Shown piece by piece: positions 1-64,000 of a DNA stretch of 64,000 nucleotides (positions are counted from its first letter, which is position 1; the number at the start of each line of letters is the position of its first letter). A model generated the notes under the pieces. It was not told the DNA's origin and ran no database searches. It was given only the letters and a program-made list of their open reading frames with translations. Source of the DNA: Alcaligenes faecalis (GTDB lineage Bacteria > Pseudomonadota > Gammaproteobacteria > Burkholderiales > Burkholderiaceae_B); contig NZ_CP023667.1 of NCBI RefSeq assembly GCF_002443155.1, positions 2,294,001 to 2,358,000 on the forward strand, written 5' to 3'. The translations under genes were made by a program, and so were the position numbers.

Positions 1-333
1 TATTGGGATATTCGCACCCGCGCCCATCTGAGCACAGCGGGCCGGACCAGACACCACGAAGAAAGCTTCAACTGGGTGGACCCCATGATCGGACTGCGTG
101 CGTTCTACCGCTTCACCCCCGAGCTGTCCACTCATGCACAAGTACATCTGGGCGGCTTTGATGTGGGCTCACGTCTGAGCTACCAGGCCACGCTGACGCT
201 GAACTACGACCTGTCGGAGCATTTCTCCTTTGCGGCCGGATACAAACTGCTGGATGTGAACTATCGTCGCTCCGGCCATGTCTTCGATACTCGCATGTCC
301 GGTCCCGTACTGGGGCTGAGCTGGCGGTACTGA
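1..333 (+). CDS. Outer-membrane beta-barrel protein, C-terminal part
   Basis: The frame is open from base 1, so the gene begins outside the window; an internal GTG at 76 is not needed as a start. The visible 110 residues show alternating polar/hydrophobic strands with many aromatic residues and end in GLSWRY. A terminal aromatic residue on the last strand is the usual recognition signal for the BAM assembly machinery, so I infer an outer-membrane barrel or porin-like protein. The exact family cannot be told from this fragment. A GC-rich hairpin (343-367) follows the stop codon. Confidence 0.6.
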   Translation, partial: YWDIRTRAHLSTAGRTRHHEESFNWVDPMIGLRAFYRFTPELSTHAQVHLGGFDVGSRLSYQATLTLNYDLSEHFSFAAGYKLLDVNYRRSGHVFDTRMSGPVLGLSWRY

Positions 334-342
334 TTGCACGTC

Positions 343-367
343 AAGGGGCGGCCAGGACCGCCCCTTT
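343..367. terminator. Intrinsic terminator between convergent genes
   Basis: AAGGGGCGG (343-351) and CCGCCCCTT (358-366) form a 9-bp stem with a 6-nt loop. The T tract is short on both sides. It sits between the barrel gene and the convergent catalase gene and may serve both. Confidence 0.6.
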
Positions 368-377
368 ACACCTCAGA

Positions 378-2453
378 TCAAGCCATACCATCTACCTGAT
401 GACGACGCTCCCAGAAACGCGAGGCCACCTTGCCAAGCAGGTCATCCCCTGTCTTGATCACAAACACCCCCTTGTCCACGGATACGCCAGCCCGATCCAG
501 CAAAGGCTGAGCGGCACCGTTGTGACCAATGGCCTTCAAGTGCCCATAGGCATCCGCCACGAAATCAACCGCGGCCTTGTTATTACACAGCTTTGAAGCC
601 TGCTCCTGTGTCAGCAGCAAGGCGACCGCATCAAACAGGACCGAAGGGGCGCCTGCGATCTTTTCATCGGCAGCCAACAGGGTACCATCCGACAAGGTCA
701 CCCCTCCGACCTGCGGAGCAATCAGCTTGACGGCCACACCAGCCTCTTGAGCGCCAGTCAGCAACATCTCCAGCAAACCCTTGTCCGCCCCATCCGTCAC
801 CAGAATGCCCAGCATCCGGCCTGCAACAGGTGTTTTCTGAGCCAATATGGACAAGGCTTTAGAAGGCGTCATATCCACGGGTTTGCGAGCCGGTTTGGCA
901 GGCGGCGGCAAATCCAGGCCCAAGCCCTGGGCCGCTCGTTTGGCCAGATCCTCATCAATCACACGCATATGCGAGAGCACTCGCACACGAACATGGTTAA
1001 GTTGAACCTTGGATAGCTCAAAGACCAAGCCGGCAATCAGATGCTCCTGCTCGACTTCCGTCTGCGAACGATAAAACAAACGGGCCTGACTGTAATGGTC
1101 AGCAAAAGACTCCGCCCTTACCCGCAGTTTCACCCCATCGTCTACCGTGCTGGGGAAGCTGCGAAATCCATGGGCCTGAGCACGGGGCCCAGCAGACTCG
1201 CCCGCCTCATCCAGGCTGTTAGGCTCATAGGTCGCACGTCCTTTGGGAACCTGGGTTTGCATCATGCCGTCGCGCTGCATGTTACTGAACGGACAACGGG
1301 GCGCATTAATGGGAATCTGATGAAAATTGACCGTTCCCAGACGAGATTTCTGTGTATCGAGGTAGGAGAACAAACGGCCTTGCAACAAAGGATCGTCCGT
1401 AAAGTCGATGCCCGGAATAATGTTGGACGGCAAGAAGGCGACTTGCTCGGTCTCTGCAAAAAAGTTGTCGGGATAACGATCCAGCACCATGCGACCCACA
1501 ATTTTGACCGGCACACTTTCTTCGGGAATAAGCTTGGTCGCATCCAGCACGTCGTAGTCCTGCTTGTCGGCCCATTCCTGATCGAAAACCTGCACGCCAA
1601 GCTCCCACTCCGGAAAGGCTCCGCTTTGAATGGCCTCGTACAAATCGCGGCGCAGGTAATCCGAATCCGCGCCGGAAATCTTGACCGCCTCATCCCATAA
1701 GGTCGACTGCAGACCCTGTTTGGGCTTCCAGTGAAACTTCACAAAATGCGACTTGCCCTTGGCATTCACAAAACGGAAGGTATGCACGCCAAAGCCCTGC
1801 ATCATGCGAAACGAGCGCGGCAAGGCTCGGTCCGACATCAACCACATGACGGTATGCAAGGACTCGGGCATCAGGGAGACAAAATCCCAGAAAGTGTCAT
1901 GGGCTGACGCTGCCTGAGGAAAGCCCCGGTCCGCCTCGGGCTTGACGGCATGAATCAGGTCCGGAAACTTGATGGCGTCCTGGATAAAAAAAACGGGCAT
2001 ATTATTGCCCACCAGATCCCAGTTCCCTTGCTCGGTATAGAACTTGACGGCAAAGCCACGCACGTCACGCGGCGTGTCTTTGGAGCCTTTGGATCCGGCT
2101 ACCGTTGAAAAGCGGCAGAACACCGGCACCCGATGGCCTTCCTTTTGAAATACACAGGCCTGAGTCAATTCCGGAATGGCTTGCGTACATTCAAAATAAC
2201 CATGCGCCCCCGTGCCGCGAGCATGAACGATTCGCTCCGGGATACGTTCATGGTCGAAATGAAATATTTTCTCGCGCAGGACAAAATCTTCCAGCAGAGT
2301 CGGGCCACGCGCCCCAAATCGCAAGGAGTTCTGATTGTCCGATATGGGCGTGCCATGGTTGGTCGTCAGGCCAGTATGGCCAAACTGATGCAACTCCCCG
2401 CCTTGACCCACGGCATCCTGATTGGTCCTGGCTGCGGATTTTTTCGTCACCAT
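378..2453 (-). CDS. katE: Large-subunit (clade II) heme catalase, HPII type
   Basis: Breaks down hydrogen peroxide to water and oxygen in the cytoplasm. At 691 residues it is of the large-subunit class. The catalytic His lies in [15 protein letters not shown] (His77), followed by the heme-pocket stretch [37 protein letters not shown], and the proximal Tyr region RLFSYLDTQ. The last ~150 residues form the flavodoxin/DJ-1-like domain that distinguishes HPII from small catalases. I place the start at ATG 2453 because GGAGGA precedes it closely; an upstream in-frame start (2519) lacks this site and adds 22 unconserved-looking residues. Monocistronic, divergent from the metallophosphoesterase gene. 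Confidence 0.95.
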
Positions 2454-2903
2454 ATGTCCTCCAGTCGAGTCACATAACAAACCCCGCTCCGCAGGTTTGA
2501 CTTCAGCAGTGATACGCAACGATGTGGTGTTCAGGCGAAAAAAAACAAACCAGGCTGCCAGAGTATCCCAGCACTGGGCATCAAGACCTCAGCAGCAGGG
2601 TTTGTCTGAACGATGAGCATGAGCCTGCCATCACCGCGCGCTCCAAATAAACGACGTAGCTGGCACGTCAAACCCGGACGTGCCATGCCTCAAGCTCGCC
2701 AACTCCTTCGGGATGCACCATGTTCATCCTGCGAATATTGCAGCTTGAAACAAGGGACAGGCACCCCGTCCTGCTAGGGTGCCCTTGGAAAAAGCCTAGG
2801 AGTTTTAATGACTTGATGTGCGAACCAATCTCTCGAAACGTAAACAAGCATGTCCACATTTTTTTCGTGACAGGCCGGTAACTGTCCGACCAGCGCTGGC
2901 ATC
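2454..2903. other. Intergenic region between divergent katE and metallophosphoesterase genes
   Basis: About 450 bp without a supported gene; it must hold both divergent promoters. The clearest structure is an inverted repeat GGCACCC (2760-2766) / GGGTGCC (2777-2783) with a 10-nt gap and no T tract on either side, so it is more likely an operator or an RNA hairpin than a terminator. A 63-residue minus-strand frame across 2668-2859 has no ribosome site or recognisable sequence and was left out. Confidence 0.5.
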
Positions 2904-4109
2904 ATGCCCGCGTCCTCGCTCTATACTGAGCACGCTTTAGCGGCTGCTCAAGCGCATGCCCCCGTTTCTTTTTGGAATGATTTTGTGTTTCAAGTCACTG
3001 CCCTCGTTTTCGCCCTGTATGTCGCCTGGCGACTGATCAAACCTTTATCGATCAAACCCTGGATCAAGTGGCTGTTAAGCGCCCTGGCCCTTGCTGCTAC
3101 CTTGCATCATTACACCGTCGCTTTGTTCTGGGGCACCCGCGCTTCACCGGAAATTCCCGCTCACGTCATCATGGTCTTGGGTTGGGCTTTTGGGGCGGTC
3201 TTGCTGGCCGCCTGCTTTACCCTGATCACCGATCTGACAGGCTTGCTGATGCGTGTCCTGTACAAACCTGTCGGACTGACGCTGCTACGCTCCCCTGCCT
3301 TGCGCGGCGTGCTGGGCATCGCCGCTGTCAGCCTGTCCGCCTTGGGTGTGTGGCAAGCGGTGCAAGTCCCGGACGTAAAATCCATCGAAGTCAAAGTCAA
3401 AGGTCTGTCCCCCAGTCTGGATGGCTTCAAGCTGGTGCAACTGACCGATCTGCATGCCAGTCGACTCCTGCAAGGGCCGTGGATACAAGCCATTGTCGAT
3501 AAAACACAGGCTTTGCAACCGGATTTGATTGCGATTACGGGCGATCTGGTCGATGGCACCGTGACGGCTCGCCGTGACGATGTCGCTCCCCTGCAGGCCC
3601 TGTCCGCTCCCAAAGGAGTATGGGTAATTGCCGGCAACCACGAGTACTACACCCAGTATCAGCCCTGGATAGAGCACTTCAACAGCCTGGGGCTACGTTT
3701 GCTCCTTAATGAGCACAGCATTATTGAGCAAGGCGATGCAGCTTTCGCCTTGGCTGGCATCACGGACAAGTCGGCAGCGGTGCATGGACAGCCCATGCCC
3801 GATGTGACCGCAGCGGTCGCGGGTATCCCGGCCGGCATGCCCATCATCATGCTGGCTCACCGCCCCGATACCGCCAAGGACAGTGCGGCAGCCGGGGCGG
3901 CGTTGCAACTGTCAGGACATACGCATGGCGGCCATATTGTGGGCATGCACAAAATTGTGCAGATGGCCAATGATGGCTATGTGGGTGGCCTGTATCAAGT
4001 CGGTGATATGCAGCTGTATGTCAGCTACGGCGCCGGGCTGTGGGCAGGCTTCCCGCTGCGTCTGGGACGCGCCTCGGAAATCACCTTGATTACCTTGCGC
4101 GCTTCCTGA
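2904..4109 (+). CDS. Membrane-anchored metallophosphoesterase (calcineurin-like)
   Basis: 401 residues. The first ~150 contain four hydrophobic segments, followed by a calcineurin-type phosphoesterase domain with all metal-binding blocks in order: QLTDLHAS (DxH), AITGDLVDGT (GD), WVIAGNHEYY (GNHE), IIMLAHRP (H) and LQLSGHTHGGH (GHxH). This matches the YkuE/YaeI-like family, some of whose members act on lipid or pyrophosphate substrates; the substrate here is unknown. The domain after the membrane segments probably lies on the periplasmic side, which is an inference. It is convergent with the alkylation repair gene, 22 bp away. Confidence 0.85.
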   Translation: MPASSLYTEHALAAAQAHAPVSFWNDFVFQVTALVFALYVAWRLIKPLSIKPWIKWLLSALALAATLHHYTVALFWGTRASPEIPAHVIMVLGWAFGAVLLAACFTLITDLTGLLMRVLYKPVGLTLLRSPALRGVLGIAAVSLSALGVWQAVQVPDVKSIEVKVKGLSPSLDGFKLVQLTDLHASRLLQGPWIQAIVDKTQALQPDLIAITGDLVDGTVTARRDDVAPLQALSAPKGVWVIAGNHEYYTQYQPWIEHFNSLGLRLLLNEHSIIEQGDAAFALAGITDKSAAVHGQPMPDVTAAVAGIPAGMPIIMLAHRPDTAKDSAAAGAALQLSGHTHGGHIVGMHKIVQMANDGYVGGLYQVGDMQLYVSYGAGLWAGFPLRLGRASEITLITLRAS

Positions 4110-4131
4110 GCCGGAAACCAGAACCAGAGCT

Positions 4132-4908
4132 TCACGACACGCTGCGCAGCGCCCGTCGACACAGGCGCTGCACAGCGGCATTATCGGGAGATTGCGACTG
4201 CCATTGAGCACATAGATCGCGCACCCACTGTGGCTGATCCTTGGCCGCATCATTCAAGTAATTGGCGACCGAATCCTGCACATAAACGCTGCCATCCTGG
4301 TACAAGACCTCCAGAATCGGCAACATGCGTTCTGGTTCCTTTTTCAGAATGGCGATATGTGCGCACCACACGCCCCGGGGGCGCAGCGCTTCGCACGCAA
4401 ATCGCCGCAAATATTCCGAGTCTGAACGCGCCCATTGCAGCAGGGTCTGAATCGATACATCCAGCTCTGCCACCAGTTGAGGGCGTACCGCCATCCAGGC
4501 CCATTCGCGCACACCGAAATGCGGATCATCCGCCAAGGGACGCAATGTTTCCAGACGCTTAGGGACGCTTAAAGATGCGCGGGCTCCCACCATAAAGCAG
4601 GCCCAGCCGCGCACCAAATCAGAAGGATGTTCCAGACAACGCGCCCAAGCCCCCTCACCATAGGTTTCCAATAAATATTCCCCTATGGCTTTCATGCGCT
4701 TGAGGATGCCCAGTTCAGCCAGGGCGTCAATTTTCTGCGCGCCCTGCTTATCCAGATCCGGAAACACAGTCGCCACCAGCACGCGCTGATCAATAGCCAA
4801 GGACTCGGTCAGCGTAGCGGCCTGGATTTCTCCCTTGGACAGAGCCAATAAAACGTCGGCGGGTATGTCCGCGATCTTGGCATACCCCTTGCGGGTTTCA
4901 GTACTCAT
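4132..4908 (-). CDS. DNA alkylation repair protein, HEAT-repeat glycosylase family (AlkC/AlkD superfamily)
   Basis: 258 residues of helical repeat character. The blocks DDPHFGVREWAWMAVRP, YLRRFACEALRPRGVWCAHI and YVQDSVANYLNDAAKDQP are typical of the AlkC-like branch of bacterial HEAT-like DNA glycosylases, which remove N3- or N7-alkylated purines. Start chosen at ATG 4908, preceded by GGAG at suitable spacing; the longer frame to 5001 runs inside the upstream gene. Its ATG overlaps the stop of the MarR gene in an ATGA junction, so the two are translationally coupled. The substrate range (methyl versus bulkier adducts) is not visible from sequence. Confidence 0.85.
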   Translation of the reverse strand: MSTETRKGYAKIADIPADVLLALSKGEIQAATLTESLAIDQRVLVATVFPDLDKQGAQKIDALAELGILKRMKAIGEYLLETYGEGAWARCLEHPSDLVRGWACFMVGARASLSVPKRLETLRPLADDPHFGVREWAWMAVRPQLVAELDVSIQTLLQWARSDSEYLRRFACEALRPRGVWCAHIAILKKEPERMLPILEVLYQDGSVYVQDSVANYLNDAAKDQPQWVRDLCAQWQSQSPDNAAVQRLCRRALRSVS

Positions 4909-5393
4909 GGTGCTTGCTCCCCAGCAGCCGCTTTGCTCAACAAGGCACCAAGCTGTGTGCACTCTGCCTCGGACAAGTGCTTGAACAAATTGCCTATCCA
5001 CTGTGCGTGGGTTGCTACCAGCATCCTGGCCAGTTCCGCCCCCTGAGGGCTCAGTTTCACCATGACAGAACGCCGATCTGCCTCGGCCGCAAAGCGTTGC
5101 ACCAGGCCCGCCTTGAGCAGCCCATCCACCAGGGTTGTAACGGTTGCCCGCGTAACGCCTGCCCGCTCAGCCAGAATGTGGGAGGGCATGCCGTCGGGCG
5201 CCTCTTCCAGCAGAAACAAAAGCACAAAACGGGCTTCGCTCAAGCCATGGGGCGCCAGCAAGGCGGCGCAGTCTCGATCAATACGAGCGGACAAGGACAG
5301 GAGCTGAAAACACAGGGACATACCCTGAACATTGACGCCCTTCTGCTGCTCTGCGTGCGAGAGCAAGGCCTGATATTTCGCTTCCAGTTTCAT
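4905..5393 (-). CDS. MarR-family transcriptional regulator
   Basis: 162 residues with a winged-helix MarR domain: the recognition region reads HILAERAGVTRATVTTLVDGLLKAGLVQR, followed by the wing RRSVMVKLSPQG. First gene of a two-gene operon with the alkylation repair gene. The start codon has no Shine-Dalgarno-like sequence; instead a perfect 29-bp palindrome ends one base before the ATG, so the leader consists of operator. Autoregulation is the natural inference. A shorter product from the internal Met25 (5321) is possible but would cut into the first helix. Confidence 0.88.
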   Translation of the reverse strand: MKLEAKYQALLSHAEQQKGVNVQGMSLCFQLLSLSARIDRDCAALLAPHGLSEARFVLLFLLEEAPDGMPSHILAERAGVTRATVTTLVDGLLKAGLVQRFAAEADRRSVMVKLSPQGAELARMLVATHAQWIGNLFKHLSEAECTQLGALLSKAAAGEQAP

Positions 5394-5394
5394 A

Positions 5395-5423
5395 ATTCGA
5401 TATCAAATAATTTGATATCGAAT
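5395..5423. promoter_or_regulatory. Perfect palindrome, probable MarR operator
   Basis: ATTCGATATCAAA (5395-5407), TAA, TTTGATATCGAAT (5411-5423): 13-bp arms without mismatch. It ends 1 bp before the marR ATG. On the minus strand a candidate promoter TTGTTT - 17 bp - TAAGAT overlaps its upstream edge, so binding would block both polymerase and ribosome. The link to the MarR protein is inferred from position. Confidence 0.7.
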
Positions 5424-5728
5424 CTTAATAGCGGATCTGCTCAAAAACAAGAAAAATAAAAGAAGCCTGCTGGTCCGAAATAAAGACGGGCTGATTCCAC
5501 ATCATGCCAATCGTATCCATAAAGTGGAATATGCCCCGATAGTAAGGAGCCTATCTACAAAGACAGCCGATTTTTCGCTAAAAGAGTGTCGCCAAAATTC
5601 GACAATGCCACATTTTAAGCTTGATGCTTACGAGAGAGGCTCACGCATGCGGTAAGGTATAAGGCTGGTCAGGTATCAGCCCTGCCAACTATCATCAGCA
5701 GCACACATGGAATCCGATTACCAGCATC
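5424..5728. other. Intergenic region between marR operon and alaA
   Basis: About 300 bp holding the divergent promoters of the marR operon and alaA. I see no open frame or strong hairpin. There is no convincing ribosome site directly before the alaA ATG. Confidence 0.4.
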
Positions 5729-7012
5729 ATGAATAGCATCAAGAAATCGAGCAAATTGGCGAATGTTTTGTACGATATTCGCGGCCCCATCATGGACCGG
5801 GCCAAGCAAATGGAAGACGAAGGTCAGCAACTGATCAAGCTGAACATCGGCAACTTGGCGGTATTCGGTTTTGATGCCCCGGAAGAGATCCAGCTCGACA
5901 TGATCCGCAACCTGCCCAACTCCTCGGGCTACTCGGACAGCAAAGGTATTTTTGCCGCGCGTAAAGCCGTCATGCACTACACCCAGGAGCAAGGCATCAA
6001 GGGTGTGACGCTGGAAGATATTTACCTGGGCAATGGCGCCTCTGAACTGATTGCCATGGCCACCAATGCTCTGCTGGATGATGGCGACGAACTGCTCCTG
6101 CCCATGCCCGACTACCCGCTGTGGACAGCGGTTACCAGCCTGTCCGGCGGTACGCCCGTCCATTATTTGTGCGACGAGTCCAACGGCTGGATTCCTGACC
6201 TGGACGATATCCGTTCCAAGATCACTCCCCGCACCAAGGGCCTGGTGGTCATCAACCCGAACAACCCTACCGGCGTGCTCTATCCGGACTCGGTGTTGCA
6301 AGCCCTGGTCGATATTGCCCGCGAATTCAATCTGGTCTTGTTGGCCGACGAAGTCTACGACAAGGTCTTGTTTGACGACATGAAACACACAGCGCTGGGC
6401 AGCCTGTCTACCGACGTGCTGACCTTGACCTTCAACTCCCTGTCCAAGAGCTACCGCGCATGTGGTTACCGTGCTGGCTGGCTGGTGATTTCCGGTGACA
6501 AGAAAGCAGGTGCCGACTACATCGAAGGGCTGAGCATGTTGGCCAATATGAAGCTGTGCGCGAACGTGCCCGGCCAATGGGCCATTCAGACCGCCTTGGG
6601 TGGCTATCAAAGCATCAACGATCTGGTTTGCGAGGGTGGGCGCCTGCGTCGTCAGCGCGATCTGGCTTACGAACTGATCACCGCCATTCCAGGGGTCAGC
6701 TGCGTGATGCCCCACGCCGCCCTGTACATGTTCCCGCGTCTGGACCCCGAGGTTTATCCCATCAAGGATGACCGCCAGTTCTTCCTGCAACTGCTGGAAG
6801 CCACCCGCGTGATGCTGGTACAAGGCACGGGCTTTAACTGGCCTCATCCGGATCACTTCCGCATGGTGTTCCTGCCACACGAGCCAGACCTGCGCGAAGC
6901 CATTAGCCGTATGGCCAAGTTCCTGAAAGACTATCGCATCAAACACGGTACGGAACGGCCTGAGTTTGCCCAAGCAAGCACTTCTGCCGTAGATAGCGCC
7001 GAAGCTGAATAA
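5729..7012 (+). CDS. alaA: Pyridoxal-phosphate aminotransferase, AlaA-type (alanine-synthesizing)
   Basis: 427 residues, fold-type I class I aminotransferase. PLP-binding features in order: YLGNGASELI, PMPDYPLWTA, INPNNPTGVLY, LLADEVYDKVLF and the Schiff-base lysine in NSLSKSYRACGYRAGW (Lys240). Length and sequence match E. coli AlaA, which makes alanine from pyruvate and glutamate. The C-terminal ~20 residues are a low-complexity tail. The gene stands alone and ends in a clear terminator at 7033-7063. No Shine-Dalgarno sequence is obvious; the start was chosen by alignment to the family's usual N-terminus. Confidence 0.9.
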   Translation: MNSIKKSSKLANVLYDIRGPIMDRAKQMEDEGQQLIKLNIGNLAVFGFDAPEEIQLDMIRNLPNSSGYSDSKGIFAARKAVMHYTQEQGIKGVTLEDIYLGNGASELIAMATNALLDDGDELLLPMPDYPLWTAVTSLSGGTPVHYLCDESNGWIPDLDDIRSKITPRTKGLVVINPNNPTGVLYPDSVLQALVDIAREFNLVLLADEVYDKVLFDDMKHTALGSLSTDVLTLTFNSLSKSYRACGYRAGWLVISGDKKAGADYIEGLSMLANMKLCANVPGQWAIQTALGGYQSINDLVCEGGRLRRQRDLAYELITAIPGVSCVMPHAALYMFPRLDPEVYPIKDDRQFFLQLLEATRVMLVQGTGFNWPHPDHFRMVFLPHEPDLREAISRMAKFLKDYRIKHGTERPEFAQASTSAVDSAEAE

Positions 7013-7032
7013 AAAAACCGGTCTCAATAAAT

Positions 7033-7063
7033 AAGCCAAGGATTCACTCTCCTTGGCTTTTTT
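7033..7063 (+). terminator. Intrinsic terminator after alaA
   Basis: AGCCAAGGA (7034-7042), 7-nt loop, TCCTTGGCT (7050-7058), then a T6 tract. It may also stop the convergent LysR gene. Confidence 0.85.
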
Positions 7064-7070
7064 ATGGCAC

Positions 7071-7973
7071 TCAAGATACTTGAGACAATTGCTCCGCAAC
7101 CCAATCAATAAAAACACGCAGCCGAACATTCGTATGTTTGCTACGGTGAAAAGCCACATACAAGGGCATAGGGTCCATCGTCCAATCAGGGAATAACGCG
7201 ATCAAGCGCCCTGCGTGTACCGCTTCCTTGGCCAAATACTCCGGCAAGCAAACCAGCCCCAAACCCGCTTCGCCCGCTGCCAGATAGGCGTTGCCATCAT
7301 TCACGGCCAAGCCATAACGGCCTGGCAAAGAAACCCGCTCTTTATGGCGACGCAAGGCATAAGGAAACGGTTTGTTCTGATGTTCCCACAGGTATCCCAC
7401 CATTCGATGTGCAAGCCCTTCCAGCTCTTTGGGATGTACAAGGGGACCAAACTGCTCCAGATACGAGGGTGCAGCATAGATGGACAGATGCAGCTCCCCG
7501 ACCCGCTTGGCGATCAAGGACTGATCTTGAATCTGACCACCCCGAACCACACAGTCCATGCTTTCATCCAGCAAATCTACTGTCTTGTCGCCCACCCCCA
7601 TATCCAGCTGAATATCCGGGTAGCGTGCGTAGAACGAAGGCAAGGCGGGCACCAGCACGCGGCTGGCTAAAGGGCTGGGCACATCTACCCGCAAACGGCC
7701 ACTGGGCGAAGCCAAGGCTTGGGCCAGGTCCCGCTCACTGTCCTCCAGATCGGCCAGCAATTGCACTACACGCTCAAAGTAGAGTGCTCCGGCACTAGTG
7801 ACGCTCACCTTGCGCGTCGTGCGATTCAGCAAGCTCACCTGCAAGCGTGCCTCCAATTGCTGCACTAAATGTGTGGCCCTGGTTCGGCTGATATGCAAAG
7901 TTTGGGCCGCCTTGGTAAAGCTGCCCGTTTCCACTACCTTGGCAAAAGTACGCATCGCTTCGAAACGGTCCAC
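7071..7973 (-). CDS. LysR-family transcriptional regulator
   Basis: 300 residues, the usual LysR length. N-terminal winged HTH: MRTFAKVVETGSFTKAAQTL through SRTRATHLVQQLEARL, then VSLLNRTTRKVSVTSAGALY. The substrate-binding domain starts near residue 90 (GRLRVDVPSPLA). This resembles the CrgA/AaeR-like group. It is divergently placed 139 bp from the Rid-family gene at 8113, which is the most likely target. The effector is unknown. Confidence 0.9.
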   Translation of the reverse strand: MDRFEAMRTFAKVVETGSFTKAAQTLHISRTRATHLVQQLEARLQVSLLNRTTRKVSVTSAGALYFERVVQLLADLEDSERDLAQALASPSGRLRVDVPSPLASRVLVPALPSFYARYPDIQLDMGVGDKTVDLLDESMDCVVRGGQIQDQSLIAKRVGELHLSIYAAPSYLEQFGPLVHPKELEGLAHRMVGYLWEHQNKPFPYALRRHKERVSLPGRYGLAVNDGNAYLAAGEAGLGLVCLPEYLAKEAVHAGRLIALFPDWTMDPMPLYVAFHRSKHTNVRLRVFIDWVAEQLSQVS

Positions 7974-8112
7974 GTATTATCTCCAGTTAGTAGCAGTGAT
8001 TATTTGGATTATAGAAATAGTGTTGTTTGCCATCTAGCGTTTATCTATCCACGCACAAGACCTACAGTGCATAGCTCAATGAACTTCACCTGCCCAGCAG
8101 GCACTGGAAAGC

Positions 8113-8517
8113 ATGATGACTACCTCACGCCAAGCCGTATTTCCCACCGAACGCCAAGCCTTGTATGAGCGCGGACATTACTCGCCGGCGATTCGTTCCA
8201 ATGGCTTCTTGTTTGTTTCTGGCCAAGTCGGCAGCCGCGAAGACGGCTCACCCGAGCCGGATCTGGAACAGCAAATACGCCTGGCCTTTGAGAACCTCAA
8301 TACCGTGCTGGCCGCAGCAGGTTGCAGCTTTGCTCATGTGCTGGATGTGACGCTGTTTTTGGTGAACCCGGAAGCCAATCTGGAAACATTGTGGAAGGTT
8401 CTGCCGGACTACTGGGGGGATGCGCCCTACCCGGCACTGACAGGCGTAGGGGTGCCTTGGCTGTCGGGTTTTCAGTTTGAAATCAAGGTGGTGGCACAAC
8501 TTCCTGAACAAGCCTGA
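8113..8517 (+). CDS. Rid-family (YjgF/YER057c/UK114) protein without the catalytic Arg
   Basis: 134 residues of the Rid fold: GFLFVSGQVGS, IRLAFENLNTVLAAAGCSFAHVLDVTLFL and a C-terminal beta strand FEIKVVAQL. Canonical RidA enzymes hydrolyse reactive 2-aminoacrylate and related imines using an Arg in a PxRS-like motif before the last strand. Here that position reads YPALTGVGVPW, without Arg, placing the protein in one of the non-RidA subfamilies with unknown activity. Divergent from a LysR regulator that probably controls it. Confidence 0.85.
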   Translation: MMTTSRQAVFPTERQALYERGHYSPAIRSNGFLFVSGQVGSREDGSPEPDLEQQIRLAFENLNTVLAAAGCSFAHVLDVTLFLVNPEANLETLWKVLPDYWGDAPYPALTGVGVPWLSGFQFEIKVVAQLPEQA

Positions 8518-8548
8518 TACGCAAGCTCTTATCGTCTTTATCGACAGG

Positions 8549-9145
8549 CTAATCGTGCTGATCGGACTCACTGCCCGGTAATGCCGCCAACACGGCAGCT
8601 TGCATACCTTGCGTAAACGCAGTATCGCCCACGGCCCTGCTGATCATCCCTGTCCCCAGCATGGCGGCAAACAAAAGCATGATTTGCTCTTCGGACTGCT
8701 CGGCACAGGCTTGCACGGCGACACTACGGAACTGCTCAAACAAGCGCTCTACTCCTTCACTGTAAATCGCCGTGGTCTGCGCATCCGCAGGCAGGCTGCT
8801 GGCCAATGAAGAAAAGGCCAGAATCGGGCAGCTTTGGGTTTGAGGGCTGTGCTTGAAATAACGCCGCATCAAGGCCTGAAAACCTTGCACGGCATCTTCT
8901 TCATAGCGCTGGTTAATACGCTCCCAGGATTCCGAGGACTGGGTGAAAGCAAAGCGGGAAGCCTCGTCAATCAAGGCCTCTTTGGAAGCAAACTGCTTGT
9001 AGAAGGCGCCGGCCGTCAGGCCTGCCTCTGTCATGATGTCCCCGATCGAGACCCCTTCCACCCCATGTTTGCGAAACAATCGACACGCTGTTTCCAGCAC
9101 CCGTTCGCGGTTGCGTTCGGCCTGCTCGCGCGAGACACGTCCCAT
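8549..9145 (-). CDS. TetR-family transcriptional regulator
   Basis: 198 residues with an N-terminal TetR HTH (RERVLETACRLFRKHGVEGV, then GDIMTEAGLTAGAFYKQF) and a helical ligand domain. The start codon directly follows the stop of the upstream MaoC gene (TGA then ATG with no gap), so the two are co-transcribed and probably translationally coupled. The likely target is its own operon, which would suggest an acyl-CoA or hydrophobic ligand; this is an inference from the neighbour. Confidence 0.9.
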   Translation of the reverse strand: MGRVSREQAERNRERVLETACRLFRKHGVEGVSIGDIMTEAGLTAGAFYKQFASKEALIDEASRFAFTQSSESWERINQRYEEDAVQGFQALMRRYFKHSPQTQSCPILAFSSLASSLPADAQTTAIYSEGVERLFEQFRSVAVQACAEQSEEQIMLLFAAMLGTGMISRAVGDTAFTQGMQAAVLAALPGSESDQHD

Positions 9146-9601
9146 TCAAACCTCCGGACGACGAAAAGCAATCAGCTTGGCAATCAAGCGCTGACACACC
9201 TCATTGTTTTGATTCATGGTGTGAGACTCCACCGTCACCATGCCCCTGTCTGCCTTGGAGCGAGAGGGCTGAATATCGATGATCTTGCTGAGAACATGCA
9301 AGACATCACCAGGGCGCGTAGGCCGTGGCCAATCTATCTGCCCGCCTGCACCAATAATCCCCTGGCTAAACACCAGGCTGTCCACCAACAGCTTCATGGT
9401 GATGGCCGCGGTATGCCAACCACTGGCAGCCAGCCCCTGAAAGAACGTGTCCTTGGCCGCTTCTGCATCCAGATGGAAAGGCTGCGGATCAAACTGGCGG
9501 GCAAAGCTGACAATTTGCGCTTCATCCAGAGCATGCTCGGCGCTACGAAACTCCATTCCCAGGGCCAGATCTTCAAGATAGACAGGTACTGTAAGGCTCA
9601 T
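9146..9601 (-). CDS. MaoC-like hot-dog dehydratase/hydratase
   Basis: 151 residues, a single MaoC domain. The hydratase signature is visible as FDPQPFHLD (Asp...His pair of the overhanging segment), with GLAASGWHTAA following and the usual WPRPTRPGDVL strand. Family members hydrate enoyl-CoA or dehydrate 3-hydroxyacyl-CoA; the substrate is unknown. A good ribosome site (CTGGAG) precedes ATG 9601. First gene of the operon with the TetR regulator. Confidence 0.88.
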   Translation of the reverse strand: MSLTVPVYLEDLALGMEFRSAEHALDEAQIVSFARQFDPQPFHLDAEAAKDTFFQGLAASGWHTAAITMKLLVDSLVFSQGIIGAGGQIDWPRPTRPGDVLHVLSKIIDIQPSRSKADRGMVTVESHTMNQNNEVCQRLIAKLIAFRRPEV

Positions 9602-9648
9602 CCGAATACTCTCCAGAAAGTGTGTGAGTGCGTGTGGCTGCCCGCATA

Positions 9649-9710
9649 AATAGATTACGGATAGCAGCTATCCTTGCACAGCTTTCTCTGGAAATCAACA
9701 ATAGATTACG
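9649..9710. repeat. Direct repeat pair upstream of the maoC-tetR operon
   Basis: AATAGATTACG occurs at 9649-9659 and again at 9700-9710, 51 bp apart (about five helical turns), in the promoter region of the maoC-tetR operon. It could be a pair of regulator sites; no protein can be assigned with confidence. Confidence 0.4.
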
Positions 9711-9830
9711 AACATATTCTATTTTAAAAATGGTGATAATTCGGCTTCTTAGCACTGAAGAGCAAACTGGCATGGAGTTTGAAAAAATGCACTTTAGATG
9801 CCACACATCCTCCAGAGATCGGCAAGGCAT

Positions 9831-9866
9831 AAAAAACAACCCCTTGTTGTCAATTTCAACAAGGGG
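9831..9866 (-). terminator. Intrinsic terminator after the GNAT gene
   Basis: On the minus strand CCCCTTGTTG, 7-nt loop, CAACAAGGGG, then a U-rich tract from the A6 at 9831-9836. Arms at 9840-9849 and 9857-9866. Confidence 0.85.
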
Positions 9867-9886
9867 CTGCCTTTATCTGTCTGGCT

Positions 9887-10390
9887 TTAATCCGCTAACT
9901 TCAGCACCAGAGTTTGTGACATCAAAGGGGAACCCTCACGCAAAGGCTCGGGCTCGCCGCTGGGCACAAAGCCGTAATGTTCATACAGCCGGACGGCTGC
10001 CTCATTCGTCAAGGTCACACCTAGACGAACACACGCTGCTTGCCTGCTTTTTGCCCATTTCACCGCGGCATCCAGCAGGCCAAAACCTGCCCGCAAACCT
10101 CGTGCAGATGGAGCTACCCACATCTGATAAATATCGACCACAGCGGGTTCCGAAGCAGACAGCTTGCACCAGACCAGACCACAAGCCATCTCCTCTTTTT
10201 CAGCCAACAAGACATGGTCCGTCTTGGACGCCCAAGCAGCTTGAATTCGCTCCTGCCAGAAATGCTCAGGATGTGCGGACTCCACGGCATAGGTACTCCC
10301 AAAGGCATCGGGAGAATCACGCAAGGCGCTGAGACGCAATGCCTGATAGGTTCGCCATTCCTGCGCCTGAACCGGACGAATAGAGATCAC
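9887..10390 (-). CDS. GNAT-family N-acetyltransferase
   Basis: 167 residues with the acetyl-CoA binding block MWVAPSARGLRAGFGLLDAA (motif A, R-x-x-G-x-G/A-like) and the C-terminal motif B ACVRLGVTLTNEAAVRLYEHYGFVPSG. It transfers an acetyl group to an amine; the substrate cannot be told. It lies 33 bp downstream of the periplasmic Rid gene on the same strand, so the two may be co-transcribed, and ends at a strong terminator. Confidence 0.88.
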   Translation of the reverse strand: MISIRPVQAQEWRTYQALRLSALRDSPDAFGSTYAVESAHPEHFWQERIQAAWASKTDHVLLAEKEEMACGLVWCKLSASEPAVVDIYQMWVAPSARGLRAGFGLLDAAVKWAKSRQAACVRLGVTLTNEAAVRLYEHYGFVPSGEPEPLREGSPLMSQTLVLKLAD

Positions 10391-10423
10391 ACCACATCCT
10401 TTTCAAAGAGAGTCTGGTGGCGA

Positions 10424-10915
10424 TCAAGGCCGCACGGCCGTCACCTCCAACTCGACCAGCCAGCCTGGGTTCACCAGAGCCTGGACCGCCATAGCTGATC
10501 GCACTGGCAGATTGGGCTGTTCCTTGGTTCCAAAGTACTTGGAGTAGCCTGCCATGAAGCCGTCAAAATCCAGCTTGCCGCCATCGGGGGCAACCAGGAA
10601 GGCCTGCATCTTGATGATGTCCCCAACCGACATGCCCATGCCTTCCAGCTGAGCCTTGATCTGCTCCATGATGGACTCGGTTTGCTGCTGCATATTGCCA
10701 TAGGCTGCCGTGCTGGCTGCATCTGCCGACTTGTCGCGCACAGCCGGGACGGTGCCGCTCAAGTAGACCGTGGTTTTACCTGCAGGCACTTCCACTGCCG
10801 TCAGAATCGGGAAATCCGAATTGGGAATAGGATGGCGCTTCACATCCTGCGCCAACGCCGGCGCAGCCAAGCTACTGATCAAGGCAGCAGAGGCAAGCAT
10901 CTTCACGACATTCAT
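10424..10915 (-). CDS. Exported Rid-family protein with signal peptide
   Basis: 163 residues. Residues 1-22 form a Sec signal peptide (positive start, hydrophobic core, APALAQ cleavage box), so the mature protein is periplasmic. The remainder is a Rid fold ending in NLPVRSAMAVQALVNPGWLVELEVTAV, where Arg in PVRS matches the catalytic Arg of canonical RidA. Together with the cytosolic Rid protein at 8113, which lacks this Arg, it makes a contrasting pair. A periplasmic imine deaminase role is an inference. Probably in an operon with the downstream GNAT gene. Confidence 0.85.
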   Translation of the reverse strand: MNVVKMLASAALISSLAAPALAQDVKRHPIPNSDFPILTAVEVPAGKTTVYLSGTVPAVRDKSADAASTAAYGNMQQQTESIMEQIKAQLEGMGMSVGDIIKMQAFLVAPDGGKLDFDGFMAGYSKYFGTKEQPNLPVRSAMAVQALVNPGWLVELEVTAVRP

Positions 10916-11118
10916 AGTTTTCTCCTGATTGAAGGTTCAAAAACCAAGACTTCATTAGGTACGAGCTCTTCCCTAAAGCCTATTTAATTTCATAAAGCCA
11001 CTCTGAAGTTCAAACAGTTATCTTTTGATTCAAAAAAGCTGACTTTCTGTAGTCTGTGCAGCGGGCGGTTATTCAGGCAGCAATCGCATCCACAGAAAAT
11101 ATCTAAGGAGTCCAAGGC

Positions 11119-11745
11119 TTAATGCAAAGGCCGCAGCAGCAATAAAGCACACAAGGCCAACATGAAAACAGCGATGCTACCGTCCAGCACACGCCAGGCC
11201 AGCGGCTGGCGAAACACGGGTTGCAGCAATCGTGCTCCATAGCCCAAGGCCAGAAACCAGCTGGCGCTGGCTGCACAGGCTCCCAAGGCGAATGCCCACT
11301 GCAAGTTGCCGGGATAAGGCGTAGACAGGCTGCCCAACAGCACCATCGTATCCAGATAGACGTGGGGGTTCAAAAAGGTGAACGCCAAACAAGTCAGCAA
11401 GATGCGGCGACGATTACGCTCGCTACTTTTCCCGGCCATCAGGCTTCCCTCACCAGTCCAGGCTCGCTGTGCCGCCAGCAGCCCATACCAGGCCAGAAAA
11501 GCGGCGCCGCCAAAGCGCAGAACTTGCAACAAGCCCGGCCATTCCTGTACCAAAGTACCGATGCCAGCCACGCCTCCCAGGATCAAGACAATATCGGCCA
11601 GCGCGCAGATCGCCACCACCAAACCCACATGACTACGCTCCAGACCCTGCCGCAACACGAAGGCATTTTGGGTGCCAATAGCCATGATCAGGCCCGCACC
11701 TGTCAGAAAGCCAGTCGCTACAACAGAGAAGAACATGCCAGCCAT
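11119..11745 (-). CDS. LysE/ArgO-family basic amino acid exporter
   Basis: 208 residues, about six transmembrane helices. The LysE signature appears as MAIGTQNAFVLRQGLERSH, and AFTFLNPHVYLDTMVLLGS is the other family hallmark. Such proteins export arginine or lysine in exchange for protons. The divergent neighbour at 11847 is an ArgP/LysG-like regulator, the standard partner of this exporter family, which strengthens the call. Either ArgO (arginine) or LysE (lysine) substrate choice is possible. Confidence 0.9.
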   Translation of the reverse strand: MAGMFFSVVATGFLTGAGLIMAIGTQNAFVLRQGLERSHVGLVVAICALADIVLILGGVAGIGTLVQEWPGLLQVLRFGGAAFLAWYGLLAAQRAWTGEGSLMAGKSSERNRRRILLTCLAFTFLNPHVYLDTMVLLGSLSTPYPGNLQWAFALGACAASASWFLALGYGARLLQPVFRQPLAWRVLDGSIAVFMLALCALLLLRPLH

Positions 11746-11804
11746 CCACAGAATTGAAAAACTGCGTTATGGTGCTGCCATTTATTATTTAAGAAAAGCT
11801 AATT

Positions 11805-11825
11805 ATTCTTTACTTAATTAAGAAT
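11805..11825. promoter_or_regulatory. Inverted repeat in the exporter/regulator intergenic region
   Basis: ATTCTT (11805-11810), 9-bp spacer, AAGAAT (11820-11825) within an AT-rich 100-bp divergent promoter. Its position fits an operator for the LysR-type regulator encoded at 11847. Confidence 0.45.
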
Positions 11826-11846
11826 AACTAATCAGATAGGCCAATC

Positions 11847-12746
11847 ATGGATCTGCTGCACCCACAACTCAGAGCCTTTATGGCAGTCCTGGAAGAAGGC
11901 AGTTTTGAAGCGGCCGGACGCAAGCTGTACATCACCACCTCGGCCATCTCACAACGTATCAAGGCGCTGGAAGACAGACTGGGACAGGTGCTGGTCCTGC
12001 GCCAACCGCCTTGCCGTCCGACCCCAGCGGGAGAATTGCTGCTGCGTCGTGTACGCCCCATGCAGGTTCTGGAAGCCGAGGCTGTCGCGGACTTCTTGCC
12101 AGAAAAAAATGGCCCATGCCGGCCTATCGCGATTGCCGTCAATAGTGACTCGCTAGACACCTGGTTTCTGGAAGCCTTGTCCCAGCTCAGTCAGAAACAT
12201 GGCTACTTGTTTGATGTGCGTGTGGATGATCAGGACCACACGCTGGAGCTGATACGCAATGGCTCCGTGCTGGGCGCTGTCACCGCCGAACCAACACCTC
12301 TACAAGGCTGCGAGGTTCAGGCTCTGGGTATCATGCGCTATCAGGCCATTGCTTCTCCAGAGTTTGTGGCCCGGCATTTCGGATTGGGAGTAGACACAGA
12401 ATCCCTGGCTCAAGCCCCCATGATTGTCTTCAACCGCAAGGACGAATTGCAGTGGCGCTTTATACGGCAGATCACTACTGAATCTGTCACACCTCCCATC
12501 CACTACCTGCCTACCTCTACCGGCTTTGTGAAAGCAGCGGCTTTGGGCCTAGGCTGGTGTCTGGCGCCCGACTCCATGGTCAGCGATGCCCTGGCCGCCG
12601 AAGAGCTAGCTTTAGTCGCCCCCGGCCTTTGGCTGGATGTGCCCTTGTATTGGCAACATGCTGCTATCCGCTCCGACACCTTGCGCAATATGGGTACGGC
12701 ACTTCAACGTGCAGCCAAAACCTCATTGCTGCCAGTTTCAACTTAA
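11847..12746 (+). CDS. ArgP/LysG-type LysR regulator of amino acid export
   Basis: 299 residues. The HTH reads QLRAFMAVLEEGSFEAAGRKL, then TTSAISQRIKALEDRLGQVLVLRQPPCRPTPAGELLLR, very close to ArgP/LysG. Members sense lysine or arginine and activate the adjacent exporter. Divergent from the LysE/ArgO gene with 101 bp between starts, the classic arrangement. The effector domain follows from about residue 95. Confidence 0.9.
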   Translation: MDLLHPQLRAFMAVLEEGSFEAAGRKLYITTSAISQRIKALEDRLGQVLVLRQPPCRPTPAGELLLRRVRPMQVLEAEAVADFLPEKNGPCRPIAIAVNSDSLDTWFLEALSQLSQKHGYLFDVRVDDQDHTLELIRNGSVLGAVTAEPTPLQGCEVQALGIMRYQAIASPEFVARHFGLGVDTESLAQAPMIVFNRKDELQWRFIRQITTESVTPPIHYLPTSTGFVKAAALGLGWCLAPDSMVSDALAAEELALVAPGLWLDVPLYWQHAAIRSDTLRNMGTALQRAAKTSLLPVST

Positions 12747-12862
12747 TGGACTCTGTGGAGACCCCGGACTGGCAGACAGAAGGCGAGTTTGCCACTCGAA
12801 GTAAATGGTAAAAACTCATGCTCGCCTGAGCTTTTGCAACAGGCTTGCCCAGACAGCAGAGC

Positions 12863-14371
12863 TCAGGGTTTCCTTTTGGCTTTGGGAGGGCGAGCAAGCT
12901 CGGAGATGATGCCCGCCAGCTTCTGCGCTGCTTCCTTCATTTGCTCCGGACTGAATGCGCTTAAACCCAGAATCAGCCCAGGTGGCCCTTCACCGGCGTG
13001 ATACATGGTGGAGACCGGACGCACAGCCACACCCTCCTGCATGGCGCGCTGTGCCACTGCCACATCGTCAATCTGCGAAGCTAGCCACAAGACCGAGTGC
13101 ATACCTTGATCTCCAGGCTGCAAGCTGGCCAAATCGCCAGGCAGAACCTCGCGCACAATCTCAAAAAGATGCTTGCGACACTGGGTATAAACCCCGCGCA
13201 TACGGCGAATATGACGTTCCAGATGCCCCTCTGAAATAAAGCTGGCCAGAACATGCTGGTCTGCGCTGGGCGGATGCCGATCCAGCAGGACCCTCGCTCC
13301 GCAAAAAGCCTGTACCAGCTGCGGCGGCACAATCGCATAACCCAGGCGCAGCGAGGGAAACAGCACCTTGCTGAAGGTTCCCAGATAGATCGCCCGCTCC
13401 GGGTCCAGGCCCTGCATGGAAGGAAAGGGATGGCCGGAATAACGGAACTCGCTGTCGTAATCATCCTCGACAATCCAGGCGGATTTATCCCGTGCCCAGG
13501 CCAGCAAGGCATTGCGCCGTGCCATGCTCATAGGCATACCCAAAGGGTATTGGTGTGAAGGAGTCACAAAGGCAACCCGCGCATCGGCTTGCAAGCGTAT
13601 GCCCGCAGCCACATCCAGCCCCTCTTCATCTACAGGCACACGAACCATACGCTCCGGCGCACCGACCGTGTTCAAAATCGCGGTAATGCCGGGGTAGGCC
13701 GGGTTCTCCACCCAGGCAAAATCCTGCTGGCTCATCAAGACCAGACAAGCCAGAAACAAGCCCTGCTGAGTGCCCGTGGTCACAATCACCTGCTCTGCCT
13801 CACAACGCACCGAGCGCGACCGACGCACATATTCCGCAATGGCTGCCCGCAAAAGCAAGGCACCTTGAGGATCACCATAGCCGCCCGGCGCGCCCTGACC
13901 ATGCGCCCGTAAACGATTCCCCAAGCGTCGCCAGATCGGTCCTGGCGCAGCGGCACCCAATGGAATCGACACAGCAAACGGGGCTGACGGTAAAGGCTGG
14001 AATTGAGCTGCAACCGTATTGAATGGCTGGGCAGCAGGTGGCGCAGGCTGTGCAGGCAGCGATGCTGTCCTGCGCTTTTTCGCTCTTATTTTGGGGCTGG
14101 CCAGCGAGTGAGCAATATAAGTGCCCACGCCCGGCGAGGACTCCAGAAAGCCTTCGGCAATCAATTGCTCAAAAGCCTCTACAACCGTGCCACGGGCAAC
14201 ACCCAAGGAGGCAGCCAAGGCTCGTGTAGAGGGTAAGGACTCACCCGGTTTAAGCGCACCATTTTTTACCGCATCGCGCAGCTTCTGCGCCAACTGACGC
14301 CCCAAGGCTCCGGCGCTTCGGTCCAGCTCACCAAGAGATGGAACCTTTGGATTGTGGGCAGTGCGTGACAT
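12863..14371 (-). CDS. MocR/PdxR-type GntR regulator with aminotransferase-like domain
   Basis: 502 residues, two domains. Residues ~15-90 are a GntR winged HTH (ESLPSTRALAASLGVARGTVVEAFEQL); a linker rich in Ala/Pro follows; the rest is a fold-type I aminotransferase-like domain with IVTTGTQQGLFL, IVEDDYDSEFRY and the PLP lysine motif YLGTFSKVLFPSLRLGY. MocR proteins bind PLP and often activate vitamin B6 genes or, as here perhaps, a divergent neighbour. Divergent from the PaiB-like gene at 14477 with 105 bp between. Confidence 0.92.
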   Translation of the reverse strand: MSRTAHNPKVPSLGELDRSAGALGRQLAQKLRDAVKNGALKPGESLPSTRALAASLGVARGTVVEAFEQLIAEGFLESSPGVGTYIAHSLASPKIRAKKRRTASLPAQPAPPAAQPFNTVAAQFQPLPSAPFAVSIPLGAAAPGPIWRRLGNRLRAHGQGAPGGYGDPQGALLLRAAIAEYVRRSRSVRCEAEQVIVTTGTQQGLFLACLVLMSQQDFAWVENPAYPGITAILNTVGAPERMVRVPVDEEGLDVAAGIRLQADARVAFVTPSHQYPLGMPMSMARRNALLAWARDKSAWIVEDDYDSEFRYSGHPFPSMQGLDPERAIYLGTFSKVLFPSLRLGYAIVPPQLVQAFCGARVLLDRHPPSADQHVLASFISEGHLERHIRRMRGVYTQCRKHLFEIVREVLPGDLASLQPGDQGMHSVLWLASQIDDVAVAQRAMQEGVAVRPVSTMYHAGEGPPGLILGLSAFSPEQMKEAAQKLAGIISELARPPKAKRKP

Positions 14372-14426
14372 GGCTTGTGGTCCATAAAAATAGCGCCAAA
14401 CTGGTACAGAGTAATGATCCAGAACA

Positions 14427-14449
14427 GATCAATAATAGACACATTGATC
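14427..14449. promoter_or_regulatory. Inverted and direct repeats in the MocR/PaiB divergent promoter
   Basis: GATCAAT (14427-14433), 9-bp spacer, ATTGATC (14443-14449). In addition AATGATCC (14413-14420) and ATTGATCC (14443-14450) form a near direct repeat 30 bp apart. MocR regulators typically need several half-sites across such promoters, so this is a plausible operator region. Confidence 0.5.
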
Positions 14450-14476
14450 CTGAATCCCAAGCCCAGAAAGACAACG

Positions 14477-15130
14477 ATGTATATCCCCGCACACTTCAAT
14501 GAATCCCGGCCTGAAACACTGCACGAGCTGATCGCCCAGCATCCACTAGGCATTCTGGTCGCCAATGGCAAAAGTGGTTTAAGCGCGAACCACCTGCCCT
14601 TCATGCTGCATCCCCAGGAAGGCGCGCGAGGGGTGTTGCACTGCCACGTCGCCAGAAACAATCCCGTATGGCAAGACCTGGACAACGGCGACGAAGTGAT
14701 GGTGATATTTCGTGCAGGGGACGCCTATATCTCCCCGCAATGGTTTCCCAGCAAGCTGGAAACACACAAGCAAGTCCCGTCCTGGAACTACATCGTAGCC
14801 CATGCTTATGGGCGGGTAACAATACGCGATGATGAACGTTATGTTCGTGGTGCCGTGGCGCGTTTGACCCGCATTCACGAAGCCAGCCAGCCCGTGCCCT
14901 GGAAGATGACGGATGGCCCCAAGGACTATATCGACGCCATGCTGAAAGCCATTGTCGGGATTGAAATTGAAATCACTCGCCTGATCGGCAAGACCAAGCT
15001 CAGTCAGAATAAAGAGGCTCGGGATGTGGAGGCGGCATCAGCTGCCTTAATCAGCCAAGGGGACCATTTCATTGGCAGTGCAATGCAGGCGGTGGCAGCA
15101 GACAAACGAGCACAAGAAACCCAGAAATAA
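14477..15130 (+). CDS. FMN-binding split-barrel protein, PaiB family
   Basis: 217 residues. Opens with MYIPAHFNESRPETLHELI and contains GLSANHLPFML, HVARNNPVW and the conserved WYPS-like block QWFPSKLETHKQVPSWNY, all typical of the PaiB/'FMN-binding negative transcriptional regulator' family. The name derives from Bacillus PaiB; a flavin- or PLP-linked oxidoreductase-like role is also possible because MocR regulators often control such proteins. Start at ATG 14477 rather than the upstream in-frame ATG at 14375, which would sit in the divergent promoter. Confidence 0.85.
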   Translation: MYIPAHFNESRPETLHELIAQHPLGILVANGKSGLSANHLPFMLHPQEGARGVLHCHVARNNPVWQDLDNGDEVMVIFRAGDAYISPQWFPSKLETHKQVPSWNYIVAHAYGRVTIRDDERYVRGAVARLTRIHEASQPVPWKMTDGPKDYIDAMLKAIVGIEIEITRLIGKTKLSQNKEARDVEAASAALISQGDHFIGSAMQAVAADKRAQETQK

Positions 15131-15257
15131 ACAAGGTGACGGCCCGCTGCACGGTACAAACCACCCCGATCTGACTATCCCCTTCTTGCTACTTATAATG
15201 TGAGCTCGTGCACCGGGACACCGTCCCCCTTCCTCGGTGCATCACAAGGTCAAGAAT

Positions 15258-15719
15258 ATGAGAAGTGATAGTCGGCTATCCCGCATGCTGCACGTTTTGC
15301 TGCACATGGCCAGGCACGATCAGCCATTTACCTCCGAGCAAATCGCCACCATGCTCAGCACCAATCCCGTGGTCGTCCGACGCACCATGGCGGGCTTGCG
15401 CAAGGCGGGCTACGTGCGCTCCGAAAAAGGCCACGGGGGCGGCTGGACACTAAGCTGTGATCTGCAAGAAGTCACGCTGCTGGACATACACAAAGCGGTT
15501 GGGGGACCGCGTATCTTCTTTATCGGCCACGAGAACGAGAACCCAAGCTGCGGTGTCGCCAAAGTAATTAACGCCGCCTTGGGCGATGTGCTCAAGGAAG
15601 CGGAAACCCTGGTCATGCAAAGGCTGGAAGCCATCCCCCTGGCAGAGCTATTGGCTGAGTTTGAGCAACTCTATAAGGCAGAAATGGCAGAGCTGGACAG
15701 GAAAATGGCGGAGCAATAA
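15258..15719 (+). CDS. Rrf2-family transcriptional regulator
   Basis: 153 residues. The HTH reads FTSEQIATMLSTNPVVVRRTM followed by the wing GYVRSEKGHGGGWTLSC. Of the three cysteines that ligate an Fe-S cluster in IscR only isolated ones are seen (LSCDLQ and NPSCGV), so a cluster-free or redox-thiol sensor is more likely. Start at ATG 15258 with AAGGT upstream. Convergent with the methyltransferase; the flavoprotein 0.8 kb downstream on the other strand is a plausible target. Confidence 0.88.
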   Translation: MRSDSRLSRMLHVLLHMARHDQPFTSEQIATMLSTNPVVVRRTMAGLRKAGYVRSEKGHGGGWTLSCDLQEVTLLDIHKAVGGPRIFFIGHENENPSCGVAKVINAALGDVLKEAETLVMQRLEAIPLAELLAEFEQLYKAEMAELDRKMAEQ

Positions 15720-15775
15720 TCTGCAGGCTCTGCTTGGTTCAGGGCAGAATCAATACAAGAGCAAAGGCTGAGCAA

Positions 15776-16471
15776 TTAGGCCTGATCATCCGCATAGGCT
15801 ACCCAACCCCGGAACGAGAGCCCTGCATAGAACAAGGCTGGTGCGGTGAACCCCGCCTCCCGCAACAAACCCTCTTCCTCCTGCGGGCTTAACAGCGTCA
15901 AATGCCGGGCCATATTTGATGCAGAACCTATCGCTTCCGCCGTAGTTTCCGTCCCTGTAGCAAAGGCGATGGATCGGGCTAGCCAGTCCTCAGTTGCCCC
16001 CTCCTCTGGCCGACAATGATGGGCCACCACAAGCGCCGCCCCCGGTTTCAAGCGTGCGAGCAAGGACTTCAACAGCGAAAAGCGCTCTGCTTTTGACAAG
16101 AAATGCAGAGTCAGCAGACAAGTAGCACCATCAAACAGCTCCAGCGGTGCATCGTCCACATAGCCTGGTATCAAACCCACTTGCGAACCCAAAGGCCCTA
16201 GCACCTGGGCCGCCAGATCCAGCATGGCTTGCGAGGGATCGACTCCTGCAAACGACCAATCTGGACGGGCTTGCGCAAAAGACTTCAACTCCAGCCCGCC
16301 ACCTGCTGCCAGGACCAGAATCCTGGCATTGCTCTTTGCTCGTTCGGAAAGCAGGATCAAGGCCATGCGATGAAGATCATGGAAGCCAGGAATGCGCTGT
16401 GGTGTTGTATCGGCATACCGGGCGACCAAGGCAGGATCGCTAAAGGGCTGGACGGAAGTGGGTGTTTTCAT
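15776..16471 (-). CDS. Class I SAM-dependent methyltransferase
   Basis: 231 residues with a Rossmann methyltransferase core: motif I ILVLAAGGGLELKSF, motif II acidic end FAGVDPSQAMLDLA and motif IV-like CLLTLHFLSKAERF. It resembles small-molecule methyltransferases; the substrate is unknown. It lies 93 bp downstream of the flavoprotein gene on the same strand and may form one transcript with it. Confidence 0.82.
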   Translation of the reverse strand: MKTPTSVQPFSDPALVARYADTTPQRIPGFHDLHRMALILLSERAKSNARILVLAAGGGLELKSFAQARPDWSFAGVDPSQAMLDLAAQVLGPLGSQVGLIPGYVDDAPLELFDGATCLLTLHFLSKAERFSLLKSLLARLKPGAALVVAHHCRPEEGATEDWLARSIAFATGTETTAEAIGSASNMARHLTLLSPQEEEGLLREAGFTAPALFYAGLSFRGWVAYADDQA

Positions 16472-16564
16472 TGAAATCCTGAGCGGGTGGTAAGCAATGG
16501 CATGGGTGCACCCTATGCCATTACTCGGTCTGCGTGGAGTTTGGCGCTGGACATTGCTCTGGCC

Positions 16565-17500
16565 TCATGCAGCCTTTTCCGAGCTGGCTCCACCCTGCTT
16601 CGCCAAGCCATAAATCAAGGAATGATGTGCCCCACCCGCCGCCATTACCCCCGCAGCGGCAGCAATGGTGGCATTAGCCATGGGACTGGCAGCATCACCC
16701 GCCGCAAACACACCCGGTACAGACGTGTGCTGCATGGGGTCCACAGCAATAAAAGCCCCCGTAGGACCCGCTGTCAGCTTGCAACCCAGCTGTATGGCCA
16801 GGTCGCTGGCCAGCTCTGTTTTGGGCGCTACAAACAGACCTGAAATAGCCACAATTCTGCCATCCTGCAAACGCACTGCCTCCAGCCCGGACTTGCTTCC
16901 CAACAACTCTGCAATCGGTGTCTTTTCAATCTGCACACCACGCGCTATCAGTTGGGCCTCCTGCTCTGCATTCGGTGTAAAGGCAGCTTGAGTAAACAAA
17001 GTGGTCGGCCCCCAATCTGGCACCAGCATGGCTTGATGCATAGCCAGTTCGCTGCTGGCCAATACACCCAAAGGCTTCTGGTTCAGTTCAAAGCCATGGC
17101 AATAAGGACAATGCAGCACGCTGCTGCCCCAACGCTCTTGCATACCGGAAATATCAGGCAAGCTGTCCTTGACGCCAGTGGCCAGAATCAGGCGACGCGC
17201 ACGGATGGTCTGAGCGTCCTCGGTCAATAGCTGAAACCCACCCTCAATGGCATGAACCTCCACGGCTCGCCCCGCTCGCTGCTCGACCGTCCCGTACTTC
17301 GCAAGCTGAAGTTTTGCCGTCGCCATGATGGCGGCCGGAGCGTACCCATCCTGCCCCAGAAAACCATGAGAGGCCCGGGCAAAGCGATTCCGCGGTTGCC
17401 CCGCGTCCAATAAAAGTACGCGCCGCCGCGCCCGACCCAATTGAATCGCCGCAGCCTGACCTGCAAAACTGCCACCGACGATGATGATGTCGAAGTCCAT
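16565..17500 (-). CDS. NAD(P)/FAD-dependent oxidoreductase, thioredoxin-reductase-like with CPYC
   Basis: 311 residues. N-terminal FAD dinucleotide fold IIIVGGSFAGQAAAIQLGRA, redox pair HCPYCHGFE (CPYC), and the C-terminal FAD block GVFAAGDAASPMANATIAAAAG. Thioredoxin reductases use CAxC; CPYC homologues act on other disulfides or are called GliT/HlmI-like. The NADPH motif is weak in the middle domain. Grouped with an Rrf2 regulator and a methyltransferase, which suggests thiol or xenobiotic handling; this is an inference. Confidence 0.85.
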   Translation of the reverse strand: MDFDIIIVGGSFAGQAAAIQLGRARRRVLLLDAGQPRNRFARASHGFLGQDGYAPAAIMATAKLQLAKYGTVEQRAGRAVEVHAIEGGFQLLTEDAQTIRARRLILATGVKDSLPDISGMQERWGSSVLHCPYCHGFELNQKPLGVLASSELAMHQAMLVPDWGPTTLFTQAAFTPNAEQEAQLIARGVQIEKTPIAELLGSKSGLEAVRLQDGRIVAISGLFVAPKTELASDLAIQLGCKLTAGPTGAFIAVDPMQHTSVPGVFAAGDAASPMANATIAAAAGVMAAGGAHHSLIYGLAKQGGASSEKAA

Positions 17501-17655
17501 AAATTCACCTTCTCTTTAACGTAGCTTTTCATGTTACGTATCAGAGAAACACAGGTCAACTCATGAAACTATGTTTGTTACGATTTTGATTCGGGAACAG
17601 AAAGAAAGGCGTTACGCCGTGCCGAACACAGCGCAACGCATATAAAGAATGTCGT

Positions 17656-18279
17656 TCAGGCAGCGGCCTCGGCTACCGCCTTGCGCACGGCCTCGCGCGC
17701 CCCTACTCGCTCCAGATAGGCACTGAGTTTGGGGAATTGGCTCATATCAACCGAGTCACCTTCCAGCCAGCCACCTACGGTGTACAGATACGCATCGGCC
17801 ACACTGAACTGTTCGCCCAGCACCCAGGGACCTGCAATCAGGGATTCCAGATAAGCCGCACAAGCTGTCATGTTTTGCGGCACCTTGGCACGCATGGCTT
17901 CTTCCGCAGCAGGATCATCCGCCCAACGGGAACCACGACGCTTGTGCGCGTGGGCCACATGCACGGTGGATGCCAAATAGCTGTGCAGCTCCTGCATACG
18001 GGCGAACGCAAATGGATCATTCAAAGGAGCCAGCTTGGCAGCCGGAAAGCTCTGTGCCACAAAAGCCAGCAAAGCCGGGGTTTCCGTCAACGCGCCCTGC
18101 TCTGTCACCAGTGCCGGAACACGCCCCTTGGGATTGACGCGCAGAAACTCCGGGCTTTGCTGTTGATTCGCACCAAAATCCAGCTTGACCACATCAAAGT
18201 CAGCCCCTGCTTCATGCAGTGCGATATGAGTGGCAAGCGCGCAGGTCCCTGGCGCGGAATAGAACACCCAACGAGACAT
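17656..18279 (-). CDS. Glutathione S-transferase, beta-class-like
   Basis: 207 residues. N-terminal thioredoxin-like half FYSAPGTCALATHIALHEAG (Cys of the beta-class active site in PGTCAL), cis-Pro strand GRVPALV, TETPAL for glutathione gamma-glutamyl contact; helical C-terminal half with SVADAYLYTV. Start chosen at ATG 18279, preceded by AAAGGAGA; an upstream in-frame start at 18345 lies in the tmRNA terminator region. Single gene. Confidence 0.9.
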   Translation of the reverse strand: MSRWVFYSAPGTCALATHIALHEAGADFDVVKLDFGANQQQSPEFLRVNPKGRVPALVTEQGALTETPALLAFVAQSFPAAKLAPLNDPFAFARMQELHSYLASTVHVAHAHKRRGSRWADDPAAEEAMRAKVPQNMTACAAYLESLIAGPWVLGEQFSVADAYLYTVGGWLEGDSVDMSQFPKLSAYLERVGAREAVRKAVAEAAA

Positions 18280-18344
18280 GTCGATCTCCTTTTGTCCATA
18301 AAACGAAGGGATCATTATGACGCTGAAGTGTTGTTGGGCAAGCA

Positions 18345-18383
18345 AAAAACAAAAAACCCAACAGCCGTTAAGCGGTTGGGTTT
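18345..18383 (-). terminator. ssrA: Intrinsic terminator of tmRNA
   Basis: On the minus strand AACCCAAC, a 12-nt loop, GTTGGGTT, then a U tract from the A runs at 18344-18356. It lies just beyond the tmRNA CCA end. Confidence 0.85.
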
Positions 18384-18395
18384 CTTGGGATATCT

Positions 18396-18757
18396 TGGTG
18401 GAGTCGGGGGGAATTGAACCCCCGTCCGCAAGCCGTCCACAGACAGTTCTACATGTGTAGTCAATTAATTTTAAGTTTTAACCTTGGACTATGCCAATTG
18501 ACAGGCCTTTCCTTGGCGATCCACTAAGTTTTAGAACCGGACTTCGTGGCGCAGACCGATTCGATTCTTTGTAAATAACACTGCTGTAGGTTGCCCTACC
18601 TAACCCAAAGACAAATTAGTGCAGTGGCCCAGCCTTAAGCGGCTAGAGCGAAACGCTCGTCGTTGGCGTTTATAGTTTTCCAGTGGATTTACGAGCGTAC
18701 TGGTGCTCGACACGCCCTGTGCTGCTTCTTGACCCACGTCGAAGCCATGTCGACCCC
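18396..18757 (-). ncRNA. ssrA: tmRNA (transfer-messenger RNA)
   Basis: Rescues stalled ribosomes and tags the nascent peptide. The 5' end GGGGTCG (18757-18751) pairs with CGACTCC next to the encoded 3' CCA (18396-18398), giving a 7-bp acceptor stem with one G-U pair. A T arm with TTCAATTCC is visible before it. The tag frame on the minus strand from 18667 to 18635 reads ANDERFALAA then TAA, the usual betaproteobacterial tag. Length about 362 nt. There is no integrase or repeated 3' end next to it, so it has not been used as an insertion site here. Confidence 0.97.
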
Positions 18758-18828
18758 ATGTGGATTAGCAACCATAGCACATCGGCTACAAAATGTATAG
18801 CTCCTGGTGCTAGAATAAGCCTCTTCCG

Positions 18829-18861
18829 CGCTCTGGCTGAGTCCTCGCCAGAGCGTTTTTT
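18829..18861 (+). terminator. Terminator hairpin in the sstT leader
   Basis: CGCTCTGGC (18829-18837), 9-nt loop, GCCAGAGCG (18847-18855), then T6. It lies 42 bp before the sstT ATG and a few bases after an extended -10 element TGCTAGAAT (18808-18816), so transcripts from that promoter would meet it at once. It could attenuate sstT or end a very short RNA. Confidence 0.7.
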
Positions 18862-18902
18862 CACGTACTTCACACCTACCCTTTTGTCTGGAGTCGCTTT
18901 CC

Positions 18903-20129
18903 ATGGCCCATCCCGCCAACCAAGCCAGAGGCCCATTAGGCTTTATCCTGCATGGCAGTCTTGTTACTCAAATTGTGATCGGTTTGATCGCCGGTATTTT
19001 GTTGGGGCGCTTTGCTCCTGATGTCGCGCACTCGATCGCCCTGCTTGGCCAATTGTTTGTCTCTGCCTTGAAGTCGGTAGCGCCAATTCTGGTTTTTGTA
19101 CTGGTAATGTCTTCCATTGCCAATCAAAAGGCCCAGTCATCCAGCCGCATGGGCCCGATTTTGCTCTTGTATGTTCTGGGCACCTTCCTGGCCGCGCTGA
19201 TTGCCGTGATCGCCAGTTTTGCCTTCCCCGTGAAACTCAAACTGGATCTGGCCAACTCCACACTGAACCCGCCCGGCAATATCGTCGAAGTGTTGCTGGA
19301 CCTGCTGACCAGCATTGTGGTGAACCCGGTGGATGCCTTGCTCAACGCCAATTACATGGGCATTTTGGCCTGGGCCATTACTTTGGGCCTGGCACTGAAG
19401 CACGGCTCGCAAGGGTCGCGTGATCTGTTGACCGATATGGCCAATGCTGTTTCCTCCCTGGTGCGTCTGGTGATTCGCTTTGCACCGTTGGGGATTTTTG
19501 GTCTGGTGGCGGTGACCATTGCCGAGTCGGGCTTTGACGCACTGCGCCAGTACGGTCTGCTGCTGATCGTTCTGGTGGGCTGCATGCTGATGGTGGCCCT
19601 GGTCGTCAACCCTTTGATCGTGTTTGCCAAGCTGCGTCGCAATCCATACCCACTGGTGTTCACCTGCCTGCGTGAAAGCGGCATCACAGCTTTCTTCACC
19701 CGCAGCTCTGCGGCCAACATTCCGGTGAACATGGCTTTGTGCGAGCGTCTGGGCCTTCATAAAGACACCTACTCGGTATCGATCCCGCTGGGCGCGACCA
19801 TCAATATGGCCGGTGCTGCCGTCACGATTACCGTGCTGACACTGGCTGCCGTCCATACCCTGGAAATCCCGGCTGACGTGCCTACTGCCCTGCTGCTGAG
19901 CCTGGTAGCTACCATTGCGGCTTGCGGTGCGTCTGGCGTGGCCGGTGGCTCTTTGCTGCTGATTCCACTAGCGTGCAATATGTTCGGAATTTCCAACGAT
20001 GTCGCCATGCAAGTCGTTGGTGTAGGCTTCGTAATTGGGGTGGTGCAAGACTCGGTAGAAACGGCCTTGAACTCCTCGACCGACGTGCTGTTTACCGCTG
20101 CGGCAACACTCGAACCAGGTCGTGCCTGA
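18903..20129 (+). CDS. sstT: Serine/threonine:sodium symporter SstT
   Basis: 408 residues, a DAACS-family carrier with about eight membrane helices and two re-entrant loops. Hallmarks: the Ser-rich tip [17 protein letters not shown] and [20 protein letters not shown], plus the C-terminal [15 protein letters not shown]. The size and N-terminus match SstT, which imports serine and threonine with sodium. A terminator hairpin sits in the leader upstream and another one follows the gene. Confidence 0.92.
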
Positions 20130-20151
20130 TTTGATACCTTGACGCACAAGG

Positions 20152-20178
20152 GGCCAGCCATTCAGGCTGGCCTTTTTT
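20152..20178 (+). terminator. Intrinsic terminator after sstT
   Basis: GGCCAGCC (20152-20159), loop ATTCA, GGCTGGCC (20165-20172), T6. Confidence 0.9.
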
Positions 20179-20285
20179 GTAGGTAATCCCAACTCGATCG
20201 CATCAGGCGGGACACCAGCCGCCATGCTTGGATGTCCGATTTTTATCAGACGCCTCCGCAGTCAGGCTCTTATCAAGGAATCTTT

Positions 20286-20918
20286 GTGGATTTAGCCAGC
20301 CTTTCTCTGTATATCGTTGCCGTCGCTGCCGTCACCGTCATTCCGGGGCCGACCATGCTGCTGGCCTTGAATAATGGAGCGCATGGAGGCAAACGGATTG
20401 CGGCATGTGGTATTGCGGGAGCGGCGCTCTCGGACCTGATTCTGATCGCAGCCGTAGGCTGTGGGCTGGGCGCCTTGCTGCTTGCCTCCGAGCAGCTTTT
20501 TACCGTGGTGAAATGGATAGGCGCGGCCTATCTGTTGTATTTGGCCTATGGGCTCTGGAACGCGCCGGTCCGCCCTGTCCAGACCGACACCCCCACAGAG
20601 AAAGTACGGACGGGTCGAGCCGCTTTCCTGCGATCCTTGCTGGTCGCCTTGTCCAATCCAAAAGCGCTGTTGTTTTTCTCTGCCTTTTTGCCGCAGTTCA
20701 TCCGGCCGGAAGAGGCAATTGCAGTCCAGTACATCACGCTGGCCCTGATCACTGCCCTGATTGATATTGCCCTGATGACCGTTTATGCCGTAGGTGGCCA
20801 TCACGCCATGCGCCTGCTTTCCGGCCAGGCCATGCGCTGGTTGAACCGGGGTTGTGCGGGCATGCTGGCGGGACTGGGTATTGCCTTGAGCCTGTACCGA
20901 CGCAGCAACTCCAACTAG
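20286..20918 (+). CDS. LysE/RhtB-family amino acid exporter
   Basis: About 210 residues with five to six membrane helices. The family signature VIPGPTMLLALNNGAHGGKR near the start and LLVALSNPKALLFFSAFLPQF in the middle match RhtB-type exporters of homoserine, threonine or leucine. I prefer the GTG at 20286 because AAGGA stands 6 bases before it and the protein then begins like its family; an ATG at 20232 adds 18 residues and lacks a ribosome site. It follows the serine/threonine importer SstT, an import-export pairing that may be coincidental. Confidence 0.85.
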   Translation: MDLASLSLYIVAVAAVTVIPGPTMLLALNNGAHGGKRIAACGIAGAALSDLILIAAVGCGLGALLLASEQLFTVVKWIGAAYLLYLAYGLWNAPVRPVQTDTPTEKVRTGRAAFLRSLLVALSNPKALLFFSAFLPQFIRPEEAIAVQYITLALITALIDIALMTVYAVGGHHAMRLLSGQAMRWLNRGCAGMLAGLGIALSLYRRSNSN

Positions 20919-21256
20919 GTAGGATGCACAACTTGGTTGAAGGAAACAAGGGACCCGAAACGGTCCCTTTTTCTTGTGCGCTTCGACCCGGCCCAGGCTG
21001 CTCCAAATCGGTCCATCACCATTCGTGACGCCGGAGCAACAAGCAAAACGACACAGCGCAAAACCCGACTAGATACATACACCCAGCACCATGTTCCGGC
21101 GGATGGGATCGTATATCATCATTCAGATGACCGCCCTGTTTGGCCTGCCAGGCTTGCACCGTGGCCAGTCCCTTAGCAACTCCGGTTTCTCAGCGCTGTC
21201 AGCCCAGCCTGGACCGCCACGATTTCCCCTTCACCCCGTATCAACAAGGAGCCAAG
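20919..21256. other. Intergenic region before the deoxyribosyltransferase gene
   Basis: About 340 bp. It contains the terminator of the exporter gene at its left end and presumably the promoter of the next gene. I see no supported coding frame or further clear structure. Confidence 0.4.
20948..20972 (+). terminator. Intrinsic terminator after the RhtB-type exporter
   Basis: AAGGGACC (20948-20955), loop CGAAAC, GGTCCCTT (20962-20969) followed by T residues. Confidence 0.85.
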
Positions 21257-21760
21257 ATGAAGCGTATCTATTTAGCGGGTCCTGACGTTTTTTTTAGTGA
21301 TGCCACCGAGCGTGCCAAGCTGCACAAGCAATTGGTGCGAGACTTTGGCTTCAAGCCTTTGCATCCCGTTGACCAGGAAGAAATCGAAGCCTCGTCCATC
21401 TACCACCACAATATCCGCCTGCTGGATCAGGCCGATGCGGTACTGGCGAATATCACTCCCTTCAGGGGGGCAGAAATTGATACCGGCACCGCTTTTGAAA
21501 TTGGCTATGCCGTGGCTCAGGGCTTGCCTGTTTTTACCTACCGTTCCACGGCTGATACGGTTCTGGATACCGTCAGAGAGCATTACAGCCCGGTCGTACT
21601 GGATCCGGCCAGCCAAATCTGGCGCGACCGCAATGGCGCCTTGATTGAAGATTTTGGCCTGCCCTCGAACCTGATGGTGGCAATCAGCACGGAGTTCGTA
21701 CATGGCACCTTTACCGATGCCCTGATTGCCGCGCAGGATTATTTCAAAGCCATCAGCTGA
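21257..21760 (+). CDS. Nucleoside 2-deoxyribosyltransferase family protein
   Basis: 167 residues. KRIYLAGPDVFF is the phosphate/ribose loop at the N-terminus, and GAEIDTGTAFEIGYAVAQGLPVF carries the conserved Glu expected to be the catalytic nucleophile. The family exchanges bases between deoxynucleosides or hydrolyses deoxynucleoside monophosphates (as in RCL/DNPH1), so the activity may be salvage or sanitation. ATG 21257 is preceded by AAGGAG. Alone in its transcript; only a weak hairpin (21768-21783) follows. Confidence 0.85.
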   Translation: MKRIYLAGPDVFFSDATERAKLHKQLVRDFGFKPLHPVDQEEIEASSIYHHNIRLLDQADAVLANITPFRGAEIDTGTAFEIGYAVAQGLPVFTYRSTADTVLDTVREHYSPVVLDPASQIWRDRNGALIEDFGLPSNLMVAISTEFVHGTFTDALIAAQDYFKAIS

Positions 21761-21818
21761 TTCATTCGCAGAAAAAATTCTGCTTGGCAATCAAGGACAA
21801 ACATTCAAACAGGCTTGA

Positions 21819-21847
21819 AATTAAACGGATTTTTGTAGAATTAAACG
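21819..21847. repeat. Direct repeats upstream of the RpiR-type gene
   Basis: AATTAAACG at 21819-21827 and 21839-21847, exactly 20 bp apart (two helical turns), in the promoter region of the RpiR gene. Same-face tandem sites suggest a regulator binding site, perhaps autoregulatory. Confidence 0.5.
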
Positions 21848-21968
21848 CCACGGACTCTCAGGTATGATGTGGCCCTGAAACCTTTAACCCGCCCACACGA
21901 ACCAAACAACGGGTTCCCCGCAACACCCGCTTTTCTTGAATCAAAAAAACAGGGCTACGCCCAGCACC

Positions 21969-22805
21969 ATGCCAGACACCAGCAACATCTCTTTTCTTGA
22001 CCGTGTACGCGCCATCCTGAGTGACCTTCCCACTTCCGAGCGACGTCTGGCCCAATTCACGTTGGACTTCTCGGGCGATCTGTCCAGCTACAACGCCTCG
22101 GAGCTGGCCAGCTTGGCCCAAGTCTCCAATGCCACCGTCACACGCCTGATCCGGCGTCTGGAATACGCGAACTACGAAGCGGCACGCAAGCAGATTCGCG
22201 CAGAAAAAACGGATGACGCCTTCACCTCGCTCAGCCAACCGCTGTCTGCGGGTGAGGCCACCTTGCATGCGCACTTGCAAGACAGCTATAGCAAGCTGGG
22301 CAATACCTACCGGCATCTCTCCCACTCGGTTCTGCTGGAGGCCAGCCAAGCTATCAGTCGTGCGCGGCAGGTGTGGCTGGTGGGTCTGCAGGCAAACTAC
22401 TTTCTGGCCGGGCATTTTCACTGGCATTTGTCCAAACTCATGCCGGGCGTACGGCTTATCCCCGGAGCGGGTCAGACCGTCTCCGAATACCTGGCCGACA
22501 TCCGGCAACAGGATGTCGTGATTGTTTTTGATTTGCATCCACGCCTCAGCCACATGCCAGAACTGATCCAGCGCCTGGAAACACACTGCACAGATATCGT
22601 GTTGATCACCGACCAGGATTACAAAGAGCGCCCCAAAACCCGCTGGTCCCTGCCTTGTCAGTCTGGCTCAGAACAGTTGCCTGATAATTCAGTGGCCGTT
22701 GCCAGCCTGTCTCATCTGCTGCTGTCCGAGATATTGAAAGTGCGTGGCGCTAATCGCAGTGATGAATCGGAACAAGAACTGACCACAGCTGACGCGCTGT
22801 TTTAA
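21969..22805 (+). CDS. RpiR/MurR-family regulator with SIS domain
   Basis: 278 residues. N-terminal HTH_6: ERRLAQFTLDF, then NASELASLAQVSNATVTRLIRRLEYANYEAARKQ. C-terminal SIS sugar-phosphate-binding domain from about residue 120 (ARQVWLVGLQANYFLAGHFHWHL). RpiR regulators normally respond to phosphosugars. No sugar genes flank it; the next gene is the DUF485-ActP acetate operon. ATG 21969 chosen over the TTG at 21936; neither has a strong ribosome site. Confidence 0.87.
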   Translation: MPDTSNISFLDRVRAILSDLPTSERRLAQFTLDFSGDLSSYNASELASLAQVSNATVTRLIRRLEYANYEAARKQIRAEKTDDAFTSLSQPLSAGEATLHAHLQDSYSKLGNTYRHLSHSVLLEASQAISRARQVWLVGLQANYFLAGHFHWHLSKLMPGVRLIPGAGQTVSEYLADIRQQDVVIVFDLHPRLSHMPELIQRLETHCTDIVLITDQDYKERPKTRWSLPCQSGSEQLPDNSVAVASLSHLLLSEILKVRGANRSDESEQELTTADALF

Positions 22806-22994
22806 TCAAACAAAGAACATCTTTTTTGAGCTTCCGCGACCGACTCAGGGCAAGAAAGACAAGCTCTTGTGCCTGTGCGTCTCCTGCATCATTTGCCCCG
22901 TCCAGCTAAACCCAGGCTCCAAACTCAGAGCCCTCTCCCCTCTCATCTACGACCAAAGTCGCCTGTTGGGAAAAGTTGATTCGTTCTATACATG

Positions 22995-23034
22995 CTGTAC
23001 ACAGAGCGCCCTCAAGCGCCAACTCTCTGTACAC
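22995..23034. promoter_or_regulatory. CTGTACAC repeats upstream of the acetate permease operon
   Basis: CTGTACAC at 22995-23002 and 23027-23034, 32 bp apart (three helical turns), with flanking ACAGAG and CTCTCT that make the pair roughly dyad-symmetric. It lies 60-100 bp before the DUF485 ATG, next to a -10-like TATACA (22988-22993). A candidate site for the response regulator encoded at 25194. Confidence 0.45.
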
Positions 23035-23092
23035 GCCGTGTTTAGAGAGCCTCGATGCCAAGAATCATCAATCCCAATAAGGAGACATCAAA

Positions 23093-23404
23093 ATGAGCTC
23101 AGCCAATACTGTCGTGACGGCAGTCACCCAGCACCCCGCCTATCAAGAGTTGCTTAGAAGACGCAACCGCATGAGCCTGATCTTTTTCGGCTTGACCGTG
23201 ATTGTGTACGCCGGTTTTATCCTGACCCTGGCCTTTGATCCCGAACTGTTCAGCCGCTCTGTCGGTTCCATGACCATGACGATTGGTGTGCTTAGCGCCG
23301 CCATTGTGCTGCTTAGCGCCGTCGTGCTGGTGTCCGCCTTCGTCTACATTTCCAACAAGGTGTATGACCCCTTGCTGGCTCAAATCATGAAGGATGTGAC
23401 ATGA
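23093..23404 (+). CDS. DUF485 inner-membrane protein (YjcH type)
   Basis: 103 residues with two membrane helices (about 28-50 and 62-86) after the family motif [15 protein letters not shown]. It always accompanies ActP-type symporters and is thought to assist them. AAGGAG precedes the ATG. The stop overlaps the start of actP by four bases (ATGA), showing translational coupling. Confidence 0.92.
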
Positions 23405-25065
23405 AGAAACTACTTCTGAGCCTGGGCCTGTTCAGTCTGGCCAGCGGCAATGCCATGGCGGCCTCCCCCGGCCAGGCCAATACCTCCGCCATTGTCATGT
23501 TCCTGATCTTTATTGCCGGGACCATGGGCATTACCTGGTGGGCAGCACGCCGCACACGCACCACGTCCGACTTTTACACCGCCGGTGGCGGTTTGACCGG
23601 CTTTCAAAACGGCCTGGCGATTGCCGGGGACTATCTGTCCGCCGCCTCCTTCCTGGGGATTGCGGGCATGGTGTACGTCAGCGGTTTTGACGGCATGATT
23701 TACGCCATTGGCTTCATGTTCGGCTGGCCGGTCGTGATGTTCCTGATTGCAGAACGCCTGCGCAATCTGGGCCGCTACAACTTTGCCGACGTCACCTCGT
23801 TTCGCCTGTCCCAGAACCCCATGCGGATTCTGGCGGCCAGTGCGTCCCTGCTGATCATCGCCCTGTACCTGATCGCGCAAATGGTGGGCGCGGGCAAGCT
23901 GATCGTGCTGCTGTTTGGTCTGGACTACAACGTGGCCGTCGTCATCGTAGGTTCACTGATGATGATTTACGTCACCTTTGGCGGCATGACAGCCACCACC
24001 TGGGTGCAAATCATCAAGGCCGTACTGATGCTGTTCGGTGCCACACTGATGACGATTCTGGTTCTGGCTGCGTTCTACTGGGATGTCGATGCCATGCTGG
24101 CCGCTGCCGTGGAAACGCACCCTACCGGACACGCCATTCTTGAACCCGGCGCAGCTGTCAGCAGCAACCCGCTGAACGTGCTGTCCCTGGGTATTGCCCT
24201 GGCCTTCGGTACCGCAGGTCTGCCGCATATCCTGATGCGTTTCTTTACCGTGGCCGATGCCAAGGAAGCCCGTAAATCCGTGATCTACGCCAGCAGCTTT
24301 ATTGGCTACTTCTACCTGCTGACCTTCATCATCGGTTTCGGTGCCATCGCCTTGCTGGTCAAGCATCCCGAGTACTTCCAGACCGGCCCGGATGGTTCCT
24401 TCAACATGCTGACCAACCTGATTGGTGGCACCAATATGGTGGCGGTGCACCTGGCCAATGCGGTAGGTGGCAACCTCTTGCTGGGCTTCCTGGCCGCCGT
24501 GACCTTTGCAACAATCGTAGCCGTGGTTGCAGGATTGGCCTTGGCCGGTGCCGCGGCTATTTCGCATGACTTGTACGCCAACGTCATTGCCAAAGGACGC
24601 GCGACCGAAAAAGACCAGATGCGCATTTCGCGTATCTCCACGGTGGTGCTGGGTGTGCTGGCAATTTTGCTGGGCATTATCTTTGAAAACCAGAACGTTG
24701 CCTTCATGGTGGGCCTGGCCTTTGCCATTGCCGCCAGTGCCAACTTCCCGGTTCTGGTGCTGTCGATCGCCTGGCGTGGTTGCACCACACGGGGCGCCAC
24801 CATTGGCGGCTTCCTGGGCCTGGTCACCGCCACAGTGTGGGTGGTCTTGAGCAGCACGGTGTGGGTCGATGTATTCGGTTTTGCCGAGCCCATCACGCCT
24901 TTCCCTAACCCCGGCATCCTCTCCATCCCGCTGGCTTTCTTCTCGATCTGGCTGTTCTCGACCCTGGATAACAGCGCACGCGCTGCCAAGGAACGCGAAG
25001 CCTTCGAAGCTCTGACCGTACGCAGTCAAACCGGCATTGGTGCTGCCAGCGCCAGCGCTCACTAA
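23401..25065 (+). CDS. actP: Cation/acetate symporter ActP
   Basis: 554 residues of the sodium:solute symporter family with a cleavable-looking N-terminal segment ([10 protein letters not shown]) and about 13 membrane helices. Family features include [34 protein letters not shown] and [24 protein letters not shown]. Takes up acetate and other short monocarboxylates. Co-transcribed with DUF485 and followed by a terminator. The neighbouring CrbR/CrbS genes encode the two-component system known from other proteobacteria to activate acetate uptake and acetyl-CoA synthetase. Confidence 0.95.
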
Positions 25066-25101
25066 GGCTTTTACGCTGATTCAATCAGCACGCTGGAACA
25101 G

Positions 25102-25130
25102 AAAACAGGGCATTTCGGTGCCCTGTTTTT
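25102..25130 (+). terminator. Intrinsic terminator after actP
   Basis: ACAGGGC (25105-25111), 8-nt loop, GCCCTGT (25120-25126), T5. Confidence 0.88.
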
Positions 25131-25193
25131 ACTGATGTGCAGCTCATCCTGGCAGGCACCATTACAGAAACTTGAACATGGCATAATCCTCAC

Positions 25194-25856
25194 ATGAATG
25201 AACTGCTCATTGCTGACGATCACCCGCTGTTTCGTGAAGCATTACGAGGCGTCGTAGCCAGCCTGTTTCCCGGCACGGCCATCTACGAAGCGGATCGCAT
25301 CTCCAATTTATATCCACTGGTCGACGACCATCCTGACGCCGATCTGCTCCTGCTGGATCTGGACATTCCAGGGGCAATCGGGTTCAGTGCGCTGGTTCAT
25401 TTGCGCGCAACCTATCCCTCCCTGCCCATCATTCTGGTCACCGCCCATGAAGAGGCCCGCTTCATGCGCCGCGCCATGGATCACGGCGCCATGGGCTTCA
25501 TCCCCAAATCCATCGATGCACAAACGCTGGGTGTGGCCTTGCAAGTGGTGCTGGATGGTGGCACCTGGCTGCCGGAAATCGGCTCGTCCGCCCCCGGCAT
25601 CAGCCTGGACGAACGCGAAGTGGCAGCCAAACTGCGCGAACTGACACCACAACAATTTCGCGTGCTGCAAATGCTCAGCACCGGCCAACTGAACAAGCAG
25701 ATCGCCTACGAGCTGAATGTCTCGGAGGCCACTATCAAGGCGCACATGACAGCCATTTTGCGCAAGCTGGGTGCCTCCAACCGCACCCAGGCCGTCCTGA
25801 TGGCCAGTCATCTTGGCCTGAACCAGGATGAATCCCAGGACGCTAATACGTTTTAA
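25194..25856 (+). CDS. crbR: LuxR/NarL-type response regulator, CrbR (ErdR) family
   Basis: 220 residues. Receiver: acidic pocket IADDHPLFRE, phospho-acceptor Asp55 in LLDLDIPG, switch Thr in LVTAHEE, Lys in GFIPKSID. C-terminal LuxR HTH: LTPQQFRVLQMLSTGQLNKQIAYELNVSEATIKAHMTAIL. It lies between actP and the transporter-kinase gene, the arrangement and protein type of CrbR/ErdR, regulators that switch on acetate assimilation. Its last 14 bases overlap the 3' end of the convergent kinase gene. Confidence 0.87.
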   Translation: MNELLIADDHPLFREALRGVVASLFPGTAIYEADRISNLYPLVDDHPDADLLLLDLDIPGAIGFSALVHLRATYPSLPIILVTAHEEARFMRRAMDHGAMGFIPKSIDAQTLGVALQVVLDGGTWLPEIGSSAPGISLDEREVAAKLRELTPQQFRVLQMLSTGQLNKQIAYELNVSEATIKAHMTAILRKLGASNRTQAVLMASHLGLNQDESQDANTF

Positions 25857-28800
25857 TTTGCGCGGTCAAAAAAGCTCGTAGCGAAGCGGGCTTTACCGGC
25901 TTGGTCAGCACCAGATAGCCATATTGTCTAGCCGCTGCTTTCAGCTCGTCACTACCATCCGCCGTCAACAAAGCCCCCTGCGCATGAGGCAAATGCAGGC
26001 GCAATAATTGCAACGCCTGCAAGCCATCCAGCCGATCATGCAAGTGATAATCCACCAGCAAGACATCGGGGTTCAGGGCTATTTTCTCCAACGCACTGTC
26101 TACCGTATTGGCGGTGATGATTTCCGCTCCCCAACGGCCCAGCAAGACTTCCATACCCGCAATAATATCCAGATCATTATCCAGACACAGCACGCGCAAG
26201 CCCGTCAAAGGCAAGCCATCGGCAGGCTTGCTGGACTCCTTGCTGGGGTGACTACTGGCCTCGCTAGCGTGGCTCAAAGGGACGCGAATGGAGAACATGC
26301 TGCCGCGCCCCACTTCGGACCGCACATCCAGCGTATGCCCCAGCAAGACCGCAATACGTTGGCAAATGGACAGGCCCAATCCCAGGCCGCGGCCATCCCA
26401 ATCGAAGGCTTGCTCATAGCGATGGAACTCCGCATAAATCTGCTGAATATGATGCGGCGGGATGCCCTGTCCTGAATCCCAGACCTGAAACTCCAGTTCC
26501 TTGCCCCGAACTCGAACGCCAAACACCACCCGCCCCTCCTGCGTATACCGCAAGGCATTAGCCAGGAAGTTCTGCAGCACACGACGCAGCAGACGATGGT
26601 CGCTATACACCTGCAAAGGTCGAGCATGAACCCGCAACTGGATACCACGGCGTGCAGCCATAGGAGCGTATTGGTCCGCCAAATGCTGCAGCAGATGCTG
26701 CACATTGATCACACCCAGATCCGGCTTCAAGGCTCCGGCATCCAGACGGGAAATATCCAGCAGACCTTCCAGCAACTCCTCTGCGGTACGCAAAGAAGTG
26801 TCGACCCGCTCGGCCAGATTGGGCATCTCCGCAAGATCATGGGTATCCCGCAAGGCCGAGGCAAACAGACGCGCTGCGTTAATCGGTTGCAGTACGTCGT
26901 GGCTGACCGCCGTCAGGAAGCGGGTACGAGACTCCTGGGCTTTTTCCGCCTCTTGCGTACGCACTGCAACGCGCTGCTCCAGGCTGTCGTTCATCTCCCG
27001 CAACTCGCGCTCCACGCGCTTGTAATGCGTGATGTCGCTATAGCTGGTGACGTAACCGCCGCCTGGCAAAGGCCGCCCACGCAGCTCCACCACCTGCTTG
27101 TCATTCAACATGCGTTGAGTCACATAAGACGAGCCTTCGCGCATGAACTGAATACGACGTTCTATGGCTTGTTCCACCCCGATGCTTTCCACGCCATCGA
27201 CCTTGCCCCGCTCGGCATTAAAGCGAATCAGATCCGCCACCGAACGGCCTACATACAACATGCTGGGCGGATAATCGAATAACTGCTGATAGCGCTGGTT
27301 CCATGCAACCAGACGCATGTCCGCATCCACCACGCTGACGCCCTGATCAATATTTTCCAGCGTCGCCAGCAAAATATCCCGATTGAAACGCAGCTCCTGG
27401 CCCGCCTCATCCAGCACGGCCATGATGGCGGCCACCTCCATGCCCGAACCACGCAAGGCACTGGTCAGCACCAGACGGGCAGACGCCGCCCCCACCGCCG
27501 CCGCCAATAGCAACTCGGTGAAATGCACCCAGGCACTATCAGCCCGCAAGCCGGGCTCCAGCGCTTGCTTGACCTGTCTGGCCTGAGTCTCAAAAGCACG
27601 GCGCGCCATTTTCTTGCCAACAATACGCTCCGCCAATGCCAGCAGATCGTGCACCGACAGATCCCCATAAGAATGCCGGGCCGCCAGTGTTTGTCGCTCT
27701 GCATAAGGATCCAGAAAAGGCTCGGCACGCAAGCGTTCTCCCAGGCCTGGACGTCGACGCCACGACACCCACAAGAAAGCACTGATATTGCACAGCAAGG
27801 ACCAGAAAGTGCCATGCGTCAGCGGGTCCCAACCTTCTACGCCAAACAACTGATAAGGGCGCAGCCAGGACAGTCCAAAAGGTCCTTGATGCAACCAGTC
27901 ATCCGCCAACCAGCCGACCTCGGTCAGAGTCGGCAAGAGCAAGGTATAGACCCAGATGGCAAAGCCCAATAGCAGTCCGGCCTCTACGCCCTGTCGACTG
28001 GCACCGCGCCAATACAAGCCACCAATCAAGCCCGGCCCAAACTGTGCGACCGCCACAAAAGCCATCAACCCATAGGCCGCCAAGGTCGTGTCGCTGCCGC
28101 TCAGCATGTAATAGCCATAAGCCACGCCCGCCAGCGCCATGATGGCAACACGACGTATCCATAGCACCGTAGAAGCCACCGTGCTTTGCTGATATTGCGC
28201 CCAACCACGGCGCAGCAACAAGGGCATCACCAAGTCATTACTGACCATGGTCGAGAGTGCCACGCTGGTCACAATCACCATGCCGGTTGCCGCAGAAAAA
28301 CCGCCTATATAAACCATCAAGGCCAGGCCAACCTGGTTTTGCGACAAGGGCAAGGCCAGCACAAAACTGTCCGGTGCCACGCCCTCGCCCCCGGCGCCAA
28401 ACAAGCTGACACCCGCCGCGGCAATAGGCAAAACCATGACGCTGACCACCAGCAGATACGCACCGAACAACCAGCGCGCCCGCCGTATATCCACCACGTC
28501 ACCACACTCCACAATGGCCACATGGAACTGACGGGGCAAACAAATAATGGCGGCAAAAGCCAGCAAGGTCTGCCCTACAAAGCCCACGGGTGGACTGTTC
28601 TCGAACAAGGTGGTGACAGCTCCCACCATATTGAGTTCAGCCTCGCCAAACCAGCGAAAGGCGAACAAACCAACGGCGACCAGCGCCACCAGTTTCACCA
28701 CCGATTCAAACGCCACAGCCAGCATCAAACCCGGTCTGTGCTCGGTGGCATCAACCTGTCGCGTTCCAAACAGAATGGAGAACAAGGCCATCAAAATGGC

Positions 28801-29286
28801 CACATACAAGGCCGGATCGCCGAACAAGCCGGCATGAAATTCCGTCCCGGCCAGCACACTCAAACTCAAGGCCACGGCCTTGTACTGCAGAGCCAGATAC
28901 GGAACGGCCGCCACCACGGCAATCCCCGCCACCATGGCCGCCAAGCGCTGCGAGCGCCCATAACGACTGGCCATGAAGTCCGCAATGGAAACCGTATTCT
29001 GGGACTGGGCTACCAACGCCAGGCGTTCGATAATCCGCCAGCCAAACAGCAGCATCAGCATGGGACCTAAATAAATAGGCAAAAAGCCGATGCCATAGCG
29101 CACGGCCGAGCCGACTGCACCATAAAACGTCCACGAAGAACAGTACACAGCCAGGGCCAGGCTGTAGACCGTGGGTCGCAACCAGGGCCGCTGGGTATAC
29201 AAGGGATTCCTGTCCCCGAACCAGGCAATGGCAAACAAGATTGCCGCATAAATCAAGGAAGCCAACACCACCCAAGCTGGCGTCAT
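25843..29286 (-). CDS. crbS: Transporter-fused hybrid histidine kinase, CrbS (MxtR) family
   Basis: 1147 residues. Order: SLC5/sodium:solute symporter-like domain with ~12-13 helices (1-~500); a soluble STAC-like linker (~530-640); PAS (~650-760); coiled coil with RVERELREMNDSLEQRVAVR; HisKA with phospho-accepting His796 in TAVSHDVLQPINAARL; HATPase (NFLANALRYT, VWDSGQGIP, GRGLGLGLSI); and a C-terminal receiver (LDNDLD, LLVDYHL, LTKPVKP). CrbS kinases are thought to sense acetate metabolism and phosphorylate CrbR. ATG 29286 is preferred (AGGAG 9 bases upstream) over the GTG two codons earlier. Convergent with crbR, overlapping it by 14 bp. Confidence 0.9.
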   Translation of the reverse strand: MTPAWVVLASLIYAAILFAIAWFGDRNPLYTQRPWLRPTVYSLALAVYCSSWTFYGAVGSAVRYGIGFLPIYLGPMLMLLFGWRIIERLALVAQSQNTVSIADFMASRYGRSQRLAAMVAGIAVVAAVPYLALQYKAVALSLSVLAGTEFHAGLFGDPALYVAILMALFSILFGTRQVDATEHRPGLMLAVAFESVVKLVALVAVGLFAFRWFGEAELNMVGAVTTLFENSPPVGFVGQTLLAFAAIICLPRQFHVAIVECGDVVDIRRARWLFGAYLLVVSVMVLPIAAAGVSLFGAGGEGVAPDSFVLALPLSQNQVGLALMVYIGGFSAATGMVIVTSVALSTMVSNDLVMPLLLRRGWAQYQQSTVASTVLWIRRVAIMALAGVAYGYYMLSGSDTTLAAYGLMAFVAVAQFGPGLIGGLYWRGASRQGVEAGLLLGFAIWVYTLLLPTLTEVGWLADDWLHQGPFGLSWLRPYQLFGVEGWDPLTHGTFWSLLCNISAFLWVSWRRRPGLGERLRAEPFLDPYAERQTLAARHSYGDLSVHDLLALAERIVGKKMARRAFETQARQVKQALEPGLRADSAWVHFTELLLAAAVGAASARLVLTSALRGSGMEVAAIMAVLDEAGQELRFNRDILLATLENIDQGVSVVDADMRLVAWNQRYQQLFDYPPSMLYVGRSVADLIRFNAERGKVDGVESIGVEQAIERRIQFMREGSSYVTQRMLNDKQVVELRGRPLPGGGYVTSYSDITHYKRVERELREMNDSLEQRVAVRTQEAEKAQESRTRFLTAVSHDVLQPINAARLFASALRDTHDLAEMPNLAERVDTSLRTAEELLEGLLDISRLDAGALKPDLGVINVQHLLQHLADQYAPMAARRGIQLRVHARPLQVYSDHRLLRRVLQNFLANALRYTQEGRVVFGVRVRGKELEFQVWDSGQGIPPHHIQQIYAEFHRYEQAFDWDGRGLGLGLSICQRIAVLLGHTLDVRSEVGRGSMFSIRVPLSHASEASSHPSKESSKPADGLPLTGLRVLCLDNDLDIIAGMEVLLGRWGAEIITANTVDSALEKIALNPDVLLVDYHLHDRLDGLQALQLLRLHLPHAQGALLTADGSDELKAAARQYGYLVLTKPVKPASLRAFLTAQIKTY

Positions 29287-29749
29287 CTGCACTGTCTCCT
29301 ACTTTGGTATAACGCGATGATTTTTCTCGCGATTGTGGGTAATACTAAGGCAGTTCCAGCGGTATATGGCCTGGGAAAGCTAGGGCTTATCACCTATACC
29401 CAATTTGAATTTCAGGACGGAGTTCCTGGCGCAAGCAGCACCCGCAGCATCGTAGGCCACGGGGAGGGTCACATCACCCGCCAACCCGCCCTGAACGATG
29501 CCTGTATGCCTACCGTCAGCCCCGGCCTCAAGGACTGCAACAAAGCGATGCGCAGGCGATAGTCAAGCCAGCGCTGTGTCACCTGTTCAGACGAAGTTTT
29601 TTCATCTGACATCACAAAAAGAAATAGAGCGTTTGAAAGCAAGGAGCACCTGCTCCGGCCCAGAACACATCTATCACCCACAAGCAGAAAAACGCCCCGA
29701 CAAAAAAACTATCTTCCATCGTCATGCGGGGCAAATTAAAGGAGGCAAT
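29287..29749. other. Intergenic region between crbS and the ATP-sulfurylase-like gene
   Basis: 463 bp carrying divergent promoters. An extended in-frame reading from 29498 runs into the next gene but lacks a ribosome site, whereas ATG 29750 has an ideal one. A minus-strand frame of 47 codons (29612 to 29469) has no ribosome site and no recognisable sequence; I cannot support it. GCCCCG/CGGGGC arms (about 29695 and 29727) could fold shortly before the start. Confidence 0.4.
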
Positions 29750-31459
29750 ATGCAGCACTCAACATTGAACTTTGACCGCTATCCACAACAGCCGCACGGT
29801 GGAACGCTGGTCAACCAGGTCGTCCCGGAAGATCGCGTCAAGGACGAGATCGAGCGTGCGCGCTCCCTGCCCAGCATCCGCGTGGATCTGGAGGCGGTCA
29901 TCACCATCGAGATGATCGCCACCGGCGTGCTCTCCCCCAACAAAGGCTTCATGAACGAGGCCGACTACAACTCCGTGCTCAAAGAGGGTCGCTTGAGTAA
30001 TGGTGTGGTGTGGCCTGTGCCTTTGAGCTTCGCCCCGATTGGCGATCGCAACCGCGACATTATCAAAGGCCTTTCGGTCGGCTCTGAAGTGGCACTGACC
30101 AATAGCGACAACGAGCCAGTGGCCATCCTCAGCATCGAGGACATCTTCTCCTACGACAAGGAGCAGCGCGCCCAGCAACTGTTTGGCACCACGGACAGAA
30201 ACCACCCCGGCGTGGACTCCATTTACCGCCGCATGGGCGATGTGTCTCTGGGCGGCACCTTGCACCTGCTGCAACGTGTGGACTGGGGCCCGTTCGAGAA
30301 GCTGCGTCGCGAACCCAAAGACACCTGGCGCCTGTTCTATGAAGAAAAGAAATTCAATTCCGTGGCAGGCTTTATCACCGGCGCGAACCCGCTGCACCGG
30401 GGCCACGAGTACATTCACCGCAATGCGCTGGAGGGGATTGATGGCCTGTTCCTGCAGCCGCTGGTAGAGATGGCCAAACGCGAATACGTGCGCCATGAGT
30501 TCCGCATGATGGCCTACCGGAATGTGCTGGATACCTACTACCCCAAGGACCGCGCCATCCTGTCACCGCTGCGCGTTACCTATATTTTTGCGGGCCCGCG
30601 CGAAACCATTTTGCATGCCCTGATCATGAAGAACTACGGGTGTACTCACGCCCTGATTGGTCGGGATCACGCCGGGATTGGCAGCTACTACGACAAATAC
30701 GCCAGCCACAGTATTTTCGACCAGTTCAGCCCCAAGGAAATGGGTATTGATGTGCGCCTGTTCCATGAGGTGTTTTACTGCACGCGCTGCGCCTGCCATG
30801 CCACTTCCGAGACCTGCCCGCACGATGATCGCTTCAGGCTGACCATCTCCGGCACCGGCATTCGCGAGATGCTGCGTCACGGCATCATGCCACCCAAGGA
30901 GATTTGCCGCCCCGAATCCATCCTGCCTGCCATGCAAGGCGTACAACCCAAGGGACTGTGCGAGGAAGGCGAAGCCATCCAACCCGTCAGCAAGGTTATC
31001 CAGAGCATGTTCCCCTACTACACCCAATACACTCGTCTGGGCGGGGCCAAGCGGAGTGAGCCGCTGGATCCCTCTCAACTGACCGTCCGCGATCTGGAAA
31101 TTGCCAGCCACGACGTCCGACATCATGCGGGGGATATTTATAACGGGGTGTACGCGGAGTACAGCGCCGTCGTGGACCACAACCGCAGCATGCAAGCCGC
31201 CTGGATTGAGGATGCGCGTGCCGCCCTGCGTTTCCAGCAGGAACGTCTGATCAGCGATCTGGAAGAAAAGCACCAGCAAGCACCGGAAGAGGCCTCGGAC
31301 GAGTTCATGTACCAGGACAAGCAAGAGGTCGTGCGGGAGCTGCATTCGGCCCGCAGCTTGCTGGACGATATTCCAGCGGTGATTTCTGCCAGGCAGTTGA
31401 CCACACGCACCTGGAACGTTCTGCCCTACCAGCGCTACCGTGGGGCGGATAAGGAGTAA
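29750..31459 (+). CDS. ATP-sulfurylase-like protein with altered active-site motif
   Basis: 569 residues. The fold of sulfate adenylyltransferase is clear: PUA-like N-terminal domain, then the nucleotidyltransferase domain with NPLHRGHEY, IGRDHAGIGSYYDKY (304-), a cysteine cluster CTRCAC...TCPH (Cys344, 347, 349, 356; probable zinc site) and ISGTGIREML. Where true ATP sulfurylases have QTRN before P-x-H-x-x-H, this protein reads TGAN (210-213), so the sulfate-contacting Arg is missing. About 135 helical residues extend beyond the family's usual end. An ideal ribosome site (AAAGGAGG) precedes ATG 29750. No APS reductase or sulfate transport gene is nearby. Automatic annotation would call it sat; I regard the substrate as open. 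Confidence 0.8.
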   Translation: MQHSTLNFDRYPQQPHGGTLVNQVVPEDRVKDEIERARSLPSIRVDLEAVITIEMIATGVLSPNKGFMNEADYNSVLKEGRLSNGVVWPVPLSFAPIGDRNRDIIKGLSVGSEVALTNSDNEPVAILSIEDIFSYDKEQRAQQLFGTTDRNHPGVDSIYRRMGDVSLGGTLHLLQRVDWGPFEKLRREPKDTWRLFYEEKKFNSVAGFITGANPLHRGHEYIHRNALEGIDGLFLQPLVEMAKREYVRHEFRMMAYRNVLDTYYPKDRAILSPLRVTYIFAGPRETILHALIMKNYGCTHALIGRDHAGIGSYYDKYASHSIFDQFSPKEMGIDVRLFHEVFYCTRCACHATSETCPHDDRFRLTISGTGIREMLRHGIMPPKEICRPESILPAMQGVQPKGLCEEGEAIQPVSKVIQSMFPYYTQYTRLGGAKRSEPLDPSQLTVRDLEIASHDVRHHAGDIYNGVYAEYSAVVDHNRSMQAAWIEDARAALRFQQERLISDLEEKHQQAPEEASDEFMYQDKQEVVRELHSARSLLDDIPAVISARQLTTRTWNVLPYQRYRGADKE

Positions 31460-31486
31460 GGCGCTATCCAGTTTGTTCGCAGAATG

Positions 31487-31524
31487 AAAAAGCCCCTGAT
31501 CTCAGCAAGATCAGGGGCTTTTTT
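31487..31524. terminator. Bidirectional terminator between convergent genes
   Basis: AAAAAGCCCCTGATC (31487-31501) and GATCAGGGGCTTTTTT (31509-31524) form a long stem with A and T tracts on both sides, serving the sulfurylase-like gene and the convergent speDE gene. Confidence 0.92.
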
Positions 31525-31539
31525 AATGACAGAACCTGC

Positions 31540-32817
31540 TTAACAGACCTCTTCCAGATTGACCTCGTTCACAGGCATCAGGCGGCGGTAGAAAGTAGGC
31601 AGAGCAAACAAGGCGCCATGAAGGTCAGCGTTGTAGAACTGCAGGGAATCCTGGTTCTCGCTGCTCATACGCTGCTCCAGGCGTTCCTGGATCTGCTCGG
31701 TGGAGAATGCACGCGGATTCAGCTCGTCGGAGGCAATTGCCAGCCCCCAGTAAGAGCCGTACAACGGAATATGCAGACCGTAGCCATGCACTTGCGCGAA
31801 CACGCTGGCCAGGGAGGCACTCAGATTCTTGACCTGCTGGCTTTCGTGGAAAGGCGAACCCAGGTGCAATACCAAAGCACCGCCGCTTGCCAGCGCACGT
31901 TTGCAGGATTCAAAAAACGCAGTCGTGTACAAGGGACCGGCTGGCGTTTCAGGGTCCGTCAGATCCAGATAAATCAGATCAAACTGCTCTTGCGTATTGG
32001 CCAGGAATTTCGCGCCGTCTTCAATCTGAATCTGCACACGCGGGTTATCAAACGCACCCTTGTGAATGGACTGCAGGTGCTCGCGAGCTACCTCAATCAC
32101 CTCACCATCCAGTTCAACCAGGGAGACTCGCTCCAGGCTGGGGTACTTCAACAGTTCTTCCAGGGCTCCGCCATCACCACCGCCCACAATCAGGGCGCGA
32201 CGTGGATTGGGGTGAGCCATGGCGGCCGGGTGAATCAGACCCTCATGATAGAAGAACTCTTCAGCCTCGGAGGTCATCATGCAACCGTCCAGGCGCAAGG
32301 TCGTACCCAGGGTTTCGGAACGCAGCAATTCCAGACGTTGGAAAGCGGTCTGGCGCTCCAGCAAACGCTCGGTAAAGCGGAAACCGTACAAGGCATCCTG
32401 GTTCAGGTTTTCAGTCAGCAATTCGCCGGCATGAGCCGGGCCGTCGGCCTCGCCGCGCCACAAGCGATTACGCTGGGCCTGGCCGGGCTTGAAAGCCTGT
32501 TCAATTCCGTTGATCAGGCGGGTCGCTTTACCGGAGTTGTCCTGCATGAAGTTGCAGACATACACATCCAGCGTCACGCCACCACGCTCTGGCCAGGTAT
32601 GGATGGCCAAGTGAGATTCGGCCAGCAACAGTACACCGGTTACGCCACCGGGCTGCCCTTCAAACTCGGGAAATGCCTGCCACTCTTCACCAACAATCGT
32701 CAGCCCTGCATCAATCGTTTGCTGGCGGCAAAAATCAGCCAGTTTCTGGGCATCGATCAGCAGCTCCGGGCTGCATGCACATTGGCAAAGGTCTGCGGTC
32801 AAGTGCAAGCCTTGCAT
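31540..32817 (-). CDS. Fused S-adenosylmethionine decarboxylase - spermidine synthase
   Basis: 425 residues joining two consecutive enzymes of polyamine synthesis. Residues 1-~115 are a SpeD-type decarboxylase with the self-cleavage site LLAESHLAIHTWPE (Glu67-Ser68, Ser becoming the pyruvoyl cofactor). Residues ~130-425 are an aminopropyltransferase (SpeE) with ALIVGGGDGGALEELL, SLVELDGEVIEVAREHL and the catalytic Asp stretch LIYLDLTDPETPAGPLYT. Product of the first half, decarboxylated AdoMet, would feed the second directly. Self-processing would release the first 67 residues as the beta chain. AGGAG precedes the ATG. Single gene. Confidence 0.92.
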   Translation of the reverse strand: MQGLHLTADLCQCACSPELLIDAQKLADFCRQQTIDAGLTIVGEEWQAFPEFEGQPGGVTGVLLLAESHLAIHTWPERGGVTLDVYVCNFMQDNSGKATRLINGIEQAFKPGQAQRNRLWRGEADGPAHAGELLTENLNQDALYGFRFTERLLERQTAFQRLELLRSETLGTTLRLDGCMMTSEAEEFFYHEGLIHPAAMAHPNPRRALIVGGGDGGALEELLKYPSLERVSLVELDGEVIEVAREHLQSIHKGAFDNPRVQIQIEDGAKFLANTQEQFDLIYLDLTDPETPAGPLYTTAFFESCKRALASGGALVLHLGSPFHESQQVKNLSASLASVFAQVHGYGLHIPLYGSYWGLAIASDELNPRAFSTEQIQERLEQRMSSENQDSLQFYNADLHGALFALPTFYRRLMPVNEVNLEEVC

Positions 32818-32884
32818 AATCGTGTGCTCCTTTAACGGATTTTGCGTCCCCTACCAACGAGATGACCGCAACATAAAAACTTCA

Positions 32885-32920
32885 AAGCGAGGTGCACCTG
32901 AAATGGCGATCACCTCGCTT
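32885..32920 (-). terminator. Inverted repeat, probable terminator of the histidine kinase gene
   Basis: AAGCGAGGTG (32885-32894) and CACCTCGCTT (32911-32920), perfect 10-bp arms with a 16-nt spacer. On the minus strand it is followed by TGAAGTTTTTA. It also lies in the leader or promoter of speDE, so a regulatory role there is possible. Confidence 0.55.
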
Positions 32921-32991
32921 CATCGAAAAGAGCGGAAATTGTACCTTATATCAAACTTAAATATATGAAAATAACCCTATTTTAGAGAAGA

Positions 32992-34137
32992 TTAAGGTAT
33001 ATACGAGGCGGAAGGCAGCAGAACCAATTCCATGACCAAATGGGCGCCCGGCCCCGGACGGTCCTTGAAATAGACCTTGCCCCCATGGTGATGCACAATC
33101 GAGCGCAAAATGGACAAGCCCAGACCGCTTCCTTGCTCCTGCTGGCCGGGCAGACGATAGAACTTGTCAAACACCTTCTCTTTATAGAGCGGATCAATTC
33201 CCGGCCCTTGATCCAGGACCTCTATACGCGCCCAGCCAGTTTCGCCGGGCTGCAAGCGCAAGGTCACCATGGTGTCCGGCGCGGAATACTTCAGGGCATT
33301 TTCCAGCGCATTGCGCAGAGCCACCAGTAAAGGAACAATATCCGCTTTGACCCACAAGCCATACGTGGGCAAATCCAGAGAAATGCGGTGGCGCTGCTCA
33401 TGAAAGGGACGCAGACTCAGGCGCAGCACAGCACGCAAATCGGACTCGCGCCATTCTTGCATGCCCGCCCCTTCGTGCTCCATGCGATTCAGGCGCGTCA
33501 AGTCGTCCAGCAGCACATCTACGCTACGGACTTTCTCATGTAATTGGGTATAAATCTTGCTCGCCCAGGCTGAAGGGGTCGTCTCCAGTTGCAGCAATTG
33601 GATATACCCACTGATAGCGGCCAACGGCGAGCGTATTTCATGGGCCGCTACGGCAAAGCAGTCAGCACGGTCGCGCTCCTGCTGCATTTTTTCGCTGACA
33701 TCGCGAATCATCAACAGGGTTGTGGTGTCTGAGTCCGAGGCGGCATAGGCATGAAACTCCAGTGCGCGAGCCTGTTCCCCTTCACCATCCCGGTGCATGC
33801 AGTAAAAGGGAGTTTTCACGCGCTGAATGACCTGACTAATTTCAGGCAGTAAATACGCCAAATCTGCCTGTATTCCTTTTTCCAGACTCTGGAAAAAACC
33901 GATTAAATCATCGATACCCTTGGCTAAATCGGGTATATCCAGTAAACGGCGCATGGCCTGATTACAGCCTTCCACTCGCCCACAGGAATCAAACATGACA
34001 ATGGCATCGGGTAAGGCATCCAGCATTTGCTCAAAGCGATGCGCTTTGTCATCAGCCTGCCCCGGCCATTTAGGGACGCTCGTTCGTTGAAACAAACGTT
34101 GCCCGATTAAAAAACTGGTAAATAGTGTGAGCGACAA
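32992..34137 (-). CDS. PAS-domain sensor histidine kinase
   Basis: 381 residues. A short hydrophobic N-terminus (LTLFTSFLIG) may be a membrane anchor; PAS ~33-150 (LPDAIVMFDSCGRVEGCNQAMRRLL); HisKA with His in VAAHEIRSPLAAISGYIQLLQ; HATPase with LRNALENALKYS, VLDQGPGID and GSGLGLSI. No receiver. The frame opens after a TAG at 34148-34150 and the first start with a ribosome site (GGGGA, 5 bases) is TTG 34137; the first ATG would cut into the PAS domain. The unlinked partner may be the HTH-receiver protein encoded 0.8 kb away on the other strand. Confidence 0.87.
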   Translation of the reverse strand: MSLTLFTSFLIGQRLFQRTSVPKWPGQADDKAHRFEQMLDALPDAIVMFDSCGRVEGCNQAMRRLLDIPDLAKGIDDLIGFFQSLEKGIQADLAYLLPEISQVIQRVKTPFYCMHRDGEGEQARALEFHAYAASDSDTTTLLMIRDVSEKMQQERDRADCFAVAAHEIRSPLAAISGYIQLLQLETTPSAWASKIYTQLHEKVRSVDVLLDDLTRLNRMEHEGAGMQEWRESDLRAVLRLSLRPFHEQRHRISLDLPTYGLWVKADIVPLLVALRNALENALKYSAPDTMVTLRLQPGETGWARIEVLDQGPGIDPLYKEKVFDKFYRLPGQQEQGSGLGLSILRSIVHHHGGKVYFKDRPGPGAHLVMELVLLPSASYIP

Positions 34138-34930
34138 GCCAATCCCCTATTTTCTTCCCAAAACAAGCACTGCGCCTGCCTCAGTGTGGTTTCAATCTCC
34201 ATGCAACAAAACGCCAATCCAGCGGATAAACCAAGCATTTTTCTCGATGGGATTACTGATATGCCAATGCCCTTGCATTAGTCTGGGTAAAAAAAACGGT
34301 TAACCGCCTAATAAATAAATTTCATAACAATTAAGCGACACAACAGGAAAGGTATTGGTACGTTTTAAAAGCTTTACCCCAAAACCCCTATCCATACTGC
34401 TTAACGGCAGAAACCGCCGTATCATAAGGTCCATAAATTTTCTTTGAGAAAATACGGAAACTTGTACAAAATAGATTCCCGTTTACTTCATAAAGACTGA
34501 CCAGGATCAAAACTAACGATAAAAACAAATGCTAGGGTGCTAACACCCTTTTTCTTGGCCCGACAAGCCAAACATCGCTCGGACCCGCCCATATCACCAA
34601 CACTTATAAGTGTGTACAGCTACCCACACTGGGCCCGTCCGGTAACACGACAGTGCAAGGGATACGCGTAAAATCAGCAAGGCGAGTCCAGGTTCACGGG
34701 CCCGCCCGATTGAAGTGACTCCCTGACGAAGCATGAACATCTGAAAATCGGAGATATTAGAAGCATGTGTGTCGACTACTCTGCCTATCACTTGGCGTGA
34801 ACAGGCCACTTTCCATTGCCATTATTAGTAGTTCTGTACTTACTAATACCGTCTCTACACTTTGCACTGCTACATCGGGGCACACAGCCTTCTTTTCCCC
34901 GGTCTGGCCTGCTTTCATTTTGTTGATTCC
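34138..34930. other. Non-coding stretch of about 800 bp with several palindromes
   Basis: AT-rich and without a supported gene. It contains a small terminator-like hairpin at 34534-34553; a possible promoter TTGAGA - 17 - CAAAAT (about 34444-34472) ahead of it; a perfect 14-bp palindrome ACACTTATAAGTGT (34600-34613); and an inverted repeat ATTAGTA (34824-34830) / TACTAAT (34841-34847) before the HTH-receiver gene. Divergent promoters for the kinase and the HTH-receiver gene must lie here. Confidence 0.5.
34534..34553 (+). terminator. Short orphan terminator-like hairpin
   Basis: AGGGTG (34534-34539), loop CTAA, CACCCT (34544-34549) and T5. No gene ends here on the plus strand, so it may close a small RNA starting near 34480. 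Confidence 0.5.
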
Positions 34931-35554
34931 ATGAACGACGCCGTTTACTCCACTCGGCAGGCTGCTGATTTGCTAGGTGTGTCTGTACGCACCGTACAAC
35001 TCTGGGTAGAAGCCGGGACCCTGAAAGCCTGGAAAACCCAAGGCGGGCACCGACGTATCGACCGTGACTCCGTACAAGCCATCTTGCAAGAGCGCCAGGG
35101 GCAAACCAGTTCCCAGACACCCGACGCCCCGATTACTCCCAGCCTGCCCGTTTGCAGCGGTGAACCCTGCCTGCGCGTCCTGGTCGTTGAAGACGACCTG
35201 GATTTGCTGGCGATTTACCGTATGGCCATGGAACATCTACCCTTCCCGGTCGAGTTGCGCTGCGAGCAAGATGGGTTGAAAGGTCTGATTGCCGCCGGCA
35301 ACTTCTACCCCGATGTGCTGATCGTGGACCTGAACCTGCCCAAACTGGATGGGTTTGCCATGCTCAAGGCGCTGGCCGATGCCCCTGAAACTGAACATAC
35401 CCAGATTTACGTGATTTCTGCATTGAGCGCCGCTGATATTCACGCGCGTGGCGGTTTGCCCGGCAACGCGACAGCCCTGGCCAAACCCATTCCCATTGCC
35501 CTGCTCCTGCAACTGCTCAGCGAAGCCTTCCACGCCCAGTACCTGCCCTCCTGA
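34931..35554 (+). CDS. HTH (excisionase/MerR-like) - receiver domain fusion protein
   Basis: 207 residues with reversed order for a response regulator. Residues 1-57 are an excisionase/MerR-type winged HTH (VYSTRQAADLLGVSVRTVQLWVEAGTLKAW, then GGHRRIDRDSV). A linker rich in Gln/Ser/Pro follows. Residues ~80-207 are a receiver: LVVEDDLDLLAIY, phospho-acceptor Asp133 in LIVDLNLPKLDG, Ser in VISALS, Lys in ALAKPIP. Flanked by a PAS histidine kinase (divergent) and an Aer-like receptor (downstream, same strand), it is probably a phosphorylation-controlled DNA-binding protein. Start at ATG 34931; an upstream in-frame start at 34862 adds 23 unconserved residues. Confidence 0.85.
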   Translation: MNDAVYSTRQAADLLGVSVRTVQLWVEAGTLKAWKTQGGHRRIDRDSVQAILQERQGQTSSQTPDAPITPSLPVCSGEPCLRVLVVEDDLDLLAIYRMAMEHLPFPVELRCEQDGLKGLIAAGNFYPDVLIVDLNLPKLDGFAMLKALADAPETEHTQIYVISALSAADIHARGGLPGNATALAKPIPIALLLQLLSEAFHAQYLPS

Positions 35555-35662
35555 GCGCTCCCTCTTCCCTTTATCAGCACGGATCATTTTTTTCAATTTC
35601 GATCTCTTTGTGACAAAAACTTTCATTTGATTATCATTTTTTTATTTTTAGACATAAAAAAC

Positions 35663-35676
35663 GTATCAAATGATAC
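35663..35676. promoter_or_regulatory. Dyad GTATCA-AA-TGATAC upstream of the chemoreceptor gene
   Basis: GTATCA (35663-35668) and TGATAC (35671-35676) lie about 80 bp before the receptor ATG in a strongly AT-rich region. Possible regulator site; no protein is assigned. Confidence 0.35.
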
Positions 35677-35756
35677 TATTCACGAAAATTCACAACAAGA
35701 AATTGATCCGTTTATCTCGAGTCTTTTGCTGATACAAAAATACAAAGGGAAAGGCT

Positions 35757-37463
35757 ATGCGCAAGAACCTACCAATTACCGGCATCGAAACCGAGCTGCT
35801 GGACGAGCAGTATCTGATTTCCAAAACTGATCTGGCCGGTCGCATCATTTATGCGAACCCGGCCTTTGTCGAGGTCAGCGGGTTCAGTCGGGAAGAGCTG
35901 ATTGGCGCACCGCACAATATCGTGCGTCACCCCGATATGCCACCTGAAGTGTTTGCAGATTTGTGGCATACCCTGAAACAGGGGCGCTCATGGGTGGGCG
36001 TGGTAAAGAATCGCCGTAAAGATGGTGGTTTTTATTGGGTCCTGGCCCATGCCAGCCCGATTATTGAACAAGGCGAATTAACCGGTTTTGCGTCGGTACG
36101 TGTGCGCGCAAAAACCCAAGATATTCAAGCGGCTGAACAGTTTTATCAGGAATTGCGCGCGGGTCGAAATCGTTCGCGAACCATACGCGCTGGCCAAATT
36201 ACAGCCCGCAGCTGGCGCCGCCCTTTTGCCGGCCTTCGTTTTTTAGCCGGCCCCAGTTTGCTGGCTGCCTTTTTACGAAAAGGCCTGTTGAATCTGGGCA
36301 TTACCGGCGGGATTATTACCATGATCCTGAATACGGAAATGCCGCAACAAAGCATGATTCTGCTGGCCAGCTCCCTGGGCGTGGGCACGCTGATGATTTT
36401 GGGCTATCAGGCCGTGCTGATGCGACGCGTGTTGGGATCGTTTAAAACGGCCACGCACATTGCCCAACAGATTGCGGCAGGCAACCTGACGGTCAACACG
36501 CGTGGGCCCGCCGTAAAACAGCTGGAAACGCTGGGACAGAATCTGGATCTGATGCGCAAAAGCCTGATGAGCATCAGCACGGACGTGGACCAGAGCTGCG
36601 GAAACAATCAGCTGGTATCGCGCAAACTTTCGGACAACAGTGCTTTGCTGGAAGCACGCACTCAAGAGCAAGCCGCATCCATGCAAGAGACAACCGCCAG
36701 CATGAGCTCGTTCGGGCAGGCCGTTTTGCAAACCGCAGACAATGCCAAGGCCAGCCATGAACTGGCCAGCCGCAGTGCGGATATTGCCAGTCGTGGCAAT
36801 GAGGCGGTGCAAAAAGTCAGCTCGTCCATGCAACAGATTCTGGAAAGCTCGCAGCATATTGGCAATATTGTGTCGATGATCAATAACATCGCCTTTCAAA
36901 CCAATATTTTGTCAATCAACGCCTCGATTGAGTCTGCGCGGGCCGGGGAAGCCGGTAAAGGGTTTGCCGTAGTCGCCTCTGCCGTTCGTTCGCTGGCCCA
37001 GCAAGCGGCCGAAGCGGCGGATGAAATCAAGCAGTTGGTCACGGAAACCCAGACGCTCAGTGCTGAGGGAGCGGACCATGCTGCCCATGCCGGTCAAACC
37101 ATGCAGGAGATTCTGACTTCGGTCTCTGAAGTGGCTGGTTTGATGGGTGAAATTTCTGCTGCCACCAGCGAGCAAAGCATTGGCTTGGGCCAATTGACCC
37201 AGGCCTTGAAACAGGTGGACCAAATTACCAGTGACAATGCCGCCCTGGTCCATGACTTGAGTGAAACCGCTCAGGAACTGAATCAGAACGGAGCCGAGCT
37301 GCAAGAGGCTATCAGCGTGCTGAATCATGGAGACAGTGCGCACAGCCACAAGCCCACTCGCTCCTCTACCCCCCTGGTTCTGGCCCCGGTTGTGAATATG
37401 GATGCCGCTCGTCGCCGACCCGTCCATCCGGGCCGACTGCGACAATTGGCATCCAGCACCTAG
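35757..37463 (+). CDS. aer: Aer-like PAS chemoreceptor (energy/oxygen taxis)
   Basis: 568 residues. The N-terminal PAS domain closely resembles E. coli Aer, with IYANPAFVEVSGFSREELIG, the FAD-contact stretch APHNIVRHPDMP and GRSWVGVVKNRRKDGGFYWV. A membrane hairpin follows (~180-225), then a HAMP-like region and the MCP signalling domain with the conserved tip VSMINNIAFQTNILSINASIESARAGEAGKGFAVVA, written here in part. No periplasmic sensor domain and no NWETF tail. Expected to sense redox state through FAD and steer flagellar motility via CheA/CheW, which are not in this window. RBS is weak (GGGAAAGGCT). Confidence 0.88.
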   Translation: MRKNLPITGIETELLDEQYLISKTDLAGRIIYANPAFVEVSGFSREELIGAPHNIVRHPDMPPEVFADLWHTLKQGRSWVGVVKNRRKDGGFYWVLAHASPIIEQGELTGFASVRVRAKTQDIQAAEQFYQELRAGRNRSRTIRAGQITARSWRRPFAGLRFLAGPSLLAAFLRKGLLNLGITGGIITMILNTEMPQQSMILLASSLGVGTLMILGYQAVLMRRVLGSFKTATHIAQQIAAGNLTVNTRGPAVKQLETLGQNLDLMRKSLMSISTDVDQSCGNNQLVSRKLSDNSALLEARTQEQAASMQETTASMSSFGQAVLQTADNAKASHELASRSADIASRGNEAVQKVSSSMQQILESSQHIGNIVSMINNIAFQTNILSINASIESARAGEAGKGFAVVASAVRSLAQQAAEAADEIKQLVTETQTLSAEGADHAAHAGQTMQEILTSVSEVAGLMGEISAATSEQSIGLGQLTQALKQVDQITSDNAALVHDLSETAQELNQNGAELQEAISVLNHGDSAHSHKPTRSSTPLVLAPVVNMDAARRRPVHPGRLRQLASST

Positions 37464-37468
37464 ATTCG

Positions 37469-38044
37469 CTAGAAGCTCAAGCTTTCAGCGCCTCCCAGCA
37501 GAGCCAGCACACCCAGCACGGCAAAGATACAGGCAGCAATCCGATGTACCAGCTGAGTAGGCAAACGGCGGGCGATACGCTCGCCGAACAAGACAGCGGG
37601 GGCATTGGCCAGCATCATGCCCAAGGTCGTGCCCAGTACCACCAGACCGAATTCCTGATATTTAGCAGCCAAGGCAACGGTGGCGATCTGGGTCTTGTCG
37701 CCCATCTCGGCCAGAAAAAAGGTCACCAGCGTCGTGCCGAAAACGCCAAAGCGGGTACGGGTGGCTTCGGCATCGTCGATCTTGTCGGGAATCAGAATCC
37801 AGATAGCCATGGCCAGGAAAGAAATACCCAGCACCCAGCGCAGTACTTCAGGGTCCAGCAAAGCAGGAACCCAGGCACCAATGGCACCGGCCAGACCATG
37901 ATTGACTAAGGTTGCTATGAAAATAGCGAGAATGATGGGCCAAGGGCGTTTGTAGCGGGCTGCGAGAATAAAGGCCAGCAACTGGGTTTTGTCCCCAATT
38001 TCCGCCAAGGCAACCACACCCGTGGAGATAAACAGCGCTTCCAT
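37469..38044 (-). CDS. GDT1/UPF0016-family cation (manganese) exporter
   Basis: 191 residues, six membrane helices in two inverted halves, each with the family motif: VALAEIGDKTQLLAF near the N-terminus and FFLAEMGDKTQIATV in the middle. Bacterial members (MneA/Mnx type) export Mn2+. ATG 38044 follows AGGAG. The mRNA leader carries a yybP-ykoY manganese riboswitch, which directly supports the Mn assignment. Convergent with and only 5 bp from the chemoreceptor gene. Confidence 0.92.
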   Translation of the reverse strand: MEALFISTGVVALAEIGDKTQLLAFILAARYKRPWPIILAIFIATLVNHGLAGAIGAWVPALLDPEVLRWVLGISFLAMAIWILIPDKIDDAEATRTRFGVFGTTLVTFFLAEMGDKTQIATVALAAKYQEFGLVVLGTTLGMMLANAPAVLFGERIARRLPTQLVHRIAACIFAVLGVLALLGGAESLSF

Positions 38045-38049
38045 AACAA

Positions 38050-38094
38050 CTCCTGGCCGGATAAGAGACAAATGACCACAAACCCTCCCGGCCA
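38050..38094 (-). promoter_or_regulatory. Stem next to the ribosome site of the Mn exporter gene
   Basis: TGGCCGG (38094-38088 on the minus strand) can pair with CCGGCCA (38060-38054), whose last base begins the AGGAG ribosome site (38054-38050). It is placed as an expression platform for the riboswitch, where folding could hide the ribosome site. Confidence 0.5.
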
Positions 38095-38107
38095 AACGCG
38101 AAGGTCC

Positions 38108-38216
38108 ATGGTCAAAAGTCTTGCCAGGCTAGTTGCTATCAGCGCCATGACCCTGTGTAGGCCAAGTATGTTGACGCTGATCTTCGGTAATCCGAAGCGG
38201 CTACTCCCTAATGACG
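38108..38216 (-). promoter_or_regulatory. yybP-ykoY manganese riboswitch
   Basis: On the minus strand the leader of the GDT1 gene holds the hallmarks of this class in order: TAGGGAGTAGCCGC near 38210, a short hairpin CTTCGGATTACCGAAG (38198-38183), GCGTCAACATACTTGGCC (about 38176-38159), and the closing GCCTGGCAAGACTTTTGAC. The GGGAGTAGC and GTCAACATACT blocks form the Mn2+-binding core. The 5' boundary overlaps the divergent promoter region; ends are approximate. Confidence 0.85.
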
Positions 38217-38312
38217 AAGCGCATCGTAGCCCATATTAAAGCGCCTGTCCAATCGGGACGTTTTCAACGCACAGGAAGTACACTTGCTTATTTCCACGCT
38301 TTCACCTTACGC

Positions 38313-39875
38313 ATGACTGCCCAAACCCCAGCATCAGGCAAGCCCGACACCTACCAGCGCTATGTGCTGCTGTATCTGTTATTCATGATTTTGTTGTGGT
38401 CCGTTTTGATGGCCATTAGCCACAAAGCGCCCGACCTGGACGGCATGGAAGAGCTGGTCTGGTCGGCCAGTTTCGAGCTGGGCTATTTGAAACACCCCCC
38501 CTTCCCTTCATGGGTGATGGCCGCCCTGACTAGCGTAGTCGGGCGCCAAGCGTGGTTGACCTTTGCGGCGGGCATGACAGCCTCGGTGCTGGGGCTGTGG
38601 TTTATCTGGAAACTGGCCTGCGAGTTCCTGAACCCCGAACGCGCCTTCATGGTCTTGCTGATTAGTTCTGTCAGTATTTACTTTTCCTTGCGCGGCACCA
38701 TTTTTAATCACAACACCGCACAACTGTGGTCAGTCACCGCCGCAACCTGGTTTTTCTACCGCGCCAGCCGGGATCAGAAACCGGCAGACTGGTTGTGGCT
38801 GGGCGCAGTCGCTGCGCTGTCTACCGTCACAAAATACAGCGCCGTCATTCTGTTCACCGCCTTCTTTTTGTATTTCCTGCGCAGCGGGATGTGGCGTCAA
38901 CGGCAAACATGGATAGGGCTGGGCCTGGCCCTGCTGGCTTATGTGCTGGTGCTCTCTCCCCACCTGTACTGGCTGGTAAAACACGATTTCGCCCCCTTCC
39001 GTTATATGGATGGTTCCCTAGAAACGCATACCCGCTGGGAGGCCTACAAGGAATTGCTGGCTTTTAGCCTGGACCAGTTGGGCCGGCTCAGCCCCATGGT
39101 TGTAGCCATGATTGCGCTGGGTGTCTGGAACCGTCGCGACAAGAACAAGCAGGCACCTTCGGATACAGCCCTGCAAAACAAGCAGCGCTATGCCGACGAT
39201 ATTTCCCGCAGCGACAAGCAATTCCTGCTGTGGGTGGGCCTGACTCCCATCGTCAGCACGGTCCTGATTTCAGCCATTATGGGTACCCGCCTGGTCGCTT
39301 CCTGGGCGACAACCTTCTTTGTTTTATATGGTTTTTTTGCCTTGTGGATCATGCATGGCCAGGACAAGATCCAGCTGCGTCGCGTAGCCATTATTGTGAT
39401 CGTGCTGCAGATTTTGCTGGCATCGGGTTACGCCCTGGCTCGCGGACCACTGGCCTGGCATAAAGGCCGGGACTCTCGCTCCACTTTCCCTGGCCCGGAG
39501 GTGTCTGCCCAGATGCAAGCCATCTGGAAAAAGCATATGCCGGGCATTCCCCTGAAGGTCGTGGTGGCGGATACCTGGCTGGGAGGCAATATTGCTGTTC
39601 ATGCAGGCCAGGATGTAATGGTCTTTATTGATGCCGACCCTGCCGCATCCCCTTGGTTAAAACTGCCCCAGGACATGGAATGCGGGGCCCTGATTGTGTA
39701 CAGCATTCAGACCCGTGGGAAACCTCCGGCATCCTTGCTCGAGCTGTACGAACAAGCCCCTATCAAGGGACAGGCCGAGCAGCGCTGGTCCTCCGAGCGC
39801 AGCCCCATGATTGATCTGAACTGGGCAATTCTGCCCGCACAAAGCAGCTGCCCCTTTGCAGCGGCTGCCCGCTAA
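38313..39875 (+). CDS. ArnT-like membrane glycosyltransferase (GT39/GT83 family)
   Basis: 520 residues with about eleven membrane helices in the N-terminal 400 and a soluble C-terminal part. Typical features: DGMEELVWSASFELGYLKHPPFPSW in the first periplasmic loop (acidic residue pair and HPP, as in PMT_2-type enzymes using polyprenyl-phosphate sugars) and NHNTAQLWSV. The acceptor is unknown; lipid A or a glycan is possible. ATG 38313 is chosen because the earlier ATG at 38211 overlaps the 5' end of the divergent riboswitch and its promoter region. Confidence 0.82.
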   Translation: MTAQTPASGKPDTYQRYVLLYLLFMILLWSVLMAISHKAPDLDGMEELVWSASFELGYLKHPPFPSWVMAALTSVVGRQAWLTFAAGMTASVLGLWFIWKLACEFLNPERAFMVLLISSVSIYFSLRGTIFNHNTAQLWSVTAATWFFYRASRDQKPADWLWLGAVAALSTVTKYSAVILFTAFFLYFLRSGMWRQRQTWIGLGLALLAYVLVLSPHLYWLVKHDFAPFRYMDGSLETHTRWEAYKELLAFSLDQLGRLSPMVVAMIALGVWNRRDKNKQAPSDTALQNKQRYADDISRSDKQFLLWVGLTPIVSTVLISAIMGTRLVASWATTFFVLYGFFALWIMHGQDKIQLRRVAIIVIVLQILLASGYALARGPLAWHKGRDSRSTFPGPEVSAQMQAIWKKHMPGIPLKVVVADTWLGGNIAVHAGQDVMVFIDADPAASPWLKLPQDMECGALIVYSIQTRGKPPASLLELYEQAPIKGQAEQRWSSERSPMIDLNWAILPAQSSCPFAAAAR

Positions 39876-39880
39876 ACCGC

Positions 39881-40789
39881 TTAAATCTTGGGGTGATGCA
39901 CAGGCAGTTGCTCACCCAGATAATCCAGAAAATGCCGTACCGCCGGGGCCATGCCTCGGCGGGAGGCAAACACGGCGTGAATAATCCCCGGCAAGGGTGC
40001 CCACTGCGGCAGGACTTGCACCAAACGTCCGGCTTTCAAGGCATCGCAGCACATATAGTCGGGCAAAATACCCACGCCTATGCCTTGCTCTACCCCTTCA
40101 CGCAAAGTCAGCAAATCCGAGGCCATATAGCGTGGCCGGTGCGTCACCGTCAGGCTGGCTCCCTCGGGACCGTACAATTCCCATTCGTTTTGACCTTGCC
40201 GAGCCGACATGGCCACCGTAGGCAGCTTAATCAAATCTGCCGGGCCGCGTACCGGATCAAAGCGCGCCAGCAGCTCAGGCTGGGCAACCAGAATCGCCCC
40301 TGTCTCCCCCAGGCGTTTCACAATATAGCTGGCACTATCACTTAAGGTAGTGCGGACGCGCAACGCCACATCAATCCCGTCGGCCACCGGATCAACGACC
40401 CGGTTGCTGACTTCCACCTCCAGCTCGACCTGAGGATAACGGATCAAGAATTGAGCGAATACGGTCGACAAGACCGTATGGGCCAAGGTAACCGGGCAAC
40501 TGATGCGCAAAAGGCCACGTGGCTCTTGCTGCACTTGTGCAACGGCGGCATAAGCCGCTTCGGCCTCGTCACGCATGGCCTGGCAATGGCGCAGGAATAC
40601 CTCTCCGGCAGGAGTCAGAGACAAGCTACGCGTCGTGCGTTGCAACAAGCGCACACCGACTTCTGCCTCCAGGCGGCTAAGACGTCGCGATACCCGCGAT
40701 GGCGGCATACCCAGGTGTCGGGCGGCAGCACTGAACCCGCCGCGTTGCACCACTTCGGTAAACAGCACCATGTCATTTAAGTCATACAT
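39881..40789 (-). CDS. LysR-family transcriptional regulator
   Basis: 302 residues. HTH: DMVLFTEVVQRGGFSAAARHLGMPPSRVSRRLSRLE is visible in part, then VGVRLLQRTTRSLSLTPAGEVFL; effector domain from residue ~90 (GLLRISCPVTLAHT). Resembles the DsdC/AaeR-like group that often regulates quinone- or aromatic-linked enzymes. Divergent from azoR with 125 bp between starts, so azoR is the probable target. Confidence 0.9.
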   Translation of the reverse strand: MYDLNDMVLFTEVVQRGGFSAAARHLGMPPSRVSRRLSRLEAEVGVRLLQRTTRSLSLTPAGEVFLRHCQAMRDEAEAAYAAVAQVQQEPRGLLRISCPVTLAHTVLSTVFAQFLIRYPQVELEVEVSNRVVDPVADGIDVALRVRTTLSDSASYIVKRLGETGAILVAQPELLARFDPVRGPADLIKLPTVAMSARQGQNEWELYGPEGASLTVTHRPRYMASDLLTLREGVEQGIGVGILPDYMCCDALKAGRLVQVLPQWAPLPGIIHAVFASRRGMAPAVRHFLDYLGEQLPVHHPKI

Positions 40790-40914
40790 ACAGGGATGTT
40801 TTCCAGGATTACAGACAAAATTAGAATAATCTTTCTCAGAAAAACCGGCTTATCAAAGGTATGGGCATCAAACATAATGACACCATTCCTTCATCGCTTT
40901 GGACACCAAACATC

Positions 40915-41541
40915 ATGAAACTGCTACACGTAGACTCCAGTATCACCGGCGCCAACTCCGTTTCCCGCGAACTTTCGCAATTTGTGGTTGATCAGCTGCG
41001 CCAGCAAAACGATCAAGTCCAAGTGGAGCATGTAGATCTGGCCCTGAACCCGCCACCTCACTTCTCGGCTGACTCCCTGGGCATGCGCCTGGGTCTGGAC
41101 CCCGCCACACTGAGCGAGCGTCAGCGCGCCGAGAACGCCATCACCGAACAATACCTGAACCAGTTCCTGGCCTCGGACGTTGTGGTAATTGGCGCCCCCT
41201 TCTACAACTTCACCATCCCCAGCCAGCTGAAAGCCTGGATGGACCGTCTGGCCCAGGCTGGCCGCACTTTCCGCTACACCAGCAATGGCCCTGAAGGTCT
41301 GGCTGGCGACAAAACGGTTTATCTGGTTCTGAGCCGTGGCGGCATCTACTCCGAGTCGGAGCAGGGCCAGGCCATGGAACACCAGGAAAGCTATCTGCGC
41401 GTGATGTTCGGCTTCATGGGTGTGACCGACCTGCGTATTGTGTACGCCGAAGGTCTGGGCAAGACCCCAGAGCTGCGTGATCAGATTGTAGAAAACGCCA
41501 AAGCCAGTGTCAGCGCCTTGCTGGAAAAGAGCGTTGCCTAA
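40915..41541 (+). CDS. azoR: FMN-dependent NADH:quinone/azo reductase AzoR
   Basis: 208 residues of the flavodoxin-like AzoR family: KLLHVDSSITGANSVSREL at the N-terminus (FMN phosphate loop), APFYNFTIPSQLKAWMDRL and LVLSRGGIYSE (FMN isoalloxazine contacts). Reduces quinones and azo compounds by two electrons, protecting against electrophiles. ATG 40915 chosen; an earlier in-frame ATG at 40861 would place the start in the divergent promoter. A terminator follows at 41637. Confidence 0.92.
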   Translation: MKLLHVDSSITGANSVSRELSQFVVDQLRQQNDQVQVEHVDLALNPPPHFSADSLGMRLGLDPATLSERQRAENAITEQYLNQFLASDVVVIGAPFYNFTIPSQLKAWMDRLAQAGRTFRYTSNGPEGLAGDKTVYLVLSRGGIYSESEQGQAMEHQESYLRVMFGFMGVTDLRIVYAEGLGKTPELRDQIVENAKASVSALLEKSVA

Positions 41542-41636
41542 AGCAGAGAAGGCCTGGTTCGACCAAGCCCTGACTGTTTAGTTCTGCCAGACCGGGCATC
41601 AACCGCTTCAACGGCCAAGCCTGAGCCGGCACGCCT

Positions 41637-41686
41637 AAAGCCCAATCCGACATCCATACGAGGACTCGGATTGGGCTTTATTTTTT
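41637..41686 (+). terminator. Intrinsic terminator after azoR
   Basis: AAAGCCCAATCCGA (41637-41650), 15-nt loop, TCGGATTGGGCTTT (41666-41679), then A and T6. Confidence 0.9.
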
Positions 41687-41859
41687 GAGCTTGCGCGACC
41701 ATTGCCTGCCCAGGCACAAGAGCTTGGACCCTATGCACACGGGACAATTGATATTGACCGTGCTTTGCCAAGCGATTCCACGGTTGGACAGGCAAACCTT
41801 GTGCACTGGCATGCCATCCACGACCAGCAGGCCAATTACGAAACACTGAATTTTCACCA

Positions 41860-41895
41860 ACGCAAAACACAAAGGGCCAATGCATGGCCCTTTGT
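41860..41895 (-). terminator. Intrinsic terminator after ribA
   Basis: ACAAAGGGCC (41869-41878), 7-nt loop, GGCCCTTTGT (41886-41895); on the minus strand followed by GTTTTGCG. Confidence 0.75.
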
Positions 41896-41958
41896 TCTGG
41901 TAGCGATCAAGAGAGGATCAAGCCAGGACAGGATCCCCCCCCTGACCGCCCCTCTTTT

Positions 41959-42630
41959 TTATTCGTCCGTTTCCAGCCAATGGCCCAAACGCAGACGCTT
42001 GGTATTGAGGTAAGCCTCGTTAAAGGGATTGCCTTCGATTTGGTGCGGCACGCGCTCCACCACATCAATACCAATATCCTGCAAGGTTTTTACCTTGCGC
42101 GGATTATTGGTCATCAAGCGCAGTTTCTGGATGCCAACGTGCTCCAGCATATCCTTGCAAATATCGTAGCGACGCATGTCCGCCGGGAAACCCAGCTTCT
42201 CGTTGGCCTCTACCGTATCGGCGCCCTGATCTTGCAAGTTGTACGCACGAATCTTGTTCACCAGACCGATGCCCCGCCCTTCCTGGCGCAAATACATCAG
42301 GGCGCCCCGGCCCGCTGTGGCAATACGCTCCAGTGCCAGCTGCAGTTGGGGGCCGCAATCGCAGCGCAGGCTGAACAAGGCGTCCCCTGTCAGGCATTCG
42401 GAGTGCACACGGGCCAGGACAGGCTCACCATCGGCCACGTCCCCCAGCGTTAACAAGACGTGTTCTTTTTGATTGCTGCGCTCTACAAATACATGGATTT
42501 GAAAGACAGCCCAGGGAGTCGGCAAACGGCTGGAACTGACATAGTCCAATAAGGCACCGGGTTTGACCTGCTGGGCAGCAGGCGCGGAGCCCGATTCTGA
42601 CGCCAATGCGGCATCTGGGATGGATTGCAT
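41959..42630 (-). CDS. ribA: GTP cyclohydrolase II
   Basis: 223 residues; first committed step of riboflavin synthesis, opening GTP to the diaminopyrimidine. The zinc site is intact: [19 protein letters not shown] (three Cys), followed by [17 protein letters not shown] with the catalytic region, and [16 protein letters not shown] 42630 was preferred to an upstream start at 42681 that adds 17 residues. There is no RFN-type riboswitch in the leader. The ~30-residue N-terminal stretch before the domain is variable in this family. Confidence 0.93.
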
Positions 42631-42940
42631 AATGAGTCTCTGCTGCGGCGAAGAAATGCGGCTTGGCCCCAACCGGGGCAACTCAGCAATGATAGCCCAA
42701 TTCAGTCCGTTTCTTTAAGCCTGGGACAAGATGCTTTTAAGGACTAATTTCGCCTGTTTATCCGTGGCACAAGAGTGAAACAATCACCTTATGTGCCTAT
42801 CCTTATAGCGAAAAGTTCTGCGATCCGGTATTCTACGCAACAAGAAAATACATAAAATGTTATGAAACTTACAAATACAGATGATCCATGGCGCTTTGTG
42901 TTTTTCACTGAGCCCTGATCATCCTCAAACTTGATAGATC
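42631..42940. other. Intergenic region between divergent ribA and a secreted protein gene
   Basis: About 310 bp. AT-rich near 42840-42880. I looked for an FMN riboswitch and saw none of its conserved blocks. No coding frame is supported. Confidence 0.4.
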
Positions 42941-43453
42941 ATGCGCGCCCCTAAGGTCTTTATTCGCCATGTTGTGATTGGGCTATCCTTGGCCCTGCAA
43001 CCGTTTGTCGCCCATAGTGCGGCAAGTCAGACCTGGCCTCAGCCTCCCTCACAGCTAAGCCTGGATAGCCCCTATGGCACGCTGCAGGTAAGCCAAAGCG
43101 ATTATGTCTATGAAGCACAATTGCAACTGGACGCGAAAATCATCGCCCCGGAACTCAAGGGCCTGATCAATATTCCCTATGCTTTCAAGCAGTCCAATAA
43201 TCAGACGGCCCTGATTTCCGTCGACAATGGTCTGGGCGGTTGCTCGATCAATTATCACTGGGTCACCGTGTCCTCCAAGGGCTACACCGTCTCGCCCGCC
43301 TTTGGCTCGTGCAGCGCTCAAATTCGGGTACGCCATCACGGCCGCACCCTGATCATGGAAACGCCCAGCCTGGATAATCCGGCCTTGATCGACGAGTACC
43401 GCTACGACGGCCGCAAGATCAGTTTGCGCAAGCGTCGTCAAAGCGTGCAATAA
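42941..43453 (+). CDS. Secreted protein of unknown function
   Basis: 170 residues. Residues 1-~27 form a signal peptide (basic start, hydrophobic core VIGLSLALQPFV, AHSAAS cleavage area). The rest is predicted as mainly beta strands with two cysteines (GGCSINYHW and GSCSAQIR) about 25 residues apart that could form a disulfide in the periplasm. A basic tail ends in RKRRQSVQ. I do not recognise the family. It precedes the cytochrome b561 gene by under 80 bp, but a TATAAT element lies between them, so they may be transcribed separately. Confidence 0.75.
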   Translation: MRAPKVFIRHVVIGLSLALQPFVAHSAASQTWPQPPSQLSLDSPYGTLQVSQSDYVYEAQLQLDAKIIAPELKGLINIPYAFKQSNNQTALISVDNGLGGCSINYHWVTVSSKGYTVSPAFGSCSAQIRVRHHGRTLIMETPSLDNPALIDEYRYDGRKISLRKRRQSVQ

Positions 43454-43495
43454 AGGGAACCTGCAACGGAAAGCGGACTCAAACCGAACACTGAC

Positions 43496-43501
43496 TATAA
43501 T
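43496..43501 (+). promoter_or_regulatory. Consensus -10 element before the cytochrome b561 gene
   Basis: TATAAT preceded by TG two bases upstream; no clear -35. The transcription start would be near 43508, which favours the ATG at 43532 over the ATG at 43505. Confidence 0.45.
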
Positions 43502-43531
43502 CAGATGTCTACGTCTCTCCGGATTTTCCCT

Positions 43532-44230
43532 ATGCAAGCCTCCTCGACTCGCCCTTTACTCATCTGGGATTTACCCACCCGTTTGTTCCACTGGCTGCTG
43601 GTAATCAGCATTGTGGGCTGTTTTGTGACGATCAAAGTTGGCGGGCTGTGGATGGATTGGCACGTACGCTTTGGTCTGCTGGCGCTGGGACTGCTGGCTT
43701 TCCGACTGGTCTGGGGCTTGATCGGCGGCTACTACTCGCGCTTTAGCCATTTCCTTCCCAATCCGATACGCAGCCTGCGCTATCTGCGCGACAAGCCCGC
43801 GGTCTATCCGGGCCACAACCCGGTCGGTGCCTGGTCTGTCTGGATCATGCTGATTGTGTTTGGTTTTCAGGCTGTCTCGGGCCTGTTTGCCAACGACGAT
43901 ATCTTTACCTCTGGTCCCCTGGCTTACCTCAGCAGTGACTGGTCCAAAACCCTGACCGGTCTGCACAAGGCCAACGAATGGATCATGCTGGCGATTATCG
44001 GCTTGCATATCCTGGCTATTTTCCTGTATCGCGTGCTGGGTGGTCAGAAATTAACCAGCGTCATGGTCAAGGGCAGCATGCCCGTACCCAGCGAGCAAGC
44101 CCTGCCTGCCAGCACAGACACGTGGAAAACCCGTTTTCTCGCTCTGATCGTTGTGGCCTTGATTGCCTGGGGCGTGTATTGGATCACTGGCCTTGCACCG
44201 GCAGGCGGTGGCATGGACGACTTTATGTAA
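43532..44230 (+). CDS. Cytochrome b561-family diheme membrane protein
   Basis: 232 residues, four main membrane helices plus one near the C-terminus. Heme-ligand histidines are visible in TRLFHWLLVIS, MDWHVRFGLLALG, GLHKANEWIM and IIGLHILAIF, typical of the Ni,Fe-hydrogenase/cytochrome b561 type. It carries electrons between quinol and a soluble partner in the periplasm; partner unknown. An upstream in-frame ATG at 43505 would overlap the presumed transcription start. Confidence 0.87.
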   Translation: MQASSTRPLLIWDLPTRLFHWLLVISIVGCFVTIKVGGLWMDWHVRFGLLALGLLAFRLVWGLIGGYYSRFSHFLPNPIRSLRYLRDKPAVYPGHNPVGAWSVWIMLIVFGFQAVSGLFANDDIFTSGPLAYLSSDWSKTLTGLHKANEWIMLAIIGLHILAIFLYRVLGGQKLTSVMVKGSMPVPSEQALPASTDTWKTRFLALIVVALIAWGVYWITGLAPAGGGMDDFM

Positions 44231-44237
44231 GTCCGAC

Positions 44238-44272
44238 TTATCCCCAGAAGTTGTGAATAAACCTGGGGATAA
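44238..44272. repeat. Inverted repeat between convergent cytochrome b561 and ubiB genes
   Basis: TTATCCCCAG (44238-44247) and CTGGGGATAA (44263-44272), perfect 10-bp arms with a 15-nt spacer, 8 bp after the cytochrome stop codon. It may work as a transcript end structure although no T tract follows. Confidence 0.55.
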
Positions 44273-44383
44273 CGCGGGGACTGTTTGGGCTGAGCCGCAT
44301 TTTTACTAGCCGTCTTTTAAACTGGACGGTGACTAGCCGCTTGAGCACTCTCTGCACAAAAGGCGATGGCCTCAAGATACTTT

Positions 44384-46030
44384 TCAGCGCCGTCGCCAAA
44401 ATCCCCACAGAACCAGAACCAGACCCAGCACGGCGGCCAATAAACCAGCCCAGCTGAAAATAGTCAGGCCCAGCCAAGCGGGGCCGCGTGTCACCAGCAC
44501 CGGCCCCAGAATCAGGACAAAAGCCGCCGTCACAATCGCAATAGCCAAACGGGTGGCCGCCTTTTCCAGCGATGAGGCCAAACGTGGCATACCCTCGATT
44601 TGAATGCGAGCAGAAATCTTGCCCTGCCGGACTCGATGCATCAACAAACGCAACAACTGGGGTGCATCCATCGCCAACTGGCGGGACTCCAGCAAGCTGC
44701 GTTGCAGGTCTGCATAGACACGACGCGGGGAATACTGCTTGCGCATCAAGGCCATGATGACCGGCTGTGCGACCTCCACCACATCAAACTGCGGGTCCAG
44801 ACGCTTTAACACCCCATCCGCAGTGATAAAAGCCTTGAACAGCAAAGCCAGATCGGGCGGCAGAATCAAATGGTTCTCGCGGGCCAGAGCCATGAAGTCC
44901 AGCAAGGCGGCCGAGATGGACAAGAGCCCACTGCTTTGTCGGGCCACATAGCGCTGAGCGCTTTCTTCCAGCCGGCTCCAATCAAAATCCTCCGCACCGG
45001 ACCAATCCAGCAAGGTTGTGGCCACTCCATCGGCCTGCCCATCCACAATCGCCCGCAACAAGACCAGCAATTGCTGCCGCCGACGCTCCGTCAAATGGCC
45101 CACCAAGCCGAAATCAATAAAGGCGACCTTATTGCCGGGCAGCGCCATCATGTTGCCAGGGTGCGGGTCGGCATGAAACAGCCCATCCTCCAGGACCATA
45201 TGCAAAAACGCCAAGGCGCCACGACGAGCCAGCAAAGGGCGATCCGCCTCAATGGCGTGCAACTGGGCCTCTTGAATCGGCGAAACCCCGGGCACAAACT
45301 CCTGCACCATGACCGTCGCACTGGTCCACTCCATATAGACACGCGGAACCACAATGTCCTTGAAGGGCTGCATGTTCTCGCGCACCGCCAGGGTGTTGGC
45401 CGCTTCGCGCGTAAAGTCCAGCTCATCAGCAATAGCTTCGGCCAGGGCCCGCACAATATCGTAGGGACGGTATTCGGGCAGCAAGCCTTGCTGCTGGACC
45501 AGACGGGCAATCTGTTTCAGCAAACGCAGGTCAGCCTGAATCAGAGGCTCCAGACCAGGGCGCTGCACCTTCACCACCACTTCAGTGCCATCACGCAAAC
45601 AGGCGCGATACACCTGTGCCATGGACGCCGAGGCCAGCACCTGAGTATCAAAACGCGCGAAGGCCTGCTCCACGGTTTGCCCCAAGGCCAGCTCCAGCTC
45701 AGGCCGAATGGTTTCCCAAGGCACCGGCGCAGCGTGACCTTGCAGCTTTTCCAATTCTTGCGTCCATTCCAGCGGCAGCAGGTCATTGCGAGTTGCCAGA
45801 ATCTGGCCCAGCTTGATAAAGGTCGGCCCCAACTCCTCCAAGGCCCGCCGCAAACGCTCAGGCGCAGAACGTTCGGGCATTTCTGTCGCCACCGCGGTCT
45901 TGCCGCCGGGCAGCAGATCCGACAAGCCCAGGCGATGCATCACATCCCCAATCCCGTATCGAGCAATAACCGCTCCGATGGCACGCACACGCGCATGGTC
46001 GCGCAAGGCCAACAAGGTTCCTCCCAACAT
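44384..46030 (-). CDS. ubiB: UbiB-family ABC1/ADCK atypical kinase
   Basis: 548 residues. The family's KxGQ signature occurs in ELGPTFIKLGQILATRNDLLP region, then the Ala-rich loop ASASMAQVYRA, VVVKVQRPG, DFTREAANT, DPHPGNMM and AFIDFGLVG. Two membrane helices close the C-terminus (FVLILGPVLVT and WAGLLAAVLGLVLVLWGF). UbiB is required for ubiquinone synthesis at the inner membrane, probably by ATPase-driven extraction of lipid intermediates. CTGGAG precedes the ATG. It is not in a ubi operon here. Confidence 0.9.
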   Translation of the reverse strand: MLGGTLLALRDHARVRAIGAVIARYGIGDVMHRLGLSDLLPGGKTAVATEMPERSAPERLRRALEELGPTFIKLGQILATRNDLLPLEWTQELEKLQGHAAPVPWETIRPELELALGQTVEQAFARFDTQVLASASMAQVYRACLRDGTEVVVKVQRPGLEPLIQADLRLLKQIARLVQQQGLLPEYRPYDIVRALAEAIADELDFTREAANTLAVRENMQPFKDIVVPRVYMEWTSATVMVQEFVPGVSPIQEAQLHAIEADRPLLARRGALAFLHMVLEDGLFHADPHPGNMMALPGNKVAFIDFGLVGHLTERRRQQLLVLLRAIVDGQADGVATTLLDWSGAEDFDWSRLEESAQRYVARQSSGLLSISAALLDFMALARENHLILPPDLALLFKAFITADGVLKRLDPQFDVVEVAQPVIMALMRKQYSPRRVYADLQRSLLESRQLAMDAPQLLRLLMHRVRQGKISARIQIEGMPRLASSLEKAATRLAIAIVTAAFVLILGPVLVTRGPAWLGLTIFSWAGLLAAVLGLVLVLWGFWRRR

Positions 46031-46093
46031 ACTCGCTCTCCAGTAGGGTACGCCCTGAGAAAAGTAGCATACCGCAGTGCCCGAGTGACTTAC

Positions 46094-46110
46094 TTATCCA
46101 CTTATCCACA
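46094..46110 (+). promoter_or_regulatory. Tandem DnaA-box-like sequences
   Basis: TTATCCACT (46094-46102) directly followed by TTATCCACA (46102-46110). The second is a perfect DnaA box. They lie between ubiB and ypfJ. A lone pair is more likely a titration or regulatory site than an origin. Confidence 0.5.
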
Positions 46111-46142
46111 TTTTCAGTGGGCAAGCTCGGGGATAGCCTTTG

Positions 46143-46224
46143 GACAAGTCACATTAAGCCAAGAAATTCAATGACTTGTCATGAGGGGGTAATTAAAGCC
46201 CCCTCTCCTTTTCAAGATGACAAG
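46143..46224. repeat. Cluster of GACAAGTCA-type inverted repeats before ypfJ
   Basis: GACAAGTCA (46143-46151) is mirrored by TGACTTGTC (46172-46180); CTTGTCAT (46176-46183) is mirrored by ATGACAAG (46217-46224). Between the last two sits a hairpin GAGGGGG (46183-46189) / CCCCCTC (46199-46205). The alternatives cannot form together. Confidence 0.5.
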
Positions 46225-46294
46225 AATCGAAAATGCCCCTGCTTTGGCCCGCAAATCAGAGTACATTGACGTTTTCATATTCAAGGAGAGCGTG

Positions 46295-47146
46295 ATGCGT
46301 CTGGATAAGTCTCGCTCCAGCCGTAATGTCGAGGACCGCCGTGCCAATGGGCCACGCCTGAGCGGCGGCAAGATCGGCTTGGGGACAATTGTGCTGGCCC
46401 TAGTGGCCATGTACTTTGGGGTTGATCCCAGTGTGGTGCTGAACCTGGCCGATGGCCCCACCAGCGCCCCGCAGTCTCAACCCGTTCCGGCCTCGGATGC
46501 TCAGGGCCAAACCATTGCCAAGATCCTGGGTGAAACCGAGGATGTCTGGCGTGATGTTTTTGCCAAGCAAACCAATGGCAGCTACCGCGATCCTGTGCTG
46601 GTTTTGTATCGCGGCGCGACTCCCACGGCTTGTGGCGCAGGCCAATCAGCCATGGGCCCGTTTTACTGCCCGGCAGATCAAAAGCTCTATATAGACCTGG
46701 GCTTTTTCACCGAGATGGAGCAAAAGATGGGCGTCAAGGGAAACTTTGCCCCTGCCTACGTGATTGCGCATGAAGTGGGCCACCACGTTCAGAACCAATT
46801 GGGCATGATGCGCCGTGTGGATGAAGCCCGTCGCAGCGGCTCGGCCTCGCAAGCCCGTCAGGCGTCTGTGCGTCTGGAACTGCAGGCAGACTGCTACGCC
46901 GGTATCTGGGCCAATCACGCCGATGCACAACGCCAGATCCTGGAGCCGGGCGATATCCGCTCTGCGTTGGATGCGGCTCAAGCCGTGGGCGATGACACCT
47001 TGCAGAAACAATCCCAAGGCTATGTGGTCCCCGACTCCTTTACCCATGGCAGCTCGCAACAACGCATGGCCTGGTTCATGGAAGGTTATAAAACCGGACA
47101 ATTGAAAATGTGCGATACCTTCACGCGTCCCGACCCCGCTTCCTGA
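46295..47146 (+). CDS. ypfJ: YpfJ-family neutral zinc metallopeptidase
   Basis: 283 residues. One membrane helix near residues 25-45 (IGLGTIVLALVAMYFG) anchors a periplasmic or extracytoplasmic protease-like domain with the zinc motif AYVIAHEVGHHVQ (HExxH) and a downstream Glu in LRLELQADCYAGIWANH-type block (seen as RLELQADCYAGIW). ATG 46295 has AAGGAG; an upstream in-frame start (46217) lies in the repeat cluster. Substrates of the family are unknown. Confidence 0.9.
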   Translation: MRLDKSRSSRNVEDRRANGPRLSGGKIGLGTIVLALVAMYFGVDPSVVLNLADGPTSAPQSQPVPASDAQGQTIAKILGETEDVWRDVFAKQTNGSYRDPVLVLYRGATPTACGAGQSAMGPFYCPADQKLYIDLGFFTEMEQKMGVKGNFAPAYVIAHEVGHHVQNQLGMMRRVDEARRSGSASQARQASVRLELQADCYAGIWANHADAQRQILEPGDIRSALDAAQAVGDDTLQKQSQGYVVPDSFTHGSSQQRMAWFMEGYKTGQLKMCDTFTRPDPAS

Positions 47147-47221
47147 TAAACGTAAAATTATGTAACCACGCCTTGCGTCAGATAATTTCCGCTCTATAAT
47201 CTTTTTCTTCGCAGGAAACGG

Positions 47222-47297
47222 GGGTCGTTAGCTCAGTTGGTAGAGCACTGGACTCTTAATCCATTGGTCGACAGTTCGAGTCTGTCACGACCCACCA
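47222..47297 (+). tRNA. tRNA-Lys, anticodon CUU
   Basis: 76 nt including the encoded CCA. Acceptor GGGTCGT pairs with ACGACCC; D arm GCTCAGTTGGTAGAGC; anticodon loop CTCTTAA gives CUU; T arm GACAG-TTCGAGT-CTGTC. The top pair of the anticodon stem (27-43) is a C/U mismatch. A terminator follows at 47343. No integration remnant is seen at its 3' end. Confidence 0.97.
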
Positions 47298-47342
47298 AAT
47301 ATCCTGCTGCTTACGGTATACCATGCCGTAACACCGTAAATT

Positions 47343-47368
47343 AGCCCGCTACTGCAGCGGGCTTTTTT
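47343..47368 (+). terminator. Intrinsic terminator after tRNA-Lys
   Basis: AGCCCGCT (47343-47350), loop ACTGC, AGCGGGCT (47356-47363), T6. A weaker hairpin TTACGG/CCGTAA lies just before it. Confidence 0.9.
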
Positions 47369-47466
47369 GCGTTTGGACGCAGTAATAAATCACATCACTG
47401 CCCTGCTTTTTCACAGGCCCGGCAGGCTGACGCTTCCCCCTACCTAAGCGCCAGCCCGCAACACAC

Positions 47467-48771
47467 TCAGACAGAAGCCGGACCGCCCAAGGCACTGCCC
47501 GTCTTGGCCTGAATTTGCGACAAGGTTCGGGCCGGGTCGACCAGAATGAACCCCAACACAGCCCCCGCCAGCAAGAGCAGCGCCGTTAATGCAAAGCCTT
47601 GATGAAAGCCTGCAATTCCGGGTTCGGCCTGAATCAAGCGCCCCATCACAATCGGCGCGACCAGACCGGCTGTGGTGGACAAGGAATTGGTAATGGCCAG
47701 GGTAGAACCCCGCTTTTCGATTGGGCTGATTTGCGCTGAGATTGCCGAGCAGAGCACAAAACCGACCTGAGGAAAACTCAAGCCCAAGGCGATCAGCACA
47801 ATCCCAGCTGTTGGACCCGGCTTCAAATAAGCGGCCGCCAGCAGGCACAAGGCGCCCGCCAACAAGAAACCTACCGTGACCAGACTGCGTGCCACTCGGG
47901 ACGAATACCCCTGACGCAAGAAGCGGTTGGACAGGTAAGAGCCGCCCGACACAATCGGGATCGCCACGAAAATGCACAAGGAAAACAGCCATCCTGCCGT
48001 GTCCGACGAGAAGTTCAAACCACGCTGCAAGTAGGCGGGCAACCAGGTAAAGACCAGTGCAGCGCACCAGTAAGCTACCCAGTACATCAGCAGGTTACCG
48101 ATGAAACTACGATTCAGAAGCACATCACGGTACGAACAGCGAGACTGCGGCTTGCTCTTGCCAACGGCGGGCGCCGAATTCGCACTGATGGGACCATCCT
48201 TGCCCAGCAAGGCCCATATCACCAGCCACATCAGCCCCGCTGCCGCTGTCACCCAAAACACCGAGCGCCAGCCGTGGCTGATGGTCAAATACCCCACCAA
48301 GGGGCCGGCCAACAGCATGCCCACCTGCCCACCCTGCATCACGATGGCCGTAGGCCAGGTACGCTCCTGATCAGGGAACCACTTGTAGCAAGCATGCAAG
48401 GCCAGGGGATAGGCAGGCCCTTCCCCTACTCCCAGCAAAATGCGACAAGCCATCAAGGCCATAATGGTGCTGGCTCCCATAGCGATCGGAACCTGAGCCA
48501 CAGACCAGATAATGACCAGCCCCACCAACAGCAAACGTGAGGACACCGTATTGGACACAAAGCCCACCACAATGCCCGAGATCGCAAACAAGAAGAAAAA
48601 GCTGCCTGCAATGGTGCCAAACTGCTGTGGCCCGATGGCCAGCTCCTCCATCAACGGTACGGCGACCAGACCAAATATCGCCTTATCGGCAAAGTTGATC
48701 ACCATGAACAAAAACAACAAGAACACCACGACGTAGCGCTGTCCTGGGAAATACTTTTTCTGGTTTTCCAT
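47467..48771 (-). CDS. Major facilitator superfamily transporter (anion:cation symporter type)
   Basis: 434 residues, twelve membrane helices. Features of the ACS family: FADKAIFGLVAVPLMEEL in helix 1, ILLGVGEGPAYPLALHACYKWFP (the R-x-L-x-G-x-G-E-G block) and GWRSVFWVTAAAGL. Such carriers import organic anions like tartrate, phthalate, hydroxybenzoate or galactonate. ATG 48771 follows a GGGGGGAG ribosome site. It lies 36 bp after the TauD-family gene in one operon, so it probably imports the dioxygenase substrate. Confidence 0.88.
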   Translation of the reverse strand: MENQKKYFPGQRYVVVFLLFLFMVINFADKAIFGLVAVPLMEELAIGPQQFGTIAGSFFFLFAISGIVVGFVSNTVSSRLLLVGLVIIWSVAQVPIAMGASTIMALMACRILLGVGEGPAYPLALHACYKWFPDQERTWPTAIVMQGGQVGMLLAGPLVGYLTISHGWRSVFWVTAAAGLMWLVIWALLGKDGPISANSAPAVGKSKPQSRCSYRDVLLNRSFIGNLLMYWVAYWCAALVFTWLPAYLQRGLNFSSDTAGWLFSLCIFVAIPIVSGGSYLSNRFLRQGYSSRVARSLVTVGFLLAGALCLLAAAYLKPGPTAGIVLIALGLSFPQVGFVLCSAISAQISPIEKRGSTLAITNSLSTTAGLVAPIVMGRLIQAEPGIAGFHQGFALTALLLLAGAVLGFILVDPARTLSQIQAKTGSALGGPASV

Positions 48772-48807
48772 GTCTCCCCCCAACTTGTCAAAAGTGCAGC
48801 GATACGA

Positions 48808-49686
48808 TCAATAAGGACGGTCACCAATAATGGTGGCTCGGGCCATTTTGCGGGGCAAAGGAAAGTAGTCCTGAACGGCATAATGCTGGGTGGCCCGGTT
48901 ATCCCAAAATGCGATGGTGTGAGGCTGCCATTTCAAGCGCACCTGGTATTCAGGATGACGAGCCTGATCCACCAAATACTGCAGCAGGAAATGCGCGCCA
49001 CTTTGCAGCTCGGACATGCCACGGAAAAAGCCGGTTTCGATGTAATTGGCCAGATGAGTAGTCCAGCTGCTGACATACAAAATCCGCTGACCGGTTTCCG
49101 GATGAGTACGCACCACAGGGTGTGTCTGAGCCGGGAAGCGATCTCGCAAAGCCGCCCTGTCCTGCTCGGGGATACGGTCTATGAAGCCGGGCAACAAATC
49201 ATGCACCGCTTCCAGCTCGTGCAAAATGTCTTTGATATGGGGCGGCAGGTTTTCATAGGCCAGTGCCATATTGCACCAGATGGTGTCGCCCCCGGCGGGT
49301 GGACATTCAATGCAGCGCAGGATGGAGCCCATGGAAGGTTCGGCCCGCCAGCTGACATCGCTGTGATAGATATTCTCACGTCCCGGTTGCGTGTTATTGC
49401 CGCCTAACAGCACCAGCTCAGGATAGTCCGGATCGTGAGGGAAAACCGGATGCACTTCCAGCTCCCCAAAACGACGGGCGAACGCAACGTGCTGTGCTGC
49501 GTTCAAAGGCTGATCACGAAACACCAGCAATTGATGCTTCAACAACAAGGCACGCAGTTCCTGCACCTGCGTGTCCTCCAAGGGCTGAGTTAAATCGACT
49601 CCCGCTACCTCTACGCCGATAGCGGGCGACATAATTCTGGTTTCCAAGCGACTGGCTGCGATTGGACTGTCTACGGCCTGCACCAT
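48808..49686 (-). CDS. TauD/TfdA-family Fe(II)/2-oxoglutarate dioxygenase
   Basis: 292 residues. The iron facial triad is visible: His and Asp in NIYHSDVSWRAEP (HxD) and the distal His in AFWDNRATQHYAVQDY, with an Arg near the C-terminus (PRKMARATIIGDRPY) for 2-oxoglutarate. The family hydroxylates sulfonates, phenoxyacetates or sulfate esters; taurine itself is only one option. First gene of an operon with an MFS carrier, preceded by a 31-bp perfect palindrome and a MarR gene. Confidence 0.92.
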   Translation of the reverse strand: MVQAVDSPIAASRLETRIMSPAIGVEVAGVDLTQPLEDTQVQELRALLLKHQLLVFRDQPLNAAQHVAFARRFGELEVHPVFPHDPDYPELVLLGGNNTQPGRENIYHSDVSWRAEPSMGSILRCIECPPAGGDTIWCNMALAYENLPPHIKDILHELEAVHDLLPGFIDRIPEQDRAALRDRFPAQTHPVVRTHPETGQRILYVSSWTTHLANYIETGFFRGMSELQSGAHFLLQYLVDQARHPEYQVRLKWQPHTIAFWDNRATQHYAVQDYFPLPRKMARATIIGDRPY

Positions 49687-49699
49687 TTTTCATCTCCTG

Positions 49700-49730
49700 A
49701 ATATTGTTTCGTTTCAAACGAAACAATATT
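49700..49730. promoter_or_regulatory. 31-bp perfect palindrome, probable MarR operator
   Basis: AATATTGTTTCGTTT (49700-49714), central C (49715), AAACGAAACAATATT (49716-49730), without a mismatch. It lies 13 bp before the TauD-family ATG and 45 bp after the marR stop. It would block transcription or translation initiation of the dioxygenase-transporter operon. Assignment to the adjacent MarR protein is by position. Confidence 0.75.
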
Positions 49731-49775
49731 AGCGTGAGAAGAATTCAGCACAACCCGGTAATTACCCTTGAAACT

Positions 49776-50264
49776 TCAAATATGTGCGTCGCCGCTGAAA
49801 TCGCTGCCAAAGCGCTGAACCATGCGGTTTTCCAGGCGCGTCATCATTTCTTTAAAGGAGCTGAGCTCTTCCTGGCTAAGCACGGACGTCAGTTCTTGTT
49901 CCAGATCCAGGGCGATAGGCACGATGCGATCATGCACTTGCTGGCCCTGCTCGGTCAGGCACAGCAGATTGCTGCGCATATCGTTTTCATTATCGCGACG
50001 AGCAATCAACTGGGCGGCTGTCAGACGGGAAACCGCACGGCTGACCTTGGCCTTGTCCATGCTGGTGCGCTCAGTCAAACTGCCCGAGGTCAAGGTGCCA
50101 TAGCGACCCAAGGTCGCAATAATGCGCCACTCCGGAATGGATAACCCAAATTGCTGCGCATGCTGGCGCGCAAAGGTCACCGCAATATGCGAGGCCAGTA
50201 TCGTGACTTGATACGGGAGAAAATTCTCCAGGTCCAGGGTGGTTTTTTCCAACTCGCTTCCCAA
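49776..50264 (-). CDS. MarR-family transcriptional regulator
   Basis: 162 residues, winged helix: LSIPEWRIIATLGRYGTLTSGSLTERTSMDKAKVSRAVSRL is visible in blocks, then ARRDNENDMRSNLLCLTEQGQQ for the wing. Resembles MarR members that sense aromatic acids. It sits immediately upstream of, and on the same strand as, the TauD-MFS operon, with a long palindrome between them, so it most likely represses that operon and responds to its substrate. Confidence 0.9.
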   Translation of the reverse strand: MGSELEKTTLDLENFLPYQVTILASHIAVTFARQHAQQFGLSIPEWRIIATLGRYGTLTSGSLTERTSMDKAKVSRAVSRLTAAQLIARRDNENDMRSNLLCLTEQGQQVHDRIVPIALDLEQELTSVLSQEELSSFKEMMTRLENRMVQRFGSDFSGDAHI

Positions 50265-50455
50265 GGCGCTAGTCCGCTTTCTATAAGGAGTTTGATCATA
50301 GCATCGCCAGACGAGAGCTTATCCAGTTGCCTGTCCCCTTATTTTTCGATGCAACAAGAAACGACAAGCGCCGCTTTTCCTACAGTCATAGTTGTTTACG
50401 ATGCCTGCGCCATAAATCCGATACGCTGGAAGATCATTTTAGTCAGGAGATGTTC

Positions 50456-50572
50456 ATGCTAAATGCGATTGATCCCACCAAAGCCCCCGACACCACCCCT
50501 CCCGGCAAAACTCCCAATCCCGAGCCTGATCCAAAAAAGATCCCTGGCAATGAGCCGCCATCCAAAAAATAG
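50456..50572 (+). CDS. Small proline-rich protein
   Basis: 38 residues: a short start MLNAIDPTKAP followed by a Pro/Lys/Glu-rich tail (PNPEPDPKKIPGNEPPSKK). AGGAG stands six bases before ATG 50456, which is the main reason to believe it is translated; ATG 50450 overlaps this site. No known family. It would be unstructured and cytoplasmic (no signal peptide). Followed by the CxxC protein gene 230 bp on. Confidence 0.45.
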   Translation: MLNAIDPTKAPDTTPPGKTPNPEPDPKKIPGNEPPSKK

Positions 50573-50800
50573 CCTCAGTCTGTGGCTTCGCAAGCCCGCA
50601 TCCGCGAGAGTTTAAGGCCTGTCTGGTCAAACACAGGTCGCATGTCATTACATTGAGATGCGGCCTGAAATGGCTGCTACATTTTCTGCAGTACAGTGAA
50701 TCGTGGTGACATTTATTACAAACCATCACCATAGGCTGATTAGCAAGCCAGTTTGCAAACGCTATTACATCAACCGCAAAAATTATTTGAGGAGCATTGT

Positions 50801-51127
50801 ATGGCCCAGCTCGATCGAGGCACCATGTGCATCATGTGCCAAACCCTTCCACTCTCGCAACCTAACGCCCAACGGCATCCCTACCTCAAACCCATCAGAC
50901 GAGTCGATGACGCTGACGAACAAAGCACGGAAAGTCTTTACCACTGCACTGTTTGTCAAACCCATTGGCTATATCAACGCAACAAATGGGACGTCTGCCT
51001 GGGATTCAAGTTATGGCAAGGGGGCCTGCAGGCATTTAACCGGCGGCATGTACCGCTTGTCGTCCCCACTCAGAGTACAGCCAGCAAAAAAAACAAGATG
51101 CACCAGGGTCCTGAGCTGCTCTCTTGA
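50801..51127 (+). CDS. Small CxxC (zinc-ribbon-like) protein of unknown function
   Basis: 108 residues. Two CxxC pairs, TMCIMCQT near the start and YHCTVCQTHW about 45 residues later, are spaced as in a zinc ribbon. The second half is basic with no further domain. ATG 50801 has GAGGAG at good spacing. I do not recognise the family; zinc binding is an inference from cysteine spacing. Confidence 0.65.
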   Translation: MAQLDRGTMCIMCQTLPLSQPNAQRHPYLKPIRRVDDADEQSTESLYHCTVCQTHWLYQRNKWDVCLGFKLWQGGLQAFNRRHVPLVVPTQSTASKKNKMHQGPELLS

Positions 51128-52139
<1,012 letters not shown>

Positions 52140-52153
52140 TCGGAGACTCCATC

Positions 52154-53395
52154 ATGAACAACGCTGATCTATCGTGGATGCTGGTCTCCACGCTTCTGGT
52201 ACTAATGATGGCCGCGCCGGGCCTGGCCCTGTTTTACTCGGGGATGGTGCGTCAAAAAAATGCCTTGTCCATGCTGTCCCAGACCTTGCTGGTGTTCAGT
52301 CTGGGGGTGGTGCTGTGGTTTATCTATGGCTACTCACTGGCCTTTACCGCTGGCAATCCCTTGATTGGCAGTTTCGACAAGGTCTTGTTCAACGGCATGT
52401 TCACCGCTGCTGACCAACAGTTCTCCATGTCGGGCACATTGCCTGAACTGCTGTTTGCGTCTTTTCAGGCCACCTTTGCCGGTCTGACTTGCGCTCTGGT
52501 TGTCGGTAGTCTGGCAGAACGTACCCGCTTGTCCGCCATCCTGGTCTTTACCGTGATCTGGTTCACCCTGGCCTATCTGCCCATTTGCCATATGGTCTGG
52601 TTTGCCGATGAACAGCACGGCGGCTTGCTCAACTCCCGTGGCGCGCTGGACTTTGCCGGTGGGACTGTCGTGCATATCAATGCCGGTATTGCCGGTCTGG
52701 TCGGTGCCTGGATGATTGGCCCTCGACTGAACTACCGTCGTGAAGCCATGCCCCCTCATAACCTGCCCTTGACCTTTATCGGCGCGGCTCTGCTGTGGGT
52801 AGGCTGGTTCGGTTTCAACGCAGGCTCGGCTTTGTCTGCCAATGAAAATGCCACGCTGGCGTTCTTCAACACCATGTTGGCTGCTGCCATTGGCGTTGTG
52901 GCTTGGGCCTTGGGCGAATGGATCAGCAAAGGCCACCCTTCCTTGCTGGGTGCCTGCTCGGGTGCGATTGCAGGTTTGGTTGGCATTACCCCAGCAGCTG
53001 GTTTTGTGGCTCCTTCCGGTGCACTGGCCATTGGCCTGATTACTTCCCTGGCTTGCTTGTGGGGCGTTAATGTTCTGAAGCGCTGGCTACGTGCTGACGA
53101 TACGCTGGACGTTTTTGGCATTCACGGTTTGGGCGGGATTGTGGGCGCGTTGCTCACGGGTCTGTTCAACGCCCCTGTTCTGGGTGGTCCCGGTACCGCT
53201 GCTGGCAACAGTATCTGGATGCAGTTGTGGATTCAGCTCGAAGGTGTCTTGCTGACTCTGGTCTGGTCCGGTGTGGCTGCCTGGATTGCCTTCAAAATTG
53301 CCAAAGTCGTCTGCGGTGGTTTACGTGTCGATGCTGACCATGAGCGTGAAGGTCTGGATATCCGTACCCACGGTGAAACGGGTTATCAACATTGA
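52154..53395 (+). CDS. amtB: Ammonium transporter AmtB
   Basis: 413 residues, eleven membrane helices. Conserved elements: ALFYSGMVRQKNALSM, the Asp and first pore His in GALDFAGGTVVHINAGIAG, FGFNAGSALSAN, and the second pore His in DVFGIHGLGGIVG. Imports ammonium and is inhibited by GlnK. It has no cleaved signal peptide, starting almost directly with helix 1. Operon with glnK; followed by a terminator. Confidence 0.95.
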   Translation: MNNADLSWMLVSTLLVLMMAAPGLALFYSGMVRQKNALSMLSQTLLVFSLGVVLWFIYGYSLAFTAGNPLIGSFDKVLFNGMFTAADQQFSMSGTLPELLFASFQATFAGLTCALVVGSLAERTRLSAILVFTVIWFTLAYLPICHMVWFADEQHGGLLNSRGALDFAGGTVVHINAGIAGLVGAWMIGPRLNYRREAMPPHNLPLTFIGAALLWVGWFGFNAGSALSANENATLAFFNTMLAAAIGVVAWALGEWISKGHPSLLGACSGAIAGLVGITPAAGFVAPSGALAIGLITSLACLWGVNVLKRWLRADDTLDVFGIHGLGGIVGALLTGLFNAPVLGGPGTAAGNSIWMQLWIQLEGVLLTLVWSGVAAWIAFKIAKVVCGGLRVDADHEREGLDIRTHGETGYQH

Positions 53396-53470
53396 GATCC
53401 CATCATGATTCTTGATTATCTTGCCCACCGGCAAACAGCCCCCTTTAAACACAGGTACAAACCTAAAAGA

Positions 53471-53498
53471 AAAAGCCCTCTTTCGAGGGCTTTTTTTA
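53471..53498. terminator. Bidirectional terminator between amtB and cytochrome c' genes
   Basis: AAAAAGCCCTC (53471-53481), loop TTTC, GAGGGC (53486-53491) and T7; A and T tracts on both sides. Confidence 0.92.
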
Positions 53499-53514
53499 TA
53501 AGCAGAACGGCTGC

Positions 53515-53967
53515 TTATTTTTCTTTGCGGTAAGCATCATGACAAGTCTTACAGGACTTGCCCACATTACCGAAAGCCACGCGGAAGGCATCAAAGTCGC
53601 CCGAGTCGGACGCCACTTTCAGCTTGTCGATCGCAGCGGTGAAATCATCGGTAGCTTGCTTGAAACCTTGGGCATCGCTCCAGGCTTCAGCTTTGGTCTC
53701 GCCGCCTTCAGTACCGGCACCAAATGCGCCCCAAGGCAGAGCTGCCAAAACAGTCAGCACTTCCACGTTCTTGGCGATAGCAGCCGCGTCGTAAGGCGCT
53801 TCCTTTTTAGCGACGGGAGCCATACGACCGAAGTGAGAACCAATCAGCGACATGCTGGCTTGACGATAGTTCACGGCTTGCTCGGGCTTGGCGAATTGGG
53901 CTGTAGCTGGCGTGACAAACGCGGCGCACAAGGCGGCAGCGGCAGTCAAAAACGCAAGTTTTTTCAT
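53515..53967 (-). CDS. cycP: Cytochrome c' (periplasmic, NO-binding type)
   Basis: 150 residues. Signal peptide 1-23 ends in PATA, mature start QFAKPEQAVNYRQ. The heme site is C-terminal: SCKTCHDAYRKEK (CxxCH), with the adjacent Arg that contacts proximal NO in this family. The protein is a four-helix bundle that binds NO and CO, not O2. Mature residue 16, which covers the distal heme face and is Leu in the well-studied Achromobacter protein, is Met here. AGGAG precedes ATG 53967. Single gene. Confidence 0.92.
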   Translation of the reverse strand: MKKLAFLTAAAALCAAFVTPATAQFAKPEQAVNYRQASMSLIGSHFGRMAPVAKKEAPYDAAAIAKNVEVLTVLAALPWGAFGAGTEGGETKAEAWSDAQGFKQATDDFTAAIDKLKVASDSGDFDAFRVAFGNVGKSCKTCHDAYRKEK

Positions 53968-54066
53968 GGGAACTCCTGTGTGATGAAACATAAAACACTT
54001 CATAAAGCACTGGCTCAAGAAACCCAATCAGGCAGAGTCACTGCACAGTGACCCTGCTCTATGGAT

Positions 54067-55530
<1,464 letters not shown>

Positions 55531-55678
55531 TCAGAATGCGACGACTGTTCGAGGCTTTGACGAATAAACCACAGTTTTTCGACATTGTTTCCAGCGGCAG
55601 GTTCAGGCCCGGCCTGCGGGGCGTTCGCCCATAGGTTCCTGCTATACTTTTTGAGCCTGCAACTTTTGATAGCTTTTT

Positions 55679-56290
55679 ATGAAACTTCTAGCTTCCCTCA
55701 CCAGCCCATACGCGCGCAAAGTGCGTGTTGTCATGGCGGAAAAAAAGCTCGACTACGAGCTGATTCTGGAGGATGTGTGGGCCGATGACAGCGATATTCT
55801 GAAACACAATCCACTGGGCAAAGTCCCCTGTCTGATTATGGATGATCAGGCAAGCTTGTTTGACTCCCGCGTGATCGTCGAGTATCTGGATACCCTCTCG
55901 CCCGTCGGCCGTCTGATTCCCCAAGCCGGACGTGATCGCGCTGCGGTTAAATGCTGGGAAGCCATTGCCGATGGCTTGCTTGATGCCTGCGTTGCCATCG
56001 TGGTGGAAAAACGCCGTCCCGAAGAAATGCGCCTGCCCGCCTGGATTGACCGCCAAAACAGCAAGATCACCGCCGCCCTGCAATCCATGAACAACACCTT
56101 GGGTGACCAGTCCTTTTGCATGGGCACCAGCTTTAGCCTGGCCGATATTGCCGTAGGCTGCGCACTGGGTTATCTGGATCTGCGCTTTCCTGAACTGGAC
56201 TGGCGCTCGCAGTACGGCAATCTGCAACGCCTGGATGAAAAACTCCAAGCGCGCCCCTCGTTTGCCAGCACCTTACCGCCTACGCAGTGA
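55679..56290 (+). CDS. Glutathione S-transferase family protein (YibF-like)
   Basis: 203 residues. N-terminal thioredoxin-like half with LASLTSPYARKVRVVMAEK (Ser/Tyr at the active site), NPLGKVPCLI (cis-Pro) and FDSRVIVEYLD; C-terminal helices with GTSFSLADIAVGCALGYL. Closest to YibF-type GSTs of unknown substrate. Divergent from purB, ended by a terminator. Confidence 0.9.
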   Translation: MKLLASLTSPYARKVRVVMAEKKLDYELILEDVWADDSDILKHNPLGKVPCLIMDDQASLFDSRVIVEYLDTLSPVGRLIPQAGRDRAAVKCWEAIADGLLDACVAIVVEKRRPEEMRLPAWIDRQNSKITAALQSMNNTLGDQSFCMGTSFSLADIAVGCALGYLDLRFPELDWRSQYGNLQRLDEKLQARPSFASTLPPTQ

Positions 56291-56312
56291 GCGTTGCACT
56301 AGCAAGCCAGGG

Positions 56313-56337
56313 CCCATTCTTTTGAATGGGTTTTTTT
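56313..56337 (+). terminator. Intrinsic terminator after the GST gene
   Basis: CCCATTC (56313-56319), loop TTTT, GAATGGG (56324-56330), T7. Confidence 0.88.
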
Positions 56338-56427
56338 ATGTCTGAAGAAGGGCCCGGAATTATGCTTGATGCTTGAACAAACCTGCGGCAACTCAGTATG
56401 GGAAGCGTATTGAGAGGCTCTGAAAGC

Positions 56428-56459
56428 AAAAAGGCAGACCCCTGGGTCTGCCTTTTTTT
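56428..56459. terminator. Terminator next to the TauE gene, possibly bidirectional
   Basis: GGCAGACCC (56433-56441) and GGGTCTGCC (56444-56452) with a tight loop; A5 on the left and T7 on the right allow termination from both sides. Confidence 0.88.
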
Positions 56460-56469
56460 ATTGCCTGAC

Positions 56470-57282
56470 TCAAGCCTGTGTGGTGGCCTGCGTAATCATG
56501 TAGATTGCCAGCACGGTCAACATGCCGGCAAAGATACGCTTGAGCGTCACCTGGTCAATTTTGTGGGCCAGGCTGGCGCCCAAGGGAGCCGTACAAATAC
56601 TGGTGGCCGAAACAATCAACAAGGCAGGCCAGTAGATAAAGCCAATCATCCCGGGATGGCTGCCGAAGGTGGCCTGTCCGGACCAGATATAGCCCACGCT
56701 ATTGGCCAGGGCGATGAAAAAGCCCAAGGCAGCCGAAGTAGCGACGGCCTGCCGAACGGGCACATTACCGCGCAACATGAAGGGCACGGACAAGAAGGCC
56801 CCGCCTGCGCCTAACAGACCTGAGACAAAGCCGATCAAGGCTCCCATGGCAGCAATCCAGAATGGAGCAGGCAGGGAGCGGCCTTGCACTGGGGCCGACT
56901 TGCGCGCCATTTTAGAGGCCGAATACAAGACGAACACACCGAACACAATCGCCAGCGCCGTGCTGTTGATCATGGCAAAAATCGCGCCGCCCGACAGCAG
57001 CCCGCCCACGATCAAACCGGGCACCATCACCTTGACCACGTCCCAACGGATGGCGCCATGTTTATGGTGCGCCCGCACACTGGACAAGGAAGTGAACAGA
57101 ATCGTGGCCATGGCCGTGGCAATGGACGCATGCACGGCCAGCTCTTGCGGCACACCAAACAGCGGCAGCAGGAAGGTCAGGAACGGCACCAGAATCATGC
57201 CCCCGCCAATCCCCAGCAGACCCGCGGCCAACCCGATACCGGCACCCAGCACCAGCAAACTGATGACAAGAATGGGATCCAT
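56470..57282 (-). CDS. TauE/SafE-family membrane exporter
   Basis: 270 residues with about eight membrane helices in two repeats: GIGLAAGLLGIGGGMILVPFL in the first and ALIGFVSGLLGAGGAFLSVPFML in the second. Family members move sulfoacetate, sulfite or other organosulfur anions out of, or carboxylates into, the cell. It begins 9 bp after the mnmA stop on the same strand, so it is probably co-transcribed with mnmA although no functional link is known. Confidence 0.88.
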   Translation of the reverse strand: MDPILVISLLVLGAGIGLAAGLLGIGGGMILVPFLTFLLPLFGVPQELAVHASIATAMATILFTSLSSVRAHHKHGAIRWDVVKVMVPGLIVGGLLSGGAIFAMINSTALAIVFGVFVLYSASKMARKSAPVQGRSLPAPFWIAAMGALIGFVSGLLGAGGAFLSVPFMLRGNVPVRQAVATSAALGFFIALANSVGYIWSGQATFGSHPGMIGFIYWPALLIVSATSICTAPLGASLAHKIDQVTLKRIFAGMLTVLAIYMITQATTQA

Positions 57283-57291
57283 GCCCGCCTC

Positions 57292-58407
57292 TTATTGAAT
57301 AATGCCGCCGCCCAGGCAGCGGTCACCGTCATACAGGACCACGGACTGGCCTGGAGTCACGGCCCATTGGGGCTGATCAAAATGCAGGGACAGGCTGTCG
57401 CCATCGGCAGCCAGGATCGTGCAGGCTGCATCGGCCTGGCGATAACGGGTCTTGGCATGAATCGGGCCCAGCGCTGGCGGATGGCCCGCTACCCAACTGG
57501 TCTGTTCAGCCTTCAATTCGGACTGCAGCAGCCACGGGTGATCGTGCCCTTGCACCACATACAGCGTGTTCGTGGCCAGATCCTTGCGGGCGGCATACCA
57601 GGCGTCGGCAGTACCGTCTTCGCGCTGCTTGCCCTTGACGCCACCAATGCCCAAACCCTTGCGCTGACCATAGGTGTGGAAAGCCAGGCCCACGTGCTGA
57701 CCCAGCACCTGCCCTTCTGGTGTCTTGATCGGACCGGGTTGAGTAGGCAGATAGCGATTCAGGAACTCGCGGAAAGGACGCTCGCCGATAAAGCAAATGC
57801 CAGTCGAGTCTTTTTTAGCCGCGTTGGGCAGCTTCAATTCCTCAGCAATACGGCGCACTTCCTGCTTGTTAATCTCGCCCAACGGGAACAAGGTGCGCGA
57901 CAGCTGCGCCTGGTTCAGGCGATGCAGAAAATAGCTTTGGTCTTTGGACGCATCCAGACCTTTCAACAGCTGATAGTCTGTACCGCCCCCAGCCATGGGC
58001 ACGCCACGCACACGGGCGTAATGGCCAGTGGCAATCCAGTCCGCACCCAAGGTCATGGCGTGGTCCAGAAAAGCCTTGAACTTGATTTCCGCATTGCACA
58101 GAACATCGGGATTCGGGGTGCGACCTGCCGAGTATTCCCGCAAGAACTCCGCAAACACGCGGTCTTTATATTCCGCAGCGAAGTTGACTGCCTCGATCTC
58201 GACCCCGACCAGATCGGCCACGCTGGCCGCATCCAGCCAATCCTGGCGCGAGGAGCAAAATTCGGAGTCATCGTCGTCTTCCCAGTTCTTCATGAACAGG
58301 CCCACGACTTCATAGCCTTGCTCTTTAAGCAGCCAGGCCGAGACAGAGGAGTCCACGCCGCCGGACATTCCGATAACGACGCGACCTTTTTTGGTGGAAA
58401 TAGTCAT
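57292..58407 (-). CDS. mnmA: tRNA-specific 2-thiouridylase MnmA
   Basis: 371 residues. ATP loop [17 protein letters not shown]; catalytic cysteines in [12 protein letters not shown] and [23 protein letters not shown] in the central domain; C-terminal beta barrel. Thiolates U34 of Lys, Glu and Gln tRNAs. ATG 58407 is the family start; an upstream in-frame start at 58446 adds 13 residues. A tRNA-Lys gene lies in the same window but is unlinked functionally by position. Confidence 0.95.
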
Positions 58408-58561
58408 TGCAGTGATGGTGAGAGGTGTCGCAGCAGGCAGACCCATGGTCTGGCACGCACCTGACTAACTAAAAAAGGCATTGTACGCCTGCGCTGACGC
58501 ATGTACAGGCAGACACTGCCCACGGCTGGGGTTTATGGAAAACTGTGCTGCCCAGGACACA

Positions 58562-58593
58562 AATAAAAAGCCCGAACACGCGGTCCGGGCTTT
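58562..58593 (-). terminator. Intrinsic terminator after the D-lactate-dehydrogenase-like gene
   Basis: On the minus strand AAAGCCCG, 11-nt loop, CGGGCTTT and a U-rich tail; arms at 58567-58574 and 58586-58593. Confidence 0.85.
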
Positions 58594-58623
58594 CAGGGCG
58601 GCTCAAGTGTGGCTCAAGCGCGA

Positions 58624-60045
58624 TCAGTCCAGAGGACGCGGGGGCAACATCTTGCCAGGGTTCATGATGTTGTGAGGGTCCAGCGCCTGCTTGATGCTGC
58701 TCATCACATCCAGTGCATCCTGACCGTGCTCGGCCAACATGAACTCCATCTTGTGCAAGCCCACACCGTGCTCGCCGGTACATGTACCTTGCATGGCAAT
58801 GGCACGCTCTACCAGACGATGGTTCAAGCGCTCGGACTCGTCCCACTCTTCCTGGCTATCGGCATCCAGCAGCATCAGAACGTGGAAGTTGCCATCACCC
58901 ACGTGACCCACGATGGTGTACGGGAACGGAGCCTGATCCATATCGGCCGCGGTTTGCGCCACACACTCTGCCAACGCGGAGATAGGCACACAAACGTCCG
59001 TGGTGCTGGAACGACAGCCGGGACGCAGTTGCAAACCGGCAAAATAGGCGTTGTGTCGGGCCGTCCACAAGCGGGAACGATCCTCGGCCTTGTCAGCCCA
59101 TTCAAAGTCCATGCCACCGTTTTCACGGGTAATTTCCTGAACCACCTGAGCCTGTTCCTGCACACCGCTGGGGCTGCCGTGGAATTCAAACAGCAACAGG
59201 GGCGATTCTTTCAGCGTCAGCTTGCTGTAGGCATTGGTGGCACGTACGGCGGCCGTATCCATGAACTCAACGCGCGCAATCGGAATACCCATTTGAATGA
59301 CCTCGATCACGCTTTGCACGGCAGAGCGCAGATCGGGGAAATTACAGATGGCGGCAGAAATGGCTTCGGGTTGCGGGTACAGACGCACCGTCACTTCGGT
59401 GATGATGCCCAGCGTGCCTTCGCTACCGATGAACAAGCGGGTCAGGTCGTACCCGGCGGAGGATTTCTTGGCTCGGTTAGCCGTATCGATAATGCGGCCG
59501 TCTGCCGTGACGACCTTCAGGGTCAGGACGTTTTCACGCATGGTGCCGTAACGCACGGCATTGGTACCGGAGGCACGGGTTGCAGCCATCCCGCCCAGGC
59601 TGGCATCCGCACCGGGATCGATGGGGAAGAACAAGCCCGTATCACGGATATGCTCGTTCAAGGCCATGCGTGTCACGCCAGCTTGCACTGTGGCGGTGAA
59701 GTCTTCGGCATTAATCGCCACGATCTCATCCATGCCGGACAAGTCCAGGCTGACGCCACCTTGAATTGCCAGGAAATGCCCTTCCAGGGAGGAGCCGGCC
59801 CCGTAAGGGATCAGGGGAACATGATGCTCATGACAATGACGTGCCACCCAGGCTACTTCTTCTGTGCTGCGAGCAAAAACAACCACATCAGGCAGCATGG
59901 GTGGATACGGCGACTCATCCCGTCCATGGTGTTCACGCACAGCGTGAGAAAGCGAGCACCGCTCTTGGAACTGAGCCTGCAAGGCTTCTACAAAACCTTC
60001 AGGTAAAGGGCGCCGCGCTAGATCGGCATGACCGGGAGCATTCAT
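58624..60045 (-). CDS. FAD-linked D-lactate/2-hydroxyacid dehydrogenase (DLD/GlcD family)
   Basis: 473 residues. FAD-binding type 4 domain: HHVPLIPYGAGSSLEGHF and DPGADASLGGMAATRASGTNAVRYG. C-terminal FAD-oxidase domain with metal/substrate residues VGHVGDGNFHVLM and CTGEHGVGLHKMEFM. Oxidises D-lactate or a related 2-hydroxy acid, passing electrons to cytochrome c or quinone. ATG 60045 has GGA at good spacing; ATG 60051 two codons earlier is possible. It lies 26 bp downstream of the DAHP synthase gene and may share its attenuated transcript. Confidence 0.88.
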   Translation of the reverse strand: MNAPGHADLARRPLPEGFVEALQAQFQERCSLSHAVREHHGRDESPYPPMLPDVVVFARSTEEVAWVARHCHEHHVPLIPYGAGSSLEGHFLAIQGGVSLDLSGMDEIVAINAEDFTATVQAGVTRMALNEHIRDTGLFFPIDPGADASLGGMAATRASGTNAVRYGTMRENVLTLKVVTADGRIIDTANRAKKSSAGYDLTRLFIGSEGTLGIITEVTVRLYPQPEAISAAICNFPDLRSAVQSVIEVIQMGIPIARVEFMDTAAVRATNAYSKLTLKESPLLLFEFHGSPSGVQEQAQVVQEITRENGGMDFEWADKAEDRSRLWTARHNAYFAGLQLRPGCRSSTTDVCVPISALAECVAQTAADMDQAPFPYTIVGHVGDGNFHVLMLLDADSQEEWDESERLNHRLVERAIAMQGTCTGEHGVGLHKMEFMLAEHGQDALDVMSSIKQALDPHNIMNPGKMLPPRPLD

Positions 60046-60071
60046 GAGCATTCCAAAAAGGCAAAACCCTA

Positions 60072-61163
60072 TTATGAGTGGCTAAGTGCCCCCTCTTCAA
60101 GAGCGACTCGTGCCTGGCGACGCTGACGCACCGCTTCAGCCAGTTTTTCCAGAACCACCACGGTGTCATCCCAATCGATGCAACCATCGGTAATGCTTTG
60201 GCCGTAGGTCAAAGGCTTGCCTTCCACCACGTCCTGACGACCGCCTACCAGATGGCTTTCGATCATCACGCCGCAGATACGCATATCGCCGCCCGAGATC
60301 TGACCGGCCACATCGGCCAGCACTTCGGGCTGACGGCGGTAGTCTTTATTGCTGTTGGCGTGGCTGGCATCGACCATCACACGCGGCACCATGCCAGCCT
60401 TGATCATGGCCTGGCTGGTTGCCTCAACGTTTTCAGCATCGTAGTTCGGTGTCTTGCCGCCGCGCAGAATCACGTGGCAATCGTTATTACCCACGGTGGA
60501 CACAATGGCGGAGTGACCACCCTTGGTGACCGACAGGAAATGGTGTGGCTGGGAAGCGGCCTTGATCGCGTCCAGAGCAATACGGATATTGCCATCCGTG
60601 CCATTTTTGAAGCCGACGGGGCAGGACAACCCGGAGGACAGTTCGCGGTGAACCTGGCTCTCTGTCGTGCGAGCACCAATGGCGCCCCAGGAAACCAGAT
60701 CGGCAATGTACTGGGGAGTAATCATGTCCAGGAATTCGCAACCAGCGGGCAAATCCAGCTGGTTCACGGCCAGCAGCAATTCACGCGCGGTACGCAAGCC
60801 CTGATTGATGTTGAAGCTGCCATCCATGAAGGGGTCGTTGATCAGCCCTTTCCAGCCCACGGTGGTACGTGGCTTTTCGAAGTACACACGCATCACGATT
60901 TCCAGCTCGGGCGCAAAGCGCTTGCGCTCCACCGTCAAACGGCGGGCGTAGTCCATTGCGGCTTCAGTATCGTGAATGGAACAAGGGCCCACCACGACCA
61001 CCAGACGATCATCCCGTTCGTGAAGGATTTTGTGAATGCTGCGGCGTGCCTTGTGAACCGTAGTCGAGACAGCAGAGGTACACGGGAACTCGCGCATCAC
61101 ATGGGATGGGGGAGACAGCTCCTTAATTTCACGAATCCGTAAATCATCAGTATTGTGCGACAC
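60072..61163 (-). CDS. aroG: DAHP synthase, class I (AroG type)
   Basis: 363 residues. Condenses phosphoenolpyruvate and erythrose 4-phosphate, the first step of the shikimate pathway. Motifs: VVVGPCSIHD, FEKPRTTVGWKGLINDP, FLDMITPQYIADLVSWGAIGARTTESQ in part, SCPVGFKNGTDG, VDASHANS and GVMIESHLVGG. Overall closest to the Phe-sensitive E. coli AroG. The start is GTG 61163 with GGAG seven bases before it. Upstream is a Phe/Tyr-rich leader peptide and terminator, so expression is likely controlled by attenuation in addition to allosteric feedback. Confidence 0.95.
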   Translation of the reverse strand: MSHNTDDLRIREIKELSPPSHVMREFPCTSAVSTTVHKARRSIHKILHERDDRLVVVVGPCSIHDTEAAMDYARRLTVERKRFAPELEIVMRVYFEKPRTTVGWKGLINDPFMDGSFNINQGLRTARELLLAVNQLDLPAGCEFLDMITPQYIADLVSWGAIGARTTESQVHRELSSGLSCPVGFKNGTDGNIRIALDAIKAASQPHHFLSVTKGGHSAIVSTVGNNDCHVILRGGKTPNYDAENVEATSQAMIKAGMVPRVMVDASHANSNKDYRRQPEVLADVAGQISGGDMRICGVMIESHLVGGRQDVVEGKPLTYGQSITDGCIDWDDTVVVLEKLAEAVRQRRQARVALEEGALSHS

Positions 61164-61202
61164 GATTGAACTCCAGTTGGTTTGCCAGGTCCGGGGGCAA
61201 AC

Positions 61203-61236
61203 GAAAAAAAAGCCGCCCGGACAATGCTGGCGGCTT
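61203..61236 (-). terminator. Attenuator terminator upstream of aroG
   Basis: On the minus strand AAGCCGCC (61236-61229), 11-nt loop, GGCGGCTT (61217-61210) and eight U (61211-61204). It ends 40 bases before the aroG GTG. Its 5' arm (CCGCCAGC, 61233-61226) can instead pair with GCTGGTGG (61293-61286) in the leader, one G-U pair included, giving the alternative antiterminator. Confidence 0.88.
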
Positions 61237-61253
61237 ATTTCAGGATTTGGGTC

Positions 61254-61346
61254 TTACTTGTGTTTGGTGCAACCCGTCCTTTCCTCCACCAGCGGCATCG
61301 GAAAAGCATAAAAATAAAAGAAGAAAACGGGGGTTGCGAAAGTCAT
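61254..61346 (-). CDS. Phe/Tyr-rich leader peptide of the aroG attenuator
   Basis: 30 codons, ATG 61346 to TAA 61254, preceded by AGGA eight bases upstream. Residues 8-15 read FFFYFYAF, seven aromatic of eight, followed by PMPLVEERTGCTKHK. Codons 4-6 contain GCAACCC (61337-61331), which can pair with GGGTTGC (61275-61269) in codons 24-26; a ribosome stalled on the aromatic codons would cover the first arm and free the antiterminator segment at 61293-61286. The design equals pheL-type leaders but controls the first, not a late, aromatic enzyme. Too short for standard gene finding. Confidence 0.87.
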   Translation of the reverse strand: MTFATPVFFFYFYAFPMPLVEERTGCTKHK

Positions 61347-61651
61347 GGGAAAAATCCTAACACAGTTCCGGACGCGCCGCCAACAAAACCAGCAAGATTC
61401 ATCCACAAAAACGCAGAACAACAAAATATTTATACTAACAAGACCCTAAAAAATACCACCAAACGAAACAATCATTTCGTTTAGCGTTTTTTATTGGCCC
61501 TTTTGTTTCGTGTTATCGCGAAAAACCACGATAAATCGTTTAGATGGCTTGTTTGTCTTATTTTTACATCTACATACAAACCTGATCACTATCTGTCCTG
61601 CGCAGAGGGAAAAGGGCCAGAACACAGGGTTCTGGCCCTTAGCTGCCTAAT
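61347..61651. other. Promoter region upstream of the aroG leader
   Basis: About 300 bp, AT-rich. On the minus strand a TATAAA (about 61435-61430) could be the -10. AAACGAAA (61461-61468) and TTTCGTTT (61475-61482) form an inverted repeat with a 6-bp gap; TTGTTTCGT follows at about 61503-61511; TTATCG (61513-61518) / CGATAA (61529-61534) form another small dyad. The cstA-ybdD terminator closes the right end. No gene is supported. Confidence 0.5.
61609..61640 (-). terminator. Intrinsic terminator of the cstA-ybdD operon
   Basis: On the minus strand AAGGGCCAGAAC, 5-nt loop, GTTCTGGCCCTT followed by TTCCC; arms at 61612-61623 and 61629-61640. Strong stem, weak U tract. Confidence 0.82.
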
Positions 61652-61882
61652 TTAGCAGCACGCTATCCGCCCTTTTCCGCCATAACGAGCTTGCTGTCGC
61701 TCGCGGAAAAACTCGGCGTACTCCATCGGTTTCTGATCGGGGTGATTTACCCGCATATGATTCAGATAGGTTTCATAATCAGGCACGCCCACCATCAGGC
61801 GCAAGGTTGTGGCCAGATAACGCCCGGTACCCCGCCCTGCCTGGGCACTGCGCGAGATGGCTCCTGTCAATAAGCCTTTCAT
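61652..61882 (-). CDS. YbdD/YjiX-family small protein (DUF466)
   Basis: 76 residues. Family features: GVPDYETYLNHMRVNHPDQKPM and EYAEFFRERQQARYGG, ending with a Cys pair (RIACC). These proteins always accompany CstA/BtsT-type carbon-starvation transporters and are needed for their function in E. coli. It starts one base after the cstA stop, with AGGAG inside the end of cstA, so the two are coupled. Confidence 0.92.
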   Translation of the reverse strand: MKGLLTGAISRSAQAGRGTGRYLATTLRLMVGVPDYETYLNHMRVNHPDQKPMEYAEFFRERQQARYGGKGRIACC

Positions 61883-61883
61883 A

Positions 61884-63947
61884 TCAAGCTCCTGCTGCCG
61901 CTTGAGCCGGCAATGACTCGTAGGGAGTCTCGGCAGAATGCGGCTCTGTGCTGCAGCGCGCTTTCAACACGCAACGGATGCCAAAGAACACCATGCTCAA
62001 GACCACGAAAATGAACAGACCGCACAAGGTGGAGTTCACGTAATCGTTAAAAATAACCTGCTGCATCTGCTCCAGTGATTTGGCCGGTGCCATGACGGTT
62101 TGTTCCGCCAGACCCTGCTGGTACACCTTGGCATGGGCCAAAAAGCCGATCTTGGGATCGGGGTGGAACATTTTCTGAAAGCCCGCCACCAGCGTGCAAA
62201 TCAGCAGCCAGATAGTGGGAACCACGGTCACCCAGGCGTAGCGGTCTTTCTTCATCTTGAAGAGCACCACCGTACCCAGGACCAACGCCACCGCTGCCAG
62301 CATCTGGTTGGCGATACCAAACAAAGGCCACAAGGTATTGATGCCGCCCAGCGGATCGACCACGCCCTGATACAGGAAGTAGCCCCACGCCGCCACGCAC
62401 AAGGAAGTGGCAATCAAGTTGGCAACCAGGGACTCCGTACGCCGCAAGCCTGGTACAAAGGTGCCCATCAAGTCTTGCAGCATGAAGCGACCCGCACGAG
62501 TACCGGCATCTACTGCCGTCAGAATGAACAGCGCTTCAAACAAAATGGCAAAGTGGTACCAGAAGCTCATCATCGCAGGCCCGCCGATGACGTTGTGCAA
62601 GATGAAGGCCATACCCACGGCCAAGGTAGGTGCGCCACCGGCACGGGAAATAATGCTGTTTTCGCCCACGTCGCTGGCCATTTGGGTCAGATCGGCGGGT
62701 GTAATCAGAAAGCCCCAACTGGACACCACTTGTGCGGCCTGTTCAGGCGTGGTGCCAATCAAGGCGGCCGGGCTGTTCATGGCGTAGTAAATGCCGGGCT
62801 CGATCACGCAGGCGGCGACCAACGCCATGATGGCGACGAAGGATTCCATCAGCATGCCGCCATAACCGATATAACGTGCCTGGGTTTCGTTCTCGATCAT
62901 CTTGGGTGTGGTGCCCGAGGAAATCAAGGCGTGGAAACCGGACACGGCACCGCAAGCAATGGTGATGAACAGGAAGGGGAACAAGCTGCCGGACCAGACC
63001 GGCCCTGTGCCATCAATGAATTTGGTGGTCGCTGGCATTTTCAGCTCGGGTGCCACGATCACAATCCCGATGGCCAGACCCACAATGGTGCCGATTTTCA
63101 GAAAAGTGGACAGATAGTCACGCGGAGCCAGCAACAACCACACAGGCAGCACGGCGGCAATAAAGCCGTAAATGATCAGCGCCCAGGTCAGCTCTTCGCC
63201 ATTCAAAGTGAAGAACGGCCCCCAGCTTGGGTGCGCAGCCACATCCTGACCATAGACAATGGCGGCCAGCAGAAAGATCAGCCCGATCACCGAGACCTCG
63301 CCAATACGGCCCGGCCTCAGGAAGCGCAGATAAATCCCCATGAAAATGGCCAGCGGAATCGTCGCTGCCACCGTAAAGGTGCCCCACGGTGAGTTGATCA
63401 GGGCCTTGACCACAATCAGCGCCAGCACAGCCAGGATGATAACCATGATCATGAAGGCGCCAAACAACGCAATCACACCGGGCACCGTGCCCAGTTCGGA
63501 CTTGATCAGATCCCCCAGCGAGCGCCCGTCGCGGCGCATGGAGATGAACAAAACGGTAAAGTCCTGCACCGCCCCCGCAAACACCACACCGGCCAGAATC
63601 CAGAGCATACCGGGCAGATAACCCATTTGCGCAGCCAGCACCGGCCCGACCAAGGGGCCCGCGCCTGCAATCGCCGCGAAGTGGTGCCCAAAGAGCACAT
63701 GCTTATTGGTCGGTACATAGTCCAGACCATCGTTATGACGCCAGGCAGGCGTCATGCGGGTGGCGTCCAGCTCAAAGACCTTACGAGCAATGAAACGGCT
63801 GTAGTAACGATAGGCAATCAAATAGACGCAGACTGCGGCGACTACGATCCATAGAGCATTGATGCTCTCCCCCCGGCTTAGCGCCACCGTTCCCAGGGCA
63901 AAGGCCCCCAGCACCGCAACCAGCACCCAAATCAGATGCTGTTTCAT
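61884..63947 (-). CDS. cstA: Carbon-starvation/pyruvate transporter CstA family
   Basis: 687 residues, about 16-18 membrane helices. Conserved blocks: NDGLDYVPTNKHVLFGHHFAAIAGAGPLVGPVLAAQMGYLPG is recognisable across 95-140, and LFEALFILTAVDAGTRAGRFMLQDLMG near the C-terminal half. CstA and its relative BtsT import pyruvate and perhaps peptides when carbon is short. I chose ATG 63947 (MKQHLIWVLV); ATG 63971 has a stronger GGAGG at short spacing and adds eight residues, so both are possible. Operon with the YbdD gene. Confidence 0.93.
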   Translation of the reverse strand: MKQHLIWVLVAVLGAFALGTVALSRGESINALWIVVAAVCVYLIAYRYYSRFIARKVFELDATRMTPAWRHNDGLDYVPTNKHVLFGHHFAAIAGAGPLVGPVLAAQMGYLPGMLWILAGVVFAGAVQDFTVLFISMRRDGRSLGDLIKSELGTVPGVIALFGAFMIMVIILAVLALIVVKALINSPWGTFTVAATIPLAIFMGIYLRFLRPGRIGEVSVIGLIFLLAAIVYGQDVAAHPSWGPFFTLNGEELTWALIIYGFIAAVLPVWLLLAPRDYLSTFLKIGTIVGLAIGIVIVAPELKMPATTKFIDGTGPVWSGSLFPFLFITIACGAVSGFHALISSGTTPKMIENETQARYIGYGGMLMESFVAIMALVAACVIEPGIYYAMNSPAALIGTTPEQAAQVVSSWGFLITPADLTQMASDVGENSIISRAGGAPTLAVGMAFILHNVIGGPAMMSFWYHFAILFEALFILTAVDAGTRAGRFMLQDLMGTFVPGLRRTESLVANLIATSLCVAAWGYFLYQGVVDPLGGINTLWPLFGIANQMLAAVALVLGTVVLFKMKKDRYAWVTVVPTIWLLICTLVAGFQKMFHPDPKIGFLAHAKVYQQGLAEQTVMAPAKSLEQMQQVIFNDYVNSTLCGLFIFVVLSMVFFGIRCVLKARCSTEPHSAETPYESLPAQAAAGA

Positions 63948-64000
63948 AAAACCGCCCTCTTCTCTGCTCATAGAGCCTCCACGATTTTGCATTAAGTAAG

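Follow-up and report, generated by a model that had tools for sequence, protein, structure and literature searches.

The work of Vitreschak et al. from 2004 is said to be the main survey of proteobacterial attenuators. In Escherichia coli, the leaders of pheA and pheST have Shine-Dalgarno sites, and their stop codons lie before arm 2. Both leaders (that of pheA being pheL) combine a Phe leader peptide with attenuation, as is proposed for the locus described here, but their target genes differ (PMC11802643; this and the other PMC sources are cited from partial text). A Phe-responsive leader of a DAHP synthase gene has been described for aroR-aroF of Corynebacterium glutamicum (Neshat et al. 2014, as described in PMC11802643), and it was predicted in PMC4046766. 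There, as here, an aromatic leader peptide precedes the DAHP synthase gene, and ribosome stalling under Phe limitation raises transcription, as is likewise proposed here; however, the host is an actinobacterium, the aromatic run is given as Phe-Tyr-Phe only and the availability of Tyr was without effect (PMC11802643). The uORFC-13-1 motif in front of Acholeplasma aroF also resembles the present locus in its predicted uORF, Phe codon(s), terminator and DAHP synthase gene, but it occurs in Acholeplasma and environmental sequences only, has a ribosome-binding site and is purely computational (PMC8632094). The attenuator RNA of trpL (rnTrpL) in Sinorhizobium meliloti has its 5' end at the ATG of the leader ORF, which is predicted likewise here, whereas its codons are for Trp, its target is trpE(G) and its host is an alpha-proteobacterium (PMC7298713). 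Leaderless mRNAs have also been described in Burkholderia cenocepacia, with a promoter box immediately upstream (PMC4603805), and in Cupriavidus metallidurans (PMC7563307).

No report of a beta-proteobacterial aroG attenuator was found among the literature matches listed; the available part of PMC2965389 mentions neither phenylalanine nor DAHP, and that of the proteobacterial regulon survey PMC5343134 holds nothing on an aroG attenuator in this group. The mechanism considered below is known, being that of the classic ribosome-mediated attenuator, and a Phe leader of a DAHP synthase gene and a leaderless attenuator ORF each have a precedent. What appears to be new, among the literature matches listed, is the leader family itself, its width, and the combination of a Phe/Tyr leader of a DAHP synthase gene with a leaderless start. 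With its predicted Phe/Tyr leader peptide before a DAHP synthase gene, the present leader fits the aroR-type description in its features.

The locus lies in the window, i.e. the whole 64,000-nt stretch of Alcaligenes faecalis DNA that was analysed, and its features are collected in Table 1. An initial annotation had proposed a Phe/Tyr transcription attenuator in front of aroG. Its observations on the DNA were largely confirmed: the 30-codon frame with FFFYFYAF at codons 8-15 and the arms GCAACCC and GGGTTGC were found again in the sequence, and the GTG start of aroG at 61163 lies 40 nt 3' of the T run. The strand GCTGGTGG is complementary, with one U-G pair, to CCGCCAGC (61233-61226), as expected of the pairing with the terminator 5' arm that had been noted. 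The terminator stem is formed by AAGCCGCC (61236-61229) and GGCGGCTT (61217-61210), followed by T8 (61211-61204); the 8-bp stem and the eight U stand as annotated, with the T run supplying two of the pairs. A run of codons for the amino acids of the pathway in a short leader ORF, and an intrinsic terminator between this ORF and aroG, are both present.

Table 1. Features of the aroG leader and the two genes downstream, in window coordinates.
Feature	Position	Strand	Remark
-35-like hexamer TTGGCG	61378..61383	-	18 nt 5' of the -10
Extended -10 box TGTTAGGAT	61354..61362	-	ends 7 nt 5' of the leader ATG; contains AGGA
Predicted start of the leaderless RNA, most likely on the A of the leader ATG	61346..61349	-	inferred from -10 spacing
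Leader ORF MTFATPVFFFYFYAFPMPLVEERTGCTKHK followed by stop, 30 codons	61254..61346	-	read in sequence
Control codons 8-15, FFFYFYAF	61302..61325	-	read in sequence
Arm 1, GCAACCC, partner of the 3' part of arm 2	61331..61337	-	folding, swap test
Arm 2, 5' part, antiterminator strand GCTGGTGG	61286..61293	-	folding; frozen synonymous sites
Second antiterminator helix, 5' strand AGGA	61277..61280	-	folding, swap test
Arm 2, 3' part, GGGTTGC	61269..61275	-	folding, swap test
Second antiterminator helix, 3' strand TCCT	61242..61245	-	folding, swap test
Intrinsic terminator (arms 3 and 4) with eight T	61204..61236	-	pattern search, swap test
aroG, DAHP synthase, GTG start	60072..61163	-	NF006723, 591 bits against a cut-off of 568
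FAD-linked dehydrogenase, GlcD-like, next downstream gene	58624..60051	-	best match 365.5 bits, below the glcD cut-off of 567.9

Six consecutive Phe/Tyr codons (TWY x6) matched once in the window, as did the terminator pattern, and neither was found in 100 shuffles (0/100 each), by which a chance origin of the leader run and the terminator was rejected. In the 4.08-Mb genome, TWY x6 gave 13 overlapping matches, a raw count that is uninformative because the backward-read control gave 23. These matches fall in three places, among which the leader is the sole mixed Phe/Tyr run, the other two being plain TTC repeats. The folding stability of the whole leader was not above that of shuffles (z -1.06), and energy alone gives no support. 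A generic scan of the window listed neither the aroG leader terminator, the loop limit of the scan being 3-8 nt, nor the proposed leader promoter, which has 8 of 12 consensus bases where 9 are needed.

The promoter box was compared in 73 distinct upstream sequences from 83 loci. TGnTANNNT ended 6-9 nt 5' of the leader ATG in all 73, the place of a -10 element for a transcript that begins with its start codon, whereas random upstream placements gave it in 14 of 4150; because the compared sequences are related, the 73 are not independent events. The -10 hexamer was TAGGAT in 30 sequences, TAGAGT in 24 and TAGCAT in 6, with other variants in the rest. The best match to TTGACA at spacings of 15-19 was most commonly TTGGCA (22 of 73), and the spacing was 17 in 42 and 18 in 27 sequences (17 or 18 in 69/73). 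The base at -1 of the leader ATG is a pyrimidine in 71/73. Among 17 further leaders of the same family, the box stood 6-9 nt before an ATG in 13 (not in L255, L257, L270 and L271). In 28 further loci (L119 from the same family, the others from other families) it was found 6-10 nt before the start in 14 when the last base could be T or A, a relaxed form that has no random-placement control, and in 10 with T only. Because an extended -10 box is conserved with its end 6-9 nt from the ATG, the leader is most likely translated from a leaderless RNA. The transcript is predicted to start at the leader ATG, probably at the first letter of the frame, and therefore no ordinary ribosome-binding site would be needed. 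The AGGA that the initial annotation had taken for a ribosome site sits inside the -10 hexamer TAGGAT and is probably untranscribed.

An aromatic leader, defined by F, Y or W in six or more of nine successive positions, precedes aroG in 70 of 80 named loci (70 distinct upstream sequences), most of which are labelled Alcaligenaceae or its genera. Under a strict test, 66 of these 70 have a GC-rich stem of five perfect pairs with five or more T behind it; in the remaining four, the Advenella loci L073, L076, L081 and L088, the terminator stem includes a G-U pair. Ten named loci gave no leader. In L074, only 89 nt of upstream sequence is present, which contains the 3' end of the element (E 1.4e-7) before the contig end cuts off the rest; L056 has a degenerate form (E 1.1e-4); and eight of the 80 (L067, L068, L070, L082, L094, L108, L109 and L110) show no trace, with no RNA model match at E <= 1. 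Loci L001-L030, with L026 excluded, were read in the + direction only and gave 13 leaders; they were not counted as negatives. A model-free test (a terminator and five or more aromatic residues out of nine) was applied to the region before aroG in other families of the order, with 60 regions from 59 genomes; these genomes are the higher-scoring ones and overlap the 399 searched below. Leader and terminator were found in 17 of the 60 regions, from 9 of 26 families, and were missing in 43; the reverse strand of the same regions reached the aromatic threshold alone in 3/60.

Two observations were made at loci of the comparison. In L056 and L165, a degenerate leader (...RFYKYGYTHSLAKG...), perhaps on its way to loss, stands before aroG with the terminator kept. 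At L109, where the leader is absent, the end of tldD lies directly upstream of aroG, and several other aroG loci lacking the leader look alike by eye.

Next to these direct counts, a covariance model (R1) was built from 31 leaders, running from the ATG to the U run and containing no aroG sequence. In 399 genomes of the order, 96 matched at E <= 0.1 (58 of 159 genera), 46 of them below 1e-4. The best 30 of the order matches were fetched and all lay upstream of aroG; nine were from the same family, among them the window and some that belonged to the training set or were close to it, and 21 were from other families. In these 30, the leader starts 148-267 nt before the match; the leaders from other families are aromatic again, with Trp in some, e.g. 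MYSRASSYFWYYFSKPQAVKG. In the own-family sample, 128 of 151 genomes matched at E <= 0.1 (in 123, the E value was 5.6e-4 or lower) and aroG was found in 146 of 151, the two being counted separately. In the genome of the window, the leader was the only match below E 0.1. Of 369 genomes sampled from the class, 15 gave a match at E <= 0.1. Apart from the genome of the window, six were below 1e-4; these matches all lay upstream of aroG, and four came from outside the order. Eight weak ones (E 0.0098-0.068, L154-L161) had no aroG in the fetched stretch and were taken as chance. Since the model matches reach other families and the class, yet only 17 of the 60 regions carry leader and terminator, the element is, by this comparison, old but patchy. 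In L162 (G004:C1:1193000-1196500), the aroG leader occurs in a second copy, which includes the initial codons of aroG and runs into a piece of MnmA (NF001138, 329.6 bits) lacking roughly 90 positions at the start of the model; because mnmA is the second gene after aroG in the window, this copy looks like a local rearrangement.

Pairing of the arms was examined using a swap test, in which the duplex energy of own arms was compared with that of swapped partners in 31 representatives below 88% identity, out of 83. For arm 1 and arm 2, the energy was -9.9 kcal/mol with own and -7.0 kcal/mol with swapped partners (z -7.5 and -7.6 in two runs), and the controls gave z -2.5 for reversed arm 1, -1.7 for the next 24 nt and -0.6 for arm 1 with the pre-terminator stretch. 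Two runs also gave z -4.2 and -4.1 for the second antiterminator helix (GGGAA/UUCCC type; control -0.8) and z -5.0 and -4.9 for the 5' and 3' arms of the terminator (control +1.2). The core antiterminator helix GCUGGUGG/CCGCCAGC hardly varies and showed no significant co-variation in the 31 representatives (z -1.6), and the control codons with arm 2 gave z -2.1 only (first run). The CCGCC and GG.GG columns of the terminator are invariant in the 31 aligned representatives. The attenuator reading of the initial annotation is thus supported by relatives, in which the aromatic leader frame, the terminator and the alternative arms are kept and the arms co-vary.

The synonymous sites of arm 2 are frozen in a count that omits L073: CTG in 29/30, GTG in 17/17 Val codons, GAA in 25/25 Glu codons and GGG in 23/23 Gly codons. 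In contrast, three codons ahead of the Leu, Pro is encoded by CCA in 9, CCG in 8, CCT in 6 and CCC in 1. Because the wobble sites of arm 2 are frozen while the number of codons varies, these patterns speak for selection on the leader at the RNA level. In the second half of the control run, relatives encode Phe by TTT in 25/25, 21/21 and 27/28, and this near-exclusive use may reflect RNA pairing or decoding speed.

The switch was modelled on the RNA from the front edge of the ribosome to the last base before the U run, as an equilibrium calculation of a kinetic process; the U run was left out because its bases sit in the RNA-DNA hybrid during the decision. For the window, the antiterminator reached 0.92-1.00 with the ribosome at codons 1-14 and 0.55 at codon 15, and the terminator prevailed from codon 16, its win once the ribosome covers arm 2 being partly built into the model. 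Without a ribosome, the terminator reached 0.69, and the antiterminator 0.99 if the RNA ended after arm 3; because of these values, protection by the 1:2 hairpin looks weak in the modelled window. In the 31 representatives with the U run omitted, the mean antiterminator value was 0.25-0.29 at codons 8-11 and 0.43-0.49 at codons 12-14. With the RNA ending after arm 3, it exceeded 0.5 in 31/31 representatives at codons 7-13 and in 15/31 without a ribosome. When the U run was included, the terminator won nearly everywhere, and the antiterminator of the window peaked at 0.47. For a mutually exclusive antiterminator sharing the terminator 5' arm, then, the pairing exists and the flanking helices co-vary, and the modelled switch needs the U run omitted and is weak on average in relatives.

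In summary, the aroG leader is very probably a ribosome-mediated transcription attenuator of the aroG transcription unit, with the leader translated from a leaderless RNA. The best reading of the sequence is that it would sense the charging of Phe and Tyr tRNAs, and of Trp tRNA too in some relatives, and would control the only DAHP synthase found in the genome. Sequence and comparison show the leader frame, the promoter box and the conserved alternative arms; the start site, stalling, readthrough and the relative importance of the tRNAs are inferred. RNA polymerase would start at the leader ATG or within about three bases of it, and the frame would be translated off the leaderless RNA. When Phe-tRNA or Tyr-tRNA is short, the ribosome would stall at codons 8-15 and cover arm 1; arm 2 (GCUGGUGG...AGGA) would then pair with arm 3 (UCCU...CCGCCAGC), no terminator would form and aroG would be transcribed. 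When charged tRNA is plentiful, the ribosome would read on past arm 2 until it reaches the stop codon, and transcription would be terminated by the GCCGCC/GGCGGC hairpin and its U run.

The same attenuator could instead have its leader ORF translated via AGGA (61358-61355) as a Shine-Dalgarno site, on an RNA from a promoter further upstream, which we consider unlikely. This would suit the position of AGGA about 9 nt 5' of the ATG in the window and its presence in 30 of the 73 distinct upstream sequences, the occurrence of TGCTAGGAT only 111-121 nt before the aromatic run in L255 and L257 of the same family, the lack of the box near the start in 14 of the 28 further leaders examined, and its not being listed by the generic promoter scan. 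However, an SD-like four-mer is absent from 43 of the 73 sequences, whereas TGnTANNNT is kept in every one of them. AGGA seems to occur only within TAGGAT, because both are found in 30 sequences, and the columns from -60 to -46 of the aligned upstream sequences hold no strongly conserved base. These points favour translation from the leaderless RNA.

Very little weight is given to the idea that the locus is a constitutive terminator or an sRNA gene with a small protein, whose peptide or RNA of about 140 nt acts in trans, control of aroG being incidental. Although the terminated leaderless trpL RNA of S. meliloti and its peptide do act in trans (PMC7298713), the best 30 of the R1 matches all stand before aroG, the alternative arms co-vary in the swap tests, and the frozen wobble sites of arm 2, together with the varying codon number, point to RNA-level selection. 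An additional role of the leader RNA or peptide in trans could exist beside attenuation. Least probable, to the point of being scarcely credible, is a metabolite-binding riboswitch or a protein-bound leader in place of a ribosome-sensed one. The leader is, as this would require, a conserved 5' element with a terminator; however, runs of aromatic codons are kept despite their variable number and identity (F, Y, W), no conserved core beyond the arms and the run was seen by eye, and no Rfam 15 family reaches its cut-off at the leader locus. On the last of these grounds, a known riboswitch or T-box was rejected, and membership in Phe_leader (RF01859) was rejected at 13.9 bits against a cut-off of 55. 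Because no Rfam 15 family reaches its cut-off here, the attenuator leader of aroG is a candidate new Rfam family.

The genome of the window (4,075,263 bases, one contig) contains one AroG-type match and no match to the type II DAHP synthase model. A TyrR-type HTH model likewise found no match in it and did match the E. coli control. The attenuator predicts control of the entry into aromatic amino acid synthesis in many bacteria of the order; in the genome of the window, the models used detected no TyrR-type HTH and no further DAHP synthase. On a wider and distinctly tentative view, old and widespread leaderless attenuators before aroG, in several families of the order and, beyond it, in four genomes sampled from the class, might let the shikimate entry read Phe, Tyr and, in some lineages, Trp charging by one leader. 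Because the RNA would begin at AUG, the first ribosome might bind straight to the 5' end emerging from the polymerase, and ribosome and polymerase could thus be synchronised without a Shine-Dalgarno site; the terminated leaderless RNA of about 140 nt could also act in trans. Such leaders would be a natural system for how a leaderless first round of translation keeps pace with RNA polymerase.

The gene order at the locus is cstA, a gene for a KCU-star-like small protein, leader, aroG, FAD dehydrogenase and mnmA. AroG is 100% identical to AroG of A. faecalis AU14 in the best segment. The dehydrogenase had been placed 26 bp after aroG; this distance reaches its second candidate ATG, whereas the first ATG is 20 bp away. 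The dehydrogenase adjoins aroG in 67 of the 80 named loci at an identity of at least 59%, loci without the leader included, and five other named loci have a match at 31-33% only. Co-transcription of aroG and the FAD dehydrogenase is likely. Between cstA and the leader, the gene at 61652-61882 (- strand) encodes a 76-aa protein ending in Cys-Cys-stop, which matches the KCU-star selenoprotein family at 61.9 bits, below the cut-off of 85. Elsewhere in the window, a manganese riboswitch (yybP-ykoY, RF00080) was detected at 38045-38221 (- strand) with 84 bits.
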